Shown in pieces: positions 1 through 64,000 of a DNA stretch of 64,000 nucleotides. Origin of the DNA: Acidiphilium multivorum AIU301. GTDB lineage: Bacteria; Pseudomonadota; Alphaproteobacteria; Acetobacterales; Acetobacteraceae. Under the pieces are notes generated by a model that saw only the letters and a program-made list of their open reading frames with translations, searched no databases and was not told the DNA's origin. Each line of letters begins with the position of its first letter. Positions within the stretch are counted from its first letter, which is position 1. The position numbers were made by a program, and so were the translations under genes. The stretch is from contig NC_015186.1 in the NCBI RefSeq assembly GCF_000202835.1, forward strand, positions 2,605,001-2,669,000, written 5' to 3'.

Positions 1-2
1 AG

Positions 3-68
3 GCAGCGCGAGGCGCCGCAAGCCAGGCTGCGGCAACCATGCCAGCGGCCGCAAGCCGCCAGGAATAG
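3..68 (+). CDS. possible C-terminal tail of a truncated upstream gene
   Basis: One frame is open from the window edge to a TAG stop and encodes about 21 residues rich in Ala with scattered Ser, Gln and Arg. Such a tail would fit the C-terminus of an Ala-rich protein, but nothing identifies a family. A second plus-strand frame runs further, so the assignment is weak. The start would lie outside the window. Confidence 0.2.
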   Translation, partial: AARGAASQAAATMPAAASRQE

Positions 69-155
69 GGATGTGACCGGGTTTTCATTTGCAGTCTCCC
101 GTTGACTTTCATTCAGTGACGAGCATCCGATTAACAGGGCCCAAAATCGTGGTCG

Positions 156-169
156 TTGATCGAGATCAA
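156..169. promoter_or_regulatory. FNR/Crp-type operator (TTGAT-N4-ATCAA)
   Basis: TTGATCGAGATCAA is a perfect match to the FNR/ANR consensus TTGAT-N4-ATCAA. It lies in the only sizeable noncoding stretch upstream of recQ and the downstream Crp/Fnr-family gene. Its centre is about 40 nt upstream of the recQ GTG used here. If it activates from -41.5, transcription would begin near that GTG and a later recQ start would be needed; it may instead repress. Which regulator binds it is inference. Confidence 0.55.
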
Positions 170-170
170 T

Positions 171-190
171 TTGTGACGGCTTGTGACCGC
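171..190 (+). repeat. tandem 10-bp repeat TTGTGACSGC next to the FNR-type box
   Basis: Two head-to-tail 10-bp units, TTGTGACGGC and TTGTGACCGC, differ at one base and follow the FNR-type palindrome by one base. Each contains a TGTGA half-site as used by CRP-like proteins, but in direct rather than inverted orientation. Together with the palindrome this could form a compact operator region for the recQ-crp unit. Confidence 0.35.
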
Positions 191-201
191 ATGTTGCAGG
201 T

Positions 202-2079
202 GTGCACCATTGCCGCCGGCCCGGCGAAAGCCCTACACCTTGTCCCGTGCGAATCGACCCGCCCCGACGGCCTACGGAAGATATCGCCATAGAACCCGAA
301 GCGGTTCTAAGGCGGGTTTTCGGCCATGACGGTTTCCGGGGGCCGCAGCGCGACATCGTCACCCATGTCATCGCCGGGCATGACGCCCTCGTGCTGATGC
401 CCACCGGCGGCGGGAAGTCGATCTGCTATCAACTTCCCGCAATCTGCCGGCGGGGCGTCGGAATCGTGGTCTCGCCGCTGATTGCCCTGATGCGCAATCA
501 GGTCGAGGCGCTGCGCCAGCTGGGTGTGCGCGCCGCGGCCTTCAACTCGAGCCTCGAGGCCGCCGAACGCGCGACGGTTCTCCGGGCACTTCGGGCAGGG
601 GAGCTCGACCTGCTCTACGTGGCGCCGGAGCGGCTGGTCACCGAGGATTTCCTCGCCCTGTTAGGGTCGGTGCGGATCGCACTCTTCGCGATCGACGAAG
701 CCCACTGCGTCAGCCAATGGGGCCATGATTTCCGGCCCGAATATCTCCAGCTCGCAACGATCGGCGAGAGATTTCCGGGCGTGCCCCGCATCGCACTCAC
801 CGCCACGGCCGATCCGCAGACGCGCGATGACATCGCGCGCCGCCTCGGGCTCGACGGGGCGCGCCTGTTCATCTCCAGTTTCGACCGGCCGAACCTGACC
901 TACGCGATCGCGCCCAAGATCGAGCCACGGCGGCAGCTTCTCGCCTTCCTGCGCGGCCATGAGGGCGAGTGCGGCATCGTCTACTGCCTGAGCCGCGCCG
1001 CCGTCGAGGAAACGGCGAGCTGGCTTGCCGGCCAGGGCCTGCGGGCCCTGCCCTATCATGCCGGGCTGGATGCGGCGACGCGGAACCGGAACCAGGACGC
1101 CTTCCTCGGCGAGGACGGCCTGATACTGGTTGCCACCATCGCCTTCGGCATGGGGATCGACAAGCCGGACATCCGCTTCGTCGCCCATCTGGACCTGCCA
1201 TCGAGCCTGGAGGCCTATTATCAGGAGACCGGCCGCGCCGGCCGCGACGGCGCGCCGGCCGAGACCCTGATGCTCTATGGTATGCAGGATGTGGCATTGC
1301 GTGGACGCCTGATCGACCAGAGCGACGCGCCGGACGAGGTCAAGCGCATTGCCCGGGCCAAGCTCGGCGCGCTGCTCGGCGTCTGCGAGACGGCCGGGTG
1401 CAGGCGGCGCGCGGTGCTCGCGCATTTCGGCGAAACCTATCCCGGAGACTGCGGCCGCTGCGACAATTGCCGCACACCGGTGCAGACCTGGGACGGTACC
1501 GAAGCCGCGCGCAAGGCGCTTTCGGCGATACTGCGCACGGGGCAGCGCTTCGGTGTGGGCCACCTGACCGATATTCTCCGCGGCACCGCGACCGACCGGA
1601 TCAGGCATCTTGGTCACGACAGGCTGCCGACGTTCGGGGTCGGCGCGGATCTCGACCGCCGCCAGTGGGGCTCGGTCTTCCGTCAGCTCGCGGTGGCCGG
1701 GCTGGTCGAGATCGACCACGAGGCCTATGGCGCGCTGCGCATCACGGAGCGGGCCCGGCCGGTGCTTCGCGGCGAGGAGGCGCTCCGCCTGCGCCGCGAC
1801 CCCGCCACCGGCAGGAGGGGCGGGCAGCGCAGCACGGCGGGGCCATCACCGGCGATCGAAGCCCCCGGTTTCGAGGCGCTCCGGGAATGGCGGCGCGAGG
1901 TCGCCCGCTCGCAGCAAGTGCCTGCCTATGTCATTTTTCACGATGCGACGCTGGCCGCCCTCGCTGCCGCGAGGCCAAGCAGCCGGCGCGATCTGGCGGC
2001 CGTGCCCGGCATGGGAACCAGCAAGATCGAACGCTACGGCGACGCCGTGCTCGCCGTGCTCGCGAGGACAACGGCATGA
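202..2079 (+). CDS. recQ: ATP-dependent DNA helicase RecQ
   Basis: A superfamily 2 3'-5' DNA helicase for recombinational repair. Walker A MPTGGGKS is at residues 66-73 and the DEAH box at 165-168, within AIDEAHCVSQWGHDFRPEY. Motif III (ALTATA) and arginine-finger motif VI (QETGRAGRDG) follow. The RQC zinc site has four cysteines (CETAGC and CGRCDNC), and an HRDC domain with the PGMG hairpin ends the protein. All RecQ domains are present in 625 residues. The GTG start has only a poor Shine-Dalgarno; a GTG 15 codons later is an alternative that would leave the helicase core intact. The stop overlaps the following regulator gene by 4 nt (ATGA), so the two are probably cotranscribed. Confidence 0.93.
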   Translation: MHHCRRPGESPTPCPVRIDPPRRPTEDIAIEPEAVLRRVFGHDGFRGPQRDIVTHVIAGHDALVLMPTGGGKSICYQLPAICRRGVGIVVSPLIALMRNQVEALRQLGVRAAAFNSSLEAAERATVLRALRAGELDLLYVAPERLVTEDFLALLGSVRIALFAIDEAHCVSQWGHDFRPEYLQLATIGERFPGVPRIALTATADPQTRDDIARRLGLDGARLFISSFDRPNLTYAIAPKIEPRRQLLAFLRGHEGECGIVYCLSRAAVEETASWLAGQGLRALPYHAGLDAATRNRNQDAFLGEDGLILVATIAFGMGIDKPDIRFVAHLDLPSSLEAYYQETGRAGRDGAPAETLMLYGMQDVALRGRLIDQSDAPDEVKRIARAKLGALLGVCETAGCRRRAVLAHFGETYPGDCGRCDNCRTPVQTWDGTEAARKALSAILRTGQRFGVGHLTDILRGTATDRIRHLGHDRLPTFGVGADLDRRQWGSVFRQLAVAGLVEIDHEAYGALRITERARPVLRGEEALRLRRDPATGRRGGQRSTAGPSPAIEAPGFEALREWRREVARSQQVPAYVIFHDATLAALAAARPSSRRDLAAVPGMGTSKIERYGDAVLAVLARTTA

Positions 2080-2759
2080 CCCGGAACGCACGAAACTACA
2101 TGGCCCGCATCCCGCTCTTCGCCCCCTTCAGCCCGGAAGAGCTGGATGCGCTCTATGCCTGCACCTACGAGCGCAACATGACGACCGGCGAAATGCTGAT
2201 CCAGCGCGGCGATCCGGGCACGTCGATGATGCTGATCCTTGCCGGCGAGGTGCGGGTCGTGCTCCCCGGAATCGATGGCAACGACCAGGATCTCAACACG
2301 CTGCGCGAGGGCGCGGTTTTCGGCGAAATCGCGCTGTTCGACGGCAAGCCCCGCAGCGCGGACGTGGTCGCCGCGACCAATGGCCGGCTTCTGGTGCTGG
2401 AACGCGCCTCGGTGGTGCGGCTGATCGAGCGTGATCCGCAATTCGCCATGCGGGTGATCGAAATCATCTGCATGCGACTGCGCGCCACACTCGCGCAGCT
2501 TGACTCCATCCTGTTCCAGGATGTGAGCCAGAGAGTCGTCACCTTCCTGCTGCAGCGTTCCGAGGGGCTGGAACGCGCGCGGATCGACACCACCCAGAGC
2601 GCGCTTGGCCGCGCCGTCGGATCGACGCGCGAAACGGTGAACCGGCGACTCAGGGATCTCGAGGCCCGCGGCCTCATCGAACTCACCCCGGGCCGAATCA
2701 CGGTGCGGGACCGGAACGGCCTGTCCGCGCTCCTGCAGGGCCGCTCACGCATGGCCTGA
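2076..2759 (+). CDS. Crp/Fnr family transcriptional regulator
   Basis: A 227-residue regulator with an N-terminal cyclic-nucleotide-binding beta-roll (about residues 10-120, including FGEIALFDGKPRSADVV), a long dimerisation helix (about 123-150) and a C-terminal winged helix (about 165-212). The recognition helix reads TRETVNRRLRDLE: it keeps the Arg-Glu-Thr-Val of the family, with Asn where FNR has Ser and CRP has Gly. There is no N-terminal cysteine cluster, so it is not an oxygen-sensing iron-sulfur FNR. The ATG overlaps the recQ stop by 4 nt. An autoregulatory loop through the operator ahead of recQ is plausible but unproven. Confidence 0.88.
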   Translation: MTRNARNYMARIPLFAPFSPEELDALYACTYERNMTTGEMLIQRGDPGTSMMLILAGEVRVVLPGIDGNDQDLNTLREGAVFGEIALFDGKPRSADVVAATNGRLLVLERASVVRLIERDPQFAMRVIEIICMRLRATLAQLDSILFQDVSQRVVTFLLQRSEGLERARIDTTQSALGRAVGSTRETVNRRLRDLEARGLIELTPGRITVRDRNGLSALLQGRSRMA

Positions 2760-2840
2760 CGGGCCACGCCCTTGCCACGGCGGGCGCGCGGGCGTTAGCT
2801 TTCGCTCCCACGAGAACAGATGCCCGATGGAGACAGCCCC

Positions 2841-4136
2841 ATGACGGTCAAGAGCCGACACCCGGAAACGCTCGCCCTGCACGCCGGCTGGCGCGCCGAT
2901 CCCACCACCGGCTCGGTCGCGGTGCCGATCCACCAGACCACCTCCTACCAGTTCAACAGCACCGAACACGCGGCCAACCTGTTCGCGCTGTCCGAGCTCG
3001 GCAACATCTACACCCGCATCATGAACCCGACGACGGACGTGCTCGAGCAGCGCCTCGCCGCCGTCGAGGGCGGGGTCGCCGCGCTCGCCCTCGCCTCCGG
3101 CCAGGCCGCCTCGGCGAGCGCGATCCGCACGCTGACGCGCGCGGGCGAGAACGTCGTCGCCTCCACCGATCTCTACGGCGGCACCTGGAACCTCTTCGCC
3201 AACACGCTGCGCGACCAGGGCATCGAGATCCGCTTCGTCGACCCGACCGACCCCGAGAATTTCCGCCGCGCGACCGATGACAAGACCCGCGCGTATTACG
3301 CCGAAACCCTGCCCAACCCGAAGCTCGCGGTCTTCCCCATCGCGGAGGTCGCGGCGATCGGCCGCCCGCTCGGCATCCCGCTGATCATGGACAACACCGC
3401 CGCGCCGCTGCTCTGCCGGCCCTTCGACCACGGCGCGGCCATCGTGATCTATTCCACCACGAAATATATCGGCGGCCACGGCACCTCGATCGGCGGGATG
3501 ATCATCGATTCCGGCAATTTCGACTGGGCCGCCCACCCCGCGCGCCAGCCGCTGCTGAACGCGCCCGACCCCTCCTATCACGGCGCGGTCTGGGTCGAGG
3601 CGGTCAAGCCGCTCGGCCCGATCGCCTACATCATCCGCGCCCGCACCGTGATCCTGCGCGACGAGGGGGCGGCGCTCTCGCCGTTCAACGCCTTCCAGCT
3701 CATCCAGGGGCTGGAGACGCTGCCGCTGCGCATGGCGCGGCATTGCGAGAACGCCGAGAAGGTGGTCGATTTCCTCTCCAGCCATCCCGACGTGGTGCGG
3801 GTGATCCACCCCGGCGTCGCCACCGGCGAGGCGCGGCGGCGCACGGAAACCTACCTCACCGGCGGCAGGGGCGCGCTGGTCGGATTCGAACTGGCCGGCG
3901 GCGCCGCATCGGGGCGGAAATTCATCGAGGCGCTGCGGATGTTCTACCACGTCGCCAATATCGGCGACGCCCGCAGCCTCGCCATCCACCCCGCCAGCAC
4001 CACCCACTCGCAGCTCTCGGCCGAGGAACAGGCGGCCACGGGCGTCACGCCTGGCTATGTCCGGCTGTCGATCGGCCTCGAACACATCGAGGACATCATC
4101 GCCGATCTGGATCAGGCGCTGGCGGCCGCGCGCTGA
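2841..4136 (+). CDS. metY: O-acetylhomoserine aminocarboxypropyltransferase (sulfhydrylase)
   Basis: A PLP-dependent Cys/Met-metabolism enzyme that makes homocysteine from O-acetylhomoserine and sulfide in the cytosol. The PLP lysine is in STTKYIGGHG (about residue 208) and the cofactor-contacting Asp in MDNTAAP (about 184). The 431-residue length fits MetY better than the roughly 390-residue MetB/MetC enzymes. The chosen ATG has a GGAG about 10 nt upstream; an in-frame ATG seven codons earlier lacks one. It stands alone between the regulator gene and convergent pepN, and no SAM riboswitch fits in the 80 nt upstream. Some homologues are annotated as O-succinylhomoserine sulfhydrylase. Confidence 0.88.
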   Translation: MTVKSRHPETLALHAGWRADPTTGSVAVPIHQTTSYQFNSTEHAANLFALSELGNIYTRIMNPTTDVLEQRLAAVEGGVAALALASGQAASASAIRTLTRAGENVVASTDLYGGTWNLFANTLRDQGIEIRFVDPTDPENFRRATDDKTRAYYAETLPNPKLAVFPIAEVAAIGRPLGIPLIMDNTAAPLLCRPFDHGAAIVIYSTTKYIGGHGTSIGGMIIDSGNFDWAAHPARQPLLNAPDPSYHGAVWVEAVKPLGPIAYIIRARTVILRDEGAALSPFNAFQLIQGLETLPLRMARHCENAEKVVDFLSSHPDVVRVIHPGVATGEARRRTETYLTGGRGALVGFELAGGAASGRKFIEALRMFYHVANIGDARSLAIHPASTTHSQLSAEEQAATGVTPGYVRLSIGLEHIEDIIADLDQALAAAR

Positions 4137-4156
4137 GCTTCAGTCTCCCGATGTCG

Positions 4157-4188
4157 CGGGCCGGATCCCCGATCCGGCCCGTGATTTT
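4157..4188 (+). terminator. rho-independent terminator after metY
   Basis: An 11-bp perfect stem (CGGGCCGGATC with GATCCGGCCCG, loop CCC) is followed by TGATTTTT. It lies between the convergent metY and pepN genes, with the T-run in the plus direction, so it most likely ends metY transcription. Confidence 0.8.
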
Positions 4189-6852
4189 TCACGACCCCGC
4201 CCGCGCCCGCTCGGCCATCTCCCGCGCATTGGCCGACAAAGCGGGATCGGCGAGCAGCGCGTCCAGCGCGCCCCGCATCAGCGCCTGCCGCGCCGGATCG
4301 AAGCGCTGCCAGCTCGCGAACACGTCGATGCAGCGCGCCGCGATCTGCCGGTTCACCCGGTCGACCTCGCCGATCATCCGCGCCACCAGCGCATAGCCCC
4401 GCCCCGACGCATCGTGGAACCAGCGCTGGTTCCCCGCGCCGAACGCCTGCACCAGGGCGCGGAAGCGGTTGGGGTTGCGCAGGTCGAAATCGGCGTGCCG
4501 GGTCAGCGCCTCGACGCGGTCCAGCGTGTCCGGCGCCGTCGCCATCGCCTGGATGCGGAACCACTTGTCGCTCACCAGCGCATCGCCGCGCCAGCGCGCG
4601 TGAAACGCCGCGAGTGCGGCATCGCGCGCCGGCGTCGCGGTATCGGCGAGCAGCGCCAGCGCGCCGAGCCGCCCGGTCATCGTCGGCGCCGTCTCGAAGC
4701 GGCGCTGTGCCGCGTCCAGCCCCGCCGCCGGGTCCGCCGCCATCAGATAGGCCAGCGCGACATTGCCGAGCGCCCGCCGCCCCATGCTCGCCGGATCGAG
4801 GCTGAACGGCGCCGATGCATCCTCCGCCCCGCACAGCGCGGCGAAGCGGTCCCGCAACGCCCGGCCGATCGCCGCCCGGCTCGTCTCCAGCGCCTCGTGG
4901 ATCGCATCCGGGTCGATCACCGCCATCCGGTCCGCCAGCACGTCCTTGCCCGGCAGCGACAATATCCGCGCCGCGAGCGCCGGCGCCTCCTGCGCGAGGT
5001 CGAGGGCCGCCGCCATCGCCGCCACCAGCGCCGGATCGGTCGCCACCGCCTCGCCGCGCTGCAATGCGGCGATCGCGTCGAGCAGCGCGCGCGTCGCATA
5101 TTCCTGCCCGGCCTCCCAGCGGCTGAACCCGTCGGTATCGTGCGCGGCAAGGTGCGCGAGCCCGGCCGTATCATGCCCGGAGAGCTTCACCGGCGCCGAG
5201 AACCCGCGCAACAGCGAGGGCACCGGCGGAGCCGCGACCTCCTCGAACACGAAACGCTGCTCGGCCGCGCGCAGCAGCAGCACCCGAGTGCCGCGATGCG
5301 CGTCCGCCTCGCCCTCCAGCCGCGCTTCAAGCTCCGCCCCATCCGGCCCGATCAGCCCCATCGCCACCGGGATCAGGAACGGCTCCTTATGCGCCTGCCC
5401 CGGCGTCGGCGCCGTCATCTGCCGCAGCGTGAGCGTGTAGCGCCGCGCCGCCGCGTCGTATTCGCCCTCGAACCGCAGCTGCGGCGTGCCCGCCTGCTCG
5501 TACCAGCGCATGAACTGCGAAAAATCGAACCCCGATTCCTCCCGCATCGCGGCCACGAAATCCTCGATCGTCGCCGCCGAATTGTCGTTGCGCGCGATGT
5601 AGCGATCAAAGCCGCGGCGGAACGCCGCGTGGCCGATGATGGTGCGGATCATCCGCACCACCTCCGCCCCCTTCTCATAGACGGTCGCGGTGTAGAAATT
5701 GTCGATCTTGCGATAGGCGGCGGGGCGGACAGGGTGCGCCAGCGGCCCGGCATCCTCGGCGAACTGCCGGGCGCGCAGCATCTTGACGTCGTCGATCCGC
5801 GACAGCGCCGCATCGGTCGTCGCCGCCCCGTATTCCTGGTCGCGAAAGACGGTCAGTCCCTCCTTGAGCGAGAGCTGGAACCAGTCCCGGCAGGTCACCC
5901 GGTCGCCGGTCCAGTTGTGGAAATATTCATGCGCGATCACCCGGTCGATCCGCTGGTAGTCGGCATCCGTCGCGGTATCCGGCCGGGCGAGGACGAGGGC
6001 GGTGTTGAAGATGTTGAGCCCCTTGTTCTCCATCGCCCCCATGTTGAAGTCGGACACGGCGGCGATGTTGAAGATGTCGAGGTCGTATTCGAGGCCGAAC
6101 GCCTCCTCGTCCCAGCGCATCGCCCGCTTGAGGCAGGCCATCGCGTGGTCGACCTTGTCCTCGTCGCCGCGGCGGACATGGATGCCGAGCTGCACCTGCC
6201 GCCCCGAGCGGGTGACGAACGCGTCATGCACCGAAACCAGGTCGCCCGCGACCAGCGCGAACAGATAGGACGGCTTGGGGTGCGGGTCCTCCCATTTCGC
6301 CCAGTGCCGCCCGTCCGGCAGCGTGCCGCGATCGACCGGATTGCCGTTGGACAGCAGCAGCGGGCAGCGCGCCGGATCGGCGATCAGCGTCGCCGTGTAG
6401 CGGGCCATCACGTCCGGCCGGTCGGGGAAGAAGGTGATGCGGCGAAACCCCTCGGCCTCGCACTGGGTGAAGAAATCCCCGCCCGAGACATACAGTCCCG
6501 AAAGCTCGGAATTGCGCTCCGGCGCGATGATCACCTCGGTATCGAGGGTGAATTCGTCCGGCACGTCGCGAATGGTCAGGCCATGATCGCCGAGCGCGTA
6601 GCGGTTGGCGCCGAGCGCCTCGCCATCGAGCAGCACCGATCGCAGGTCGAGCCCCTCGCCATCGAGTTCCAGCGGCGCATCCGCGATCCCGTGCGCCTTG
6701 TTGCGCCGCAGCGTCAGGCTGGCGCGCACCCGTGTTGCCGCCGGATCGAGATCGAAGATGAGATCGACCGTATCGACCAGAAAGGCCGGAGGCCGGTATT
6801 CGTCAAGGCGGCGCGGGGCGGCGTCGGGCAGCGGGACGGGGCGTTCGGTCAT
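4189..6852 (-). CDS. pepN: aminopeptidase N (M1 family)
   Basis: An 887-residue cytosolic zinc aminopeptidase that removes N-terminal residues from peptides. The substrate-anchoring GAMEN motif is at residues 272-276, the zinc motif HEYFH at 308-312 and the third zinc ligand Glu near 331 (LKEGLTVFRDQEY). Length and the helical C-terminal half fit the bacterial PepN type. The start was chosen because AAGGAG lies 7 nt upstream of this ATG; longer in-frame extensions lack family similarity. It is divergent from the acyltransferase-like gene and convergent with metY. Confidence 0.95.
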   Translation of the reverse strand: MTERPVPLPDAAPRRLDEYRPPAFLVDTVDLIFDLDPAATRVRASLTLRRNKAHGIADAPLELDGEGLDLRSVLLDGEALGANRYALGDHGLTIRDVPDEFTLDTEVIIAPERNSELSGLYVSGGDFFTQCEAEGFRRITFFPDRPDVMARYTATLIADPARCPLLLSNGNPVDRGTLPDGRHWAKWEDPHPKPSYLFALVAGDLVSVHDAFVTRSGRQVQLGIHVRRGDEDKVDHAMACLKRAMRWDEEAFGLEYDLDIFNIAAVSDFNMGAMENKGLNIFNTALVLARPDTATDADYQRIDRVIAHEYFHNWTGDRVTCRDWFQLSLKEGLTVFRDQEYGAATTDAALSRIDDVKMLRARQFAEDAGPLAHPVRPAAYRKIDNFYTATVYEKGAEVVRMIRTIIGHAAFRRGFDRYIARNDNSAATIEDFVAAMREESGFDFSQFMRWYEQAGTPQLRFEGEYDAAARRYTLTLRQMTAPTPGQAHKEPFLIPVAMGLIGPDGAELEARLEGEADAHRGTRVLLLRAAEQRFVFEEVAAPPVPSLLRGFSAPVKLSGHDTAGLAHLAAHDTDGFSRWEAGQEYATRALLDAIAALQRGEAVATDPALVAAMAAALDLAQEAPALAARILSLPGKDVLADRMAVIDPDAIHEALETSRAAIGRALRDRFAALCGAEDASAPFSLDPASMGRRALGNVALAYLMAADPAAGLDAAQRRFETAPTMTGRLGALALLADTATPARDAALAAFHARWRGDALVSDKWFRIQAMATAPDTLDRVEALTRHADFDLRNPNRFRALVQAFGAGNQRWFHDASGRGYALVARMIGEVDRVNRQIAARCIDVFASWQRFDPARQALMRGALDALLADPALSANAREMAERARAGS

Positions 6853-7045
6853 CGGACTCTCCTTGCAGCGCCGTTTTATGTGCCTCGCCGGCTGCCGGCG
6901 CGCAAATCGCCTCACCGCCCCCCGGAATGCCGCGAACGGGACTCCGCCCTGCCCGGCGGATGGTTGCATCCGCAGCATCACCACCTATGATTTCGTCGAA
7001 GTTACGCGGGACGCCACGCTCCCTCCCGCATCGCGCACGGGATTC

Positions 7046-8194
7046 ATGAACGGCACCGCAGACGACCTCTCCCTCTCGCTGCACCAGAGCATCCACGAGG
7101 TCCCGGCGCCGGACTGGGATGCGCTGGCCGGCGGCAACCCCTTCGTCAGCCACGCCTTCCTCTCGGCCCTGGAAGACAGCGCCTCCGTCGGCGGCGACAG
7201 CGGCTGGTATCCCCAGCACGCGGTGCTGCGCGACGGCGCCGGCCGCCTGCTCGGCGCCGCCCCCACCTATGTGAAGGCCCATTCCTACGGCGAATACGTG
7301 TTCGATCACGGCTGGGCCAACGCCTTCGAACGCGCCGGCGGGCGCTACTACCCGAAGCTGCAAGTCGCCGCCCCGTTCAGCCCGGTGCCCGGCCCGCGCC
7401 TGCTGATGGCCGAAGGCCTGCCCCCGTCGCTGCTCGCCCGCGGCCTGGAGATCGCCGCCGAGCGGCTCGGCTGCTCCTCGGTCCATGCCACCTTCTGCAC
7501 CGAGGCCGAGTGGCACGCGCTCGGCGAGGCCGGCTGGCTGCGGCGCATGGGCGTGCAATATCACTGGCACAACCGCGGCTATGAAGGGTTCGAGGATTTC
7601 CTCGCCGCCCTGTCCTCGCGCAAGCGCAAGGCGATCCGCCGCGAACGGCGCGACGCGCAGGCCGGGCTCGAGATCCGCGCCCTGCGCGGCAGCGAGATGG
7701 GGCGGCGCGAATGGGCCGCCTTCTACAACTTCTATCTCTCCACCGTCGACCGCAAATGGGGCGGCGCCTACCTCACCGAGCGCTTCTTCCCCCTGCTCGG
7801 CGAGCGCCTCGGCGATGCCGTGGTGATGATGATGGCCTTCCGCGCCGGCCGCCCGATCGCCGGCGCGCTCAACCTGCGCGGCCCGGACGCGCTCTACGGC
7901 CGCAACTGGGGGGCGCTGGAAGACGTCCCCTTCCTGCATTTCGAACTCTGCTACTATCAGGCGATCGACTACGCGATCGGCGCCGGCCTCGCCCGCGTCG
8001 AGGCCGGTGCGCAGGGCCAGCACAAGATCCAGCGCGGCTACCTGCCGAGCCGCACCTTCTCCGCGCACTGGATCGGCCATCCCGGCCTGAGCGATGCCGT
8101 CGCCCGCTTCCTCGAGGCCGAGCGCCCGGCGGTGGAGGAGGAAATGGCGATGCTCGGCGAGCAATCCCCCTATCGCAGCGATATTTCGCCGTGA
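7046..8194 (+). CDS. GNAT-like N-acyltransferase of the COG3146 (DUF482) family
   Basis: A 382-residue protein of the peptidogalycan-type, FemAB-like acyltransferase family. Typical segments are the DWDALAGGNPFVSHAFLSALE start, the basic stretch FLAALSSRKRKAIRRERRDA near the middle, and the C-terminal GARVEAGAQGQHKIQRGY-type region (here LARVEAGAQGQHKIQRGY). The family is widespread in Alphaproteobacteria and its substrate is not established. The ATG has only a weak Shine-Dalgarno. The stop overlaps the next gene as GTGA, which indicates translational coupling with the DMT transporter. Confidence 0.8.
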   Translation: MNGTADDLSLSLHQSIHEVPAPDWDALAGGNPFVSHAFLSALEDSASVGGDSGWYPQHAVLRDGAGRLLGAAPTYVKAHSYGEYVFDHGWANAFERAGGRYYPKLQVAAPFSPVPGPRLLMAEGLPPSLLARGLEIAAERLGCSSVHATFCTEAEWHALGEAGWLRRMGVQYHWHNRGYEGFEDFLAALSSRKRKAIRRERRDAQAGLEIRALRGSEMGRREWAAFYNFYLSTVDRKWGGAYLTERFFPLLGERLGDAVVMMMAFRAGRPIAGALNLRGPDALYGRNWGALEDVPFLHFELCYYQAIDYAIGAGLARVEAGAQGQHKIQRGYLPSRTFSAHWIGHPGLSDAVARFLEAERPAVEEEMAMLGEQSPYRSDISP

Positions 8195-9057
8195 TCGCCG
8201 CCTATGCGGCGCTGGCCGCCTCGATGGTGATCGTCGGCGGCAATGTCGTCCTGCTCAAGCTGCTGGCCGCGCACCTGCCGACCTTCCCGTTGCTGTTCAT
8301 GCGCACCAGTTTCGCCACGCTGTGCCTTGCCCCGCTGGTGGCACCGCGCCTGCCGGCGCCGCGCACGCTGGCCATCCTGTTCATGCAAGCCGCCTGTGGC
8401 ACCCTGCTCTACAACGGCATGATGGTCGCCGGATTGAAGCTCACCGGCGCGGTGCAGGCGGGACTGGTCCTCGCGAGTCTTCCGGCGGTGATCGCGCTTG
8501 GCGCGGCGCTGTTCCTGCGCGAGCACCTGCGGCCGCTGCAATGGGCGGCGGTGGTGCTGGCGGGCGTCGGCATCGCCGCCCTCGCGCGCGGCGGCGGCGG
8601 TTTCAGCCTGGTGGGTGATGCACTCATCTTCGGCGCGGTGTGCGGCGAGGCCGGATATGCCCTGTTCGCCCGCCGCGCCGCCGGCCTGCTGCCGGTGATG
8701 CAGGCGACATTCTGGATGCAAGCCTGCGGCGCCGCGATGACGGCCCCGCTCGCCATCGCCAGTTTCGGACAGGTCCACTTCACCTGGCTGATCGCCGGGC
8801 TGTTGCTGGTGAACAGCCTGACCTCAAGCGTGCTGGCCGTGATCCTGTGGTATCACGGAATGCGGCGTGTTCAGGCCGGCATTGCCGGCACGTTCACCGC
8901 GCTGCTCCCCGCGACGGCCACCTTGATGGGCGTGCTCGTTCTGGCAGAACCGTTCACCCGGGGCGATGCAATGGGCTTTGCCGCCCTGTTCGTCTCGATG
9001 GTGCTGATCCTGCGGCCTCAGCGCCGCCCCCCGTGGAAGAGGAAGGCCAGCGCGTAG
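8191..9057 (+). CDS. EamA/DMT family membrane transporter
   Basis: A 288-residue inner-membrane protein with about ten hydrophobic helices arranged as two EamA repeats of roughly 140 residues. The second repeat ends in the characteristic YHGMRRVQAGIAGTFTALLPATATLMGVLVLAEPF segment. The substrate cannot be told from sequence; DMT members export amino acids or other metabolites. A GTG start overlapping the preceding stop (GTGA) was chosen; an ATG eleven codons in is the alternative. The 3' end overlaps the convergent CsbD-like gene by 40 nt. Confidence 0.82.
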   Translation: MIAAYAALAASMVIVGGNVVLLKLLAAHLPTFPLLFMRTSFATLCLAPLVAPRLPAPRTLAILFMQAACGTLLYNGMMVAGLKLTGAVQAGLVLASLPAVIALGAALFLREHLRPLQWAAVVLAGVGIAALARGGGGFSLVGDALIFGAVCGEAGYALFARRAAGLLPVMQATFWMQACGAAMTAPLAIASFGQVHFTWLIAGLLLVNSLTSSVLAVILWYHGMRRVQAGIAGTFTALLPATATLMGVLVLAEPFTRGDAMGFAALFVSMVLILRPQRRPPWKRKASA

Positions 9058-9398
9058 CCGAGCGTCGCGGCGCCGAACAGGGCGAGAACGGGCTGTTCGC
9101 GCACGAAGTCCGCCACCCATGCCGCGCCGTCACTCGCCGGCGCCGCCGCCCGATCCTCCGGCGCCCGGCCGGCACCCCCCGCCACCGAGTCACGCACGGA
9201 CTCGAAAGCGGCCCCTGCCGTATGGCTTGCCGAGCGCGCGGCATCCTTCGCCGCGCCAAAGAGCTTCTGCGCTTCGCCCGCGGCCTGGTGGCGCATTCCT
9301 TCCCGCTGCAAATCCTCGTCGCCGGTCGCCTCGCCAAGAGCTTCCTCGGCCTTGCCTGCAAAAGCGCGGGCTCCACCTTCGATCTCATCCTTGTCCAT
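9018..9398 (-). CDS. CsbD-like stress protein with a C-terminal membrane anchor
   Basis: A 126-residue protein. The N-terminal half is CsbD-like (DKDEIEGGARAFAGKAEE, then GKAEEALGEATGD), with Ala/Gly-rich amphipathic sequence typical of general-stress proteins. Near the C-terminus PVLALFGAATLGYALAFLF forms one membrane helix followed by HGGRR, an architecture close to ElaB/YqjD-type ribosome or membrane anchors. The start has AAGGAGG 8 nt upstream; an ATG seven codons further upstream does not. It overlaps the DMT transporter gene tail to tail. Confidence 0.7.
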   Translation of the reverse strand: MDKDEIEGGARAFAGKAEEALGEATGDEDLQREGMRHQAAGEAQKLFGAAKDAARSASHTAGAAFESVRDSVAGGAGRAPEDRAAAPASDGAAWVADFVREQPVLALFGAATLGYALAFLFHGGRR

Positions 9399-9598
9399 CG
9401 GGTTTTCCTCCTTCGGCATGTCGGATCAGAACTCGGGAGATGGGGGCCGAAGCCATCCCGGACAAGCCGGTGTATCTCGCCTTTCCTGATCGCCTAGGTT
9501 GTAAAGCCTGATTTTGTCATGGCAGCTTCACGGAAAGGTTTCCTCAGATCAAAAACCGGATTAGGGTTTTGACATAAACTCTAATGGGGGCACGTATA

Positions 9599-11212
9599 AT
9601 GGCTGAAGGAACCGGAGTTAAACTCAAGCGCGACGCAGGCGTGATCGGCCTGCTGTTCGCAAGTCTGGGAGGTATCATCGGATCGGGCTGGCTGCTGGGC
9701 CCGTTGAACGCGGCAAAGATTGCCGGTCCGTCGGCGATCATCGCATGGGCCATCGGCGGCTTTGCCGTTCTCTTGCTGTCTTTTGTCTATGCCGAGCTGG
9801 CGACCGCATTTCCACGGGCCGGCGCGGTGATCGCATTCCCGAAACTGTCCCACGGCAATCTGATGGCCACGGTGCTCAGCTTCGTGGTGTTCCTGGGATA
9901 CGCCTCTGTCGCGCCGGCGGAAGCGTCCGCCGTGATCACGTACGGCAGCAACTACGTTTCGGGTCTCATCGACAAGGCTGGCGTGCTGACGAGCGAAGGC
10001 TTCATTGCCTCGGCCGTGCTCCTCGCCATCTTCGCGATCATCAACACCCTGGCCATCCGCATTGTGCTTGCCATCAACAGCGCGCTGACCTGGTGGAAAC
10101 TCGCCATTCCGGTGCTCACGATCCTTGTTTTCGTCATCGTGGGGTTCCACGGCGCGAATTTCAGCTCTCATCGCTTTGCTCCTGGCGGCGCCTCCGGCAT
10201 ATTCTCGGCGGTCGCAACGTCGGGTATCGTCTTCTCCTATCTGGGCTTCCGCCAGGCCGTCGAACTCGCTGGCGAATCAAGCAATCCGCGCCGAAACCTC
10301 CCGATCGCGATCGTCGGGTCGGTCGTCATCGGCCTCGTCATCTACATGGGCCTGCAAATCGCGTTCATCGGCGCGCTCAACCCCAGCGATATCGCGAATG
10401 GCTGGGCCAAGGTCACCTTCAAGGGGGCGTTCGGTCCGTTCGCCGGCCTGGCCTCGTTGATCGGCATGGGCTGGCTGGCGGTTCTCCTCTACATCGACGC
10501 ATTCATCTCGCCGTCCGGGACGGGTATCATCTATTTCACCACCACGTCCCGCGTGCTGTATGCGACCGGCAAGGAAGGATTGCTGGGCGGCAACACGTTT
10601 GCGCGGCTCTCTGTCGCCGGCGTGCCGATTGTCGGGGTGATCGTGTCTTTCCTGGTCGGCCTGCTGTTTCTTGTTCCGTTCCCGTCGTGGCAGGGCATCG
10701 TCACGTTCATCTCCTCGGCAACCGTGCTGTCGTATGGCACGGGCCCCGTCGTGCTCATGACGCTGCGCAAGACCATGCCGGTCGACAAGTACAAGCGCCC
10801 CTACCTGCTTTCCGGCGGCATGCTGATTTCCGCGGTGGCCTTCATCATCTCGAACTTCATCATCTTCTGGAGCGGCTCCTCGACGGACACCTTCCTGTTC
10901 GAGCTCATCCTGGCGTTCACGGTGATCTATGTCGGCTATGAGGCGATTGCCGGCGTCGGGTTGAGCAATCTCCACTGGAGCGGCGCGTGGTGGCTTGCGC
11001 CGTATTTCTTCGGCATGTGGCTGATCACCTATCTCGGGCCGAAGGGCCTCACCGGCGGAACCGGAGCGCTCGGACAGGTTGCGGCCTCGGTCATCCTGAT
11101 CGTCTTCAGCCTTGTCATCCTCGTCATCGCCATGAATTCGGGCATTCCCGACCCGGAAGAGGCGAAAGCCACGATCCTCGCCGGCGAACCGGAAATGTTC
11201 GGGGCCGAGTAA
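9599..11212 (+). CDS. APC family amino acid permease
   Basis: A 537-residue inner-membrane transporter with about twelve helices. The N-terminus has the family signature GLLFASLGGIIGSGWLLGP in TM1, whose unwound GSGW binds substrate. Later segments such as FSYLGFRQAVELAGESSNPRR (loop after TM6) are typical of the APC superfamily (COG0531). The substrate is unknown. The start used has GGGGG 8 nt upstream; an in-frame ATG five codons earlier is possible. Codon use here is less GC-biased than in the neighbours. It is transcribed alone and followed by a terminator-like hairpin. Confidence 0.85.
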   Translation: MAEGTGVKLKRDAGVIGLLFASLGGIIGSGWLLGPLNAAKIAGPSAIIAWAIGGFAVLLLSFVYAELATAFPRAGAVIAFPKLSHGNLMATVLSFVVFLGYASVAPAEASAVITYGSNYVSGLIDKAGVLTSEGFIASAVLLAIFAIINTLAIRIVLAINSALTWWKLAIPVLTILVFVIVGFHGANFSSHRFAPGGASGIFSAVATSGIVFSYLGFRQAVELAGESSNPRRNLPIAIVGSVVIGLVIYMGLQIAFIGALNPSDIANGWAKVTFKGAFGPFAGLASLIGMGWLAVLLYIDAFISPSGTGIIYFTTTSRVLYATGKEGLLGGNTFARLSVAGVPIVGVIVSFLVGLLFLVPFPSWQGIVTFISSATVLSYGTGPVVLMTLRKTMPVDKYKRPYLLSGGMLISAVAFIISNFIIFWSGSSTDTFLFELILAFTVIYVGYEAIAGVGLSNLHWSGAWWLAPYFFGMWLITYLGPKGLTGGTGALGQVAASVILIVFSLVILVIAMNSGIPDPEEAKATILAGEPEMFGAE

Positions 11213-11223
11213 GGGCAATCGGC

Positions 11224-11248
11224 GGCGGGCGGATGACCTCCGCCCGCC
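11224..11248 (+). terminator. GC-rich hairpin after the APC permease
   Basis: A perfect 10-bp stem (GGCGGGCGGA with TCCGCCCGCC, loop TGACC) followed by TTCCTGTT. The stem is strong but the T-run is interrupted, so this is a probable rather than certain intrinsic terminator. Confidence 0.5.
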
Positions 11249-11302
11249 TTCCTGTTCCGGGGTGGGGTTTTCAACCGGCTGAAGCGGACCAGATTTCCGC
11301 CC

Positions 11303-11920
11303 ATGACCGGATCGAACACCCCACCCCTTCCATTTCAGGACGAAGATCCCGCCCATCATCCGGCAGCGGACTTCATCTCTGCCGCGCTGGCCCGCCTTGC
11401 CAGCGGCGCGCGCGGCCGGTGCAGCGATTTCCATGTCATCGGCATTGCGACGCTGGGTGCCGATGGTGCGCCCCGCCTGCGCTCCGTCGTGCTGCGCAGC
11501 TTCGAGCCACACGGCGTCCGGCTCACCTTCCACACCGACTCGCGATCCGCGAAGTTCGCCGAACTCTCCCGTGACCGGCGCGCCGCCATCCTCGCCTACG
11601 ATGCCGGAGCGAAGCTGCAGATCCGGATCGAGGGGCAGGTCGAGCTGCATAGCGACGATGCGGACAGCGCTGCGGTCTGGCGCGGCCTGCCGGATGGCGC
11701 CCGTCAAATCTACCGCGGCGCGCGAGCGCCGGGCATGCGGGCCGAACCGCGCGTGCTCGATGAAACGATCGGCGAGGACGAAGCCGAGCGGCACTTCACC
11801 GTCTGCCGCCTCACCGCATCGATGATCGACGTGCTGTATCTGCGCGCCGCCGGCCATCGCCGCGCCATCGGCGTGATGGACGGCGCGGGCGGGCTGGCGG
11901 CGCACTGGGTCGCCGCCTGA
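11303..11920 (+). CDS. pyridoxamine 5'-phosphate oxidase-like FMN-binding protein
   Basis: A 205-residue split-barrel flavoprotein of the Alr4036-type PNPOx-like group. FHVIGIATLGADGAPRLRSVVLR forms the first strands, and LTFHTDSRSAKFAELSRDRRAAILAYD matches the FMN phosphate-binding segment of PdxH. The diagnostic C-terminal substrate region of true PdxH is not evident, so pyridoxal phosphate synthesis is not claimed. It has its own ATG after a 90-nt gap and is convergent with the GST gene. Confidence 0.75.
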   Translation: MTGSNTPPLPFQDEDPAHHPAADFISAALARLASGARGRCSDFHVIGIATLGADGAPRLRSVVLRSFEPHGVRLTFHTDSRSAKFAELSRDRRAAILAYDAGAKLQIRIEGQVELHSDDADSAAVWRGLPDGARQIYRGARAPGMRAEPRVLDETIGEDEAERHFTVCRLTASMIDVLYLRAAGHRRAIGVMDGAGGLAAHWVAA

Positions 11921-11929
11921 CCGGTTCGC

Positions 11930-12529
11930 TCAGGCCGCCGGCGGCTCGGTCCGGGCGATGGCCGGTTCCTTGCCGAAGGCGGCGAACCAGGCGGCGAGGC
12001 CAGGCCAGGACTTCCGCCACTCCCGTGCCGCGAAACGGAAATCAAGATAACCAAGCGCGCAGGCCACCGCGATCGACCCGATATCGAGCATCCGGCCCGG
12101 CGGATCCTGTTCGAGCATCGCAAGGGTCCGGTCGATGGCGTGCATCTGCCGCTCGATGAAGGCCTCGCGCGCGGCTTCCCTCGGCTTCATGCTCTCCATC
12201 CGGGCGCCGACCGCGGCATCGAGAATGCCGTCGCCCATCGCCTGGTAGCGCAGCGCCACCCATCTGGCCGACCCGCTGGCAGGAAACAGCGGCAGCGCAT
12301 CGCCGATCTGGTCGAGATATTCGCAGATCACCCTGCTGTCGAAGAGGGCCACGCCCTCGTCATTGACCAGACAGGGCACCTTGGAGAGCGGATTGTTCGC
12401 GATCAGCGCCGCGGGGCTTTCGTGCGGATTGGTCGGGATCAGTTCGATCCTCCGGTCGATGTCGCGGGCAATCGCGCAGGCCATCACCTTGCGGACATAC
12501 GGGCTGGTCGGGGAGTGGAAGAGCTTCAT
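11930..12529 (-). CDS. glutathione S-transferase family protein
   Basis: A 199-residue cytosolic protein. The thioredoxin-fold N-terminal domain (about residues 1-75) starts MKLFHSPTSPYVRKV, has the cis-Pro loop NPLSKVPCLV and the glutathione gamma-Glu contact FDSRVICEYLDQ. An all-helical C-terminal domain follows. The SPTSPYVRK segment resembles beta/zeta-like bacterial GSTs in which Ser or Cys activates glutathione. The ATG used follows AGGAAAGG; a longer in-frame N-terminus is not family-like. The substrate is unknown. Confidence 0.83.
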   Translation of the reverse strand: MKLFHSPTSPYVRKVMACAIARDIDRRIELIPTNPHESPAALIANNPLSKVPCLVNDEGVALFDSRVICEYLDQIGDALPLFPASGSARWVALRYQAMGDGILDAAVGARMESMKPREAAREAFIERQMHAIDRTLAMLEQDPPGRMLDIGSIAVACALGYLDFRFAAREWRKSWPGLAAWFAAFGKEPAIARTEPPAA

Positions 12530-12649
12530 GCGTCGGAACCTTTCCTGGGCGGAGCCATCATGAAATCGGCGCGCAGGCGCCGTTGCCACCGAGGCGGATA
12601 GCGCCCCCGCGCGCGGGGAGGCAAGCGCCGGAGACGGGCACGCCCCGCC

Positions 12650-13711
12650 TCAATCCCCGCGCACGATGTTCCAGCCGGTCTTGGCGACCTGCAGGAACAC
12701 GTCATGCATGCGATGCGCGCGCTGGTCGGCCGCGTTGCCGGCCAGCGCGCGGGCATAGACGCCCTCGACAATGGCCGCCGAGCGGAACAGCGAGAAGCCC
12801 ATGAAGAACCGCCAGTTGTCGATCCGCTCGCGCCCCGTCCGCCGGCAATACAGCTCCAGCGCCTCGGCCTCGCTCATCAGGCCGAGTTCCGCGAGATCCA
12901 CCCCCTGGTAGCCCGCCATCGCCGGGCCGGAGCCGGGCGGCAGATGATAGGACATGCAGCAATACGCGAGATCCGCGAGCGGGTGGCCGATGGTCGAAAG
13001 CTCCCAGTCCAGCACGGCGACGATCCGCGGCTCGGTCGGGTGGATCATCATGTTGCCGAGCCGGAAGTCGCCATGCACGATCGCACTCTCGTCGCGCTCG
13101 GGAATGTTGGCGCGCAGCCAGGCGATCAGGTCGGTCATCGGCGCGAAGTCCTCGGTCTTCGAGGCTTCGTACTGCTTCGTCCAGCGCTCGATCTGGCGGG
13201 CGACATAGTGGTCCGGCCGGCCGAAGCCGGTCAGGCCCACCGCGTTGTAGTCGACCTTGTGCAGCGCCGCGATGGTCTCGAAGATCTGCCGATGGATGGC
13301 GCCGCGCTCCTCCGGCGCAAGCCCGGGCATCATCACGTCGTGAAACACCCGGCCCGCCACGTGACCCATCACGTAGAACTCGGTGCCGATCACCGCGGCA
13401 TCGGTGCAGTAATGCAGCATCGGCGCCACCGGCACGTCGGTCGCGGCCAGCGCGCTCTGGATGCGGAATTCGCGGTCGATCTGGTGCGCCGAGGGCAGCA
13501 GGGTTCCCGGCGGCTTCTTGCGCAGCACATAGTTCCGGGCCGCCGTCTCGATCAGGTAGGTCGGGTTCGACTGCCCGCCCTGGAACTGGCGGATCGTCGC
13601 CGGTTCCGCGAATCCCTCGACATGGCCGGCCAGGTAGGCGAACAGCCTCGCCTCATCGAGCCTGTGCTGTGGCAGCATCTCGACAAGTCGCGGCTGGCTT
13701 TCCGTGCTCAT
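12650..13711 (-). CDS. APH-type phosphotransferase, ACAD10/11 kinase-domain-like
   Basis: A 353-residue kinase-fold protein. The N-terminal nucleotide loop is QFQGGQSNPTYLIE, with the ATP-binding Lys in YVLRKKPPG. The catalytic loop HGDFRLGNMMIHP carries the Brenner Asp and the metal-binding segment is VLDWELSTIGHPLADLAY. This subgroup matches the kinase half of mitochondrial ACAD10/ACAD11 and LvaA-type kinases that phosphorylate 4-hydroxyacyl-CoA. The start has GGGAGGAGGG a few nt upstream. It is divergent from the acyl-CoA dehydrogenase operon, sharing a 178-nt promoter region. An aminoglycoside-resistance role is unlikely. Confidence 0.82.
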   Translation of the reverse strand: MSTESQPRLVEMLPQHRLDEARLFAYLAGHVEGFAEPATIRQFQGGQSNPTYLIETAARNYVLRKKPPGTLLPSAHQIDREFRIQSALAATDVPVAPMLHYCTDAAVIGTEFYVMGHVAGRVFHDVMMPGLAPEERGAIHRQIFETIAALHKVDYNAVGLTGFGRPDHYVARQIERWTKQYEASKTEDFAPMTDLIAWLRANIPERDESAIVHGDFRLGNMMIHPTEPRIVAVLDWELSTIGHPLADLAYCCMSYHLPPGSGPAMAGYQGVDLAELGLMSEAEALELYCRRTGRERIDNWRFFMGFSLFRSAAIVEGVYARALAGNAADQRAHRMHDVFLQVAKTGWNIVRGD

Positions 13712-13889
13712 CCGGTTCCCTCCTCCCGATCGCGCCGGAAAATCGGGGGCAGGCGGCGCGCTGTCAAGCGTCATTGCCCCAGCCGTATCGAGCCTGCCGC
13801 TTGGGGGACTTGCATAACCCGCGCGCACCTCGCACAGTTGGGTCAAACAGACGGCTCAGCAGAATCAGAACAGCGAGGAATATGCTACC

Positions 13890-15169
<1,280 letters not shown>

Positions 15170-15170
<1 letters not shown>

Positions 15171-16144
15171 TGCGCGCGATCCGCTGCGAGGAATGGGGCG
15201 GGCCGGAGACGCTGCGCCTGCGCGACATCCCCGATCCCGTCCCGCAGAAAGGCGAGGTGCTGATCCGGATTCACGCCGCCGGGGTGAATTTCCCCGACGT
15301 GCTGATCATCCAGAAAAAGTACCAGGTGCAGCCCGAACTGCCCTTCACCCCCGGCGCCGAAATCGCCGGGGAGATCGAGGCGGTCGGCGAGGGCGTCACC
15401 GGCTACAAGCCTGGTGACCGCGTGCTCGCCCTCTGCTCGACCGGCGGATTTGCGGAAAAGATCGCGCTCGACGCGCATCGCTGCGTGCCCATACCGGACA
15501 GCGTTTCGTTCGAGGTCGCCGCCGGGCTGATGCTCGCCTTCGGCACTTCGCACCACGCCGTCGTCGACCGCGGGGAACTCAAGCCCGGCGAGACGATCCT
15601 GGTTCTGGGTGCCGCCGGCGGCGTCGGTCTCGCCGCGGTGGATATCGCCAAGGCCAAGGGTGCCAGGGTGATCGCCGCCGCCTCGTCAGAGGAAAAGCTC
15701 GAGATCTGCCGCGCGCATGGCGCCGACGCCACGATCAATTACGGCACCGGGGACCTGCGGGCCGCGATCCGCGAACACACCGGCGGCAAGGGACCGGACG
15801 TCATCTTCGATCCCGTGGGCGGGCACCTGGCCGAGCCGGCCTTCCGCTCGATCGCCTGGCGCGGGCGCTATCTGGTGATCGGCTTCGCCGAAGGCACCAT
15901 TCCGTCCTTGCCGCTCAACCTGCCGCTGCTCAAGGGCGCGTCGCTGGTCGGCGTGTTCTGGGGCGAGTTCGCCCGCCGCGAGCCGAAGAACCAGATCCGG
16001 ATGATGGAAGACCTGTTCGCCATGCTGGCGCGCGGCGAAATCCGCCCGCTCGTGTCGAAAACCTACAGCCTCGACCAGACGGACGAGGCGCTGCGGGACA
16101 TGGCGGCACGCCGCGTCACCGGAAAGATCGTGATCCTGCCATGA
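15170..16144 (+). CDS. NADPH:quinone oxidoreductase family protein (zinc-free MDR)
   Basis: A 324-residue medium-chain reductase with the QOR signature: GVNFPDVLIIQKKYQ near residue 45, PFTPGAEIAGEIEAVGEGVTGYKPGDRV, and the nucleotide-binding ETILVLGAAGGVGLAAVDIAKAKGA. The catalytic zinc ligands of alcohol dehydrogenases are absent. It probably reduces an enoyl or quinone substrate with NADPH. It is the second gene of the acyl-CoA dehydrogenase operon, with overlaps at both ends (TGATG at the start, ATGA at the stop). Confidence 0.88.
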
Positions 16145-17019
16145 AAGAGTTCAGCAACCGGGTTGCCGTCATCACCGGCGCGGGCAGCGGCTTCGGCCGC
16201 GAATTCGCCCGCATCGCCGCCGCCCGCGGCATGCGCCTCGCCCTCGCCGACATCCAGCCCGACGCGCTGGAGGCCATCGCCGCCGAACTGCGCGCGGCCG
16301 GCGCCGAGGTGCTGGCCGAACGCGTCGATGTCAGCAACGCCGAAGCGATGGAGCGGTTCGCGGATTCGGTGTTCGCGCAGTACGGCAACGCCCATCTGCT
16401 CTTCAACAATGCCGGCGTCGGCGGCGGCGGGCTGCTCTGGGAGCACTCGGTGCGCGACTGGCAATGGGTGCTCGGCGTCAACCTCTGGGGCGTGATCCAC
16501 GGCGTGCGCTGCTTCGTCCCGCGCATGATCGCCAACGGCGACGAGGGCCACATCGTCAACACCGCCTCGGTCGCCGGGCTGATCTCGGCACAGACCATGG
16601 GCGTCTATAACGTCTCCAAACACGGTGTCGTCACGCTGTCGGAAACGCTGTTCCAGGATCTGCGGATTTCCGGATCGATCCTCGGCGTGACCGTGCTCTG
16701 CCCCGCCTTCGTCGATACCGGCATCAAGGATGCGGCGCGCAATCGCCCGGCCGAACTCGCCAACGACGCGCCGCCGACGGCCAGCCAGCGCCTGGCCGAG
16801 GAGCAGACCCGCAAGGCGGTCACCTCGGGGCGGATCGGCGCGCCGGAGGTTGCGGCCAGAACCTTCGAATGCATCGAAGAGGGACGCTTCTACTGCCTGA
16901 CGCATCCGAAGATTCTCGGCGCGGTCGAACTGCGGATGCAGGATCTCCTGAACCAGCGCGACCCGAGCGACCCGTTCTCGCTCAAGCGGGAGGTCGCCTT
17001 CAAGGCGCCGCAGAACTGA
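16141..17019 (+). CDS. short-chain dehydrogenase/reductase
   Basis: A 292-residue classical SDR. TGAGSGFGREFARI (residues about 13-26) binds NAD(P), NNAGVG stabilises the fold, and the catalytic Ser, Tyr and Lys lie in NTASVAGLISAQTMGVYNVSKHG. The acidic end of strand 2 (ALADIQ) favours NAD over NADP. It is the last gene of the ACAD-QOR-SDR operon, with a 4-nt overlap with the preceding stop. It probably oxidises a hydroxyacyl intermediate; the exact substrate is not visible. It converges on thiL with only 7 nt between the stops. Confidence 0.87.
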   Translation: MKEFSNRVAVITGAGSGFGREFARIAAARGMRLALADIQPDALEAIAAELRAAGAEVLAERVDVSNAEAMERFADSVFAQYGNAHLLFNNAGVGGGGLLWEHSVRDWQWVLGVNLWGVIHGVRCFVPRMIANGDEGHIVNTASVAGLISAQTMGVYNVSKHGVVTLSETLFQDLRISGSILGVTVLCPAFVDTGIKDAARNRPAELANDAPPTASQRLAEEQTRKAVTSGRIGAPEVAARTFECIEEGRFYCLTHPKILGAVELRMQDLLNQRDPSDPFSLKREVAFKAPQN

Positions 17020-17026
17020 CGCTTCG

Positions 17027-17965
17027 TCAGAAATGTTGCCAGCCGGTTCGCGCCAGCGTGACCGGCCGGCCATCCTTGTCCACCGCCGTCACCGCGGGCG
17101 CCCCCGCCACGAAATGGCCGATCCGCGTGAGCGGCGTGCCGGCGCAGGCCTGCCGCAACGCGTGTTCCGATCCCGCCGGGGCGGCGATCAGCAATTCGTA
17201 ATCGTCGCCGCCGGTGAGGATCGTCTCCCGCCAGGCGGGTCCCGCCGCCCGCGCCGCCGGCGACAGCGGAACGCGGTCCGCCTCGATCACCGCGCCGCAG
17301 CCCGATGCTCGGCACACATGGCCGAGATCCTGCACCAGCCCGTCGGAGACATCGATCGCGGCATGAACGAGACCCGCGAGCGCAAGACCGATGCGAGGCT
17401 CGGGCAGCAGGCGGCGCGCGCGGAAATGGCCGGTCGGATCGGCGATCTCGCCACGGGCGGCATGCAGCCCGAGCACCGCATCGCCGATCGTGCCGGTGAC
17501 GTAGAGCGCGTCGCCCGCAACCGCCCCACCGCGCCGCAGCGCCGCCCCGGGTTCGACACTGCCGATCATGGTGATCGACGTCATCACCGGACCGGGCGTG
17601 GACGAGCTGTCGCCCCCCCAGAGCGGCAGGCCGAACCGCGCCTGGTCGGCGGCGAGGCCTTCGGCAAACGCCGAAAGCCAGGTCTCGGGCGTGTCGGCGC
17701 GCAAGGCGGTCGTGAGCAGGTATCCCTCCGCCCGCGCGCCCATGGCGGCGAGATCGGAAAGATTCCGGCGCATCAGCTTGCGGGCGACCAGATCGGCGGG
17801 ATCATCCGGCAGGAAGTGCACGCCCTCGATCATCTGATCCACCGTCAGCACGGCCTGGCGCCCGGCCGGCGGCGTCCAGAGCGCGGCATCGTCGGCCAGG
17901 CCGAGCGCTTCCGCCGAGGCGAGCGGCGCGAAATACCGGGCGATGCGGCCGAACTCGCCGCTCAC
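17027..17965 (-). CDS. thiL: thiamine-monophosphate kinase
   Basis: A 312-residue cytosolic enzyme that makes thiamine diphosphate from thiamine monophosphate and ATP. The start VSGEFGRIARYFAPLA is the conserved ThiL N-terminus. Metal- and ATP-binding acidic motifs follow (TVDQMIEGVHFLPDDPADLVARKLMRRNLSDLAAMGA, LWGGDSSS, AIDVSDGLVQDLGHV, and GGDDYELLI near the C-terminus). A GTG start was chosen because it is the only start just before the conserved N-terminus, and it lies right after the nusB stop. It is the last gene of the rpiB-thiL operon. Confidence 0.93.
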   Translation of the reverse strand: MSGEFGRIARYFAPLASAEALGLADDAALWTPPAGRQAVLTVDQMIEGVHFLPDDPADLVARKLMRRNLSDLAAMGARAEGYLLTTALRADTPETWLSAFAEGLAADQARFGLPLWGGDSSSTPGPVMTSITMIGSVEPGAALRRGGAVAGDALYVTGTIGDAVLGLHAARGEIADPTGHFRARRLLPEPRIGLALAGLVHAAIDVSDGLVQDLGHVCRASGCGAVIEADRVPLSPAARAAGPAWRETILTGGDDYELLIAAPAGSEHALRQACAGTPLTRIGHFVAGAPAVTAVDKDGRPVTLARTGWQHF

Positions 17966-17966
17966 C

Positions 17967-18464
17967 TCATGCCCTGACGGGGTCGGTGAACTCGCCTTCG
18001 CGCAGCGTGCGGGCAATCCGGTCGAGCACGGCGTTGCCCATCTGCACCGCATCGCCTTCGAGGAAGCCGTGCGCCACGTCGAGATATTCGTTGATGACGA
18101 CCCGCGCCGGCGGCCCGTCGGTCATCCAAAGCTCGGCGCCGGCGGCGCGCAACAGGGCTCGCAGCACCGGATCGAGCCGCGGCATCGGCCAGGCTTCGGG
18201 CAGCACGCCGGCGATCAGCGGGTCGACCACGTCCTGCTGCGCCGTCGCGGTGCGGACGATGCGCGAGAACAGCGGCACATCGGGCGGCGGAACCTCGCCT
18301 TCCTCGACGCCGAGCATCCCCGCCATCCGCCCGAAACGGTGGCGGACGAACTGGTCGATCACGGTTTCGGCCGTCTCGCCGGCATGCTCGCACTGGTAGA
18401 GCGCCTGCACCGCCGCGGCGCGGGCGAGCGTGCGCGGCCGCGCCTTGCTTCCCGCCGGTTTCAT
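17967..18464 (-). CDS. nusB: transcription antitermination factor NusB
   Basis: A 165-residue all-helical RNA-binding protein. RTLARAAAVQALYQCEHAG is the arginine-rich BoxA-binding N-terminus, and ARVVINEYLDVAHGFLEGDAVQMGNAVLDRIAR is the conserved C-terminal helix pair. It acts with NusE in rRNA antitermination. Its ATG overlaps the ribH stop by 4 nt (ATGA), the usual ribH-nusB arrangement, and thiL follows almost immediately. Confidence 0.95.
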   Translation of the reverse strand: MKPAGSKARPRTLARAAAVQALYQCEHAGETAETVIDQFVRHRFGRMAGMLGVEEGEVPPPDVPLFSRIVRTATAQQDVVDPLIAGVLPEAWPMPRLDPVLRALLRAAGAELWMTDGPPARVVINEYLDVAHGFLEGDAVQMGNAVLDRIARTLREGEFTDPVRA

Positions 18465-18943
18465 GCCGCCCCCAGACGACGCGCGAGGGCGATCTGCCGC
18501 AGACAGGCCGATGCCGCCTCGGCCCCCTTGTTCGATCCGGTCTCGGCCGAGCGCGCCTCCGCCTGAGCCAGGGTATCGACGGTCAGCAGCGCCGTCCCGA
18601 GCGGCGCCGCATAGTCGATCGCCACCTGCATCAGCCCGTTCATCGCCGAATCGCAGATGAAATCGTAATGGTCCGTCTCGCCGCGCACGACGCAGCCGAG
18701 CGCCACATAGCCATCGTAGCGCGTCCGCCCGCGCAGCGCGATGGCGAGCGCCTGCGGCAGCTCGAACGCGCCGGCGACGTCGACCGTCTCGACCGTCGCA
18801 TTCGCCCGGCCGAGGAGCAGCACCGCCGCATCCGTCATGCCGTCGACGATCTGCCGGTAATAGGGCGCGCGGATCAGCAGGATGCGCGGCGCCGGGCCAG
18901 GCACATCCGGCACCTCGGCTTCAGGGGCATCGGCCGTGCTCAT
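18461..18943 (-). CDS. ribH: 6,7-dimethyl-8-ribityllumazine synthase
   Basis: A 160-residue subunit of the lumazine synthase capsid. It condenses 5-amino-6-ribitylaminouracil with dihydroxybutanone phosphate, the penultimate riboflavin step. Conserved segments are ILLIRAPYYRQIVDGM, VAGAFELPQALAIAL, GYVALGCVVRGETDHYDF (with the active-site His) and the C-terminal NKGAEAASACLRQIALARRL. The first 15 residues are acidic and not conserved. It overlaps the genes on both sides by 4 nt. Confidence 0.95.
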   Translation of the reverse strand: MSTADAPEAEVPDVPGPAPRILLIRAPYYRQIVDGMTDAAVLLLGRANATVETVDVAGAFELPQALAIALRGRTRYDGYVALGCVVRGETDHYDFICDSAMNGLMQVAIDYAAPLGTALLTVDTLAQAEARSAETGSNKGAEAASACLRQIALARRLGAA

Positions 18944-20067
18944 GGCTTCGAAGGCTCCTCGATCGGCAGTTGCTCGACAATGTTGAGCCCGTAGCCTTCC
19001 AGCCCGACCACGGCGCGCTTGTGGTTCGAGAGCAGCACCATGTCACGCACGCCCAGATCCGCGAGGATCTGCGCGCCCACGCCATAGTCGCGCAGCACGG
19101 CGCCGGTGCGCGCCCCGCCGACGATCTGCCGCAACCGCGAGGAGACCGCATCGGGCCGCGCCTCGCGGATGAGCACGACGACCCCGCGCCCGGACTGGGC
19201 GATCTGCGCCATCGCCCGGCGCAGGTCGCGGATATGGTCGCCGCCCAGAATGTCGTCGATCGTGCTGATCGCGTGCATCCGCACCAGCACGGGCTCGTCG
19301 GCGGCAATGTCGCCCTTGATGAGAGCGACGTGCTCGACCTGGTCGATCGTGTTCTCGAAGACGACGCTGCGCCACTGATGCCCCGCGCCATCCGTGATCA
19401 TTCCATCGCCCGCGCGGCGGACCAGCTTCTCCATCCGCCGGCGATAGGCGATCAGATCGGCGATCGTCCCGAGCTTGAGATTATGGTACTGCGCGAACGA
19501 GACGAGGTCCGGCAGCCGCGCCATCGTCCCGTCCTCGTTCATGATCTCGCAGATCACCCCGGCCGGCGTGAGGCCGGCGAGGCGGGCAATGTCCACCGCC
19601 GCCTCGGTATGGCCGGTGCGGACCAGCGTGCCGCCGTCCCGCGCCATCAGCGGAAAGATGTGGCCGGGCGAGACGATGTCGGCGGCGCCGCATTCGGGAT
19701 TGATGGCGACCGCGATGGTCCGCGCCCGGTCGGCCGCGGAAATCCCGGTGGTCACCCCCTCGCGCGCCTCGATCGAGACCGTGAAGGCGGTTTCGTGGCG
19801 CGACCCGTTCGACTGCGCCATGAGCTTGAGCCCGAGCGTCTCGCAGCGCGCGCGGGTCAGCGCGAGGCAGATCAGCCCCCTCGCGTGCCGGGCCATGAAA
19901 TTCACGGCGTCGGGCGTCGCGAACTGGGCGGGGATCACGAGGTCGCCCTCGTTTTCCCGGTCCTCGTCATCCACCAGGATGAACATCCGCCCGGCGCGCG
20001 CTTCCTCGATGATCTCCTCGGCCGAGGCGAGGTATTGCTGCAGCGATGCGGTCTTGAGCTGATCCAT
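18940..20067 (-). CDS. ribB: 3,4-dihydroxy-2-butanone 4-phosphate synthase with a degenerate RibA-like domain (RibBX type)
   Basis: A 375-residue fusion. Residues about 13-210 form an intact DHBP synthase (RibB): VDDEDRENEGDLVIPAQ with the metal-binding acidic cluster, RHETAFTVSIEAREGVTTGISAADR, and GGTLVRTGHTEAAVDIARLAGL. The C-terminal part aligns to GTP cyclohydrolase II, but the zinc motif with its three cysteines is replaced by HAISTIDDILGGDHIRDL, and the catalytic loop after it is shortened. It should make DHBP but not act on GTP, so another ribA would be needed in the genome. This matches enzymes described as RibBX. The start overlaps the ribE stop by one base. Confidence 0.9.
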   Translation of the reverse strand: MDQLKTASLQQYLASAEEIIEEARAGRMFILVDDEDRENEGDLVIPAQFATPDAVNFMARHARGLICLALTRARCETLGLKLMAQSNGSRHETAFTVSIEAREGVTTGISAADRARTIAVAINPECGAADIVSPGHIFPLMARDGGTLVRTGHTEAAVDIARLAGLTPAGVICEIMNEDGTMARLPDLVSFAQYHNLKLGTIADLIAYRRRMEKLVRRAGDGMITDGAGHQWRSVVFENTIDQVEHVALIKGDIAADEPVLVRMHAISTIDDILGGDHIRDLRRAMAQIAQSGRGVVVLIREARPDAVSSRLRQIVGGARTGAVLRDYGVGAQILADLGVRDMVLLSNHKRAVVGLEGYGLNIVEQLPIEEPSKP

Positions 20068-20681
20068 CAGGCTACCTCCGCCAGCCGCGCGACATAGCGG
20101 GCCAGCATGTCGATTTCGATATTCACCGCATCGCCGACCGCCAGCGTGGCGAAATTGGTGTGCGTTTCCGTGTGCGGGATGATGTTCACCCCGAATTCAG
20201 TGCCGTCAACCTCGTTCACCGTCAGCGAGACACCGTTCACCGCAACGCTGCCCTTCGGCGCGATGAAGCGCGCCAGGTCCCGCGACACCCGGAAACGCCA
20301 GCGCGTCGAGCCGCCCTCCGGCCGCGTCGACACCACCTCGCCCAGCCCGTCGACATGGCCGGAGACGACATGGCCGCCCAGTTCGTCGCCCATGCGCAGC
20401 GCGCGCTCGAGATTGATCCTGGTGCCGGTGCGCCACGCGCCGAGCGTGGTCTTCGACAGCGTCTCGCCGGAAACCTCGACGGCGAACCAGTCCGGCCCGC
20501 GCTCGACCACCGTGAGGCAGCACCCCGAACAGGCGATCGAGGCGCCGAGCGCGACCTCGCCGATCCCGGCCCAGTCGGGATTGCCCGCCGGCACGCCGAT
20601 GACGAGACGCGTATCGCTGACGCTGTCCGCCGGGCGCACGTCGCGCACATCGCCAACCCCGGTGATGATCCCGGTGAACAT
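20067..20681 (-). CDS. ribE: riboflavin synthase, alpha subunit
   Basis: A 204-residue enzyme that dismutates two lumazines to riboflavin. Two similar lumazine-binding barrels are visible. The first starts MFTGIITGVGDV and contains GASIACSGCCLTVV; the second contains GHVVSGHVDGLGEV and KGSVAVNGVSLTVNEV, followed by IPHTETHTN. The C-terminal helix VNIEIDMLARYVARL is the trimerisation segment. It starts 3 nt after the ribD stop and overlaps the next gene. Confidence 0.95.
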   Translation of the reverse strand: MFTGIITGVGDVRDVRPADSVSDTRLVIGVPAGNPDWAGIGEVALGASIACSGCCLTVVERGPDWFAVEVSGETLSKTTLGAWRTGTRINLERALRMGDELGGHVVSGHVDGLGEVVSTRPEGGSTRWRFRVSRDLARFIAPKGSVAVNGVSLTVNEVDGTEFGVNIIPHTETHTNFATLAVGDAVNIEIDMLARYVARLAEVA

Positions 20682-20684
20682 CGT

Positions 20685-21776
20685 TCAATCCCTCCGATAG
20701 CGCGTGCGGATGTCGCCGCCGCAAACCGACGCGTCGATGCGCGTGAAACGCGCCGCCCGGCCCAACTCCTCCACACCGAAGCCGGCCACCGCGCCGATCC
20801 CGTCATCGCCGATCACGACCGGGGCGGTGAACCACTCCAGACGGTCCACCAGATCGGCACGGATCAGCGCCGCCGCAAGAGTGCCGCCGCCCTCGGCCAG
20901 CACGCGGGTCAGCCCCGCCTCGCCCACCGCCGCGAGCGCCGCCGCAAGGTCGATCCCCACCGGGGCGGCGGGAACCTCGAACAGCCGGGCGCCGAGATCG
21001 AGCAGCGCCGCGCGCCGGGCCGGGTCGGCGCCGTCGCGATGCACGATCCAGAGGGGGTGGTCCGCGGCCCCGCGCACCAGCCGCCCGTCGAGCGGGATCC
21101 GCAAATGCGAATCGACGATCAGGCGGATGACCGGCGTGCTGCGGAAGCCCTCGAGGCGGCAGGTCAGTTCCGGATCATCGGCCAGCACGGTGCCGACGCC
21201 GACCATCACGGCGTCATGCGTCCCGCGCAACGCGTGCGCCGCCTGGCGGGCCGCCGCACCGGTGATCCACTGGCTGGCGCCGGTGCGCGTCGCGATCTGC
21301 CCGTCGAGCGAGGTCGCGAGCTTCAGCGTCACCAGCGGCCGCCCCTCGCGGATGCACTTGCAGAACCCCGCATTGATTTCCGCGGCTTCGGCACCGCCAA
21401 TTCCCTCGACCACCTCGAGTCCCGCCTCGCGCAGGCGGGAGAGGCCCGCGCCGTTGGTCCGCTCGTCCGGGTCGGTCATGGCGACGACGACGCGCGCGAT
21501 GCCGGCCGCGACCAGCGCATCGGCGCAGGGCGGCGTCCGGCCGTGATGGGCGCAGGGTTCGAGCGTGACATAGGCGGTGGCGCCCCTTGCCGCGTCGCCC
21601 GCCGCGGCAAGGGCTTCGGTTTCGGCATGCGGCCGCCCGCCTTGCGCCGTGCGGCCACGCCCGACCACCCGCCCGCCGCGCACGATCACGCAGCCGACGG
21701 TCGGATTCGGCGCGGTCTCGCCCAGGCCGCGCCGTGCGAGCGCGAGGGCCGTCCGCATATGCGCGAGATCGTCCAT
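20685..21776 (-). CDS. ribD: bifunctional diaminohydroxyphosphoribosylaminopyrimidine deaminase / 5-amino-6-(5-phosphoribosylamino)uracil reductase
   Basis: A 363-residue two-domain enzyme for the second and third riboflavin steps. The deaminase domain (1-145) has zinc ligands H50 in HAETEAL with the catalytic Glu, C75 in LEPCAHHGRTPPC and C84. The NADPH reductase domain (about 150-363) starts PLVTLKLATSLDGQIAT and includes WITGAAARQAAHALRG and VLAEGGGTLAAALI. It is separated from nrdR by 2 nt, an arrangement common in Alphaproteobacteria. Confidence 0.95.
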   Translation of the reverse strand: MDDLAHMRTALALARRGLGETAPNPTVGCVIVRGGRVVGRGRTAQGGRPHAETEALAAAGDAARGATAYVTLEPCAHHGRTPPCADALVAAGIARVVVAMTDPDERTNGAGLSRLREAGLEVVEGIGGAEAAEINAGFCKCIREGRPLVTLKLATSLDGQIATRTGASQWITGAAARQAAHALRGTHDAVMVGVGTVLADDPELTCRLEGFRSTPVIRLIVDSHLRIPLDGRLVRGAADHPLWIVHRDGADPARRAALLDLGARLFEVPAAPVGIDLAAALAAVGEAGLTRVLAEGGGTLAAALIRADLVDRLEWFTAPVVIGDDGIGAVAGFGVEELGRAARFTRIDASVCGGDIRTRYRRD

Positions 21777-21778
21777 GC

Positions 21779-22234
21779 CTATTTCGATGGGTCCATCGTA
21801 CCCAGGAAGGCCTTGAAATCCTTGGCTTCCCGGAAATCGCGATAGACCGAGGCGAAGCGCACATAGGCCACCGCATCGACCTCTTTCAACGTATCCATCA
21901 CCAGCTCGCCAATCTCGCTGGACGGAATTTCCGCCTCGCCCGAGGCTTCCAGCTTGCGGACGATGCCGTTGACGATCCGCTCGATCCGCTCGTCATCGAC
22001 GGGTCGCTTGCGCAGCGCGGTGCGGATCGAACGGGCCAGCTTGTCACGATCGAACGCGACCCGCCGCTGATCGGCCTTCACCACGACCAGCTCGCGCAGC
22101 TGCACGCGCTCGATCGTGGTGAAACGCTGGCTGCACTGCGGGCAGAAGCGCCGGCGACGGATGGCGGCGCCATCCTCCGTCGGCCGGCTGTCCTTGACCT
22201 GGGTATCGGCCTCGCCGCAGAACGGGCAGCGCAC
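21779..22234 (-). CDS. nrdR: transcriptional repressor NrdR
   Basis: A 151-residue repressor of ribonucleotide reductase genes. The N-terminal zinc ribbon uses C3, C6, C31 and C34 ([10 protein letters not shown] and [11 protein letters not shown]). Residues about 49-139 form an ATP-cone that senses ATP/dATP ([20 protein letters not shown]). Length and domain order match the family. It lies between glyA and ribD in the operon, 6 nt after the glyA stop. Confidence 0.96.
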
Positions 22235-22240
22235 GCTTTT

Positions 22241-23539
22241 TTACCGGTAGATCGGGAACCGGGCGCAGAGCTCCAGCACCTTGGCGCCCACCGCCGCCTC
22301 GACGGCGGCGTTGTCACCGTCGTTCGATGCCGAGAGCCCGTCCAGCACCTCGACGATGAAACGGCCGACCATGCGGAACTCGTCGGGCCCGAAACCGCGC
22401 GTCGTCGCCGCCGGCGTGCCGAGGCGAATGCCGGAGGTGACCGCCGGCTTCGCCGGGTCGAACGGAATCGCGTTCTTGTTCGCGGTCATGTGGGCGCGCT
22501 CGAGCGAGGCCTCCGCCGCCTTGCCGGTCACGTTCTTCGGGCGGAGATCCACCAGCATGAGATGGCAGTCGGTCCCGCCGGTCACGATATCGAGACCGCC
22601 CTCGACCAGCGTTTCCGCCAGCACCTTGGCATTGTCGGCCAGCGCCTTCTGGTAGGCGCGGAATTCGGGGCGGAGCGCCTCGCCGAAGGCGACCGCCTTC
22701 GCCGCGATCACATGCATCAGCGGGCCGCCCTGCAGGCCGGGGAACACCGCCGAGTTGATCTTCTTGCCGAGGTCGAGGTCGTTGGAGAGGATCATGCCGC
22801 CGCGCGGGCCGCGCAGGGTCTTGTGCGTCGTCGTGGTAACGACATGCGCGTGGGGCACCGGCGAGGGGAAGATCCCGGCCGCGACGAGCCCGGCGAAATG
22901 CGCCATGTCGACCATGAAATAGGCGCCGACCTCGTCCGCCACCTTGCGGATGCGGGCAAAGTCGATGAAGCGCGGATAGGCCGAGCCGCCGGCGATGATC
23001 AGTTTCGGCTTGCGCTCGCGCGCGAGGCGCTCCAGCTCCTCGTAGTCGAGGGTGCCATCCTCGCGCTTCACGCCATACTGCACGGCGTCGAACCATTTGC
23101 CGGACAGGTTCGGCGCCGCCCCATGGGTCAGATGGCCGCCCGCGGCGAGGCTCATGCCCAGAATCGTGTCGCCCGCGTTGAGCAGGGCGAGGAACACCGC
23201 CTGGTTGGCCTGCGCGCCGGAATGCGGCTGGACATTGGCGAAGGCGCAACCGAACAGCTCCTTCGCGCGCGCGATCGCCAGTTCCTCGGCGATATCGACC
23301 GCCGCGCAACCGCCATAGTAGCGCTTGCCGGGATAGCCTTCGGCGTATTTGTTGGTCAGCACCGACCCCTGGGCCTCGAGCACGGCGCGGGAGACGATAT
23401 TCTCGGAGGCGATCAGCTCGATGCCGTCCTGCTGGCGGCCGAGTTCGCGGCCGATCGCCGCCGCGAGATCAGGATCGGTCTCGGCGAGAGGGGCGTTGAA
23501 GAAGCGCGAGATGTTCGCGATCGGGCTCTGCTGGTTCAT
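22241..23539 (-). CDS. glyA: serine hydroxymethyltransferase
   Basis: A 432-residue PLP enzyme that converts serine and tetrahydrofolate to glycine and methylene-THF. Motifs include [31 protein letters not shown], the folate and PLP segment [15 protein letters not shown], and the PLP lysine in [14 protein letters not shown]. The C-terminus is complete. The start overlaps the rpiB stop by 4 nt, and the one-carbon product feeds purine and thymidylate synthesis. Confidence 0.96.
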
Positions 23540-23988
23540 GTTTTCGGCTCCGGGGTCAGTTTGGCGAGCCTCTTCTCGTGCCGGCCGCCTTCGAATTCGG
23601 TGGTCAGAAACGCATTGAGCGCGTCCAGCGCGACCATTTCGCCGGTCAGCCGGGCACCCAGGGCGAGGATATTGGCATTATTGTGCATGCGCGAAAGGCG
23701 CGCCTCGGTTGCATCATGGGCCTGCGCGCAACGAACGCCGGTGTGGCGGTTCGCCGCGATCGCCATGCCGATGCCGGAACCGCACACAAGCAGGCCGAAA
23801 CGGGCCGATCCGGCCTCGATCCGCATGCTCACCTCATGCGCGATATCGGGATAATCCACGCTCGCGGCCGAATTCGTGCCGCAATCGATCACCGCCCAGC
23901 CGGCGGCGCGCGCGGCCTCTGCCAGCCGGTCCTTCAATTCGAACCCCGCATGGTCGGCGCCGACCACCAGTGTCATGTTTTCGCTCAT
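23536..23988 (-). CDS. rpiB: ribose-5-phosphate isomerase B
   Basis: A 150-residue RpiB/LacAB-type isomerase interconverting ribose 5-phosphate and ribulose 5-phosphate. [15 protein letters not shown] holds the phosphate-binding residues and [24 protein letters not shown] the catalytic Cys and anion hole, with [12 protein letters not shown] near the C-terminus. It is the first gene of the nine-gene operon that ends with thiL. It also supplies ribulose 5-phosphate, a substrate of the RibB reaction encoded downstream. Confidence 0.94.
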
Positions 23989-24137
23989 GGCGGGGCCTTA
24001 GCACGCCCGGCCCTGGCGCGAAACCGGATTTGCGCCACGCGATGTCGCACTGGCTGGCCGCGAATGGCGTGCATGGGGCACAACCGCGTTATGGGGTTGC
24101 GGGATCGCCGCCGATCCGCTAATTCGCCCTCCACGGC

Positions 24138-24214
24138 GGACCCGTAGCTCAACTGGATAGAGCACCAGACTACGAATCTGGGGGTTAGGAGTTCGAGTCT
24201 CTTCGGGTCCGCCA
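24138..24214 (+). tRNA. tRNA-Arg (anticodon ACG)
   Basis: A 77-nt cloverleaf. The acceptor stem is GGACCCG with CGGGTCC, the D-stem GCTC/GAGC, the anticodon stem CCAGA/TCTGG with loop CTACGAA (anticodon ACG, read as inosine at position 34), and the T-arm AGGAG-TTCGAGT-CTCTT. The discriminator is G and CCA is encoded. It decodes CGN arginine codons. It stands alone between divergently oriented rpiB and the Trm112-like gene. Confidence 0.97.
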
Positions 24215-24240
24215 GTCCCCGCCGCAGAGGATGCCCGCCA

Positions 24241-24426
24241 ATGGCCGATCCGGCGCCGATCGACCCCCGCCTTCTGGAAATCCTGGTCTGCCCGCTCACC
24301 AAGGGGCCGCTGATCTATGATCGCGAGGCCGGGGAACTGATCAGCACGAAAGCCGGCCTCGCCTTTCCGATCCGGGACGGCATCCCGATCATGCTGGTCG
24401 ACGAAGCGCGCCAGATCGACCCGTGA
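24241..24426 (+). CDS. Trm112 / UPF0434 family protein
   Basis: A 61-residue small protein. It carries the family sequence [17 protein letters not shown], followed by [18 protein letters not shown]. In other organisms Trm112 activates methyltransferases; the role of the short bacterial form is not settled. One cysteine remains where zinc-binding members have four. Its stop overlaps the next gene as GTGA, so the two genes are coupled. Confidence 0.85.
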
Positions 24427-24785
24427 CCGCGCCGGAACCGACCGAAATCCGCCTGCGCCGGGCCGAGCGGGTGCTCGAGATCACCTTCGCCGATGGCGCT
24501 CGCTTCGAGCTTTCGGCCGAATATCTCCGCGTCGAGAGCCCGAGTGCCGAAGTGCAGGGCCACAGCCCGTCAGAGCGGCAACTGGTCGCCGGCAAGAAGG
24601 CGGTGGGCATCTCCCGCCTCGAGCCGAACGGCAACTACGCGGTGCGAATCACCTTCGACGACGGGCACTCCACCGGCATCTATTCCTGGGACTATCTTCA
24701 CAGGCTGGGGCGCGAGCAGGATCAGCGGTGGCCCGCTTATCTGAAGGCGCTCGACGCCGCGGGCCTCTCCCGCGATCCCGGCTGA
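24423..24785 (+). CDS. DUF971 (gamma-butyrobetaine hydroxylase-like N-terminal) domain protein
   Basis: A 120-residue single-domain protein. Diagnostic pieces are [32 protein letters not shown] and the C-terminal [21 protein letters not shown]. The domain is found alone in bacteria or at the N-terminus of carnitine-synthesis oxygenases, and stand-alone copies are often near iron-sulfur or carboxylate metabolism genes. The biochemical role is not established. The GTG start overlaps the preceding stop. Confidence 0.82.
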
Positions 24786-24932
24786 TCCCGCGCCGCGCGG
24801 ACGGCTTGCACACATCCCTTTGGCTCACAAGGCGGCCGCTGATCGCCGGTCCGGGGGCATCCATGCGTCCGACTGGCTTGCGCGGGCGCGGTTGACTATC
24901 ATCTAGGGAGTCATAGCAACGGATCAGCGACC

Positions 24933-25868
24933 ATGGATCATTTCACCGACTCGGACGCACGGCGCCCAACAGGCGCGGACGCCGCAATCATCGAGGGCAG
25001 CCAGACCACGTTCATGGCCGATGTCGTCGAGGCATCGAGAAAGGTCCCGGTTCTGGTCGATTTCTGGGCTACCTGGTGCGGTCCCTGCAAGACTCTGACG
25101 CCGACGCTCGAGAAAGTCGTCCGCGCCTATGGCGGCAGGATCAGGCTGGTCAAGATCGACATCGACGAGAACCGCGCGCTCGTTCAGCAGCTTTCGAGCC
25201 TCGGGTTGCCGTTGCAGTCGGTGCCGACCGTCGCCGCATTCTGGCAGGGACAGATCGCCGATCTGTTCCAGGGCGCCCTGCCGGAAAGCGAGGTGCGCCG
25301 GTTCGTCGACGCGCTGCTCAAGCTGGCCGGCTCCTCGGCACCCTCGGCAGACCTGATCGCTCAGGCCCGCAAGGCGATGGAGGACGATCAGCCGGAGCAG
25401 GCCGCCGCCCTGTTCAGCGCCGCGCTCGATGAGGACCAGAACCGCCCCGAGGCCTGGGCCGGCCTCGTGCGGGCGCTTGTCGCCCTCGGCGCGGATGAGA
25501 GGGCCGAGGCCATCCTGGCCGAGGTCCCGCAATCCCTCGCCGAGCACGCGGAGATCCAGGCGGCAAAGACGGCGGTTTCCGTCGCCCGCGAAGGCCGCAT
25601 GGCCGCCCGCCAACTGGCCGAACTCCAGGCCAGGCTTGCCGCGGATCCGAACGACCACGACACCCGGTTCGCTCTCGCTGCCGCCCTCAACGCCACCGGC
25701 GACCGCACCGGCGCCGCCGAGGCCCTGCTCGACATCATGCGACGTCAGCGCAACTGGAAGGATGACGCGGCCCGACTTCAGCTTCTCAAGTTCTTCGACG
25801 CCTGGGGCGTCGATGACGCCGACACGATGGCCGCCCGGCGCAAACTCTCGGCCCTGCTGTTCAGTTGA
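24933..25868 (+). CDS. cnoX: thioredoxin-fold co-chaperone CnoX (YbbN-like) with TPR repeats
   Basis: A 311-residue protein. The thioredoxin domain (about residues 20-130) has the intact redox motif WCGPC (C49 and C52) and cis-Pro in SVPTVAAF. A helical TPR-like region (about 140-310) follows. This is the CnoX architecture that binds unfolded proteins under oxidative stress and delivers them to GroEL. Alphaproteobacterial CnoX keeps the CGPC cysteines, unlike E. coli YbbN. The stop overlaps a possible TTG start of the LON-domain gene, a common pairing. Confidence 0.87.
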   Translation: MDHFTDSDARRPTGADAAIIEGSQTTFMADVVEASRKVPVLVDFWATWCGPCKTLTPTLEKVVRAYGGRIRLVKIDIDENRALVQQLSSLGLPLQSVPTVAAFWQGQIADLFQGALPESEVRRFVDALLKLAGSSAPSADLIAQARKAMEDDQPEQAAALFSAALDEDQNRPEAWAGLVRALVALGADERAEAILAEVPQSLAEHAEIQAAKTAVSVAREGRMAARQLAELQARLAADPNDHDTRFALAAALNATGDRTGAAEALLDIMRRQRNWKDDAARLQLLKFFDAWGVDDADTMAARRKLSALLFS

Positions 25869-26536
25869 GTTCACTCTTCGGCATGTCGGGGACGTCCGCA
25901 CGGTTCGAGGGCGTCCCGGAGATCTTTCCGATCTTTCCACTGACCGGGGCCGTGCTGTTTCCGGGCGGGCGTCTGCCGCTGAACATTTTCGAGCCGCGCT
26001 ATCTGGCCATGGTCGACGACGCGATGGCCGCGGGGCGAATGTTCGGCATGATCCAGCCGCTTCCCGACACACCGCGAACCGCGAACGGGCCGGCCATCTA
26101 TCGCCTCGGCTGCCTCGGCCGCATCACGGCCTTCAGCGAGACGGATGACGGACGCTATCTCATCACCCTGACGGGTCTCGTTCGCTTCGAGGTCGTCGAG
26201 GAAGCGGAAATGCGGCGCGGCTACCGCCGGGTGCAGGGCGATGTGTCCGCATTCCGCGACGATTTCGCGATACAGTCGAATGGCGCCATCGGAGCCCCTC
26301 CCCTCGTTTCGCGAGAGCTGCTGACCGGCGCGCTACGACGCTATTTCGAAGCGATCGGCGTCGATGCGAACTGGGATGCGATCAATGAAATCTCGGACGA
26401 TGCGCTGATTGTTACCCTGTGCATGGCGTGCCCGTTCAGCCCGATCGAGAAGCAGACACTTCTCGAAGCCCGGACCGACGCAGAACGTGTGCGATCGTTG
26501 CTGGCGATCCTTGAGATCCACTCCCGTCGTTCCTGA
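25865..26536 (+). CDS. LON peptidase substrate-binding domain protein
   Basis: A 223-residue protein carrying only the N-terminal (PUA-like) domain of Lon, with no ATPase or protease. Typical segments are FPLTGAVLFPGGRLPLNIFEPRYLAMVDDAM, MFGMIQP, YRLGCLGRITAFSETDDGRYLITLTGLVRFEV, and the C-terminal ALIVTLCMACPFSPIEKQTLLEA. Its function is unknown; it may bind substrates or adapt them. The start is uncertain: TTG overlapping the cnoX stop, or an ATG six codons later, neither with a clear Shine-Dalgarno. It is convergent with flhB. Confidence 0.82.
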   Translation: MSSLFGMSGTSARFEGVPEIFPIFPLTGAVLFPGGRLPLNIFEPRYLAMVDDAMAAGRMFGMIQPLPDTPRTANGPAIYRLGCLGRITAFSETDDGRYLITLTGLVRFEVVEEAEMRRGYRRVQGDVSAFRDDFAIQSNGAIGAPPLVSRELLTGALRRYFEAIGVDANWDAINEISDDALIVTLCMACPFSPIEKQTLLEARTDAERVRSLLAILEIHSRRS

Positions 26537-26543
26537 TCGACGT

Positions 26544-27614
26544 TCAGATCCGCGACATCTGCCGCTCCGCAAGCTTCCAGATATAGGCGATGATTTCGGC
26601 CACCGCCCGGTAATGCTCGGGCAGGATCTCGGTTTCAACATCCTGCTGGAACAGCGCCCTGGCGAGCGGCGGATTTGCCACGATCGGAATGCGGGCCTCG
26701 CGCGCAAGATCCCGGATCCGCGCCGCTCGTTCATCTGCGCCCTTGGCGACGATCTTCGGCGCTTCCGCCTGGCCCGCACGGTATTCCAGCGCAACCGCAT
26801 AATGTGTCGGGTTCGTAATGACGACGGCCGCCCGGGCCATCGCCACGTTGAGGCTTCGTTTGGCAAGGGCACTTCGCGCCGCCTTGATCCGCGCGCGAAC
26901 GTGGGGATCGCCATCCGTTTCCTTCTGTTCGTCCTTGACTTCCTGCCGTGACATTTTGACTGAAGTCGAAAAGCGGTTGCGCACCAACACGAAGTCGACT
27001 GCGCCCGAAACAACCTGAATCATGACGGCCGCAGACAGAATGGCAACGATCGAACCAAAGATCGCCGCAAGAAGCGTCTTTTCCGAACCGAGCAGCATCG
27101 CCTCCAGGCCGTGGAGCCTTGCGTCCATGACGACATAAAGCGCTGCACCAATCGCCGCCAACTTGAGGATGGACTGTCCGGAAGCGGCGAGGTTTGGAGT
27201 CCCAAACAGTTTGCCGATGCCGGCAAGCGGGTTCAACCTGGCGAAGTTCAGGCCAATCGCCCCCCAGTTCGTCCTGAAGCCGGTCTGCAGGAGCGATACG
27301 ACGATTGCCGATAGTGCAATCGCGCCTGCAAACGGAATGAAAACGCCGAGCGATGCCATTCCAGCCTGCCATAAGGCGCGGCTGAGACCGGCCCCACTGT
27401 CGACCGTTGCAGCCCTGGTGAAGGCGCTCGCAAGCGTATTCGCAAGGCGTTCGGCGGAAGACGGCAGCACACCGATCATCACCGCAAGGGCAACACCGAG
27501 ACTGGCCAGTGTCGCCACTTCCCTGGACGTTCCGGGCCCCTGCTCGTCCAACGCCTTCGCAAGGCGCGTTGGCGTCGCAGCTTCGGTCCGATCTTCCTTG
27601 TCTTCAGCCGCTAT
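26544..27614 (-). CDS. flhB: flagellar type III export switch protein FlhB, apparent AUA start
   Basis: A 356-residue export-gate protein if read from the ATA used here. The N-terminus then reads AAEDKEDRTEAATPTRLAKA after the initiator, matching the conserved FlhB cytoplasmic N-terminus; four membrane helices and a cytoplasmic domain follow. The self-cleavage motif NPTH is at residues 268-271, the standard position. No ATG, GTG or TTG precedes the conserved N-terminus, and an in-frame TGA lies four codons upstream of the ATA. GAGG sits 7 nt before the ATA. A TTG 21 codons in would remove the conserved segment. Either AUA is the start or ATG has mutated. Confidence 0.88.
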   Translation of the reverse strand: MAAEDKEDRTEAATPTRLAKALDEQGPGTSREVATLASLGVALAVMIGVLPSSAERLANTLASAFTRAATVDSGAGLSRALWQAGMASLGVFIPFAGAIALSAIVVSLLQTGFRTNWGAIGLNFARLNPLAGIGKLFGTPNLAASGQSILKLAAIGAALYVVMDARLHGLEAMLLGSEKTLLAAIFGSIVAILSAAVMIQVVSGAVDFVLVRNRFSTSVKMSRQEVKDEQKETDGDPHVRARIKAARSALAKRSLNVAMARAAVVITNPTHYAVALEYRAGQAEAPKIVAKGADERAARIRDLAREARIPIVANPPLARALFQQDVETEILPEHYRAVAEIIAYIWKLAERQMSRI

Positions 27615-27654
27615 GACACGACCTCATGCGATATCACGGATTCCGGCCTGCATC

Positions 27655-28434
27655 TCACCAGCTCGCGTAAGCATGCAGAAGCGGCAGCATCGCATCCTGC
27701 CAGACAGTGAGCATCGGGGAGGCGAGGATCGCGAGCAGAAACATGCCGCCAAGCAGCTGCAGCGGGGCGGCAACGAAATAAACCTGCATGCTCGGGGCGA
27801 CCTTGGACATCAGTCCAAGACCGGCCTGCCACAGGAGACCGATGAACAGAAAAGGCGCGGCAAGATGCAAGGCCGTCACGAACTCTGCCGACACGGCCCG
27901 GACAGCGAAGCCGAGCAGCAGCCCCGCCGGGGGAAGGTGAGCGCCAATGATTGTCGACGTCAGCGGGATTACCCGGAACGACCGGATTATGGCGAGGACC
28001 GGCAACATAAAAAGACCGGTGGTGAACACTACAGCCGGCAACATGACGCTCAGGGCATTCGCCACCAGCGTGCTGTTCGGACCAATCTCGACATTCGGCA
28101 GCAACACGCTGGACAGGCCCATCTGATAGGAAATGATCTGTCCCGCTACGGGCAGGCTCAGCATGATCGCCGCCGTGAGCCAGCCGAGAGATAGCCCGAC
28201 AACGATCTCACGAAGAACCAGAAACACGAAAACCGGAATCGAGGATGGAACGCCAATCGTACCGGAGACGATCAACGGCGCCACGATTGCCGTAAGAGCG
28301 ATCGACAGCCCGATGCGTATCTGCGGCGGCGCATTCCCCGCCCCCATGAAGGGTAGCGCCATGACTAGACTCGAAATTCTGATGAAAATCAGCAACGGCC
28401 CGAAAACCATATCGGCAAGGCCGTGCGGAAACAT
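27655..28434 (-). CDS. fliR: flagellar biosynthetic protein FliR
   Basis: A 259-residue inner-membrane component of the flagellar export gate, with about six hydrophobic helices. Conserved segments are RISSLVMALPFMG near the N-terminus and VFLVLREIVVGLSLGWL, followed by AGQIISYQMGLSS. It forms the export gate with FliP and FliQ. It starts 2 nt after the fliQ stop, and flhB begins about 40 nt after its own stop, the usual fliQ-fliR-flhB order. Confidence 0.93.
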   Translation of the reverse strand: MFPHGLADMVFGPLLIFIRISSLVMALPFMGAGNAPPQIRIGLSIALTAIVAPLIVSGTIGVPSSIPVFVFLVLREIVVGLSLGWLTAAIMLSLPVAGQIISYQMGLSSVLLPNVEIGPNSTLVANALSVMLPAVVFTTGLFMLPVLAIIRSFRVIPLTSTIIGAHLPPAGLLLGFAVRAVSAEFVTALHLAAPFLFIGLLWQAGLGLMSKVAPSMQVYFVAAPLQLLGGMFLLAILASPMLTVWQDAMLPLLHAYASW

Positions 28435-28436
28435 GA

Positions 28437-28703
28437 TCAGCCGACGTGAATCATGGCGGTGAATATCTCGTGCGCGAACTGCGATAACGTACCGAGCAAA
28501 AAACTGCCCATGATCATCAATGTTCCGGCGACGGCAGCCATCTTTGGCAAAAAGACAATGGTCGCCTCGTTGATTTGCGTCACCGCCTGCAGCAGCGATA
28601 TCACGACGCCCGCCACGAGCGCGGCGAGCAAAGGCGGCGCCGACAGTTGCGCCGCAACAAGAAATGCCTCGTGGAGCGACGTGATGACCGCGGGATCAGT
28701 CAT
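28437..28703 (-). CDS. fliQ: flagellar biosynthetic protein FliQ
   Basis: An 88-residue protein with two membrane helices separated by the conserved loop SLLQAVTQINEATIVFLPK, the FliQ signature. The ATG giving MTDPAVITSLHEAFLV was chosen because it yields the usual family length of about 89. A TTG 16 codons upstream is possible but would add a non-conserved tail. It is part of the FliPQR export gate; fliP lies on the opposite strand upstream of flgB. Confidence 0.92.
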   Translation of the reverse strand: MTDPAVITSLHEAFLVAAQLSAPPLLAALVAGVVISLLQAVTQINEATIVFLPKMAAVAGTLMIMGSFLLGTLSQFAHEIFTAMIHVG

Positions 28704-28778
28704 ACCGGGAACCGCAAGCGATGCCGGACCGCTGCTCCTTTTGTCTGCCAATCATCGCTGAAGCACCACCGCCCATGA

Positions 28779-29081
28779 TCAGATCGGCATGCTCATGATC
28801 GATTGATAGGCTTGGATCAGACGATCACGGATGGCAACGGTCGTCTGCAACGCAACCTGAGCCTGGGCAACGGAGGCAACGACATGGGTAAGGTCTCCCT
28901 TTCCCATCAAACCGGAACTGGCTGCCTGCTCCGTCGACGCGCTCTGATGAATTGCGCTCGTGATGACGTTCGACATGTAATCGCCAAAGCTGGGCGAACC
29001 GGCCGCGCCCGTGCCGGCAGCGCGACCATAGGCAGAGATTGCATTGGACGGATTTACGAGAGCCGAGATCGTTCCGGACAT
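28779..29081 (-). CDS. fliE: flagellar hook-basal body complex protein FliE
   Basis: A 100-residue adaptor between the MS ring and the rod. Typical features are the short N-terminus, SFGDYMSNVITSAIHQS in the middle, and the C-terminal helix HVVASVAQAQVALQTTVAIRDRLIQAYQSIMSMPI, which polymerises in the proximal rod. The ATG shares one base with the flgC stop, so it is cotranscribed with flgB and flgC. Confidence 0.93.
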   Translation of the reverse strand: MSGTISALVNPSNAISAYGRAAGTGAAGSPSFGDYMSNVITSAIHQSASTEQAASSGLMGKGDLTHVVASVAQAQVALQTTVAIRDRLIQAYQSIMSMPI

Positions 29082-29485
29082 CAGATCAGCCCCAGCGTAC
29101 GGGTCATCATGCCGCGCGTGGCATTCATGACGGAGAGATTGGCATCGTAGGAACGCTCGGCCTGCTGCATATCCATGAGTTCCACCAGACTATTTACGTT
29201 TGGCAACTTGACGTAGCCCTGGGCGTTGGCCGCGGGATTGGAGGGATCGTATTTCATTGGGAATGGCGCCGTGTCCTTGCCGATATTCGCAACCTGCACC
29301 AGGTCAGTGCCGGTGGTCTGGCTAAAGACGTCCTGGAATGAGATGGTCTTTCGCTGATATGGATTGCTGCCCGGCGTCGAGCCCGTGCTGTCCGCGTTGG
29401 CCAGATTCTGCGCGATGACCTGCAGCCGCGCATCCTGCGCTGACAGTCCCGCAGCCGTAATGTCGAGTGTGGTACCGAATTTCAT
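29081..29485 (-). CDS. flgC: flagellar basal-body rod protein FlgC
   Basis: A 134-residue proximal rod protein. The N-terminal segment AAGLSAQDARLQVIAQNLANADSTGSTPG is the rod/hook family motif. The central part contains PYQRKTISFQDVF, and the C-terminal helix LVELMDMQQAERSYDANLSVMNATRGMMTRTLGLI is the coiled-coil polymerisation region. The start has GAGGA upstream; a longer in-frame N-terminus is not family-like. It follows flgB after 16 nt. Confidence 0.94.
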   Translation of the reverse strand: MKFGTTLDITAAGLSAQDARLQVIAQNLANADSTGSTPGSNPYQRKTISFQDVFSQTTGTDLVQVANIGKDTAPFPMKYDPSNPAANAQGYVKLPNVNSLVELMDMQQAERSYDANLSVMNATRGMMTRTLGLI

Positions 29486-29501
29486 TATAGTTCCTCGGAT
29501 T

Positions 29502-29882
29502 TTACGGGTTGGGACCAAGCGCCGTAGTGAACATGCCAAGATAGGTCTTGTAGATATTCACTGCATATTGCTGGTTGATCTGGGTTCCGGCGACCGCCGC
29601 GAGCTGACTTTCAAGCGAAACCGCGTTTCCATCGGGCGCGCGTGCCGCGACGGTGGCGGTCTCCGTGCCAACGGATTGACCGGAGGATGACGGAATATCG
29701 AGGGCACTCGTCGTGGCCAAGGCAAGATTGCCAGTGCCGTTCAGCGTATCCGAGAACGCAACCGGCATTCTGGACACATATCCTGGGGTATCGATATTCG
29801 CTATGTTTTGCGCCAATACCGATTGCGATTGCGCCAGATAGACCAGCCGATCGGCGGCGAGGCCGATAAGATTCAAGGTCAT
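29502..29882 (-). CDS. flgB: flagellar basal-body rod protein FlgB
   Basis: A 126-residue rod protein and first gene of the minus-strand flagellar operon. AQSQSVLAQNIANIDTPGYVSR is the rod-protein N-terminal motif, and the C-terminus has the family helix QYAVNIYKTYLGMFTTALG. It begins the order flgB-flgC-fliE-fliQ-fliR-flhB. A 205-nt AT-rich region separates it from the divergent fliO-fliP pair. Confidence 0.92.
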   Translation of the reverse strand: MTLNLIGLAADRLVYLAQSQSVLAQNIANIDTPGYVSRMPVAFSDTLNGTGNLALATTSALDIPSSSGQSVGTETATVAARAPDGNAVSLESQLAAVAGTQINQQYAVNIYKTYLGMFTTALGPNP

Positions 29883-30087
29883 TTTGCCCTCCGAAACCGG
29901 AAGGATGATGCCTTTGAAAAGTTAAAATTCCGTCAAGGATAATGGGCATTAATTTTTTTATTTCTGCGAACCCGACGCGCAGGTTCAATGAAATATTAAT
30001 CTTTTTCCGGCTTTCTTCCGCAGACCGACCTGCCGCCGATTCGGACGAAGCCAGGTCGGCGGGATCAGATCCGGAGACTGCTGCAGA
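29883..30087. promoter_or_regulatory. AT-rich divergent promoter region between flgB and fliO, with a CtrA-like site
   Basis: This 205-nt gap is clearly richer in A and T than the surrounding DNA and must hold promoters for both flagellar units. At 29922-29936 the plus strand reads TTAA-N7-TCAA, one base off the CtrA consensus TTAA-N7-TTAA. CtrA controls flagellar genes in many Alphaproteobacteria, so the site is plausible but not proven. No convincing sigma-54 element was seen. Confidence 0.3.
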
Positions 30088-30369
30088 ATGGGCATGGCAG
30101 GAATAGAGCACGTTGTTATCGCGCTGGGGGTCGTCTTGCTCCTGATTGCGGGACTTGCCGCAATTCTGCGCCGACTCCGTCTGACCAGCGCCTTGACAGG
30201 GATTGCCTCCGCTTGGGGCGTGACGGCCCAGACACAGTCCTGCCGAGTCGGCCGCAGCACGACATTGTCGATCGTTACACTGGGCGACTTCAGTTTTGTT
30301 GTCATGAATGGCCCGCGATCGGACCAAATACAGCTCTTGCCGACGGCTCGGCACGGGAACGACACCTGA
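30088..30369 (+). CDS. fliO: probable flagellar protein FliO
   Basis: A 93-residue protein with one N-terminal membrane helix (IEHVVIALGVVLLLIAGLAAILRRL) followed by a short basic cytoplasmic domain, the layout of FliO. FliO sequences are poorly conserved, so the call rests on topology and on position: its stop shares one base with the fliP start (TGATG). FliO assists assembly of the FliP ring. It could be an unrelated small membrane protein. Confidence 0.6.
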   Translation: MGMAGIEHVVIALGVVLLLIAGLAAILRRLRLTSALTGIASAWGVTAQTQSCRVGRSTTLSIVTLGDFSFVVMNGPRSDQIQLLPTARHGNDT

Positions 30370-31130
30370 TGAACCGGCGTACACGCACCGGCGTGCTGCT
30401 GGGGGCCGGCCTCGGCCTTGCCCTCCTGGCCTTGCCTCACGCCGCCCATGCCCAGTCGGTCAATCTCGATCTCGGGTCGGGAGGCGCGCCCGAAACCGCG
30501 AAGCTTATCCAGCTCATCGCGCTGATCGGCGTCATCTCGCTGGCGCCCAGCCTACTTGTCATGCTCACGGCCTTCACGCGGATCGTCATCGTGCTGAGTC
30601 TGCTGCGCACGGCCCTCGGCACACAGACGACACCGCCAAACTCGGTGCTGATCGGACTTGCTCTGTTTCTCACCTATTTTGTCATGGCCCCGGTGTTCTC
30701 GCAGTCGTGGCACACCGGTCTCCTGCCGATGACCCAGGGCGATGTTGGCACGCTGGAGGGGCTGAAGCTCGCCGCCGCGCCGTTTCACACCTTTCTCGCT
30801 GATAATGCCCGCCCCGCCGATGTGCGGGTCTTCCTCTCGCTGGCACACATCAAGCCGCCGGCAAACATGCAGGATGTTCCTTGGCGCGCACTGATTCCCG
30901 GCTTCGTCGTCGGTGAGTTGCGCCGCGGATTTGAAATGGGCTTCATGATCTTCCTGCCGTTCATGGTGATCGACATCGTCATTTCCTCGATCCTGATGAG
31001 CCTCGGCATGATGATGCTGCCGCCCACCGCGGTGTCACTGCCATTCAAGATCATCTTTTTCGTTCTTGTCGATGGCTGGCAACTCGTCTGCGGCAGCCTG
31101 GTGAGAAGCTTTCCGCCCATACATTTCTAG
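30369..31130 (+). CDS. fliP: flagellar biosynthetic protein FliP
   Basis: A 253-residue export-gate protein with a cleavable signal peptide (LGLALLALPHAAHAQS; cleavage after AHA) and four membrane helices. Conserved motifs are LTAFTRIVIVLSLLRTALGTQTTPPNSVLIGLALFLTYFVM and the C-terminal RRGFEMGFMIFLPFMVIDIVISSILMSLGMMMLPP. It is on the plus strand, away from fliQ and fliR but within the same locus. It ends facing the histidine kinase gene. Confidence 0.95.
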   Translation: MNRRTRTGVLLGAGLGLALLALPHAAHAQSVNLDLGSGGAPETAKLIQLIALIGVISLAPSLLVMLTAFTRIVIVLSLLRTALGTQTTPPNSVLIGLALFLTYFVMAPVFSQSWHTGLLPMTQGDVGTLEGLKLAAAPFHTFLADNARPADVRVFLSLAHIKPPANMQDVPWRALIPGFVVGELRRGFEMGFMIFLPFMVIDIVISSILMSLGMMMLPPTAVSLPFKIIFFVLVDGWQLVCGSLVRSFPPIHF

Positions 31131-31169
31131 TTGCGACTGGAACGTCTCCTCACCCTGCGTGACGGCCGG

Positions 31170-32567
31170 TCAGCCGGGGTCGAGCGGGATCGATATCCTG
31201 AAATGCGTTCCTCTGCTGCTCGTCGCCACGAGCGTAAGCTCGCCTCCATGGGCGCGCACCAGGTCACGGGCGATGGCGAGGCCCAGGCCCGTTCCACCGC
31301 TGCGGGCAGACCCTGTGAAGGGCCTGAACAGATTGGCCTGCGCCCGCTCGGGCAGACCAGGTCCGTCATCCACGATGTCGATGATGACCTGGCCGGCATC
31401 GATGCCGCTGCTGATGACGAGCCGGCCCGCCCCCGCCTCGGCAGCGTTGCGCATCAGGTTCAGCAAGGCGCGCTGCATCTGCGTTCTGTCCAGCGACGGC
31501 ATGATTTCGGCTGGAATGTTCGTTTCGATGGTCAGGCGCTCGTGCAGCAGGCGCGTCTGCGCGGCGACGTCTGCGACCAGTTCCGCCAGGGGACAGGCCG
31601 CTCTGACCAGAGGCGGCGGGCCCTCCCGGGCGAAACTGAGCGTATGAGTGACGAGATCCGTCGCGCGTTCGACCGCGTCGACCAGGGTCGTCGCGCCGCT
31701 GGGGATCGCGGGGTCAGCACTTCCGGAAAGCCGGTCAGCGACCAGCAGCGCCGTCGATAATATGTTGCGCAGATCGTGGCTGATCTTGGCCACCGCCGTG
31801 CCGAGTGCCGCCAGCCTGGCATTGCGCCACAGCGCGGCACGAAGCTCCGTCTGCATGCTTGCGAGTTCGCGCGCGGCAACCGCGATCTCGTCGTCCCGGA
31901 ACTCATCCGCCGGCCGGATCGCAAGCGGCGCGGCGTGCTCGGGATCTTCCCGGAAGCGGGTGATGCTTTCCGTCAGCCGGCGCATCGGCAGCACGAGCAC
32001 CCGGTTGAGCGCGACATAGACCACCAGTCCGGTCAGCAGCGCGATGGCGAGAGAGAGGGCCGCGGTATGGTCCGCATAGTGCCACAGATGCCTTGCGAGA
32101 ACGGGGTTGTGGACGACGATCTGCACGATGACATTCGGCTGCAGCGGACTTGGCGCGGTGACCAGCACATCGCGCGGGGCAAGGCCGAACTGCACATCGA
32201 GAGCCCTGAGAACGGAACCAAACAGGGTTTCGTGCGCGAGGTTGATCGAGCCCTCGGCGCGCACCGTCCCCCGCGGCGGCAACACCAGGATGCTGCGTCC
32301 GCCCTGCACGAGCCGGATCGCCTCGGTGCCGGACAGACGGAGCAATTCGTTGCGAGTCGACAGATCGACGACCCCATGCGGCGCGGTCGATACCGTCAGC
32401 GCCGCGAGATGGGCCTCGGTCACTCTGTTCATCAGCCAGGCGCTGCGTTCATGGCCGAGGCTCGGCAACAGGATCATGACCTCGACAAGCAGCGTCACGA
32501 TCACGGTCAGCCAGAGCAGCCGCGCCGACAGGCTGTGGCCGATCCATCGCCCGAAGACTTTGTTCAT
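31170..32567 (-). CDS. sensor histidine kinase
   Basis: A 465-residue membrane kinase. TM1 is about residues 15-37, a periplasmic domain about 38-165, TM2 about 170-190, then a HAMP linker. The H-box KISHDLRNIL places the phospho-His at H264. The ATPase domain has the N-box LLNLMRNAAEAG (N374), G1 IVDDGPGLPE and G2 GGTGLGLAI. No response regulator lies nearby, so it is an orphan kinase. The start was chosen as the first ATG before the membrane helix; it begins 5 nt after the patatin stop, so the two are cotranscribed. The ligand is unknown. Confidence 0.88.
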   Translation of the reverse strand: MNKVFGRWIGHSLSARLLWLTVIVTLLVEVMILLPSLGHERSAWLMNRVTEAHLAALTVSTAPHGVVDLSTRNELLRLSGTEAIRLVQGGRSILVLPPRGTVRAEGSINLAHETLFGSVLRALDVQFGLAPRDVLVTAPSPLQPNVIVQIVVHNPVLARHLWHYADHTAALSLAIALLTGLVVYVALNRVLVLPMRRLTESITRFREDPEHAAPLAIRPADEFRDDEIAVAARELASMQTELRAALWRNARLAALGTAVAKISHDLRNILSTALLVADRLSGSADPAIPSGATTLVDAVERATDLVTHTLSFAREGPPPLVRAACPLAELVADVAAQTRLLHERLTIETNIPAEIMPSLDRTQMQRALLNLMRNAAEAGAGRLVISSGIDAGQVIIDIVDDGPGLPERAQANLFRPFTGSARSGGTGLGLAIARDLVRAHGGELTLVATSSRGTHFRISIPLDPG

Positions 32568-32572
32568 GGCGG

Positions 32573-33502
32573 TCAGGCGGCCCTCGCGCGGAAAGCGGCG
32601 CGCCCTTCCTCGAACAGGCGATCGAGAAAGGCACGGTCCGCATAGGCCCGCGATTCGGGCGAAAGGCCGGCCAGGGCACGATCGGCCGGATATTCGATGA
32701 AGGTCAGCGTCGGCGGCAGCAGGGCGCATTCAGCGTCGATCGCCGTCTGGAAGGCGAGTTCCTGCACCCGGTTGAGAATATCGGCCGGCTGGCTCGGCAC
32801 GCCGGCCCGAAGCCGGCTCTGCGCCCGAATCAGCACCAGCCTCTCGGGATCGAGCGCCAGCAACGGACCGAGAGGCGGATTGCCCGAATACGCCCCGTCC
32901 CAGTAAGCGATTCCATCGATCAGCACCGTCGGAAACAGGGTCGGCAGGCAGGCGGAAGCCAGAAGGGCGTCGACCGTGATGTCCTGATTCGTGAATATGC
33001 GTGACAACCCCGACTCCACGGCGGTCGCCGCAATGAACAGCCGCGGCGCCGAAGGATCGGCCAAGGCGGCACGATCGAGCAAATCCGTCAGGATGGGACG
33101 CAGCGGATTCTGCCCCAGCGGGTTGATCGACGCGTGTCCAAACATGCTGAGAACCGTCGCAATACCCTGCATTGCAAGGTTGCTGCCGAATTCGCGCCCG
33201 ACCTCGAAGCCGGGTAGCCAGCGGTCGAGATGCGACGTCAGCGGCGCCAGCACGTTGGTCGCCACCACCCGGTCCCAGAACTGCGCCATCGCCGCCCGGG
33301 CGCCGTCCGCCCCGCCGCGAACGAAACCCTGGACGGCCATCGTGCCCAGAATGGCGCCGGAGGAAACACCGCAGACGGCGTCGAACACCTCCCCGGCGGC
33401 CAGCAATGCATCGAGAACACCCCAGGCATAGGCGCCGTGCGAGCCGCCGCCCTGCAGGGCCAGCGCAGTGCGACAACGATACGGTTGCTGTGAGGTCATC
33501 AT
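32573..33502 (-). CDS. patatin-like phospholipase
   Basis: A 309-residue lipid acyl hydrolase. The oxyanion motif is LALQGGGSHGAYAWGVLD, the nucleophile elbow GVSSG (Ser47) and the catalytic Asp is in YWDGAYSGNPP (D202), so the Ser-Asp dyad is complete. A DUF3734-like C-terminal region follows. No signal peptide is evident, so it probably acts in the cytosol or at the inner membrane. Two adjacent ATGs are possible starts, both with weak Shine-Dalgarno. It is the first gene of a two-gene unit with the histidine kinase and is divergent from rpmH. Confidence 0.85.
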   Translation of the reverse strand: MMTSQQPYRCRTALALQGGGSHGAYAWGVLDALLAAGEVFDAVCGVSSGAILGTMAVQGFVRGGADGARAAMAQFWDRVVATNVLAPLTSHLDRWLPGFEVGREFGSNLAMQGIATVLSMFGHASINPLGQNPLRPILTDLLDRAALADPSAPRLFIAATAVESGLSRIFTNQDITVDALLASACLPTLFPTVLIDGIAYWDGAYSGNPPLGPLLALDPERLVLIRAQSRLRAGVPSQPADILNRVQELAFQTAIDAECALLPPTLTFIEYPADRALAGLSPESRAYADRAFLDRLFEEGRAAFRARAA

Positions 33503-33574
33503 CGCAATCTGCACAATCGCATATGGGTTGGGCAAGCGGAACCGCGCCGGCACGCGGCGGTTCAGCCGTCTTTG

Positions 33575-33603
33575 TTGACGTCGGGCAGGACAATGCCTAA
33601 GAG
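33575..33603 (+). promoter_or_regulatory. sigma-70-type promoter for rpmH-rnpA-yidD-yidC
   Basis: TTGACG and TAAGAG are separated by exactly 17 nt in the gap between patatin and rpmH. The predicted transcript would start about 110 nt upstream of the rpmH GTG. The -35 matches five of six consensus bases, the -10 less well. No alternative of similar quality was seen in this gap. Confidence 0.5.
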
Positions 33604-33719
33604 GACGGACCGAAGGGAGCCGCTCCGGACGGAACGCGGCGCTCTGCCTGTTTTCCGAATTCAACCGGCGGCAGGTTGCCCGCAACCACCGCCATACGGC
33701 AGTCATTGGAGTAGAGACC

Positions 33720-33854
33720 GTGAAGCGCACCTACCAACCCTCCAAGCTCGTTCGCAAGCGCCGCCATGGTTTCCGCTCGCGGATGGAGACCGTCGGCGGC
33801 CGCAAGGTGCTGGCAAGCCGTCGCGCGAAGGGCCGGAAGCGTCTTTCCGCCTGA
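33720..33854 (+). CDS. rpmH: 50S ribosomal protein L34
   Basis: A 44-residue protein: [20 protein letters not shown], then [20 protein letters not shown], ending LSA. This is the full L34 sequence, the usual length and highly basic. It uses a GTG start with GGAG 8 nt upstream. It heads the conserved rpmH-rnpA-yidD-yidC-engB cluster. Unlike in many bacteria, dnaA is not divergent from it here; a patatin gene is. Confidence 0.97.
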
Positions 33855-33921
33855 CGTTCCTTCGCGTTCGCCCGGGCCCGCACATCGCGCTGCGTGGCCG
33901 GGCCCGGAACCAGTCACGATC

Positions 33922-34284
33922 ATGCGCGCCGCGCCCTTCCAGTCTCTGCCCCAGCGTGCCGATTTCCTCCGTGCCGCTGCCCATGGGCGGAAGGCGGCGC
34001 GCGAAGGTTTCGTCGTACAAATCCTGCTGACAATGCCCGGCGCGCCCGTCCGCCTCGGCCTGACCGCGAGCCGGAAGGTCGGCAACGCGGTCATCCGGAA
34101 CCGGGCACGCCGCCGGCTTCGTGCGCTCGCTCGCGAAGAATTGCGCCACCGATCGGTTTCCGGGGCGGACATCGTCCTGATCGCCCGCAAAGGCACGGCA
34201 ACCGCCGAATTTTCAAGCCTCCGCGCGGATTTCCGCGCCGTGCTCGACGCGGCTTTTCCCCCTGCGGCGGCAGACGCGCGATGA
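33922..34284 (+). CDS. rnpA: ribonuclease P protein component
   Basis: A 120-residue basic protein that supports RNase P RNA in tRNA 5' maturation. [22 protein letters not shown] is the N-terminal substrate-binding part, and [30 protein letters not shown] contains the RNR motif. [12 protein letters not shown] follows. The chosen ATG gives the usual length. It overlaps yidD by 4 nt. Confidence 0.95.
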
Positions 34285-34535
34285 ACACGGCGACGAAGTT
34301 GCTGCGTGGCGGGGTGCGGGCCTATCAGCTGACGCTGTCATCTGTCCTCGGCGGGCAGTGCCGCTTCTATCCTTCGTGCAGCGCCTATGCGATGGAAGCG
34401 CTCGCGGTTCATGGCGCGCTGCATGGTTCCGCCCTCGCCGCACGGCGCATCCTGCGTTGCCATCCCTGGAATCCGGGCGGGGTCGATCCCGTCCCACCGG
34501 CCCATCACCACGATGAGATGAAACAGAATGGATAA
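34281..34535 (+). CDS. yidD: membrane protein insertion efficiency factor YidD
   Basis: An 84-residue protein with the family signature [31 protein letters not shown] and the C-terminal [18 protein letters not shown], including the conserved cysteines. It assists YidC/Sec-dependent insertion at the inner membrane. It overlaps rnpA by 4 nt and yidC by 8 nt, the standard order. Confidence 0.95.
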
Positions 34536-36333
34536 TCGACGGCTTCTCTACTCGATCTCGATCTCTCTGGTGATCCTCGTGCTGTTCCAGGTCATCGCGA
34601 GCTACGTGCTGCCGCCGCCGAAAAAGGCGCCGCCGCACCCGGCCACGCAGACAGCGCAGACACAGCCGGTCTCCGGCCAGCCCGCGCCGGGCGTGCCGGC
34701 CCCCAGCGCGGTGCCGCCCGCGGCCGCGCCGGGCGGCGTCGCGGCGAAGATACCCGCCGGCCCGCGCCTCGCGATCTCGACCCCGCTGCTGCGCGGATCG
34801 ATGAGCCTGGTCGGCGCCCGGCTGGATGACCTCGTGCTCACCCGCTATCACCAGACGGTCAAGAAGACGTCGCCGCTCGTGCAGCTGCTCTCGCAGGCCG
34901 GCACGGCGAAATCCTATTACGTCCAGTTCGGCTGGGATGCAGCACCCGGCAGCTCCCTCAAGGTGCCCGGTCCCGATACGGTGTGGACCAGCTCCGGCGG
35001 GGACCTCTCGCCCGCCCACCCGGTGACGCTGTCATGGAACAACGGCGCCGGCGTGACCTTCGAACTCAAGCTTGCGGTCGACCGCCAGTATCTCTTCACG
35101 GTCCAGCAGCGCGTGATCAATCACGGCGCGGCGGCGGTCGAGGTCTATCCCTGGTCGCGCATCCGCCGCGACTTCCTGCCGGAGGAGCCGGGCTCGTTCA
35201 CCCTCCACAAGGGGCCCATCGGCGTCTTTCACGGCACGCTGCACGAGATGGGCTATGAGGGCGTGAAGTCGGGCGGGAAGCATCCCGCCGCCGGCGATGC
35301 GCCCGGCACCGCGTATCAGACGACCAATCTCGGCGGCTGGGCCGGCATCACCGGCAAATACTGGCTGACCGCGCTCATCCCGAGCCAGGGCCGCGAGGTG
35401 ATCGGCGCCTATCGCTACCTCGCGGATCCCGGCCAGCCGGAGCACGGCGGATACCAGGTCGACTACATGACCGCGAAGCCCGTCGATGCCGCCCCCGGCG
35501 CCACCGCGTCGACCACGACCCACGTCTTCGCCGGCGCCAAGGTGCTGAGCATCCTGAGCCACTACGAAACGCAATACCGCATCCCGCTGTTCGAACGCGC
35601 GATCGATTTCGGCTGGTTCTTCTTCCTCACCAAGCCGATCTTCATCGCGCTCGACTACCTCGCTGGCGTGTTCGGCAACATGGGGGTGGCGATCATCGTC
35701 TTCACCATCGGGCTGAAGCTGGTGCTGTTCCCGCTGGTCCGCACCTCCTACCGCTCGATGGCGCGGATGCGCGCGATCACCCCGAAGGTCCAGGCGCTGC
35801 GCGAGCGCTACAAGGACGACCAGATGCAGCAGCAGAAGGAGATCATGGCGCTCTACAAGGCCGAGGGCGTCAACCCCGCCGCCGGCTGCCTGCCGATGCT
35901 GCCGCAGATCCCGATCTTCTTCTCGCTCTACAAGGTCATCTTCATCTCGATCGGCATGCGCCACGCGCCCTTCGTGCTATGGATCCATGACCTCTCGGCC
36001 GAGGACCCGACCAACATCTTCAACCTCTTCGGCCTGCTGCCGTTCCACCCGAGCGCGCTGTCGCCCTTCCTGCATCTCGGCATCCTGCCGATCATCATGG
36101 GCATCACGATGTGGGGTCAGCAGCGGCTGAATCCGCCGCCGCCGGACCCGACCCAGGCGAAGATGATGCAGTTCATGCCGGTGATCTTCACCTTCATGCT
36201 CGGCCGCTTCGCCGCGGGGCTGGTGCTGTATTACTGCGTGAACAACACGCTCACGATCCTGCAGCAATGGACGATCATGCGCGGCACCAACGCCGCCCCG
36301 CGCGCCGCCGCCAACCTCAACGCCAAGGGTTGA
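34528..36333 (+). CDS. yidC: membrane protein insertase YidC
   Basis: A 601-residue inner-membrane insertase of the Gram-negative long form. TM1 is about residues 6-27, followed by a Pro/Ala-rich linker (30-75) and a large periplasmic beta domain (about 85-360). The conserved five-helix core starts at [43 protein letters not shown]. The hydrophilic-groove Arg is probably in [14 protein letters not shown], and the coiled hairpin is [45 protein letters not shown]. Confidence 0.96.
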
Positions 36334-36343
36334 GCGCGGCGCC

Positions 36344-36973
36344 ATGGAAGAGACCGACCCGATCGAGGAAGGGCGGAAACTCTTCGCCCGCGGGGCGCGG
36401 TTCTTCCATGCCGCGCAGACCGCCGAGGGCCTGCCGGAGCCGGAAGGCATCGAGATCGCCCTCGCCGGCCGCTCGAATGTCGGCAAGTCGACGCTGATCA
36501 ACGCGATCACCGGCCAGGTGGCGCTCGCCCGCGTCGCCCAGGCGCCGGGGCGCACCCGCCAGCTCAACTTCTTCCGCATTGGCGACGGGCCGCTGACCAT
36601 CGTCGACATGCCGGGCTATGGCTACGCCGCCGCCCCCAAGGCGGTGAAGCGGGACTGGCAGGGCCTGATGTTCCGCTATCTGCGCGGCCGGCCCAACCTG
36701 CGCCGCGTCCTGCTGCTGATGGACGCGCGGATCGAGGACAAGCCGGCCGACCACGCGGTGATGGAGCTGCTCGACCAGGCGGCGGTGTCCTTCCAGGTCG
36801 TGCTGACCAAGGCCGACAAGATGAAACCCGAGGCCCTCGCCAGCAAGCTCGCCTCGATCGGGGCGATCGCCCGGCGGCATCCGGCGGCGCTGAACGAGGT
36901 GCTCGTCACCTCCGGCGAAACCGGCGCCGGCATTGCCGAACTGCGCGCGGTGATCCACGGCCTGCTGGCTTGA
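36344..36973 (+). CDS. engB: ribosome biogenesis GTPase EngB (YihA/YsxC)
   Basis: A 209-residue GTPase needed for 50S assembly. G1 is AGRSNVGKSTLINAI, G2 TPGRTRQ-like (APGRTRQLNFF), G3 DMPGYGYA, G4 TKADKMK and G5 TSGETGAG. It follows yidC after 10 nt, probably in the same operon. The following 159 nt to argB hold two palindromic elements. Confidence 0.95.
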   Translation: MEETDPIEEGRKLFARGARFFHAAQTAEGLPEPEGIEIALAGRSNVGKSTLINAITGQVALARVAQAPGRTRQLNFFRIGDGPLTIVDMPGYGYAAAPKAVKRDWQGLMFRYLRGRPNLRRVLLLMDARIEDKPADHAVMELLDQAAVSFQVVLTKADKMKPEALASKLASIGAIARRHPAALNEVLVTSGETGAGIAELRAVIHGLLA

Positions 36974-36991
36974 CCGCCCGCGCCCGGTTCC

Positions 36992-37035
36992 ATAGAGCAC
37001 TTTCCGATCCTGCCGGATCGGATGCAGTGCTCTAT
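36992..37035. repeat. nested palindromic element I upstream of argB
   Basis: Outer arms ATAGAGCACT and AGTGCTCTAT (10 bp) enclose inner arms CCGATCC and GGATCGG (7 bp) with a TGCC loop. The arms are perfect, separated by a small asymmetric internal loop. There is no T-run, so it is not a standard terminator. The layout resembles dispersed palindromic elements with AGAGC outer arms found in alphaproteobacterial genomes. Confidence 0.6.
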
Positions 37036-37048
37036 CGTATTGAAAATT

Positions 37049-37097
37049 AGAGCATCTTTATCCGACCAGATGACCCCATCCGGTCGGGTGACGCTCT
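37049..37097. repeat. nested palindromic element II upstream of argB
   Basis: Outer arms AGAGC and GCTCT enclose inner arms CCGACC and GGTCGG. It starts 13 nt after element I and has the same nested design, including the AGAGC outer arm and a CCGA-type inner arm, but is less regular. The two probably belong to one repeat family or form a composite unit. Confidence 0.5.
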
Positions 37098-37132
37098 GGA
37101 CCGCCGGAAAAGCAAGGAAAGATCCTGCCGTC

Positions 37133-38032
37133 ATGACGATTTCCGACCGCCACGCCGACGCCGCCGAACAGGCCCGCATCGTCGCCCTCGCTCTGCCCTA
37201 TCTGCGCCGCTATGCCGGGGCGACGATCGTGGTGAAATATGGCGGCCACGCGATGGGCGAGGAATCGCTCGCCGAGGAATTCGGGCGCGACATCGCCCTG
37301 CTCAAGCAGGTCGGCATCAATCCCGTGGTGGTGCATGGCGGCGGGCCGCAGATCAACGCGATGCTCAAGCGGCTGGCGATCCAGTCCACCTTCGTCGATG
37401 GCCTGCGGGTGACCGACGCGGCGATGGTCGAAGTGGTCGAGATGGTCCTCGCCGGCACCGTCAACAAGATGGTCGCCGGGCTGATCAACCGGGCCGGCGC
37501 GCTGGCCGTCGGCATCTGCGGCAAGGATGGCGGGCTGATCCGCGCGCGCAAGCTGACGCGGACGACGCGCGACCCCGAGGGCGCGATCGAGCGCGCGCTC
37601 GATCTCGGCTTCGTCGGCGAGCCGGAGCATGTCGATGTCCGGGTGATCCATGCGCTGACCGGCGCCGGGCTCATCCCCGTCGTCGCCCCCGTCGGCGTCG
37701 GCGCGGATGGCGCGACCTACAACATCAACGCCGATACGGTGGCGGGCGCCATCGCCGGCGCGCTCGGCGCCAACCGGCTGCTGATGCTGACCGATGTCGC
37801 CGGCGTGCTCGACCGCAACGGCAAGCTCATTCCCGATCTCAGCATCGCCGAGGTCGAGGCGCTGCGCGCCGACGGGACGATTTCCGGCGGGATGATTCCG
37901 AAGGTCGAAACCTGCATCGAGGCGGTGCGGCAGGGCGTGAAGGGGGCGACGATCGTCGATGGCCGCGTGCCCCATGCCTGCCTGCTGGAACTGTTCACCG
38001 AAGGCGGCATCGGCACGCTGATCCACGCGTGA
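37133..38032 (+). CDS. argB: acetylglutamate kinase
   Basis: A 299-residue amino acid kinase for the second step of arginine synthesis. [14 protein letters not shown] holds the phosphate-binding Lys-Gly-Gly, [15 protein letters not shown] the N-acetylglutamate site, and [31 protein letters not shown] the nucleotide site. [16 protein letters not shown] is the conserved C-terminal catalytic segment. The ATG used has AAGGA upstream; longer in-frame sequence belongs to the repeat region. It is convergent with the chemoreceptor gene. Confidence 0.96.
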
Positions 38033-38040
38033 GGGCGGCA

Positions 38041-38061
38041 CCCGGCGGGCTTTCCGCCGGG
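38041..38061. terminator. hairpin between convergent argB and the chemoreceptor gene
   Basis: An 8-bp perfect stem CCCGGCGG/CCGCCGGG with loop GCTTT lies in the 51-nt gap between two converging genes. No T-run follows on either strand, so it may act as a weak or RNA-stabilising 3' structure. Confidence 0.35.
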
Positions 38062-38083
38062 CGGCGAGCGGACCCCGCGCGGT

Positions 38084-39760
38084 TCAGGCGACCTTTGCGG
38101 GCAGCCGCACCACGTTGGCGCCGGCGGCGATGCGGAACCGGCTGAGCAACTCCGCCAGGGTCGCCGCTTCGGACGACATGCCGTGGCTGGCCGCGGTGGT
38201 CTGCTCGACCATGGCGGCGTTTTGCTGGGTCACCTGATCCATCTGGTTGACGGCGGTGTTGACCTCGGCGAGCCCGGTCGACTGTTCTTCCGACGAGGCC
38301 GCGATGTCGACGATCAGGCCGTTGAGCGCCGAGACCTGCCGGGCGATGCGCCCGAGCGCGGCGCCGGTTTCGCCCACGAGTTCGACGCCGGCGCCGACCT
38401 CGCGATCCGAGGTGGCGATCAGCTGCTGGATCTCGCGCGCGGCGGAGGCCGAGCGCTGGGCCAGGGCGCGGACCTCGGTGGCGACGACGGCGAAGCCGCG
38501 GCCGGCCTCGCCCGCGCGCGCCGCCTCGACGCCGGCATTCAGGGCGAGGAGGTTGGTCTGGAAGGCAATTTCGTCGATCAGCCCGCTGATCTGCCCGATC
38601 TGGCGGGATGACGCCTCGATTGCGCTCATCGCCGCGACCGCGCGCTGCACGATCTCGCCCGAATGATCGGTCTCGGAGCGCGCGTCGCCGACCAGTTTCC
38701 GGGCCTCGCCGGTGCCGGCGGCGGTGCGCCGCACGGTGGCGGTGATCTGTTCCAGCGCCGCGGCCGTCTGTTCGAGCGTCGCGGCCTGCTGTTCGGTGCG
38801 GCGGGCCAGATCGTCCGACGCCGCGGTGATTTCCTGCGCGCCCGAACGCACCGCGTCGGCGTTGCGGGCGATCATCGCCATCGCGTCGTGAAGCTGGCGG
38901 ATCGCGCCGTTGAAGTCGGTGCGGAGCTTTTCGTATTCCGCGGCCAGCTTCTCGTCGAGCCGGAACAGCAGGTCGCCGCCGGCGAGGCGCTCGAGGCCGG
39001 TGCCGAGGGCGGCGATCGCGTGCGCCTGCTGGTGGGCGCGCGTGACACGCTCGGCATCGAGGGCGCGCCGCGTATCCTCGGAGAGCTGCCGCAGGGCGAT
39101 CGCTTCCCCGGCCGTCCTGACCTGCTCGGCGAGCACCTTCCGCAGGGAATCGAGATCGGCGCGGATGCAGGCCATGCTGCGCGGATCGCCGGTCACCGTC
39201 CCCTCCGGCAGGTCCAGCTTCCTGACGCCGACGAAGATGATCGCGATCGTCTCGTGGTTGGCGATGACCGGCTCGTAGATGGCGAAATAGGGTTCGCCGA
39301 GGATTTCCGCCTCGCCGCGATAGGTCTTGCCCATGCCGAGCACGGCATCGTGGATCGGGCCGGGGGCGAGCCTCGTGCCGACCGCGCGGGTGCCGTCAGG
39401 CTTCTGAACATTCGTGGCCACCCGGACGTCGCGCATGAAGATGGTCACGGCGCCGCCGTATTGCGTCTTGATCTCGTCGACGACACGATCGTCGCCATTG
39501 ATGCGGTAGGCGCCGAACCAGAGTTCGTCGTTCTCGATGCGCGCCGGGCCGAGGGCCGCGAGACGGGCGCGCAGGCCATCGATGTTCCGGTCGAGCCCGT
39601 TCTGCGCGACCATGTCGCGATGCGCCTCGCTCGCGGCGATCGCCACGGCGTTCAGATCCCGCGCGAGGGTGGAGATGCGGCGGCGGACGCCGAGCAGAAT
39701 GGCGGCGATGGCGCCGGCCGCGGCCAGGACGATGCCGGCCAGTATCCAGACCATCGTCAC
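38084..39760 (-). CDS. methyl-accepting chemotaxis protein with a Cache-like sensor domain
   Basis: A 558-residue chemoreceptor. One N-terminal membrane helix (about residues 4-24) is followed by a coiled region and a Cache_3/Cache_2-like domain (about 75-185: TIFMRDVRVATNVQK, AVGTRLAPG, KTYRGEAEILGEPYFAIYEPVI). A degenerate HAMP-like part lies near 250-290. The signalling domain (about 300-545) has the highly conserved tip LIDEIAFQTNLLALNAGVEAARAGEAGRGFAVVATEVR. A second clear membrane helix after the sensor domain is not visible, so topology is uncertain. The ligand is unknown. Confidence 0.87.
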   Translation of the reverse strand: MTMVWILAGIVLAAAGAIAAILLGVRRRISTLARDLNAVAIAASEAHRDMVAQNGLDRNIDGLRARLAALGPARIENDELWFGAYRINGDDRVVDEIKTQYGGAVTIFMRDVRVATNVQKPDGTRAVGTRLAPGPIHDAVLGMGKTYRGEAEILGEPYFAIYEPVIANHETIAIIFVGVRKLDLPEGTVTGDPRSMACIRADLDSLRKVLAEQVRTAGEAIALRQLSEDTRRALDAERVTRAHQQAHAIAALGTGLERLAGGDLLFRLDEKLAAEYEKLRTDFNGAIRQLHDAMAMIARNADAVRSGAQEITAASDDLARRTEQQAATLEQTAAALEQITATVRRTAAGTGEARKLVGDARSETDHSGEIVQRAVAAMSAIEASSRQIGQISGLIDEIAFQTNLLALNAGVEAARAGEAGRGFAVVATEVRALAQRSASAAREIQQLIATSDREVGAGVELVGETGAALGRIARQVSALNGLIVDIAASSEEQSTGLAEVNTAVNQMDQVTQQNAAMVEQTTAASHGMSSEAATLAELLSRFRIAAGANVVRLPAKVA

Positions 39761-39901
39761 CGGCCCCGCGACCGGCCGGCGGACGGGACGACAATCCTGA
39801 CGGGATGGCGTTTCATGGATCGGGCTCCCCTTGACAGGCTGGGCCTAGCAGCGTGGATCACCGACCCCGCATAGCAGGCGGGACTTAATGAAAGCCTAAT
39901 T

Positions 39902-41194
39902 TCACGGCACGGCCGTGGGATCGCGGCTGACGCGCACGAGTTCCACCCGGCGGCCGTTCATCGCCAGCACCTCGAAGCGCCAGCCGCCGAAGGCGATCGC
40001 GTCGCCCTGGCGCGGCACCCGCTTGAGCAGGGCGAGCAGGAAGCCGCCCAGCGTGTGATACGAGCCGTGGGCGGGCAGGTTCTCCAGCCCGAACTTGTGC
40101 GCCACCTCGTCGATCGGTTCGAGACCGTCGAGCTCGTAGCGGTCGGGCGCGGGTTCGCCGGCCTCGCCATAGCCCGCCTCCTCGACATCGCCGACGATCG
40201 CCTCGAGCAGGTCGCCCACCGTCACCATGCCCTCGAAGCTGCCATATTCGTCGAGCACGAAGGCGACGCCGAGCGGGTCGGATTTCAGGCGCTCCAGCGC
40301 ATCGAGCGCGGAGATCGCGTCCGGCACGGCGAGCGGCTGGCGCAGCGCGGTGGCGATCGAGATGTCCTTGCCGTCCAGCATCCGGTCGAGGATGTCCTTG
40401 GCCTGGACGATGCCGACCACATTGTCGATGCTGCGGTCGCAGACCACGAAGCGGGAATGCGGCGCGGCCTTCAGCGAGGAGATCACCTGGCCGCGCGGGG
40501 CGGTGCGGTCGAGCCAGGCGATGTCCTGCCGCGGCGTCATGATCGCGCGGATCGGCTTGTCGGCGAGGCGCATGACCCGCTCCATCATGTCCCGCTCCTC
40601 GTATTCGAGCATGCCGGATTCGGTGCCCTCGGCGAGGATGGCCTTCAGCTCCTCCTCGCTGATCGCCCGGCGGTGCGGATCGACCGGGCCGAACAGGCGC
40701 AGCACCAGATCGGAGGTGAAGCCGAGCAGCCAGACCAGCGGCGAGGCGGCGCGGGCGAACATGTCGATCGGCCAGGCGACGAGGCAGGCGATCCGCTCGG
40801 CATTGCGCAAGGCGAGCTGCTTCGGCACGAGTTCGCCGAAGACGAGGGTGAGCAGCGTGACGCCGACGACGGTGAGCGCCAGCGCGATCGTGTCGGCGAG
40901 CGGGGCGAGCGGGCGGATCAGCGCGATCGCCGGCGCCAGCGAATGGGCGAGTTGCGCCCCGCCCACCACGCCCGTCAGGACGCTGATCGCGGTGATGCCG
41001 ATCTGCACCGTGGGCAGGAAGCGCTCGGGCGTCTCGGCCAGCAGGCGCGCGCGCTCGGCGCCACGCACGCCTTTTCGGGCGAACAGCGCGAGCGCCGCCT
41101 TGCGGGACGACACCAGCGCCATCTCGGCGAGGGCGAATCCGGCATTGAGCAGGATCAGCAAGGTCAAAATCAGTATCAGAACAACAACGTGCAT
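39902..41194 (-). CDS. hemolysin-C/CorB-type transporter (DUF21, CBS pair, CorC domain)
   Basis: A 430-residue inner-membrane protein. The DUF21 domain with about four helices (residues 1-190) includes LNAGFALAEMALVSSRKAAL and LVFGELVPKQLALRNAERIA. Two CBS motifs follow (MTPRQDIAWLD, then GVAFVLDEYGSFEGMVTVGDLLEAIVGD). The C-terminal CorC_HlyC domain ends the protein. The family is linked to magnesium or cobalt efflux; its older name hemolysin is misleading. No partner gene is adjacent. Confidence 0.88.
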   Translation of the reverse strand: MHVVVLILILTLLILLNAGFALAEMALVSSRKAALALFARKGVRGAERARLLAETPERFLPTVQIGITAISVLTGVVGGAQLAHSLAPAIALIRPLAPLADTIALALTVVGVTLLTLVFGELVPKQLALRNAERIACLVAWPIDMFARAASPLVWLLGFTSDLVLRLFGPVDPHRRAISEEELKAILAEGTESGMLEYEERDMMERVMRLADKPIRAIMTPRQDIAWLDRTAPRGQVISSLKAAPHSRFVVCDRSIDNVVGIVQAKDILDRMLDGKDISIATALRQPLAVPDAISALDALERLKSDPLGVAFVLDEYGSFEGMVTVGDLLEAIVGDVEEAGYGEAGEPAPDRYELDGLEPIDEVAHKFGLENLPAHGSYHTLGGFLLALLKRVPRQGDAIAFGGWRFEVLAMNGRRVELVRVSRDPTAVP

Positions 41195-41401
41195 ACCTTA
41201 CTTCAGTTCTGACATGAACCCAGGACAACGAAACCGAGCTTCACCGGCGTAACGATCTCCGATCCAGCAGCATAGCGGATGCGCAGGACATGAACCACAC
41301 GCCACTCTTTAGCCATAATCCAGCCGACGCGATGCCGCACTGCACCGTCATGGGAGATGTTCAACGCGGACTTTTTCCGCGGGTCAACCGGATGATGGTT
41401 C

Positions 41402-44113
41402 ATGACGCATCTCGCGCGCCTCCGCCCGATCGCTCCCCGGGTCAGCCCCCGCCAGACCAGGGCGGGCTGGCGTCACCCGGGCACATGGCTTGCAGCTCTT
41501 GGCGCTGCGGGCGCCACCTTTGGCATCTGGGCCGCGCTGAACCGTCCCGTGACGAACCTGCCGCCCTATCGCGGCGAAATCGGCGGCTTCGCCTTCTCGC
41601 CCTTTCACGCCGGCGAAAGCCCGCAGAGCGGGATCTACCCCTCAATCGCCCAGATCCGGTCGGACCTCGCACTCGTCGCGAAGCACACGCATGACATCCG
41701 GACCTACACCGTCCAGGGCGATCTCGGCCAGATTCCGGCGCTCGCCGCCCCCTACCACCTGAACGTCACGCTCGGCGCCTGGATCGACCAGCATCCGAAG
41801 GCGAACGAGGCCGAGCTGAAGAAGGTGGTCAAGGTCGCCAACGCCAATGCCGACGTGAAGTCGGTCATGGTCGGCAACGAGGTGATCCTGCGTCGCAACC
41901 TCACGGTGCCCGAACTCGCCGCCGACATCGAATACGTGAAGAAGCGCGTGCATGTGCCGGTCTCCACCGCCGAGCCCTGGCATGTCTGGCTGCACCACCC
42001 CAAGCTTGCGAAGTCGGTCGACTTCATCACCGTGCATCTGCTGCCCTACTGGGAGGGCGTGCCCGAGAAGGACGCCGTGCAGTATGCGCTGATGCGGCTG
42101 CATGAGGTCGAGAAGCGCTTCCCCGGCAAGAAGGTGGTGATCGGCGAGATCGGCTGGCCGTCGGACGGCATCGATATCGGCGCCGCCCGCGCCTCGCGCG
42201 TGCTGCAGGCCCGCTTCCTGCGCGATTTCTTCAACATCGCGCAGAAGCAGCATCTCGACTATTTCGTGATGGAAGCGTTCGACCAGCCCTGGAAGACCAG
42301 CTTCGAGGGCCGCGCCGCCGGCTACTGGGGCATGTGGTCGCTCGACCGCCAGGCCAAATGGTCGCTCACCGGCCCGGTGCAGCAGAACCGCGCCTGGCTC
42401 GCCTGGGCGCTCGGCTCCAGCCTGCTCGGCTTCCTCGTCACCCTGCTGATGCTCGGCGTCAGGCCCGACATCCGCTGGCCCGGCAAGATCCTGTTCGCGG
42501 CCCTGGTGCAGGGTTTCGGCGCCGCCCTCGCCTCGCTGCTGATGACGATGGGCGAGACCTATCTCTCCTGGTCCGCCGCCGCGGTCTGGGCCGCGCTCGC
42601 CGCCGGCCAGGCGCTGCTGCTCTTCCTGCTCGTCGCCGACAGTTTCGACCTCGTGGAAACCCTGTTCGGCCGGGTGCGGATGCGCCATTTCGAGCCGGTG
42701 CCCGCGGCCCCCGGCACGAAACTGCCCAAGGTCTCGCTGCATCTCGCCATCTGCAACGAACCGCCCGAGATGGTGAAGCAGACGCTGAACGCCCTCGCCG
42801 CCCTCGATTACGAGAATTTCGAGGTGCTGGTGATCGACAACAACACCAAGGACCCGGCGGTATGGGAACCGGTGGCGGCGCATTGCGCGCGGCTCGGCAA
42901 GCAGTTCCGCTTCTTCACCCTCGGCAAGCATCCCGGCTACAAGGCCGGCGCGCTGAACTTCGCCCTGCGCGAGACCGCGCCGGATGCCGAGATCGTCGGC
43001 GTGCTCGACTCCGACTATATCGTCGACCCCGACTGGCTGCGCTGCATGGTCCCCGCCTTCGCCGACCCGAATGTGGGCTTCACCCAGTCGCCGCAGGACT
43101 ACCGCGACAATGACGGCTCGCTCTTCAAGCGGATGATGTTCTGGGAATATGCCGGATTCTTCCATATCGGCATGGTCAACCGCAACGAGCGCAACGCGGT
43201 CATCCAGCACGGCACGATGACGCTGATCCGCAAGGCGGCCCTCGATGCCGAGGGCGGCTGGGCCGAATGGTGCATCACCGAGGACAGCGAGCTCGGCCTG
43301 CGGCTGTTCCGCGAGGGGTACGAGGCGGTCTATTCCAAGCGGAGCTTCGGCCGCGGCGTGATGCCGGACGATTTCAACGCCTTCCGCAAGCAGCGCTACC
43401 GCTGGGCCTATGGCGCGATGCGGATTTCCCGCCGGCACTGGAAGGCGTTCCTCTCGCCCTTCGACCGCACGCTGACGATCGGCCAGCGCTGGCACTTCGT
43501 CACCGGCTGGCTGCCCTGGATCGGCGATGCGCTGGGTCTCGCCTTCCTGCTGCTGGGCCTCGCCTGGTCGGCCGGTCTGATCCTCGATCCGGTGCGGTTC
43601 GAATTCCCGATCCTGCTGTTCATGCTGCCCTCGATCGGCCTGTTCGCCTTCAAGATCGTGCAGATTTTCGCGCTTTACGCGGCGCGGGTGCCGTGCGGCG
43701 TGGGCGACCGGCTGGGGGCGGCCGTCGCCGGGCTCGCGCTCTCGCACACGATCGGCAAGGCGGTGTGGAAAGGCCTGTTCACCAACTCGCTGCCCTTCAT
43801 CCGCACGCCGAAGATGGAAAACGCGCCCGCCCTGGTGCAGGGGCTGGTAATGGTGCGCGAGGAGCTGATCCTGCTTGCCCTCACCTGGGCGGCGCTGCTC
43901 GGCGTCGGCTTCGGGCATCACTGGGCCACGCCGGAAAGCCGGCTCTGGTGCGCGGTGCTGTTCACCCAGTCGCTGCCCTATCTGGCCTCGGTCCTGGTCT
44001 CGATCATCGCGTCGATGCCGGCGAAGGCGCCGAAGCGGACGCGGATCAAGGCGCCGGCGCTGCTGCCGCAATCGCGGATGCCGATCAGCGCGCGCACCGC
44101 GGCCGGCGACTGA
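41402..44113 (+). CDS. GH17-GT2 fusion, beta-glucan synthase (NdvB-like)
   Basis: A 903-residue bifunctional membrane protein. A short N-terminal membrane segment precedes a GH17-type domain (about residues 60-320) with acid/base Glu in VMVGNEVILRR and nucleophile Glu in IGEIGWPSDG. After two or three membrane helices comes a processive GT2 domain (about 440-680) with DNNTKD, the DxD-type VLDSDYIVDPDWL, TEDSELGLRL and the product-binding RKQRYRW. Further membrane helices end the protein. This design is known from rhizobial and pseudomonad cyclic beta-(1,3)-glucan synthesis, where the GH17 part acts as a transglucosylase. The Shine-Dalgarno is weak. Confidence 0.88.
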   Translation: MTHLARLRPIAPRVSPRQTRAGWRHPGTWLAALGAAGATFGIWAALNRPVTNLPPYRGEIGGFAFSPFHAGESPQSGIYPSIAQIRSDLALVAKHTHDIRTYTVQGDLGQIPALAAPYHLNVTLGAWIDQHPKANEAELKKVVKVANANADVKSVMVGNEVILRRNLTVPELAADIEYVKKRVHVPVSTAEPWHVWLHHPKLAKSVDFITVHLLPYWEGVPEKDAVQYALMRLHEVEKRFPGKKVVIGEIGWPSDGIDIGAARASRVLQARFLRDFFNIAQKQHLDYFVMEAFDQPWKTSFEGRAAGYWGMWSLDRQAKWSLTGPVQQNRAWLAWALGSSLLGFLVTLLMLGVRPDIRWPGKILFAALVQGFGAALASLLMTMGETYLSWSAAAVWAALAAGQALLLFLLVADSFDLVETLFGRVRMRHFEPVPAAPGTKLPKVSLHLAICNEPPEMVKQTLNALAALDYENFEVLVIDNNTKDPAVWEPVAAHCARLGKQFRFFTLGKHPGYKAGALNFALRETAPDAEIVGVLDSDYIVDPDWLRCMVPAFADPNVGFTQSPQDYRDNDGSLFKRMMFWEYAGFFHIGMVNRNERNAVIQHGTMTLIRKAALDAEGGWAEWCITEDSELGLRLFREGYEAVYSKRSFGRGVMPDDFNAFRKQRYRWAYGAMRISRRHWKAFLSPFDRTLTIGQRWHFVTGWLPWIGDALGLAFLLLGLAWSAGLILDPVRFEFPILLFMLPSIGLFAFKIVQIFALYAARVPCGVGDRLGAAVAGLALSHTIGKAVWKGLFTNSLPFIRTPKMENAPALVQGLVMVREELILLALTWAALLGVGFGHHWATPESRLWCAVLFTQSLPYLASVLVSIIASMPAKAPKRTRIKAPALLPQSRMPISARTAAGD

Positions 44114-44140
44114 CCGCGCTTCCTCCGGCTGAAACGAAAA

Positions 44141-44177
44141 CGGGGCGGCAGGCGCAAACCTGCCGCCCCGATCCTTT
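44141..44177. terminator. bidirectional terminator between the glucan synthase and leuB
   Basis: A 12-bp perfect stem (CGGGGCGGCAGG with CCTGCCGCCCCG, loop CGCAAA) is followed on the plus strand by ATCCTTTT and on the minus strand by TTTTCGTTT. It lies in the 75-nt gap between two converging genes and can serve both. Confidence 0.85.
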
Positions 44178-44188
44178 TCCGGCCCGGA

Positions 44189-45301
44189 TCAGCCGCCGAG
44201 CTTGTCGAGCTCGCGCAGCACCGCGTCGCCCATCGTCCGCGTGCCGATCCGCGCCGTGCCCTTCTGCTCGATATCCGCGGTGCGCATGCCGCTCGCGAGC
44301 ACGTTGGAGACGGCGGCTTCGATCGCCGCCGCATCCTCCTGCATGTCGAAGGAGTAGCGCAGCAGCATCGCGAGGCTGAGGATCTGCGCCAGCGGATTGG
44401 CCAAGCCCTTGCCGGCGATGTCCGGCGCCGAGCCGTGGATCGGCTCGTAGAGCGCATGGCGCCGCCCCGCCGCATCCGGCGCCCCGAGCGTCGCCGAGGG
44501 CAGCATCCCGAGCGAGCCGGTCAGCATCGAGGCCAGGTCGGAGAGCAGGTCGCCGAACAGGTTGCCGGTCACGATCACGTCGAACTGGCGCGGATTCTTC
44601 GCCAGCTGCATCGCGCAATTGTCGGCGTACATGTGCGAGAGCTGCACGTCCGGATATTCCGCCGCGCCGAGGGCGGTGACGGTCTGCCGCCAGAGCAGGC
44701 CTGATTCCATCACGTTCGCCTTCTCGACGCTGGTCAGCCGCCCCTGCCGCTTGCGCGCCAGCTCGAAGGCGACGCGCGCCACCCGCTCGATCTCCGGCGT
44801 GGTGTAGACCTCGGTGTTGATCCCGCGCTTCGTGCCATCCGGCAGGGTCTCGATCCCGCGCGGCTCGCCGAAATAGATGCCGCCCGTCGATTCCCGGACG
44901 ATCATGATGTCGAGCCCGCGCACGATCTCGGGCTTGAGCGGGCTCGCGTCGATCAGCGCGTCGAACACCGGCGCGGGGCGCAGGTTGGCGAACAGGCCGA
45001 GGCGCTTGCGCAGTTCGAGAATGGCGATTTCCGGCCGGTTGTCGAAAGGCTGCGAATCCCATTGCGGCCCGCCCACCGCGCCGAACAGCACGGCATCCGC
45101 CTCCAGCGCGCGCTCGATCACCGGTTCGGTGATCGGCTTGCCGGTCGCCTCGATCGAGGCGCCGCCGACGAGGTCCTCGGCGAGTTCGAACCGCGCCCGG
45201 CCGCTGCGCGCCAGCCAGTCGATCACCCGGCGGGCTTCCGCCATCACCTCGGGGCCGATGCCATCCCCCGGCAGGAGCAGCAGTTTCCGGTTCGCAATCA
45301 T
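44189..45301 (-). CDS. leuB: 3-isopropylmalate dehydrogenase
   Basis: A 370-residue NAD enzyme of leucine synthesis. [16 protein letters not shown] opens the fold, [17 protein letters not shown] and [19 protein letters not shown] bind substrate, and [27 protein letters not shown] carries the metal-binding Asp residues. [17 protein letters not shown] binds NAD. AAGGGAGAG lies about 9 nt before the ATG. It is the last gene of leuC-leuD-leuB, 53 nt after leuD. Confidence 0.96.
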
Positions 45302-45354
45302 GGTCGTCTCTCCCTTGGGGTCGCGTTCGGCGGTGGTGGAGCGGGGCGGGCGGA

Positions 45355-45978
45355 TCAGACGGTCTCGATCCGCGGCCGCCAGGCCGCGCCGTCCAGCTTC
45401 GCCTCATAGGCGTCGATCGAGGGCGCCTTCTCCAGCGTCAGGCCGATATCGTCGAGCCCCTCCAGCAGGCAGCGCTTGCGGAACGGATCGATCTCGAACC
45501 CGTAGGTCTCGCCATCCGGCCGCGAGACGGTCTGCGCCGCGAGATCGACGATGATCCGCGCATTCGCCCCTGATTCCGCATCCTCCATCAGCGCCTCGCA
45601 TTGTTCGCGCGGCAGCACGATCGGCAGGATGCCGTTCTTGAAGCAGTTGTTGAAGAAGATGTCGGCGAAGCTCGGCGCGATCACGCAGCGGATGCCGAAA
45701 TCCAGCAGCGCCCAGGGCGCGTGCTCGCGCGACGAGCCGCAGCCGAAATTCTCTCCGGCGACGAGGATATGCGCCTGCCGGTAGGGCTCGCGGTTCAGCA
45801 CGAAATCCGGGTTCTCGCTGCCATCCTCGTTGTAGCGCAGCCCGGCGAAGGCGTGCTTGCCCAGCCCCGAGCGCTTGATCGTCTTGAGGAAGCGCGCCGG
45901 GATGATCTTGTCGGTATCGACATTCGCCATCCTGAGCGGGGCGGCGACCGCCTCCAGCCGTTCGAACCTGTCCATCAT
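45355..45978 (-). CDS. leuD: 3-isopropylmalate dehydratase, small subunit
   Basis: A 207-residue swivel-domain subunit of isopropylmalate isomerase. [16 protein letters not shown] and [48 protein letters not shown] are the hallmark segments. Two overlapping ATGs (ATGATGG) can start it; the first overlaps the leuC stop by 4 nt and is used here. It works with LeuC to isomerise 2- to 3-isopropylmalate. Confidence 0.95.
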
Positions 45979-47375
45979 GCCATCTCCCGCGGATCGGCGA
46001 GCGCGCCGGTAATTGCCGAGGCCGCCGCCATCGCCGGCGACACCAGATGCGTGCGCCCGCCCGGCCCCTGCCGGCCCTCGAAATTCCGGTTCGAGGTGCT
46101 GGCGCATCGCTCGCCCGGCTTCAGCTTGTCGGGGTTCATGCCGAGGCACATCGAACACCCCGCCTCGCGCCATTCGAACCCGGCATCGAGAAACACCTGC
46201 GCGAGCCCCTCGGCTTCGGCCTGCGCCTTCACCAGCCCCGAGCCCGGCACCACCATGGCGCGGACATGGCCGGCGACCTTCTTCCCCCGCACGATCCCGG
46301 CGGCAACCCGCAAATCCTCGATCCGCGAATTGGTGCAGGAGCCGATGAACACCGCGTCGATCTTCGTGCCCTTCAGCGCCTGCCCCGGTGCGAGGTCCAT
46401 ATACTGCAACATCCGCTCCATCTGCGCCCGGCGGCCGGCATCCGGCTCGGCCGCGGGGTCGGGCACATGGCCGGTGATCGGCACCACCGTCTCCGGGCTG
46501 GTCCCCCAGGTCACCTGCGGCACCAGGGCGGACGCATCGATCGTCACCACCCGGTCGTACTGCGCGCCCTCGTCGGAGGCGAGCGTCCTCCAGTAGTCGA
46601 TCGCCCGCTCCAGCGCCTCGCCCTTCGGCGCGTAGGGCCGGCCGCGCACATACTCGAACGTCGTCTCGTCCGGCGCGATCAGCCCGGCCCGCGCCCCCGC
46701 CTCGATCGACATGTTGCAGACGGTCATCCGCCCGGCCATGTCGAGCGCGCGGATCGCCGCGCCGGCATATTCGATCACATGCCCGGTGCCGCCGGCGGTG
46801 CCGATCTCGCCGATGATCGCCAGCACGATGTCCTTCGCCGAGCAGCCCGGCGGCAGCGTGCCATCCACCCGCACCAGCATGTTCTTCGCCGGCTTCTGCA
46901 ACAGCGTCTGCGTCGCCAGCACGTGCTCGACCTCGGAGGTGCCGATGCCGAAGGCCAGCGCGCCCATCGCGCCATGGGTCGAGGTGTGGGAATCGCCGCA
47001 GACGATCGTCATCCCCGGCAGCGAGATCCCCTGCTCCGGCCCGATCACGTGAACGATGCCCTGCCGCGCGTCGGTCACCGGAATATAGGGCACGCCAAAG
47101 GCGGCGACATTCTGTTCGAGGGTCGCGACCTGCAGCGCGCTCTCCGGCTCGGCGATGCCGGCGGCGCGGTCCTCGGTCGGCACGTTATGGTCGGCGACCG
47201 CGATGGTCGCATCCACCCGCCGCACCTTGCGCCCGGCCATCCGCAGCCCCTCGAAGGCCTGCGGGCTGGTCACCTCATGGACGAGATGCCGGTCGATATA
47301 GAGAACCGCGGTGCCGTCCGGCATGCGATCGACGACATGCGCCGCCCAGATCTTGTCGAACAATGTCGAAGCCAT
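45975..47375 (-). CDS. leuC: 3-isopropylmalate dehydratase, large subunit
   Basis: A 466-residue aconitase-family catalytic subunit with a [4Fe-4S] cluster. Cluster cysteines lie in [18 protein letters not shown] and [11 protein letters not shown]. The substrate segment [36 protein letters not shown] and the C-terminal [10 protein letters not shown] are intact. The start has GGAGGA upstream. It leads the leuC-leuD-leuB operon and is preceded by a leader with a long inverted repeat. Confidence 0.96.
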
Positions 47376-47393
47376 GCGTGCGTCCTCCGGCTC

Positions 47394-47455
47394 AAGGTGC
47401 CGGACCGGGCGGGAATCACCCGCGCCCGACATGAGCATCACGCTCCGGACACCTT
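47394..47455 (-). promoter_or_regulatory. structured leader of leuC (long inverted repeat)
   Basis: Upstream of the leuC ATG, AAGGTGTCCGGA and TCCGGCACCTT (minus strand) can pair over 11 bp with one bulged base. They enclose a second GC-rich hairpin around GGTGATTCCCGCC. The outer arm ends about 18 nt before the start codon, near the Shine-Dalgarno. It may be an attenuator, RNA-binding site or stability element. No run of leucine codons in a leader peptide was seen. Confidence 0.4.
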
Positions 47456-47535
47456 CAAGGTTTCGGTCAGAGCGGCATCGGGCGGCAGACGCGCAAGCGC
47501 CCGCGTGATGCCCCTCCGGCTGAAACCGTGCTGCG

Positions 47536-47583
47536 CGGGCGGCGCGCCGCCCGGCGGGGATGGCAGGGGGCGCGTGGCCCCCC
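47536..47583 (-). other. GC-rich hairpins downstream of rplS
   Basis: An 18-nt perfect palindrome, CGGGCGGCGCGCCGCCCG, lies 48 nt after the rplS stop. Just before it, GGGGG/CCCCC arms form a second hairpin. Neither has a T-run. They probably mark the 3' end of the ffh-rpsP-rimM-trmD-rplS transcript, but this is inference. Confidence 0.35.
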
Positions 47584-47600
47584 GGCGCTCCCCCGGCGCG

Positions 47601-47975
47601 TCAGTCGGCGTTGGTCTCGCGCGCGGCCTCGGCGATGCGGGCGGACTTGCCGCGGCGGCCGCGCAGGTAATACAGCTTCGCCCGGCGCACCACGCCCCGG
47701 CGGGTGACGGCGATCTCGGTCACATTCGGCGAATAGAGCGGAAACACGCGCTCCACGCCCTCGCCATACGAAATCTTCCGTACGGTGAAGTTCGAGTTGA
47801 TGCCGCGATTCGACCGCGCGATGCACACGCCCTCGAACGCCTGGATGCGGGTGCGCTCGCCCTCGGTCACCCGGACCGAAACGCGGAGATTGTCGCCCGG
47901 CTTGAAGTCCGGCACGGCGCGGGCTTCCGCGAGCTTGCCGATCTGCTCGGCGTCGATGGTCTGGATCACGTTCAT
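47601..47975 (-). CDS. rplS: 50S ribosomal protein L19
   Basis: A 124-residue protein at the subunit interface. Conserved segments are [62 protein letters not shown] and the C-terminal [25 protein letters not shown]. The start with GAAAGGA upstream was chosen. It follows trmD after 27 nt as the last gene of the ffh-rplS operon. Confidence 0.97.
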
Positions 47976-48002
47976 GTCTGGCATCCTTTCGGGGGAGTTC
48001 AT

Positions 48003-48707
48003 TTACGGAAGAGCCGGCTGGCTGGCAATGTGCCGGGCCCATAGATCTGGTCTGCGCCGCCTTGTCACGGCCTCGGCCTCGGCGCGGCGCCAGGCGGCGA
48101 TGGCGGCATGATGGCCGGAGAGCAGCGCCTCCGGCACCGCCCGCCCCTGCCACACGGCCGGGCGGGTATAATGCGGATATTCGAGCAGCGTGCCGTCCGA
48201 GAAGCTTTCCTCCTCGGCGCTCTCCGCCGCCCCCATCACGCCCGGCAGCAGGCGGATGGTGGCATCGAGCAGCGCGAGCGCCGCGATCTCGCCGCCCGAG
48301 AGCACGAAATCGCCAAGGCTGATCTCCTCCGCCTCGTTGGCGTCGAGGGCGCGCTGGTCGAACCCCTCGAACCGGCCGCAGAGCAGCACGGCACCCGGCC
48401 CTTCGGCGAGCCGGCGGATGCGCGCCTGGGTCAGCGGCGCGCCGCGCGGCGTCAGCGCGATCAACGGTCGCCCGTCCCGCGCCTGGCCGATCGCGGCATC
48501 CAGCACGTCCGGCCGCAGCACCATGCCCGCGCCGCCGCCGAACGGCGTGTCGTCCACCGCGCGATGCCGGCCGAGGCCGAAATCGCGCAGGTTCACGCAG
48601 TCCAGCGCCCAGATGCCCGTCTCCAGCGCGCGTCCGGCCAGCGACTGGCCGAGCGGCCCCGGAAACATCTCGGGGAACAGGGTGATGATCGTGGCGCGGA
48701 AGCTCAT
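48003..48707 (-). CDS. trmD: tRNA (guanine-N1)-methyltransferase
   Basis: A 234-residue SPOUT methyltransferase that makes m1G37 in tRNAs. [14 protein letters not shown] opens the protein, [18 protein letters not shown] is the tRNA/SAM segment, [28 protein letters not shown] is the SAM-binding knot, and [26 protein letters not shown] is the C-terminal signature. It overlaps rimM by 4 nt. Confidence 0.96.
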
Positions 48708-49213
48708 TCCCGCATCTCCACCTCGACCGGCCGCACCACCACGGCGCGGCCGCCCGGCAGGTCGATCTCCGGCACCACCGCGCGGGTGAAGGGCAGCAGC
48801 GAGCCGTCGGAGAGTTCGATGCTCGCGCCGGCGCCGAAATCATGCACCGCGCGGATCGTGCCGAGTGCCGCCCCATCCGGCCCCACCGCGTGCAGCCCGA
48901 TGAGGTCGGCGAAGTAGAATTCGTCCTCGTCCTCGGGCGGCGGCAGGTCGGCCCGGCGCACATAGAGCCGAAGATTGGTCAGCTTCGCCGCCGCATCGCG
49001 GTCGGCGATCGCGGCGGCCTCGTCGCCCTCGCCGATGGTGACGCGCGCGATCCCCGCCCCGGTCCAGGCCAGCCCGACCCGCCGGCCGCGCTCGTCGCGC
49101 AACGGCAGCTCGGCCAGCCCCTCCGGGTCCGGCGAATAGGTGGTGACATGCACGGCCCCGCGCACACCGTGGGGCCGGCCGATCACGCCCATCAGGATCA
49201 GGCGATCATCCAT
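48704..49213 (-). CDS. rimM: 16S rRNA processing protein RimM
   Basis: A 169-residue 30S maturation factor. The N-terminal RimM domain starts [32 protein letters not shown]. The PRC-barrel domain (about residues 95-169) contains [37 protein letters not shown] and the terminal [20 protein letters not shown]. It lies between rpsP and trmD, overlapping trmD by 4 nt. Confidence 0.94.
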
Positions 49214-49228
49214 CGCTCAGCCGCGAAA

Positions 49229-49573
49229 TCAGGCCTCGGCGGCCTTGGCGCGCTCGGCGGCGCGCTCCTGCGCCTTCTTCTTCGGCGCGGACTGCACGGG
49301 CTGCTCGCGGAACGCCGGCATCGGCGCGAGGCCGGCCTTGCCGATGAAACGGGCGACGCGGTCGGTCGCCTGCGCGCCCTGGCTCAGCCAGTGCGTCACG
49401 CGATCGGTCACGAGGCGGATGCGATCCTCGTGATCGGCCGGCAGCATCGGGTTGTAGGTGCCGATCCGCTCGATGAACTTGCCATCGCGCGGGCTGCGCG
49501 AGTCGGCGACGACGATGTGGTAGAACGGCCGCTTCTTCGCACCCGCGCGGGCCAGTCTGATCTTCAACGACAT
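49229..49573 (-). CDS. rpsP: 30S ribosomal protein S16
   Basis: A 114-residue ribosomal protein. [41 protein letters not shown] is the S16 core and [20 protein letters not shown] follows. The C-terminus is extended with a Lys/Ala-rich tail ([17 protein letters not shown]), common in Alphaproteobacteria. It is separated from ffh by a 155-nt gap filled mostly with tandem hairpin repeats. Confidence 0.97.
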
Positions 49574-49623
49574 TCCATTGTCTCCTGGTCAGTAGTCTCG
49601 ATGGCGGCCAGCCCGGCCGCCGT

Positions 49624-49728
49624 GGTTTCAGAACGGGCCGAAGCCCGTCGTTTTTCAGTCCGGGCCGAAACCCGCGGTCTCAAAACGAGCAAAAACCCGT
49701 GGTCTCGAAACGGGCGCAAGCCCGGGTC

Positions 49729-49747
<19 letters not shown>
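49624..49747. repeat. tandem array of five hairpin repeats between ffh and rpsP
   Basis: Five head-to-tail units of 26, 26, 25, 24 and 23 nt each begin GGTYTCRRAAC or similar and carry a CGGGC...GCCCG hairpin. In the transcribed strand the first unit folds as ACGGGC-TTCG-GCCCGT, a very stable UUCG tetraloop; another also has TTCG, and the middle unit is degraded. The last unit runs into the ffh coding region and supplies its final codons. A further 7-bp hairpin (49603-49621) lies just beside the array. Confidence 0.8.
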
Positions 49748-51102
<1,355 letters not shown>

Positions 51103-51270
51103 CGCAACCCGCTCCATCAACGAAAAACGCGCCGCGGTGCGAAACTCGCAGCGCGACGGCTCTATTCCGCTCCGCCTATGGCCGAATTTGCCGCCGCTGG
51201 CAAGCGCGTCCCCAAACGAAAGCGGCGGAGCCAGTGGCCCCGCCGCCGGATCGTCCCGCGTTCGCCCGGC

Positions 51271-52689
51271 TTACTTGCCGAGCGACTGCACGATCTCCTC
51301 GGTCATCTTCTTCGCGTCGCCGAACAGCATCATCGTGTTGTCGCGGAAGAACAGCTCGTTCTCCACGCCGGCATAGCCCGAGGCCATCGAGCGCTTGACG
51401 AACAGCACCGTCTTCGCCTTGTCGACCTCGAGGATCGGCATGCCGTAGATCGGGCTCGACGAATTGGTCTTCGCCGCCGGGTTGGTCACGTCGTTCGCGC
51501 CGATCACGTAGACCACGTCGGCGGTCGAGAACTCGTTGTTGATCTCCTCGAGTTCGAACACCTCGTCATACGGCACCTGCGCCTCGGCGAGCAGCACGTT
51601 CATGTGCCCCGGCATGCGGCCGGCGACCGGATGGATCGCGTATTTCACCTCGACGCCCGCCTCCTTCAGCAGGTCGGACATCTCGCGCACCGCGTGCTGC
51701 GCCTGGGCCACCGCCATGCCGTAGCCCGGCACGATGATCACCTTCGAGGCGTTGCTCATGATGAAGCTCGCATCCTCGGCCGAGCCGATCTTCACCGCCT
51801 TGTCGCCGGCGGCCCCCGCGGGGCCGGCCGCGGCGGCGGCATCGGTGCCGAAGCCGCCGAGCAGCACGTTGAGGATCGAGCGGTTCATCCCCTTGCACAT
51901 GATGTAGGAGAGAATCGCACCCGACGAGCCGACCAGCGCGCCGGTCACGATCAGCGCGATGTTGCTGATGGTGAAGCCGATGCCCGCCGCCGCCCAGCCG
52001 GAATAGGAGTTCAGCATCGAGATCACCACCGGCATGTCCGCACCGCCGATCGGGATGATCAGCAGCACGCCAAGCGCGAGCGCGAGGGCCGCGATGATCC
52101 AGAACAGCACCTGCGAGCCGCCCGAGGCGACGAAGGCGATGATCAGCACCACGAGCAGGATGCCGAGGCCGAGATTGAGCTTGTGCTGGCCGGGGAAGTT
52201 GATCGGCGCGCCGCTCATCAGCGCCTGCAGCTTGGCGAAGGCGATGACCGCGCCGGTGAAGGTGATGGCGCCGATCGACAGGCCGAGCGACATCTCGATG
52301 AGGCTTTCGAGATGCAGGTGCCCCGGCGTGCCGATGCCGAAGCTCTGCGGCGCGTTCAGCGCCGAGGCGGCGACGAACACCGCGGCAAGCCCCACCAGCG
52401 AGTGGAACGCGGCGACGAGCTGCGGCAGCGCGGTCATGTTGACCCGCCGCGCCACCACCGCGCCGATCGCGCCGCCGATGACGACGCCGAGCACGATGAG
52501 CCCCACGCCCGAGAGCAGCATCGCCGGATGCGCCAGCGTCGCCAGCGCGGCGATCGCCATGCCGGCCATGCCGAGCAGGTTGCCGCGCCGCGCGGTCTCG
52601 GGATGCGAAAGCCCGCGCAGGGCCAGGATGAACAGGACGGCCGCCACCAGATAGGCGAGCGTGATCCCCGGATCGGATGCGTAATTCAT
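51271..52689 (-). CDS. pntB: NAD(P) transhydrogenase subunit beta
   Basis: A 472-residue proton-pumping transhydrogenase subunit. About nine membrane helices span residues 1-260. The NADP(H)-binding dIII domain is at the C-terminus (IIVPGYGMAVAQAQHAVREMSDLLKEAGVEVKYAIHPVAGRMPGHMNVLLAEAQVPYDEVFELEEIN, then VIGANDVTNPAA). It couples proton import to NADPH formation. It is the last gene of pntAA-pntAB-pntB. Confidence 0.96.
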   Translation of the reverse strand: MNYASDPGITLAYLVAAVLFILALRGLSHPETARRGNLLGMAGMAIAALATLAHPAMLLSGVGLIVLGVVIGGAIGAVVARRVNMTALPQLVAAFHSLVGLAAVFVAASALNAPQSFGIGTPGHLHLESLIEMSLGLSIGAITFTGAVIAFAKLQALMSGAPINFPGQHKLNLGLGILLVVLIIAFVASGGSQVLFWIIAALALALGVLLIIPIGGADMPVVISMLNSYSGWAAAGIGFTISNIALIVTGALVGSSGAILSYIMCKGMNRSILNVLLGGFGTDAAAAAGPAGAAGDKAVKIGSAEDASFIMSNASKVIIVPGYGMAVAQAQHAVREMSDLLKEAGVEVKYAIHPVAGRMPGHMNVLLAEAQVPYDEVFELEEINNEFSTADVVYVIGANDVTNPAAKTNSSSPIYGMPILEVDKAKTVLFVKRSMASGYAGVENELFFRDNTMMLFGDAKKMTEEIVQSLGK

Positions 52690-52702
52690 TGTCGCGCCGC
52701 CC

Positions 52703-53098
52703 TTACTTCGCTTTTTTCTTGAACATGGCCAGCATGCGCTGGGTCACGAGGAAGCCGCCCACGATGTTCACGCTGGCCAGCAGCACCGCGATGAAGCCGA
52801 AGGCATGCGCGGCATAGCCGCCCTTCAGCCCTGTCGCGAGCATCGCGCCGACGATGATCACCGACGAGATGGCGTTGGTCACCGCCAGCAGCGGCGAGTG
52901 CAGCGCCGGGGTGACGCTCCAGATCACGTAATAGCCGACGAACACCGCCATCACGAAAATGGCGAACAGGTCGATCAGCGGGGCGCCGTGCGGCGCGTGC
53001 GCCGCCGCCTGGGCGGCGAAGCCGGCGGCGTTCTGCGCCAGCACGGTGGCCTTGTGCGCGAGCGCGTCGGCCTGGTCCGCGAGTTGTGCAGGGGTCAT
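52703..53098 (-). CDS. pntAB: NAD(P) transhydrogenase subunit alpha part 2
   Basis: A 131-residue membrane subunit. After a 50-residue Ala/Gln/His-rich N-terminus come three helices with the conserved [50 protein letters not shown] ends it. The ATG used has AGGAG upstream. The separate gene for this part is typical of Alphaproteobacteria. Confidence 0.95.
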
Positions 53099-53108
53099 GA
53101 TGTGGCTC

Positions 53109-54248
53109 CTAGGCAGCTGCTTGCGGCTGGAAGTTCGGATGAACGACGGCGCCATCCCGCGTGAGCAGGACGCCCTTCACGATATCGTCGTCGGCGGGCA
53201 GTTTCGGCCGCCCGGCCTCCTTGTCCCAGAACCCGGTGAGGAAGGTCGAGAGGTTGCGCGCATAGAGCGTGCTGGCGGCGACGCCGATGCGCGACGGCCA
53301 GTTCCTGTGCCCGAGCACGATCACGCCGTTCTCCGTCACGATCCGCTCGCCCGGCACCGTCGCCTCGCAGTTGCCGCCGGCATCCGCCGCGATATCGACG
53401 ATCACGCTACCCATCCGCATCTTCGCCACCGCGTCGGCGGTGACGATGGTCGGCGCCTTGCGCCCCATCACCAGCGCGGTGCAGATGACGATGTCGTTCT
53501 TCGCCACCGTCTCGGCGATCAGCGCCGCCTGCTTGGCGCGGAACTCCGCACTCATCTCCTTCGCGTAGGCGCCGGTCTGCGCCTTGCTCTCCTCGTCCTC
53601 GACGCCGACGAAGGTCGCGCCGAGCGACTTGATCTCCTCCTTCGCCGCCGGCCGCACGTCGGTCGCCGAGACGATGGCGCCGAGCCGGCGGGCGGTGGCG
53701 ATCGCCTGCAGCCCGGCAACCCCGGCGCCGACCACGAACACGCGCGCCGGCGGCACGGTGCCGGCCGCCGTCATCATCATCGCGAAGCCGCGCGGAAACG
53801 CCTCCGCCGCCTCGATCACGGCGCGATAGCCGGCGAGATTCGCCTGGCTCGACAGCACGTCCATCGACTGCGCGCGGGTGATGCGCGGCAGCAGCTCCAT
53901 CGAGCAGGCGTCGATCCCGGCCTTGGCATAGGCCTGCACCCGCTCCTGGTTCCCCATCGCGCCGAGCGTGCCGACCAGCAGCGCGCCGCGCTCGATCTGC
54001 GCCAGAATCTCGTCCCCGGGCGGCTGCACCGTGAACACGATGCCGGCCCCCTTCAGTGCCGAGGCCGCATCCGGCGCGATCTCCGCGCCGGCCTCGCGCA
54101 GCGCCGCGTCGGAGACCGAGGCCCGCTCGCCGGCCCCCGCCTCGATCACCACGTCGAGCCCGAGGGCCTTCAGCTTCTTGATCGAATCCGGCACCGCGGC
54201 GACGCGGGTCTCGCCCGGCAGACGCTCTTTCAACACCGCAAGACGCAT
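53109..54248 (-). CDS. pntAA: NAD(P) transhydrogenase subunit alpha part 1
   Basis: A 379-residue soluble NAD(H)-binding dI subunit. It starts [17 protein letters not shown] as in alanine dehydrogenase/PntA proteins. The catalytic loop is [32 protein letters not shown], the NAD fold [21 protein letters not shown], and [16 protein letters not shown] follows. In-frame ATGs one and three codons upstream are equally possible, with AAGGGA nearby. It is the first gene of the operon, divergent from the ClpP homologue. Confidence 0.94.
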
Positions 54249-54480
54249 CATATCCATCCCTTCGTTCAACACCGCGCAACGATCGTGCGCCCCGGCGTCC
54301 GAAATATTGTGTCGCACCGCACCATTCAAAGCAGCAATTATGCCACAGATGTGATAACGGTCCCGCAATCTCGCACCATGCGCGGGCCGCGCTGTCAAGA
54401 CGGCACCCATGCGCGCCCGATCGTCTCGACAGGGGGACCCGCATACCCCACAATAGTGCGACTGGTTCTGAGGAGTAGGC

Positions 54481-55131
54481 ATGACAAGCGACATGAGCAA
54501 CAGGCTCGCCCCCCGCGCCGATGACGAGGACGCCCCCGAGAAGGAGGCGCCCGAGGCCGCCAAGGCCGGCAAGGTCGGGCCCGAACTCGAAAACCGTCTG
54601 TTCAAGCAGCGCAAGGTGCTGATCTTCGGCGAGATCCACGACCGCATCGCCCGCGCCGTCACCGGCCAGCTCCTCGCCCTCGCCGGCGCGAGCGACGAGC
54701 CGATCGACGTGTTCGTCAACTCGCCGGGCGGCCATGTCGAGAGCGGCGACACGATCCATGACGTGATCCGCTTCGTCGACGCCACCGCGCCGGTGCGGAT
54801 GATCGGCACCGGCTGGGTCGCCAGCGCCGGCGCGCTGATCTACCTCGCCGGCCACAAGGACCGCCGCTTCTGCCTGCCCAACACGCGCTTCCTGCTGCAC
54901 CAGCCGATGGGCGGCGTGCGCGGCCCGGCGACCGATATCGACATCGAGGCCCGCGAGATCATCAAGATGCGCGAGCGGATCAACCGCATCATCGCCCGCG
55001 AGACCGGGCAGGACTACGCCCGCGTCGAGAAGGATACCGACCGCAACTACTGGATGGGCGCGGAGGAGGCGATCGCCTACGGCATGGTCAGCCGCGTCGT
55101 GCAGACCATGAAGGATCTGGACGCCGCCTGA
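54481..55131 (+). CDS. ClpP-like serine protease with Asn at the catalytic Asp position
   Basis: A 216-residue ClpP homologue. The nucleophile is S115 in GWVASAGALIYLAG and the His is H140 in FLLHQPMGGVRG. Aligned by the DTxR block to E. coli ClpP D171, this protein has N189 (DTDRNYWMGAEEAIAYG), so the triad reads Ser-His-Asn. The first 35 residues are acidic and Ala/Glu-rich instead of a normal propeptide. No clpX or tig is adjacent; it stands alone, divergent from pntAA. It is probably a secondary ClpP (ClpP2-like) that may be weakly active or modulatory. GAGGAG precedes the ATG. Confidence 0.86.
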   Translation: MTSDMSNRLAPRADDEDAPEKEAPEAAKAGKVGPELENRLFKQRKVLIFGEIHDRIARAVTGQLLALAGASDEPIDVFVNSPGGHVESGDTIHDVIRFVDATAPVRMIGTGWVASAGALIYLAGHKDRRFCLPNTRFLLHQPMGGVRGPATDIDIEAREIIKMRERINRIIARETGQDYARVEKDTDRNYWMGAEEAIAYGMVSRVVQTMKDLDAA

Positions 55132-55151
55132 TCCCCCCGGCGGCCGCGGCG

Positions 55152-56063
55152 TCAGCCGTGGCCGTCCTCCGGCGGGGACTCGCGCAGCAGGGCGAGCAGC
55201 GCCGCCGCGGCCCTGGTGCGCGTGCGGTCCTGGTGCTGGACCGCGAAATAGGTCCGCCGCGGCAGCTTCACCGGCACCTCCACCACCTTGCCCGCGGCCA
55301 GCGCATCGGCGCAGACCAGCTCGGAGAGGATCGTCGCCCCGGCGCCGCCGCTCACCGCCGTCAGCACCGAATTGTTCGCCGGCAGCTCGATCGCCACATC
55401 GACCGCCGCATGGTCGATCCCGAGCCCGGCCAGCGCCTCGAAGAGCACCGCCCGCGTCCCCGACCCGTCCTCGCGCAGCACCCAGCTGCCGGAGGCGAGC
55501 TCCGCCGGCCGCAGCGCGCGCCGCTTCGCCCAGGGATGACCGGGGGCGACCACCATGACCAGCCGGTCCTGCGCGATCGGCTCGGCGGCGAGCCGCGGCT
55601 GGATCAGCGTATCGCCCGGCCCCTCGACGAAGCCGAGCTCGACATCCCCTTCCAGGATCGCGCGCGCCACCTCGGCCGAATTGCCGATCGAGACCGCGAG
55701 CCCGATGCCCGGATAGGCCTGCCGGAAGGCGACGAGGCGCAGCGGCAGGAAGTGGTTGGCGATGGTCTGGCTGGCCTTGATCGCCAGCCGCCCGCGCGCG
55801 AGGCCGGCGATCTCGCGCATCGTCAGCGCCGCCTGCTCCGTCCGGTTCAGGATCGCCCGCGCCTCGGTGAAGAACACGCGGCCCGCCTCGGTCAGCGCGA
55901 TGCCGCGGCCGACCCGGTGGAACAGCCTGGTGCCGAATTCACGCTCCAGTGCCGCCACCGCCCCCGAGGCGGCGGACTGGGTGAGCCCCAGCGCCTCGGC
56001 GGCCCGTGTCACATGCTCGCGTTCGGCGACCGCGATGAAGATCCGCAACTGATCGAGGGTCAT
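55152..56063 (-). CDS. LysR family transcriptional regulator
   Basis: A 303-residue regulator. The winged HTH is MTLDQLRIFIAVAEREHVTRAAEALGLTQSAASGAVAALEREFGTRLFHRVGRGIALTEAG, and the effector-binding domain covers about residues 90-295. The LTQSAASGAV helix resembles CysB/CbbR-like members that respond to small metabolites. It is divergent from the SRPBCC gene across about 158 nt, a common arrangement for a LysR regulator and its target. The inducer is unknown. Confidence 0.92.
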   Translation of the reverse strand: MTLDQLRIFIAVAEREHVTRAAEALGLTQSAASGAVAALEREFGTRLFHRVGRGIALTEAGRVFFTEARAILNRTEQAALTMREIAGLARGRLAIKASQTIANHFLPLRLVAFRQAYPGIGLAVSIGNSAEVARAILEGDVELGFVEGPGDTLIQPRLAAEPIAQDRLVMVVAPGHPWAKRRALRPAELASGSWVLREDGSGTRAVLFEALAGLGIDHAAVDVAIELPANNSVLTAVSGGAGATILSELVCADALAAGKVVEVPVKLPRRTYFAVQHQDRTRTRAAAALLALLRESPPEDGHG

Positions 56064-56221
56064 CCTGAACCGGCCTCGTCAGGGCAGCCTCGTCCGAACG
56101 ACGTTCGCCCAGAAGCCCGTGCCCGCTAAATTTTCATACGCACGCAAAACTATGGCATAGAGCGATCCATGCATGTAAACGCATAGGACCGGCTTCACCG
56201 GACCGTCAACAGGAGGAACAC

Positions 56222-56767
56222 TTGAAAGCACCGATCTTGCGCCGCGCCGTCCTCGTCGCGCTGCCGCTGACCCTGCTCGCCGCCGTCGCTCCCGCCCAGG
56301 CGAAAGCCCCCGTGCTGCACGTGACGAAAAGCGTCGTCATCAAGGCGCCGGCCGCGAAGGTGTGGTCGATCGTGCATGATTTCGGCAAGCTGACCTGGGT
56401 TCCCGCCGTCAAGACCAGCAAGGCCGACAAGGGCAACCACCCCGGCTCGGTGCGCCATCTCGACCTCGGCGGCCCGGTGCTGACCGAACAGCTCATCCGG
56501 TATGACGCCCGGCACATGACCTACACCTATGAAATCCAGCACACCGCCAACAACATGAAGATCCTGCCGGTGCGCGACTATGTCTCGACGATTTCGGTGC
56601 ACCGGCTCGGCGCGAACGAGACCCGCCTCGTCTGGAGCGGCCATTTCCGCCGCCTCGATCTCTCCGCCCATCCGAAGAAGGGCGAGGACAACGCCGCCGC
56701 GATCAAGGCGATTTCCGGGATCTACGAATCAGGGCTTGCCAACGCGGCAAAGCTCGCCGCACAATAA
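56222..56767 (+). CDS. exported SRPBCC (polyketide cyclase/START-like) family protein
   Basis: A 181-residue protein with a signal peptide (KAPILRRAVLVALPLTLLAAVAPAQAKA, cleavage probably after AQA) and a Bet v1/START-like fold (about 32-178: VIKAPAAKVWSIVHDFGKLTWVPAVKTSK, then RLVWSGHF). The domain binds hydrophobic ligands; the ligand here is unknown. The start is TTG with an ideal AGGAGG 5 nt upstream, so the TTG is convincing. It is the likely target of the divergent LysR regulator. A periplasmic location is inferred. Confidence 0.82.
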   Translation: MKAPILRRAVLVALPLTLLAAVAPAQAKAPVLHVTKSVVIKAPAAKVWSIVHDFGKLTWVPAVKTSKADKGNHPGSVRHLDLGGPVLTEQLIRYDARHMTYTYEIQHTANNMKILPVRDYVSTISVHRLGANETRLVWSGHFRRLDLSAHPKKGEDNAAAIKAISGIYESGLANAAKLAAQ

Positions 56768-56784
56768 ATATTGCAAACCGACTA

Positions 56785-56807
56785 GGCCGGCGGTTCGACC
56801 GCCGGCC
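56785..56807. terminator. perfect 10-bp hairpin between the SRPBCC and gntR genes
   Basis: GGCCGGCGGT and ACCGCCGGCC pair perfectly with a TCG loop, 18 nt after the SRPBCC stop and 32 nt before the next ATG. There is no T-run, so it is either a weak terminator or a structure that reduces read-through into gntR. Confidence 0.45.
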
Positions 56808-56839
56808 CGACAATCAAGAGGAAGCGCCGGGCAGAACGG

Positions 56840-57739
56840 ATGGCAAAGCCGAATACGTTGCTGAAACGAACGAGCAACGCCCTACTCGACTACATCAAGG
56901 ACCTTCCGGAGGAGTCAGCCGCACTCGGGTCGGACAGCGCGCTCGCCCGCCAGTTCGGGGTGAGCCGCACCACGGTGCGCGCCGCCATCGAAACCATGAT
57001 CGGGAGCGGCATCCTGGAACGCGGCTCGGCCGGCCTGCGGATCGTGCGCCGCCCGGAACGCGCGGACTATTACACCGAGTCGGAAACCGACGGTCCGCAG
57101 GAGCAGATCGAACGCGTCTTCATGCAGCGCGTACTCCTTGGCGACTGGCGGCCCGGGCACACCTTCTCCGAAGCCGAGCTGGCGCGCGACAGCAATGCCA
57201 GCACCGTTTCCGTCCGCGAATTCCTGATCGGCTTCTCCCGCTTCGGGCTCATCGCCAAGCAGCCGCGCGGCGGCTGGATCCTGCGGGAATTCCATGACGG
57301 CTTCGCCGCCGAGGTGGCCGACATGCGCGAACTGATCGAAATGGCCGCCCTCGCGCGCATGCCTCGCGCCGGCAGCGCCGCCCTCACCGAGGCGGCGGAT
57401 GCGATGATCGCCCGCCACCGCGACATCGAGGCGGCAATCGCAAGGCGCTACACCGAGTTCGCGGCGCTGGACCGGGATTTCCATCTCTGGATCATCGGCT
57501 TCCTGAACAACCGCTTCGCCTACGATTTCTTCGACATCGTGTCCTTCCTGTTCCATTACCACTACCAGTGGGACCGGAACTACGAGGTCGAACGCACCCG
57601 CGTCGCCATCGCCGAACACATGACGGTGCTCATCGCCCTGCGGTCCGGTGCGATGGAAAAGGCCGAGCTTGCCATGGCGGTTCATCTCGCGACCTCCCGC
57701 CGTTCGCTCAAGGCCGGCCTCAAGCGCGTCGCCGCCTGA
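56840..57739 (+). CDS. GntR family regulator with two winged-helix domains and an FCD domain
   Basis: A 299-residue regulator. A first GntR-type winged HTH (about residues 10-70: SDSALARQFGVSRTTVRAAIETMIGSGILERG) is followed by a second one (about 85-150: LLGDWRPGHTFSEAELARDSNASTVSVREFLIGFSRFGLIAKQPRGGWILREF). An FCD ligand-binding domain comes next (about 155-285, with metal-binding-type acidic and His residues such as LDRDFHLWI). Standard FadR-type proteins have only one HTH. No target gene is obvious: downstream is the interrupted carboxypeptidase on the opposite strand. Confidence 0.83.
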   Translation: MAKPNTLLKRTSNALLDYIKDLPEESAALGSDSALARQFGVSRTTVRAAIETMIGSGILERGSAGLRIVRRPERADYYTESETDGPQEQIERVFMQRVLLGDWRPGHTFSEAELARDSNASTVSVREFLIGFSRFGLIAKQPRGGWILREFHDGFAAEVADMRELIEMAALARMPRAGSAALTEAADAMIARHRDIEAAIARRYTEFAALDRDFHLWIIGFLNNRFAYDFFDIVSFLFHYHYQWDRNYEVERTRVAIAEHMTVLIALRSGAMEKAELAMAVHLATSRRSLKAGLKRVAA

Positions 57740-57760
57740 CCCGCCCGGCGGCGGGCGGCC

Positions 57761-58171
57761 TCAGGCCAGGTAACGCGCCCGCAGATGCGCCTCGAACGAA
57801 GCGGGGTCGAGCGGCTTGCCGGTCGCCTCGACCAACAGTTCGTTGAACCCATAGCGCGCGCCGTGGCCGTGGACATTGGCGCGCAGCCAGTCCCGCAGCG
57901 GGGCAAAATCGCCCTCCGCCAGGGCGGCGTCGATGTCCGGCCGCGCCCGCCGCGCCGCCTGCATCAGCTGCGCCGCGGCCATCGCGCCAAGCGTGTAGGA
58001 CGGAAAATAGCCGAACAGCCCCGCGTACCAGTGAATGTCCTGCAGGCAGCCCCTGGCGTCGTCCGGCGGCACGATGCCGAGCAGCGCGCGCATCCCGTCG
58101 TTCCAGGCCGCCGGCAGGTCGGCAACCGCGAGGTCGCCGGCCACCATCGCCGCCTCCAGGCGGAAGCGGAG
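57761..58171 (-). pseudogene. 3' fragment of an M32 carboxypeptidase gene, cut by the IS
   Basis: This fragment encodes LRFRLEAAMVAGDLAVADLP through HWYAGLFGYFPSYTLGAMAAAQL and GFNELLVEATGKPLDPASFEAHLRARYLA, the C-terminal third of carboxypeptidase Taq (M32). It lies downstream of the insertion and has no own start. Together with the 5' fragment, and after removing 1373 bp, it restores 505 codons in frame (504 residues), the family's normal length. The substrate-binding C-terminal part is therefore lost from the 5' product. Confidence 0.9.
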
Positions 58172-58173
58172 AA

Positions 58174-58434
58174 CGTATGGCCCGCCCCGTCCGCAAGGGG
58201 TGATTTTCATCTGGCTCTAATCAGTCTGCTTCAACGTATCCGGTCTCGGGCTTCGAACCCGGCCAAGATGGAGATCCGCGCGGCCTGATCCTCATAATCA
58301 CACCGGCCTCGGAGGCCGTTCACTGCGTCAGGTTTTCAAGCCGCCGTTCGACTGTCAGGCCATCTTCCTTTCACCTCACGCAGACATCGACTGCCCTTTC
58401 GCGCCCAACTGTGAGCGCTGTTCGGGCGATTCCG
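58174..58434 (-). ncRNA. candidate bridge RNA (seekRNA) of the IS element
   Basis: This noncoding stretch lies downstream of the transposase, where IS1111-group elements encode their guide RNA. Read in the transposase direction it contains TGTGATTATG (58293-58302), identical to the target/IS junction TGTGA-TT-ATG, and then ATACGTT (58233-58239), identical to the IS donor end plus core TT (58172-58178). Target guide first and donor guide second is the known order. Hairpins such as GGCCTC/GAGGCC and CGGG-TTCGAA-CCCG frame these segments. A right-target guide is at best GCGGA, and no clear right-donor guide was found. Expression is not shown by sequence. Confidence 0.55.
58177..58188. repeat. 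IS subterminal inverted repeat (transposase 3' side)
   Basis: ATGGCCCGCCCC lies 3 nt inside the AA core at this end and is the exact reverse complement of the repeat at the other end (59528-59539). Confidence 0.88.
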
Positions 58435-59475
58435 TCATGCGGCCGCAGCCGCCGCTTCGAATTGGGCGTCGTAATCGCAACCGTGCGCCAAAACGGCCCA
58501 TGCAATCCGAGCCAGCTTCGCGGCCAGCGCGACTACGACCACGTTCTTATGCGCTCGATCGAGCAATCCCCGCGCCCAGCGGCCCAACGGCGTATCGCGT
58601 TCGACAAGATAAGGCAGCGCCGCTCGTGCGCCATGGATCAAGTTCTTCCGCAAATAACGATTGCCGCGTTTGCTGATGCCGAGCAGGCGCGGTTTTCCAC
58701 CCGTTGTCATTTGCCGTGGAACGAGCCCCAGCCACGCCGCCATGTCCCGCCCACGTTTGAATGCATGCGCCTCGCCGACCGCCGCCGCCAGCGCCGTAGC
58801 GTTTATCGTTCCAATTCCTGGGATTTTGGTCAAACGTCGCACAGCCACGTCGTCACGAGCCAACTGAACGAACTCGGCGTCGAAGCCGGTGATCCTCTGG
58901 TCGAGTGAACGCCATTCCGCCCGAAGATCTTCGATCAACGTCCGGATGCGCGGGCTCAACGCGGCAAAACCGCCATCTTCGGCCAATGTCTCAAGCTCGG
59001 CTTCCAGTTTCCTCCGGCCTTGCGGAACGACGATCCCTCGCTCCAGCAGCAACGCCCGCAAGTGATTGATCAGCGCCGTCCGTTCCGAGACGAGGCGCTC
59101 CCGGGCTCGGTGCAAAGCCTGGAGATCAGATTGGTCCTGGCTCTTCACAGGCACGAAACGCATCGTTGGCCGCGTCGCAGCCTCTGCGATCGCCTCCGCG
59201 TCGAGATCATCGTTCTTCTGCGCCTTCACGTACGGACGGACATATTCCGGCGACATCAGCCGCACCTCGTGGCCCCGCGCGGCGAAAATCCGCCCGAGGT
59301 GATGAGCGCCGCAACATGCTTCCATTGCCACAATGCACGACCCAAGCTCGCCAACGAAACTTTCCAACGTTCCCCGCCGAAGTCTCCGCCTCAAAACAAC
59401 CCGGCCGGCGGCGTCCATGCCCACCACGCTGCAAGAGTTCTTCCCAAGATCGATGCCGAGAATCATGATATCCAT
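58435..59475 (-). CDS. IS110 family transposase (DEDD-RuvC plus serine-type Tnp domain)
   Basis: A 346-residue recombinase. The RuvC-like N-terminal domain has acidic residues D9 (LGIDLGK), E52 (VAMEACCG), and D89 and D92 (KNDDLDAEAI). A coiled middle part (about 115-200) follows. The C-terminal Tnp domain has the HhH-like LTKIPGIGTINATALAA, and the catalytic Ser is in GKPRLLGISKRGNRYLR (S268). All expected residues are present, so it looks active. GAGGAG lies 7-10 nt before the ATG; another ATG is three codons in. Confidence 0.95.
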   Translation of the reverse strand: MDIMILGIDLGKNSCSVVGMDAAGRVVLRRRLRRGTLESFVGELGSCIVAMEACCGAHHLGRIFAARGHEVRLMSPEYVRPYVKAQKNDDLDAEAIAEAATRPTMRFVPVKSQDQSDLQALHRARERLVSERTALINHLRALLLERGIVVPQGRRKLEAELETLAEDGGFAALSPRIRTLIEDLRAEWRSLDQRITGFDAEFVQLARDDVAVRRLTKIPGIGTINATALAAAVGEAHAFKRGRDMAAWLGLVPRQMTTGGKPRLLGISKRGNRYLRKNLIHGARAALPYLVERDTPLGRWARGLLDRAHKNVVVVALAAKLARIAWAVLAHGCDYDAQFEAAAAAA

Positions 59476-59527
59476 CGGTCTGCTCCTCTCTCCAAACCAG
59501 CGGCGATCCTACCAGATCGCCACGAGA

Positions 59528-59539
59528 GGGGCGGGCCAT
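59528..59539. repeat. IS subterminal inverted repeat (transposase 5' side)
   Basis: GGGGCGGGCCAT is the exact inverted copy of the repeat at 58177-58188. It is 5 nt inside the AA core, so the two tips differ in length (3 and 5 nt), an asymmetry known for subterminal repeats of IS1111-type elements. Confidence 0.88.
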
Positions 59540-59544
59540 CCCAT

Positions 59545-60648
59545 AATCACATGCGCCGGGTAGGTCACCTCGTCCGCCTCGACGCGGATGAAACTCCGCT
59601 CGACCCGCCGCAGCCGCGCCGCCAGCCGGTCCGGCGCGAAATCCGCCGGCGCCTGGCCGAAGGCGGCGGCGAGTTGCGGGCCGAGCCAGCGCAGGAACGG
59701 ATCGGATCGCGCCGCCTGCAATTCCACAATCAGCGACTGGCTTTCATGCACCGCCATGCCGGCGGCCGCGCCGACGGGCTGGCGCGCGCGCGCGCGCGGC
59801 AATCCGGCCTCGTACAGCCCGTGCCCGGCCTCGTGCAGCACGCCCATCAGGGCGGAGGCGAAATCCGCCTCGTCATACCGCGTGGTGATCCGGATGTCGG
59901 TCGGCGTGCCGCCGCAGAACGGGTGCAGCGAGCGGTCCAGCCGCGCGCCCCGGAAATCGAGCCCGACGCGCTCGGCGAGGCGGCGGCACAGCGCCTCCTG
60001 CGCCGCCTCGGCGAAGGGTGGCGTGCCCGGCAGGCCAGCCATCCGCCCCGCCTGCCGCGCCTCGACGGTGGCGAGATGGTCCCGCAGGAACGCCTCGTAG
60101 CGGTCGAACACCGGCTCGATTTCGGCCGCGGTGATTCCCGGCTGGTAGGAATCGATCAGCGCATCGTAGGGCGAGAGGCCGAGCGTCGCGCCCAGTGCCG
60201 CCGCCTGTTCGCGGATCAGCCCGAGCAGCACCTCCAGCCTCGGGCGGACGGCGGCGAAATCGGCATCCCGCCGCGCGCCGCGCCACACCGTCTCGCAGGC
60301 CGCGCTCTCGCGGGCCACGGCCTCGACCAGATCGGCCGGCACCGCCGTCGCCCGCCGATACGCCCGCCGCATCAGCGCGAGATTGCGCCGCTCGACCCGA
60401 TCGGCGGGCGGCGCGATTTCGGCGGCGGCGAGATCCTCCTCGACCTCCGGCGCCGCCAGCATCCCGTGGGCGACGCCGGCGAGTGTTGCCAGCTGGTCGC
60501 CCCGCGCCGCGGCGCCGCCTTCCGGCATCACCGCCGCCTGGTCCCAGCCCAGCATCGCGCTGGCCTCGTCAATGATCGCCAGCCGCTCGAACCGCGACGT
60601 CAGGCGCTGATACGGGGTCACCGCCCCTTCGATGCTCAGGTCGTTCAC
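59545..60648 (-). pseudogene. 5' fragment of an M32 carboxypeptidase (Taq) gene, cut by the IS
   Basis: This fragment encodes about 368 residues of a zinc carboxypeptidase, from the start up to DEVTYPAHVI. The zinc motif HEAGH (in LHEAGHGLYEAGLPRARAR) and the downstream VHESQS Glu are present; the C-terminal third is missing. Translation would run about 11 codons into the IS before stopping. The GTG start overlaps the surf1 stop (GTGA), so it was the last gene of the cox operon. The truncated protein probably does not fold properly. Confidence 0.92.
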
Positions 60649-61361
60649 GCGGTCTCCAGCAGCACTTTTCGGATGTAAAAAATATATTCGAGCACGACGA
60701 CAAAGGCGAGGCCGAACCAGGTGAGCGCGTATTGCTCGGAATTGTTCGGCGGCGTCGGCAGGCTCGGCGCCGGGATCGGCCCGCCCGCGACCGGCTTCGG
60801 CCCCAGCATCACCAGGGTGAACGGCGCGGCATCCGCAAACCCGAGAGCGGCCCCGATCGCCCGCGGATCGAGCTTGTAGAAAACCAGCCGGGCCAGATCG
60901 GGGCTTGGGGCGAACGGCCCGAATTTCTGCGGCGCCTGGACATAGCCCGAAACCACCGCCGGCCCCGCGGGCAAGGGCACCGGCTTCGGCACCCGTCCCC
61001 GCACCCAGCCGAGATCGACCAGCACCACGCCGCCGTCCGCGCGGCGGAACGGCACGATCAGTTGACCGCCCCGCAGCGGGCCGGTCGGCGAATTGCGGAT
61101 CTGGTCGCCATAGAACGCCGCCTTGCCGGAAACCCAGGTCCCGGTCAGCGCCACCTTTTCATAGGGCGAGGGTTTTGCGGAGAGCGGAACCGGCGGCCGT
61201 AGCTGGGCGGCATGAATCTCGCGCTGGATCCGGTCCTTGTAGTGCCACCGGTGGACCTGCCAGACGCCAAGGGCGATCAGGGCGACCAGCATGAACAGGC
61301 TGATCGCCCCCATCCCGATCAGGCGCCGCCAGCGCGAGCGCGGCAAGGCCTGATCGGTCAT
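60645..61361 (-). CDS. surf1: SURF1 family cytochrome oxidase biogenesis protein
   Basis: A 238-residue inner-membrane protein with helices at about residues 14-33 and 213-232 flanking a periplasmic domain. Typical segments are LGVWQVHRWHYKDRI near the N-terminus, VALTGTWVSGKAAFYGDQIRNSPTGPLRGGQLIVPF, VLVDLGWVRGRVP and the C-terminal NNSEQYALTWFGLAFVVVLEYI. It helps insert heme a into subunit I. It starts 4 nt after the ctaE stop. Confidence 0.92.
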   Translation of the reverse strand: MTDQALPRSRWRRLIGMGAISLFMLVALIALGVWQVHRWHYKDRIQREIHAAQLRPPVPLSAKPSPYEKVALTGTWVSGKAAFYGDQIRNSPTGPLRGGQLIVPFRRADGGVVLVDLGWVRGRVPKPVPLPAGPAVVSGYVQAPQKFGPFAPSPDLARLVFYKLDPRAIGAALGFADAAPFTLVMLGPKPVAGGPIPAPSLPTPPNNSEQYALTWFGLAFVVVLEYIFYIRKVLLETA

Positions 61362-61365
61362 GCGG

Positions 61366-62217
61366 TCAGGCGGCGGTGATGGCGCTGCGGCCGAAGTAGT
61401 AAATGCAGACGAACAGGAACAGCCACACCACGTCGACGAAGTGCCAGTACCACGCGGCGGCCTCGAAGCCGAAATGCCGCTTCTGGGTGAACTGGTTCTT
61501 CAGCGCGCGGAAGAAGTTCACGATCAGGAAGCTGGTGCCGACGATCACGTGGAACCCATGGAACCCGGTCGCGATGAAGAACACCGACGGGAAGATGCCG
61601 CCATGATAGAAGTTGAACGGCGAGTGCGTGTATTCGTAGGTCTGGCCGCAGAGGAAGGCGAGGCCGAGAATGATGGTGCAGCCGAGGCCCTGGATCAGCC
61701 CGCGGCGGTCCCCCTCGATCAGCGCGTGGTGCGCCCAGGTGATCGTCGTGCCGGAGAGCAGCAGCACCATCGTGTTGAACAGCGGCACCGCGAACGGGTC
61801 GATCGTGGTGATATGCGCCGGCGGCCAGACCGGCTGGTGCATGTAGCCCTGGTGCGCCGGGAAGAAGAAGAAGTTGAAATAGGCCCAGAAGAAGGAGACG
61901 AAGAACATCACCTCGGAAGAGATGAACAGCGCCATGCCGTAGCGCAGGCCGATCTGGGTGACGAGCTTGTGCAGGCCGGGCGTGCGGCTTTCGCGCACCA
62001 CGTCGCGCCACCAGACGAACATGGTGCTGACCGCGCCGATGAAGCCGGCAATGAGGAACCAGTAATCGTTGAAATGCGCGACGAAGATGATGCCGGTCGC
62101 GATCAGGATGGCGGACATCGCCCCCGTCAGCGGCCAGACGCTGGGCTCTACCAGGTGATACGGGTGCGGCACGTGCCCCGCGATCTGCCCTTCGGCGGTA
62201 TGACTCTCAGCACTCAT
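61366..62217 (-). CDS. ctaE: cytochrome c oxidase subunit III
   Basis: A 283-residue seven-helix subunit of aa3-type oxidase. Key segments are YHLVEPSVWPLTGAMSAI, WWRDVVRESRTPGLHKLVTQIGLRYGMALFISSEVMFFVSFFWAYF, and FYHGGIFPSVFFIATGFHGFHVIVGTSFL, ending FEAAAWYWHFVDVVWLFLFVCIYYFG. GGGAGAG precedes the ATG. It is between the small membrane protein and surf1. Confidence 0.96.
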   Translation of the reverse strand: MSAESHTAEGQIAGHVPHPYHLVEPSVWPLTGAMSAILIATGIIFVAHFNDYWFLIAGFIGAVSTMFVWWRDVVRESRTPGLHKLVTQIGLRYGMALFISSEVMFFVSFFWAYFNFFFFPAHQGYMHQPVWPPAHITTIDPFAVPLFNTMVLLLSGTTITWAHHALIEGDRRGLIQGLGCTIILGLAFLCGQTYEYTHSPFNFYHGGIFPSVFFIATGFHGFHVIVGTSFLIVNFFRALKNQFTQKRHFGFEAAAWYWHFVDVVWLFLFVCIYYFGRSAITAA

Positions 62218-62265
62218 AAGACACTCTCTCCCGATAGAAGCCGGCCGCTAAGGCCATGATTCGTT

Positions 62266-62439
62266 TCACCACATATGCCCGGCATGATAAAGCTTGACGA
62301 CGGCAATCGCGTAGATGAGGCCGCAGAGCGCCACGAGCGCCGCGAGCAGCGCCCAGTTCCGCCCCCGCCGCCGGCGGATGAATTCCGCCCGCTCCTCCCG
62401 GCTCCAGTCCTTGCTGCTGGCCCGTTCCACCCCGGTCAT
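62266..62439 (-). CDS. 57-residue membrane protein in the cox operon (CoxF-like position)
   Basis: A short gene with an ATG overlapping the ctaB stop by 4 nt (ATGA). The protein has a charged N-terminus (MTGVERASSKDWSREERAEF), a very basic RRRRGRN patch, then one membrane helix (WALLAALVALCGLIYAIAVVKLY) and HAGHMW. Position and topology fit the small CoxF-type proteins found between ctaB and ctaG in Alphaproteobacteria. It is probably a minor assembly factor or small oxidase subunit; no homology proof is available here. Confidence 0.72.
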   Translation of the reverse strand: MTGVERASSKDWSREERAEFIRRRRGRNWALLAALVALCGLIYAIAVVKLYHAGHMW

Positions 62440-63389
62440 ACCAGATGGTCCAGAACGAGCGCGCCGAAGATCAGGAAAAGGTACAGGATCGAGAACTTGA
62501 ACGCCGCCTTCGCCGGCGCGTCCCGCGTCAGGCTGACGCCATTTTCATCCTGCCGGTCGCGCAGCACCCGCCAGGAATACCAGACGAACGCGAGGCCGAG
62601 CACCATGGCGCTCGCGCCGTAGACCGGGCCCGCGAGGTGCAGCACGTAGGGCAGCAGCGAGAGCGGCACCAGCCACAGCGTGTAGCGCATCACCGCGAGG
62701 CGCGTGGCCTTCTGGCCGGCCACCACCGGCAGCATCGGCACGCCCGCCTTCTGGTAATCGGCCGACGCGAAGAGCGACAGGGCCCAGAAATGCGGCGGCG
62801 TCCAGAAGAAGATGATCGCGAACAGCAGCACCGGCAGCAATCCGACATGCCCGGTCGCGGCGGCCCAGCCGATGACCGGCGGAAACGCCCCCGCCGCGCC
62901 CCCGATCACGATGTTCTGCGGCGTCCGCCGCTTCAGCCACATCGTGTAGATGAACACGTAGAACCCGATCGAGGCGGCCAGCAGCCCGGCGGCCAGCAGG
63001 TTCGTGGCGAGCCACATCAACAGCACCGACAATGCGGAAAGCGCAACGCCGTAGGCCAGCGCGCCATCCGGCGAAATCCGCCCGGTCGGGATCGGCCGCC
63101 CGGCGGTCCGCCGCATCACGGCATCGATGTCGCGATCATACCACATGTTGATCGCCCCCGCCGCGCCGGCGGCCATGGCGATGCAGAGGATCGCGGCAAA
63201 GCCGAGGATGGGATTGATCCCGCCGGGCGCCACGAGCAGTCCGGCCGCGCCCGTATAGACCACGAGGTAGAGCACCCGCGGCTTGAGCAGGGCGAGCCAG
63301 TCGCCGGCCGTCGCGCCGAGCAGCGACTGGTCGAGCAGCGCCGTATCGGGGACAGCGGTGGCAGAGGTGCGCAGGATCGTATCGCTCAT
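62436..63389 (-). CDS. ctaB: protoheme IX farnesyltransferase (heme O synthase)
   Basis: A 317-residue UbiA-type membrane prenyltransferase with about nine helices. The first Asp-rich motif is INMWYDRDIDAVMRRTAGRPIPTGRI, and PHFWALSLFASADYQKAGVPMLPVVAGQKATR includes the second conserved loop. It converts heme B to heme O for the oxidase. It overlaps the small downstream gene by 4 nt and is separated from coxA by 119 nt containing a hairpin. Confidence 0.95.
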   Translation of the reverse strand: MSDTILRTSATAVPDTALLDQSLLGATAGDWLALLKPRVLYLVVYTGAAGLLVAPGGINPILGFAAILCIAMAAGAAGAINMWYDRDIDAVMRRTAGRPIPTGRISPDGALAYGVALSALSVLLMWLATNLLAAGLLAASIGFYVFIYTMWLKRRTPQNIVIGGAAGAFPPVIGWAAATGHVGLLPVLLFAIIFFWTPPHFWALSLFASADYQKAGVPMLPVVAGQKATRLAVMRYTLWLVPLSLLPYVLHLAGPVYGASAMVLGLAFVWYSWRVLRDRQDENGVSLTRDAPAKAAFKFSILYLFLIFGALVLDHLV

Positions 63390-63446
63390 TCCATCAATCC
63401 AGCCGGCGCGAGGATTCGCATCCGGATTTTGCCTCGCGGGAACGAG

Positions 63447-63475
63447 GATGGTTCTCCCCGCCGGAGAGAACCATC
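63447..63475 (-). other. hairpin between coxA and ctaB
   Basis: GATGGTTCTC and GAGAACCATC pair perfectly over 10 bp with a 9-nt loop. Immediately after it in the transcript, CCTCG/CGAGG forms a second short hairpin. No T-run follows, so it may be an mRNA processing or stability element that sets different levels of coxA and ctaB transcript. Confidence 0.5.
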
Positions 63476-63508
63476 ACCCGCCCGCTTTCGTCAGTGGCAA
63501 CCCGCGCG

Positions 63509-64000
<492 letters not shown>

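Follow-up and report, generated by a model that had tools for sequence, protein, structure and literature searches.

The window analysed here, a 64,000-nt stretch of the Acidiphilium multivorum AIU301 genome, contains an IS1111-type element whose recombinase is almost certainly guided by an RNA from the minus strand of the element's 3' noncoding end, an RNA with two target guides and the donor segment ATACGTT. Both target guides, placed in one internal loop, would jointly choose sites like TGTGA-TT-CACTGC, with GCAGTGAA pairing with the top strand to the right of the core and TGTGATT with the bottom strand to its left, and wild-type guides would be expected to direct insertion at TGTGATTCACTGC. 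A multiloop region would hold at least ATACGTT, which, being identical to the right end of its own element together with the core, is proposed to recognise the RE-LE junction of the excised circle. By analogy with published relatives, the recombinase would bind this RNA, whose transcription would probably begin at the circle junction, and use it to guide strand exchange. RNA guidance in the IS1111 family was published in 2024, as set out in the abstract and passages of Siddiquee et al. (PMC11187229), and the window element belongs to this bridge RNA/seekRNA kind. The element and its surroundings comprise the following features:

58174 to 59546, minus strand: IS1111-type insertion sequence of 1373 bp, with left end TTATGGG, right end CATACG and core TT.
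58435 to 59475, minus strand: DEDD transposase/recombinase of 346 aa (Pfam PF01548 and PF02371; NCBIfam NF033542).
59528 to 59539, minus strand: left subterminal inverted repeat ATGGCCCGCCCC, from the sequence.
58177 to 58188, minus strand: right subterminal inverted repeat GGGGCGGGCCAT, from the sequence.
59545 to 59551, minus strand: left target TGTGA plus core TT, from junction comparison.
58166 to 58173, minus strand: core TT plus right target CTCCGC (read TTCTCCGC), from junction comparison.
57761 to 60648, minus strand: host gene, an M32 carboxypeptidase split by the insertion, whose N-terminal part matches PF02074.

The product of the ORF at 58435-59475 matches Pfam DEDD_Tnp_IS110 (PF01548) and Transposase_20 (PF02371) and scores 327.3 bits with the NCBIfam model NF033542, 'IS110 family RNA-guided transposase', for a cut-off of 140. 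The GL-P----S(t)G motif of the IS1111 group is present as GLVPRQMTTG, together with the other traits of this group, namely a DEDD RuvC plus Transposase_20 architecture, subterminal repeats and a longer 3' noncoding region, with 261 nt downstream of the transposase gene versus 71 nt upstream. The subterminal inverted repeat ATGGCCCGCCCC is perfect over 12 bp (passages of PMC11208160 give 7-17 bp for the IS1111 group) and is flanked by extensions of seven (TTATGGG) and three (ACG) bases. As these extensions lie outside the perfect repeat, the element, following IS1111 convention, extends from 58174 to 59546, with core TT. The span 58172-59551 given in the first-pass annotation contains the whole element and also takes in TGTGA (59547-59551), which is left target, and the right-hand 2-nt core. 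A candidate circle-junction promoter, TTGCGG-18-TATGGG, has just six of 12 consensus bases and is tied with other candidates, and we make no claim for it.

The genome carries 12 full-length copies of the element and several fragments. All 12 have the right end ATACG-TT and, as had been expected of other copies, their left junctions read TGTGATT in 11 cases and TGTAATT in one (L019). They occupy six different contexts, the host context having been assigned for all copies except L018. The window copy sits in the M32 carboxypeptidase gene, six copies sit closely upstream of the start of an IS1634-type transposase, IS5-type transposase frames adjoin two copies at one context and one copy at another, and one copy lies at the edge of an MgtC-like frame (a match below the NCBIfam cut-off). 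The six IS1634 copies were counted as one site because they may partly descend from a single, carried-along insertion. A single place in the genome has an exact, uninterrupted match to the pattern TGTGATTCNCTGC, five further matches having one mismatch, and this sole exact occurrence lies in an intact IS1634-type copy carrying TGTGATTCCCTGC, the exact empty site, TGTGATT included. Compared with it, six other IS1634-type copies are split at the same point with a two-base overlap equal to the TT core, and the insertion adds no bases, since the core TT alone stands at both junctions. Seen from the 5' end of the IS1634-type element (L138, C6:69399-69949), six of seven close copies have the IS1111 insertion immediately before the start of the transposase. 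There is no insertion in an eighth copy, a divergent one on C2, which shows the full TGTGATT left half and three of six bases on the right, a fit no worse than that of some occupied sites, and as a single case it proves nothing. For the M32 site, 12 other genomes of the genus were matched and 11 gave the locus, uninterrupted in 11 of 11, with right-hand similarity dropping to 26-28 of 51 in two of these congener loci, the most distant ones. Because these 11 loci read through the insertion site, the window copy probably inactivates the M32 carboxypeptidase gene. The empty IS1634 site and the congener loci together fix the junctions and place TGTGATT outside the IS. The notion that TGTGATT is a fixed left end, of which the internal TGTGATT would merely be a repeat, draws on its constancy at 11 of the 12 own-genome copies and has next to no probability, being refuted by the empty site, which itself carries TGTGATT, and by 72 relatives that share near-identical left ends and the inverted repeat, mostly have other preceding bases and show an internal segment changed accordingly.

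A near-identical copy (99.6%) is found on the A. cryptum plasmid pACRY01. The clade is represented in the same A. multivorum genome by a second IS1111 element (L139 4087-5169, at C6:2281827-2282979, and also L021), which has about 69% DNA identity to the first and is separated from one of the first element's copies by about 400 bp. Its guide, GTGAATTTT, is different, and its left flank, ACGAATTTT, is similar.

The reading of the internal TGTGATT as a target guide was examined with relatives, for which 80 loci were fetched by protein. Eight of them were left out as they had no clean end pair (L059, L073, L074, L075, L086, L097, L121 and L122), and the other 72, together with the window element, made 73 elements at 68 distinct sites, five elements having been removed as duplicate sites for the scan and the permutation test. 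The left ends of the 73 elements are near-identical, with six 7-base variants and 68 of 73 reading TTATGGG, TTATGGA or TTTATGG, a uniformity that is partly a selection effect because the selection of ends in the relatives required an inverted repeat and gave extra score to ACGTT. The two candidate target guides are:

58296 to 58302, minus strand: left target guide TGTGATT, from sense covariation with the left flank and the scan peak.
58319 to 58326, minus strand: right target guide GCAGTGAA, which pairs with top-strand TTCACTGC, from antisense covariation with the right flank.

Both matches on which the first-pass annotation had built its case are there: read as reverse complements, 58293-58302 gives TGTGATTATG and 58233-58239 gives ATACGTT. 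TGTGATT and ATACGTT are each present a single time within the 261-nt noncoding region, and each of them turns up in about 0.5% of its single-base shuffles. That annotation had read TGTGATT as target guide and ATACGTT as donor guide, which agrees with our results, and had missed the right target guide GCAGTGAA, 5' of the left one. When the whole noncoding region was scanned, the top sense agreement with left flanks fell exactly on TGTGA (excess 2.55 of 5 bases, z 12.4) and the top antisense agreement with right flanks on CGCAGT (z 10.1) and GCAGTG (z 6.0), 24-25 nt upstream of TGTGA. Over the 68 sites, left guides agree with left flanks at 285 of 340 non-core bases, against a shuffle mean of 112.9 and a maximum of 154. 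Right guides agree with right flanks at 270 of 408 (shuffle mean 144.5, maximum 187), and a second register of the right guide, the one fitted by the window's own guide, yields 221 of 408 (shuffle maximum 177); none of these three totals was attained in 20,000 shuffles. The two right-guide registers are the best two of a scan on the same data, with a per-element listing of the better of the two kept out of the counts, and the margin over the shuffles far exceeds, in our judgement, what register choice could yield. Element by element (n = 68), left guides match at 5/5 bases in 30 cases, 4/5 in 25, 3/5 in nine and 2/5 in four; right guides in the first register match at 6/6 in 16, 5/6 in 19, 4/6 in seven and 3/6 in ten, the poor fits being 2/6 in nine, 1/6 in three and 0/6 in four. 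Exact 8-base right-guide matches are seen in L095 (guide TGAACGAA, site TTCGTTCA), L096 (guide TGAATGAA, site TTCATTCA), L098 (guide CGGCAAAA, site TTTTGCCG) and L130 (guide CCAGTTAA, site TTAACTGG), and L105, which has the same right guide as L104, lies at a site that fits 6/8. The shuffles themselves ignore relatedness, and the pairs L095/L096 and L098/L113 combine closely similar RNAs with different guides and show the same guide-site effect. Related elements with other guides do sit at other, matching targets, as had been anticipated.

For the window element, the right guide GCAGTGAA predicts TTCACTGC, and non-core right bases match at 25 of 42 positions over seven distinct sites, against 11.7 expected if G+C is taken as 67% (P about 1e-5 by simulation). 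These sites are the six own-genome contexts plus L054, the pACRY01 copy being left out, with its right flank shared with L054. The right guide fits the element's own sites at three to five of six non-core bases (IS1634 being the best with 5/6, the window with 4/6), and by the site match counts this element is strict about the left half of its sites and loose about the right half. Site preference alone needs no RNA, and the element is known here from its sequence, so the recombinase could conceivably read the target DNA directly, with the RNA similarity as a by-product, such as copied target sequence. This is highly improbable in view of guides for both strands that vary with their targets over the 68 sites and follow the published order of IS1111 seekRNAs, and of published relatives for which passages of PMC11187229 describe a required noncoding region whose reprogramming shifts the target.

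Guidance by RNA also agrees with the structure predicted for the noncoding end, in which we distinguish:

58222 to 58358, minus strand: predicted bridge RNA/seekRNA core, the modelled part, which may extend to 58174 (alignment, consensus fold).
58305 to 58317, minus strand: apical stem between the target guides, GGCCTC-C-GAGGCC (window fold, pair counts).
58233 to 58239, minus strand: left donor guide ATACGTT, equal to right end plus core (73/73 identity, two co-changes).
58268 to 58274, minus strand: possible right donor guide TCTCCAT, which would pair with left-end ATGGG through one G-U (position, partial complementarity).

In the fold of the window RNA, both target guides face each other across one internal loop, all 15 bases unpaired, with the GGCCTC/GAGGCC stem capping this loop, and five of the seven ATACGTT bases are open in a multiloop. 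A hand-adjusted structure of 28 pairs, evaluated on 55 aligned RNAs (alignment A1, covering 55 of the 73 elements after near-identical and some other ones were removed by hand), has 94.1% of cells paired, versus 22-38% in controls with partners slid by 1-3 columns, and 16 of the 28 pairs changed on both sides (RNAalifold). These changes on both sides are the better evidence because the structure was derived from the same sequences, which favours the cells-paired figure. Two of the six helices are invariant, and the donor hairpin helix is paired in 71.5% of cells. Single-sequence minimum-energy folds of the 73 RNA cores leave both target guides mostly open (at least 5 bases) in 35 and the donor segment mostly open in 29, L061 being among those that fold otherwise. 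Since these folds agree only in part, the loop placement, which the first-pass annotation had suggested checking for both matches, draws on the window fold and the covarying stems, with single folds bearing it out in those 35 and 29 cases. An Rfam scan of 57900-59800 returned no bridge-RNA family and two weak matches below gathering scores.

The donor side offers much less variation. In all 73 elements the internal ATAC-N-TT is identical to the right end of the same element, 72 with ACGTT and one (L071) with ACATT, ACGTT having been favoured in end selection. L146, found with the RNA model and outside the 73, also has ACATT both at its right end and inside, and its left end is unreadable. Because L071 is closer to ACGTT elements (83.9% identity to the second IS1111 of the A. 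multivorum genome) than to L146 (71.6%), the G-to-A donor change probably arose twice. Covariation of the left donor segment with the right end is therefore thinly documented, by these two events. Right ends were also searched in 18 loci with a motif whose variable donor base was restricted to G or A. ACGTT stands at the right end and inside in L021/L145, L026, L028, L136, L137 and L151, outside the 73, and the G/A-only motif gave no ends in L147, L148, L149, L150, L152, L154, L155, L025, L027 and L029. By its position, TCTCCAT is a plausible right donor guide against ATGGG; three of its seven bases are unpaired in the window fold. When compared with left-end variants, three ATAGG ends keep the common segment and the different segment of one ATTGG end mismatches (one row of this variant table is probably a motif mis-hit upstream of the RNA).

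Target choice could be RNA-guided with ATACGTT only a structural repeat, the ends being read by the protein through the subterminal inverted repeats. We consider this unlikely, while granting it an appreciable probability: the donor bases hardly vary, the possible right donor guide does not track left-end variants, the donor segment is mostly open in only the above 29 folds, and the abstract and passages of the seekRNA paper present target matches only (PMC11187229). A purely structural repeat is at odds with two matched G-to-A changes in right end and internal segment, in elements (L071 and L146) that do not look like sisters, and with passages of Durrant et al. that predict donor pairing in a multiloop for many IS1111 orthologues (PMC11208160).

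In 37 aligned transposases, D9, E52, D89 and D92 are invariant (37/37), and position 268 holds serine in 25 and threonine in 12. The four acidic residues listed as kept in the first-pass annotation therefore stand; it is T258, and not S268, that aligns with the nucleophile of IS621, the serine of its SG motif (PDB sequence alignment). This serine is residue 243 of the IS621 chain by count, which we take to be S241 with a two-residue offset because passages of PMC11208158 name S241 and the conserved G242. The S(t)G motif reads TG in 72 of the 73 elements by pattern, and the 73rd (L101) reads GIVPRQYSTG, giving threonine in 73 of 73. That SG or TG occurs at this motif is already stated in passages of the seekRNA paper (PMC11187229); a literature search on threonine in this role returned no title on the subject. 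With threonine aligned to Ser241 of IS621 throughout the 73 members of this alphaproteobacterial IS1111 clade, strand exchange through a 5'-phosphothreonine may occur, unless the role has moved to a neighbouring serine or threonine, and, with a left donor guide in step with its own end, donor and target specificity might both be RNA-encoded and naturally reprogrammable in IS1111, a combination that we put forward tentatively, as less likely than not.

The 3-base right extension is also a feature of the seekRNA elements ISEc11, ISPa11 and ISKpn4. As described for these three in passages of PMC11187229, the window element has a 3' noncoding region, subterminal repeats with a 7-base left extension, a top-strand match 5' of the bottom-strand match and an element-specific target; it differs from them in its target, TGTGA-TT-CACTGC, in its other host lineage and in its recognisable donor segment, and its RNA is a predicted one. 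According to passages of PMC11208160 and of the structure paper PMC11208158, IS621 of the IS110 group has, like the window element, a DEDD recombinase, a dinucleotide core, a left target guide paired with a right one, and a segment that matches the donor. Unlike in IS621, the RNA lies at the right end and not at the left, the order of target guides is reversed, the inverted repeats are long and threonine replaces serine at the nucleophile position. Fixed-site insertion into other mobile elements recalls IS4321/IS5075, IS1111 family members that target Tn21-family termini (passages of PMC11187229), whereas among the hosts of the window element are IS1634-type and IS5-type elements and also an ordinary gene. 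The element is a clean natural case of a putative RNA-guided recombinase for which the words for target and donor are legible in the sequence. The 68 guide/target pairs from its relatives could aid the choice of compact programmable recombinases, and the case sharpens two points about IS1111, namely whether or not the donor end is read by RNA and whether or not threonine serves as nucleophile.

A DNA search matched 31 of 120 family genomes at E 0.001, whereas at E 1e-60 only the element's own genome was found among 385 class-level genomes; the RNA model search detected eight of 385 genomes at E 1e-4, its own included. A literature search for Acidiphilium and IS1111 gave a single match, by its title on Paracoccus plasmids. 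L165, from one of 395 order-level genomes, is identical to L071 over the compared stretch and does not count as a separate case. In viral contigs, a protein search gave 24 pattern matches, of which none was confirmed. L162, a viral contig with a donor-guide variant pattern, lacks IS structure at the match and was taken as chance, and a second donor-guide variant pattern had no match in viral contigs. L163 and L164, also viral contigs, have the normal donor segment and were kept out of the counts. The right end of L164 reads ATACG followed by CT, not TT, and its donor segment stays ACGTT; it is perhaps a decayed or core-changed copy. In L072, the noncoding region is about 165 nt longer than in the others (stop codon at about 3529) and strongly palindromic upstream of the bridge RNA.
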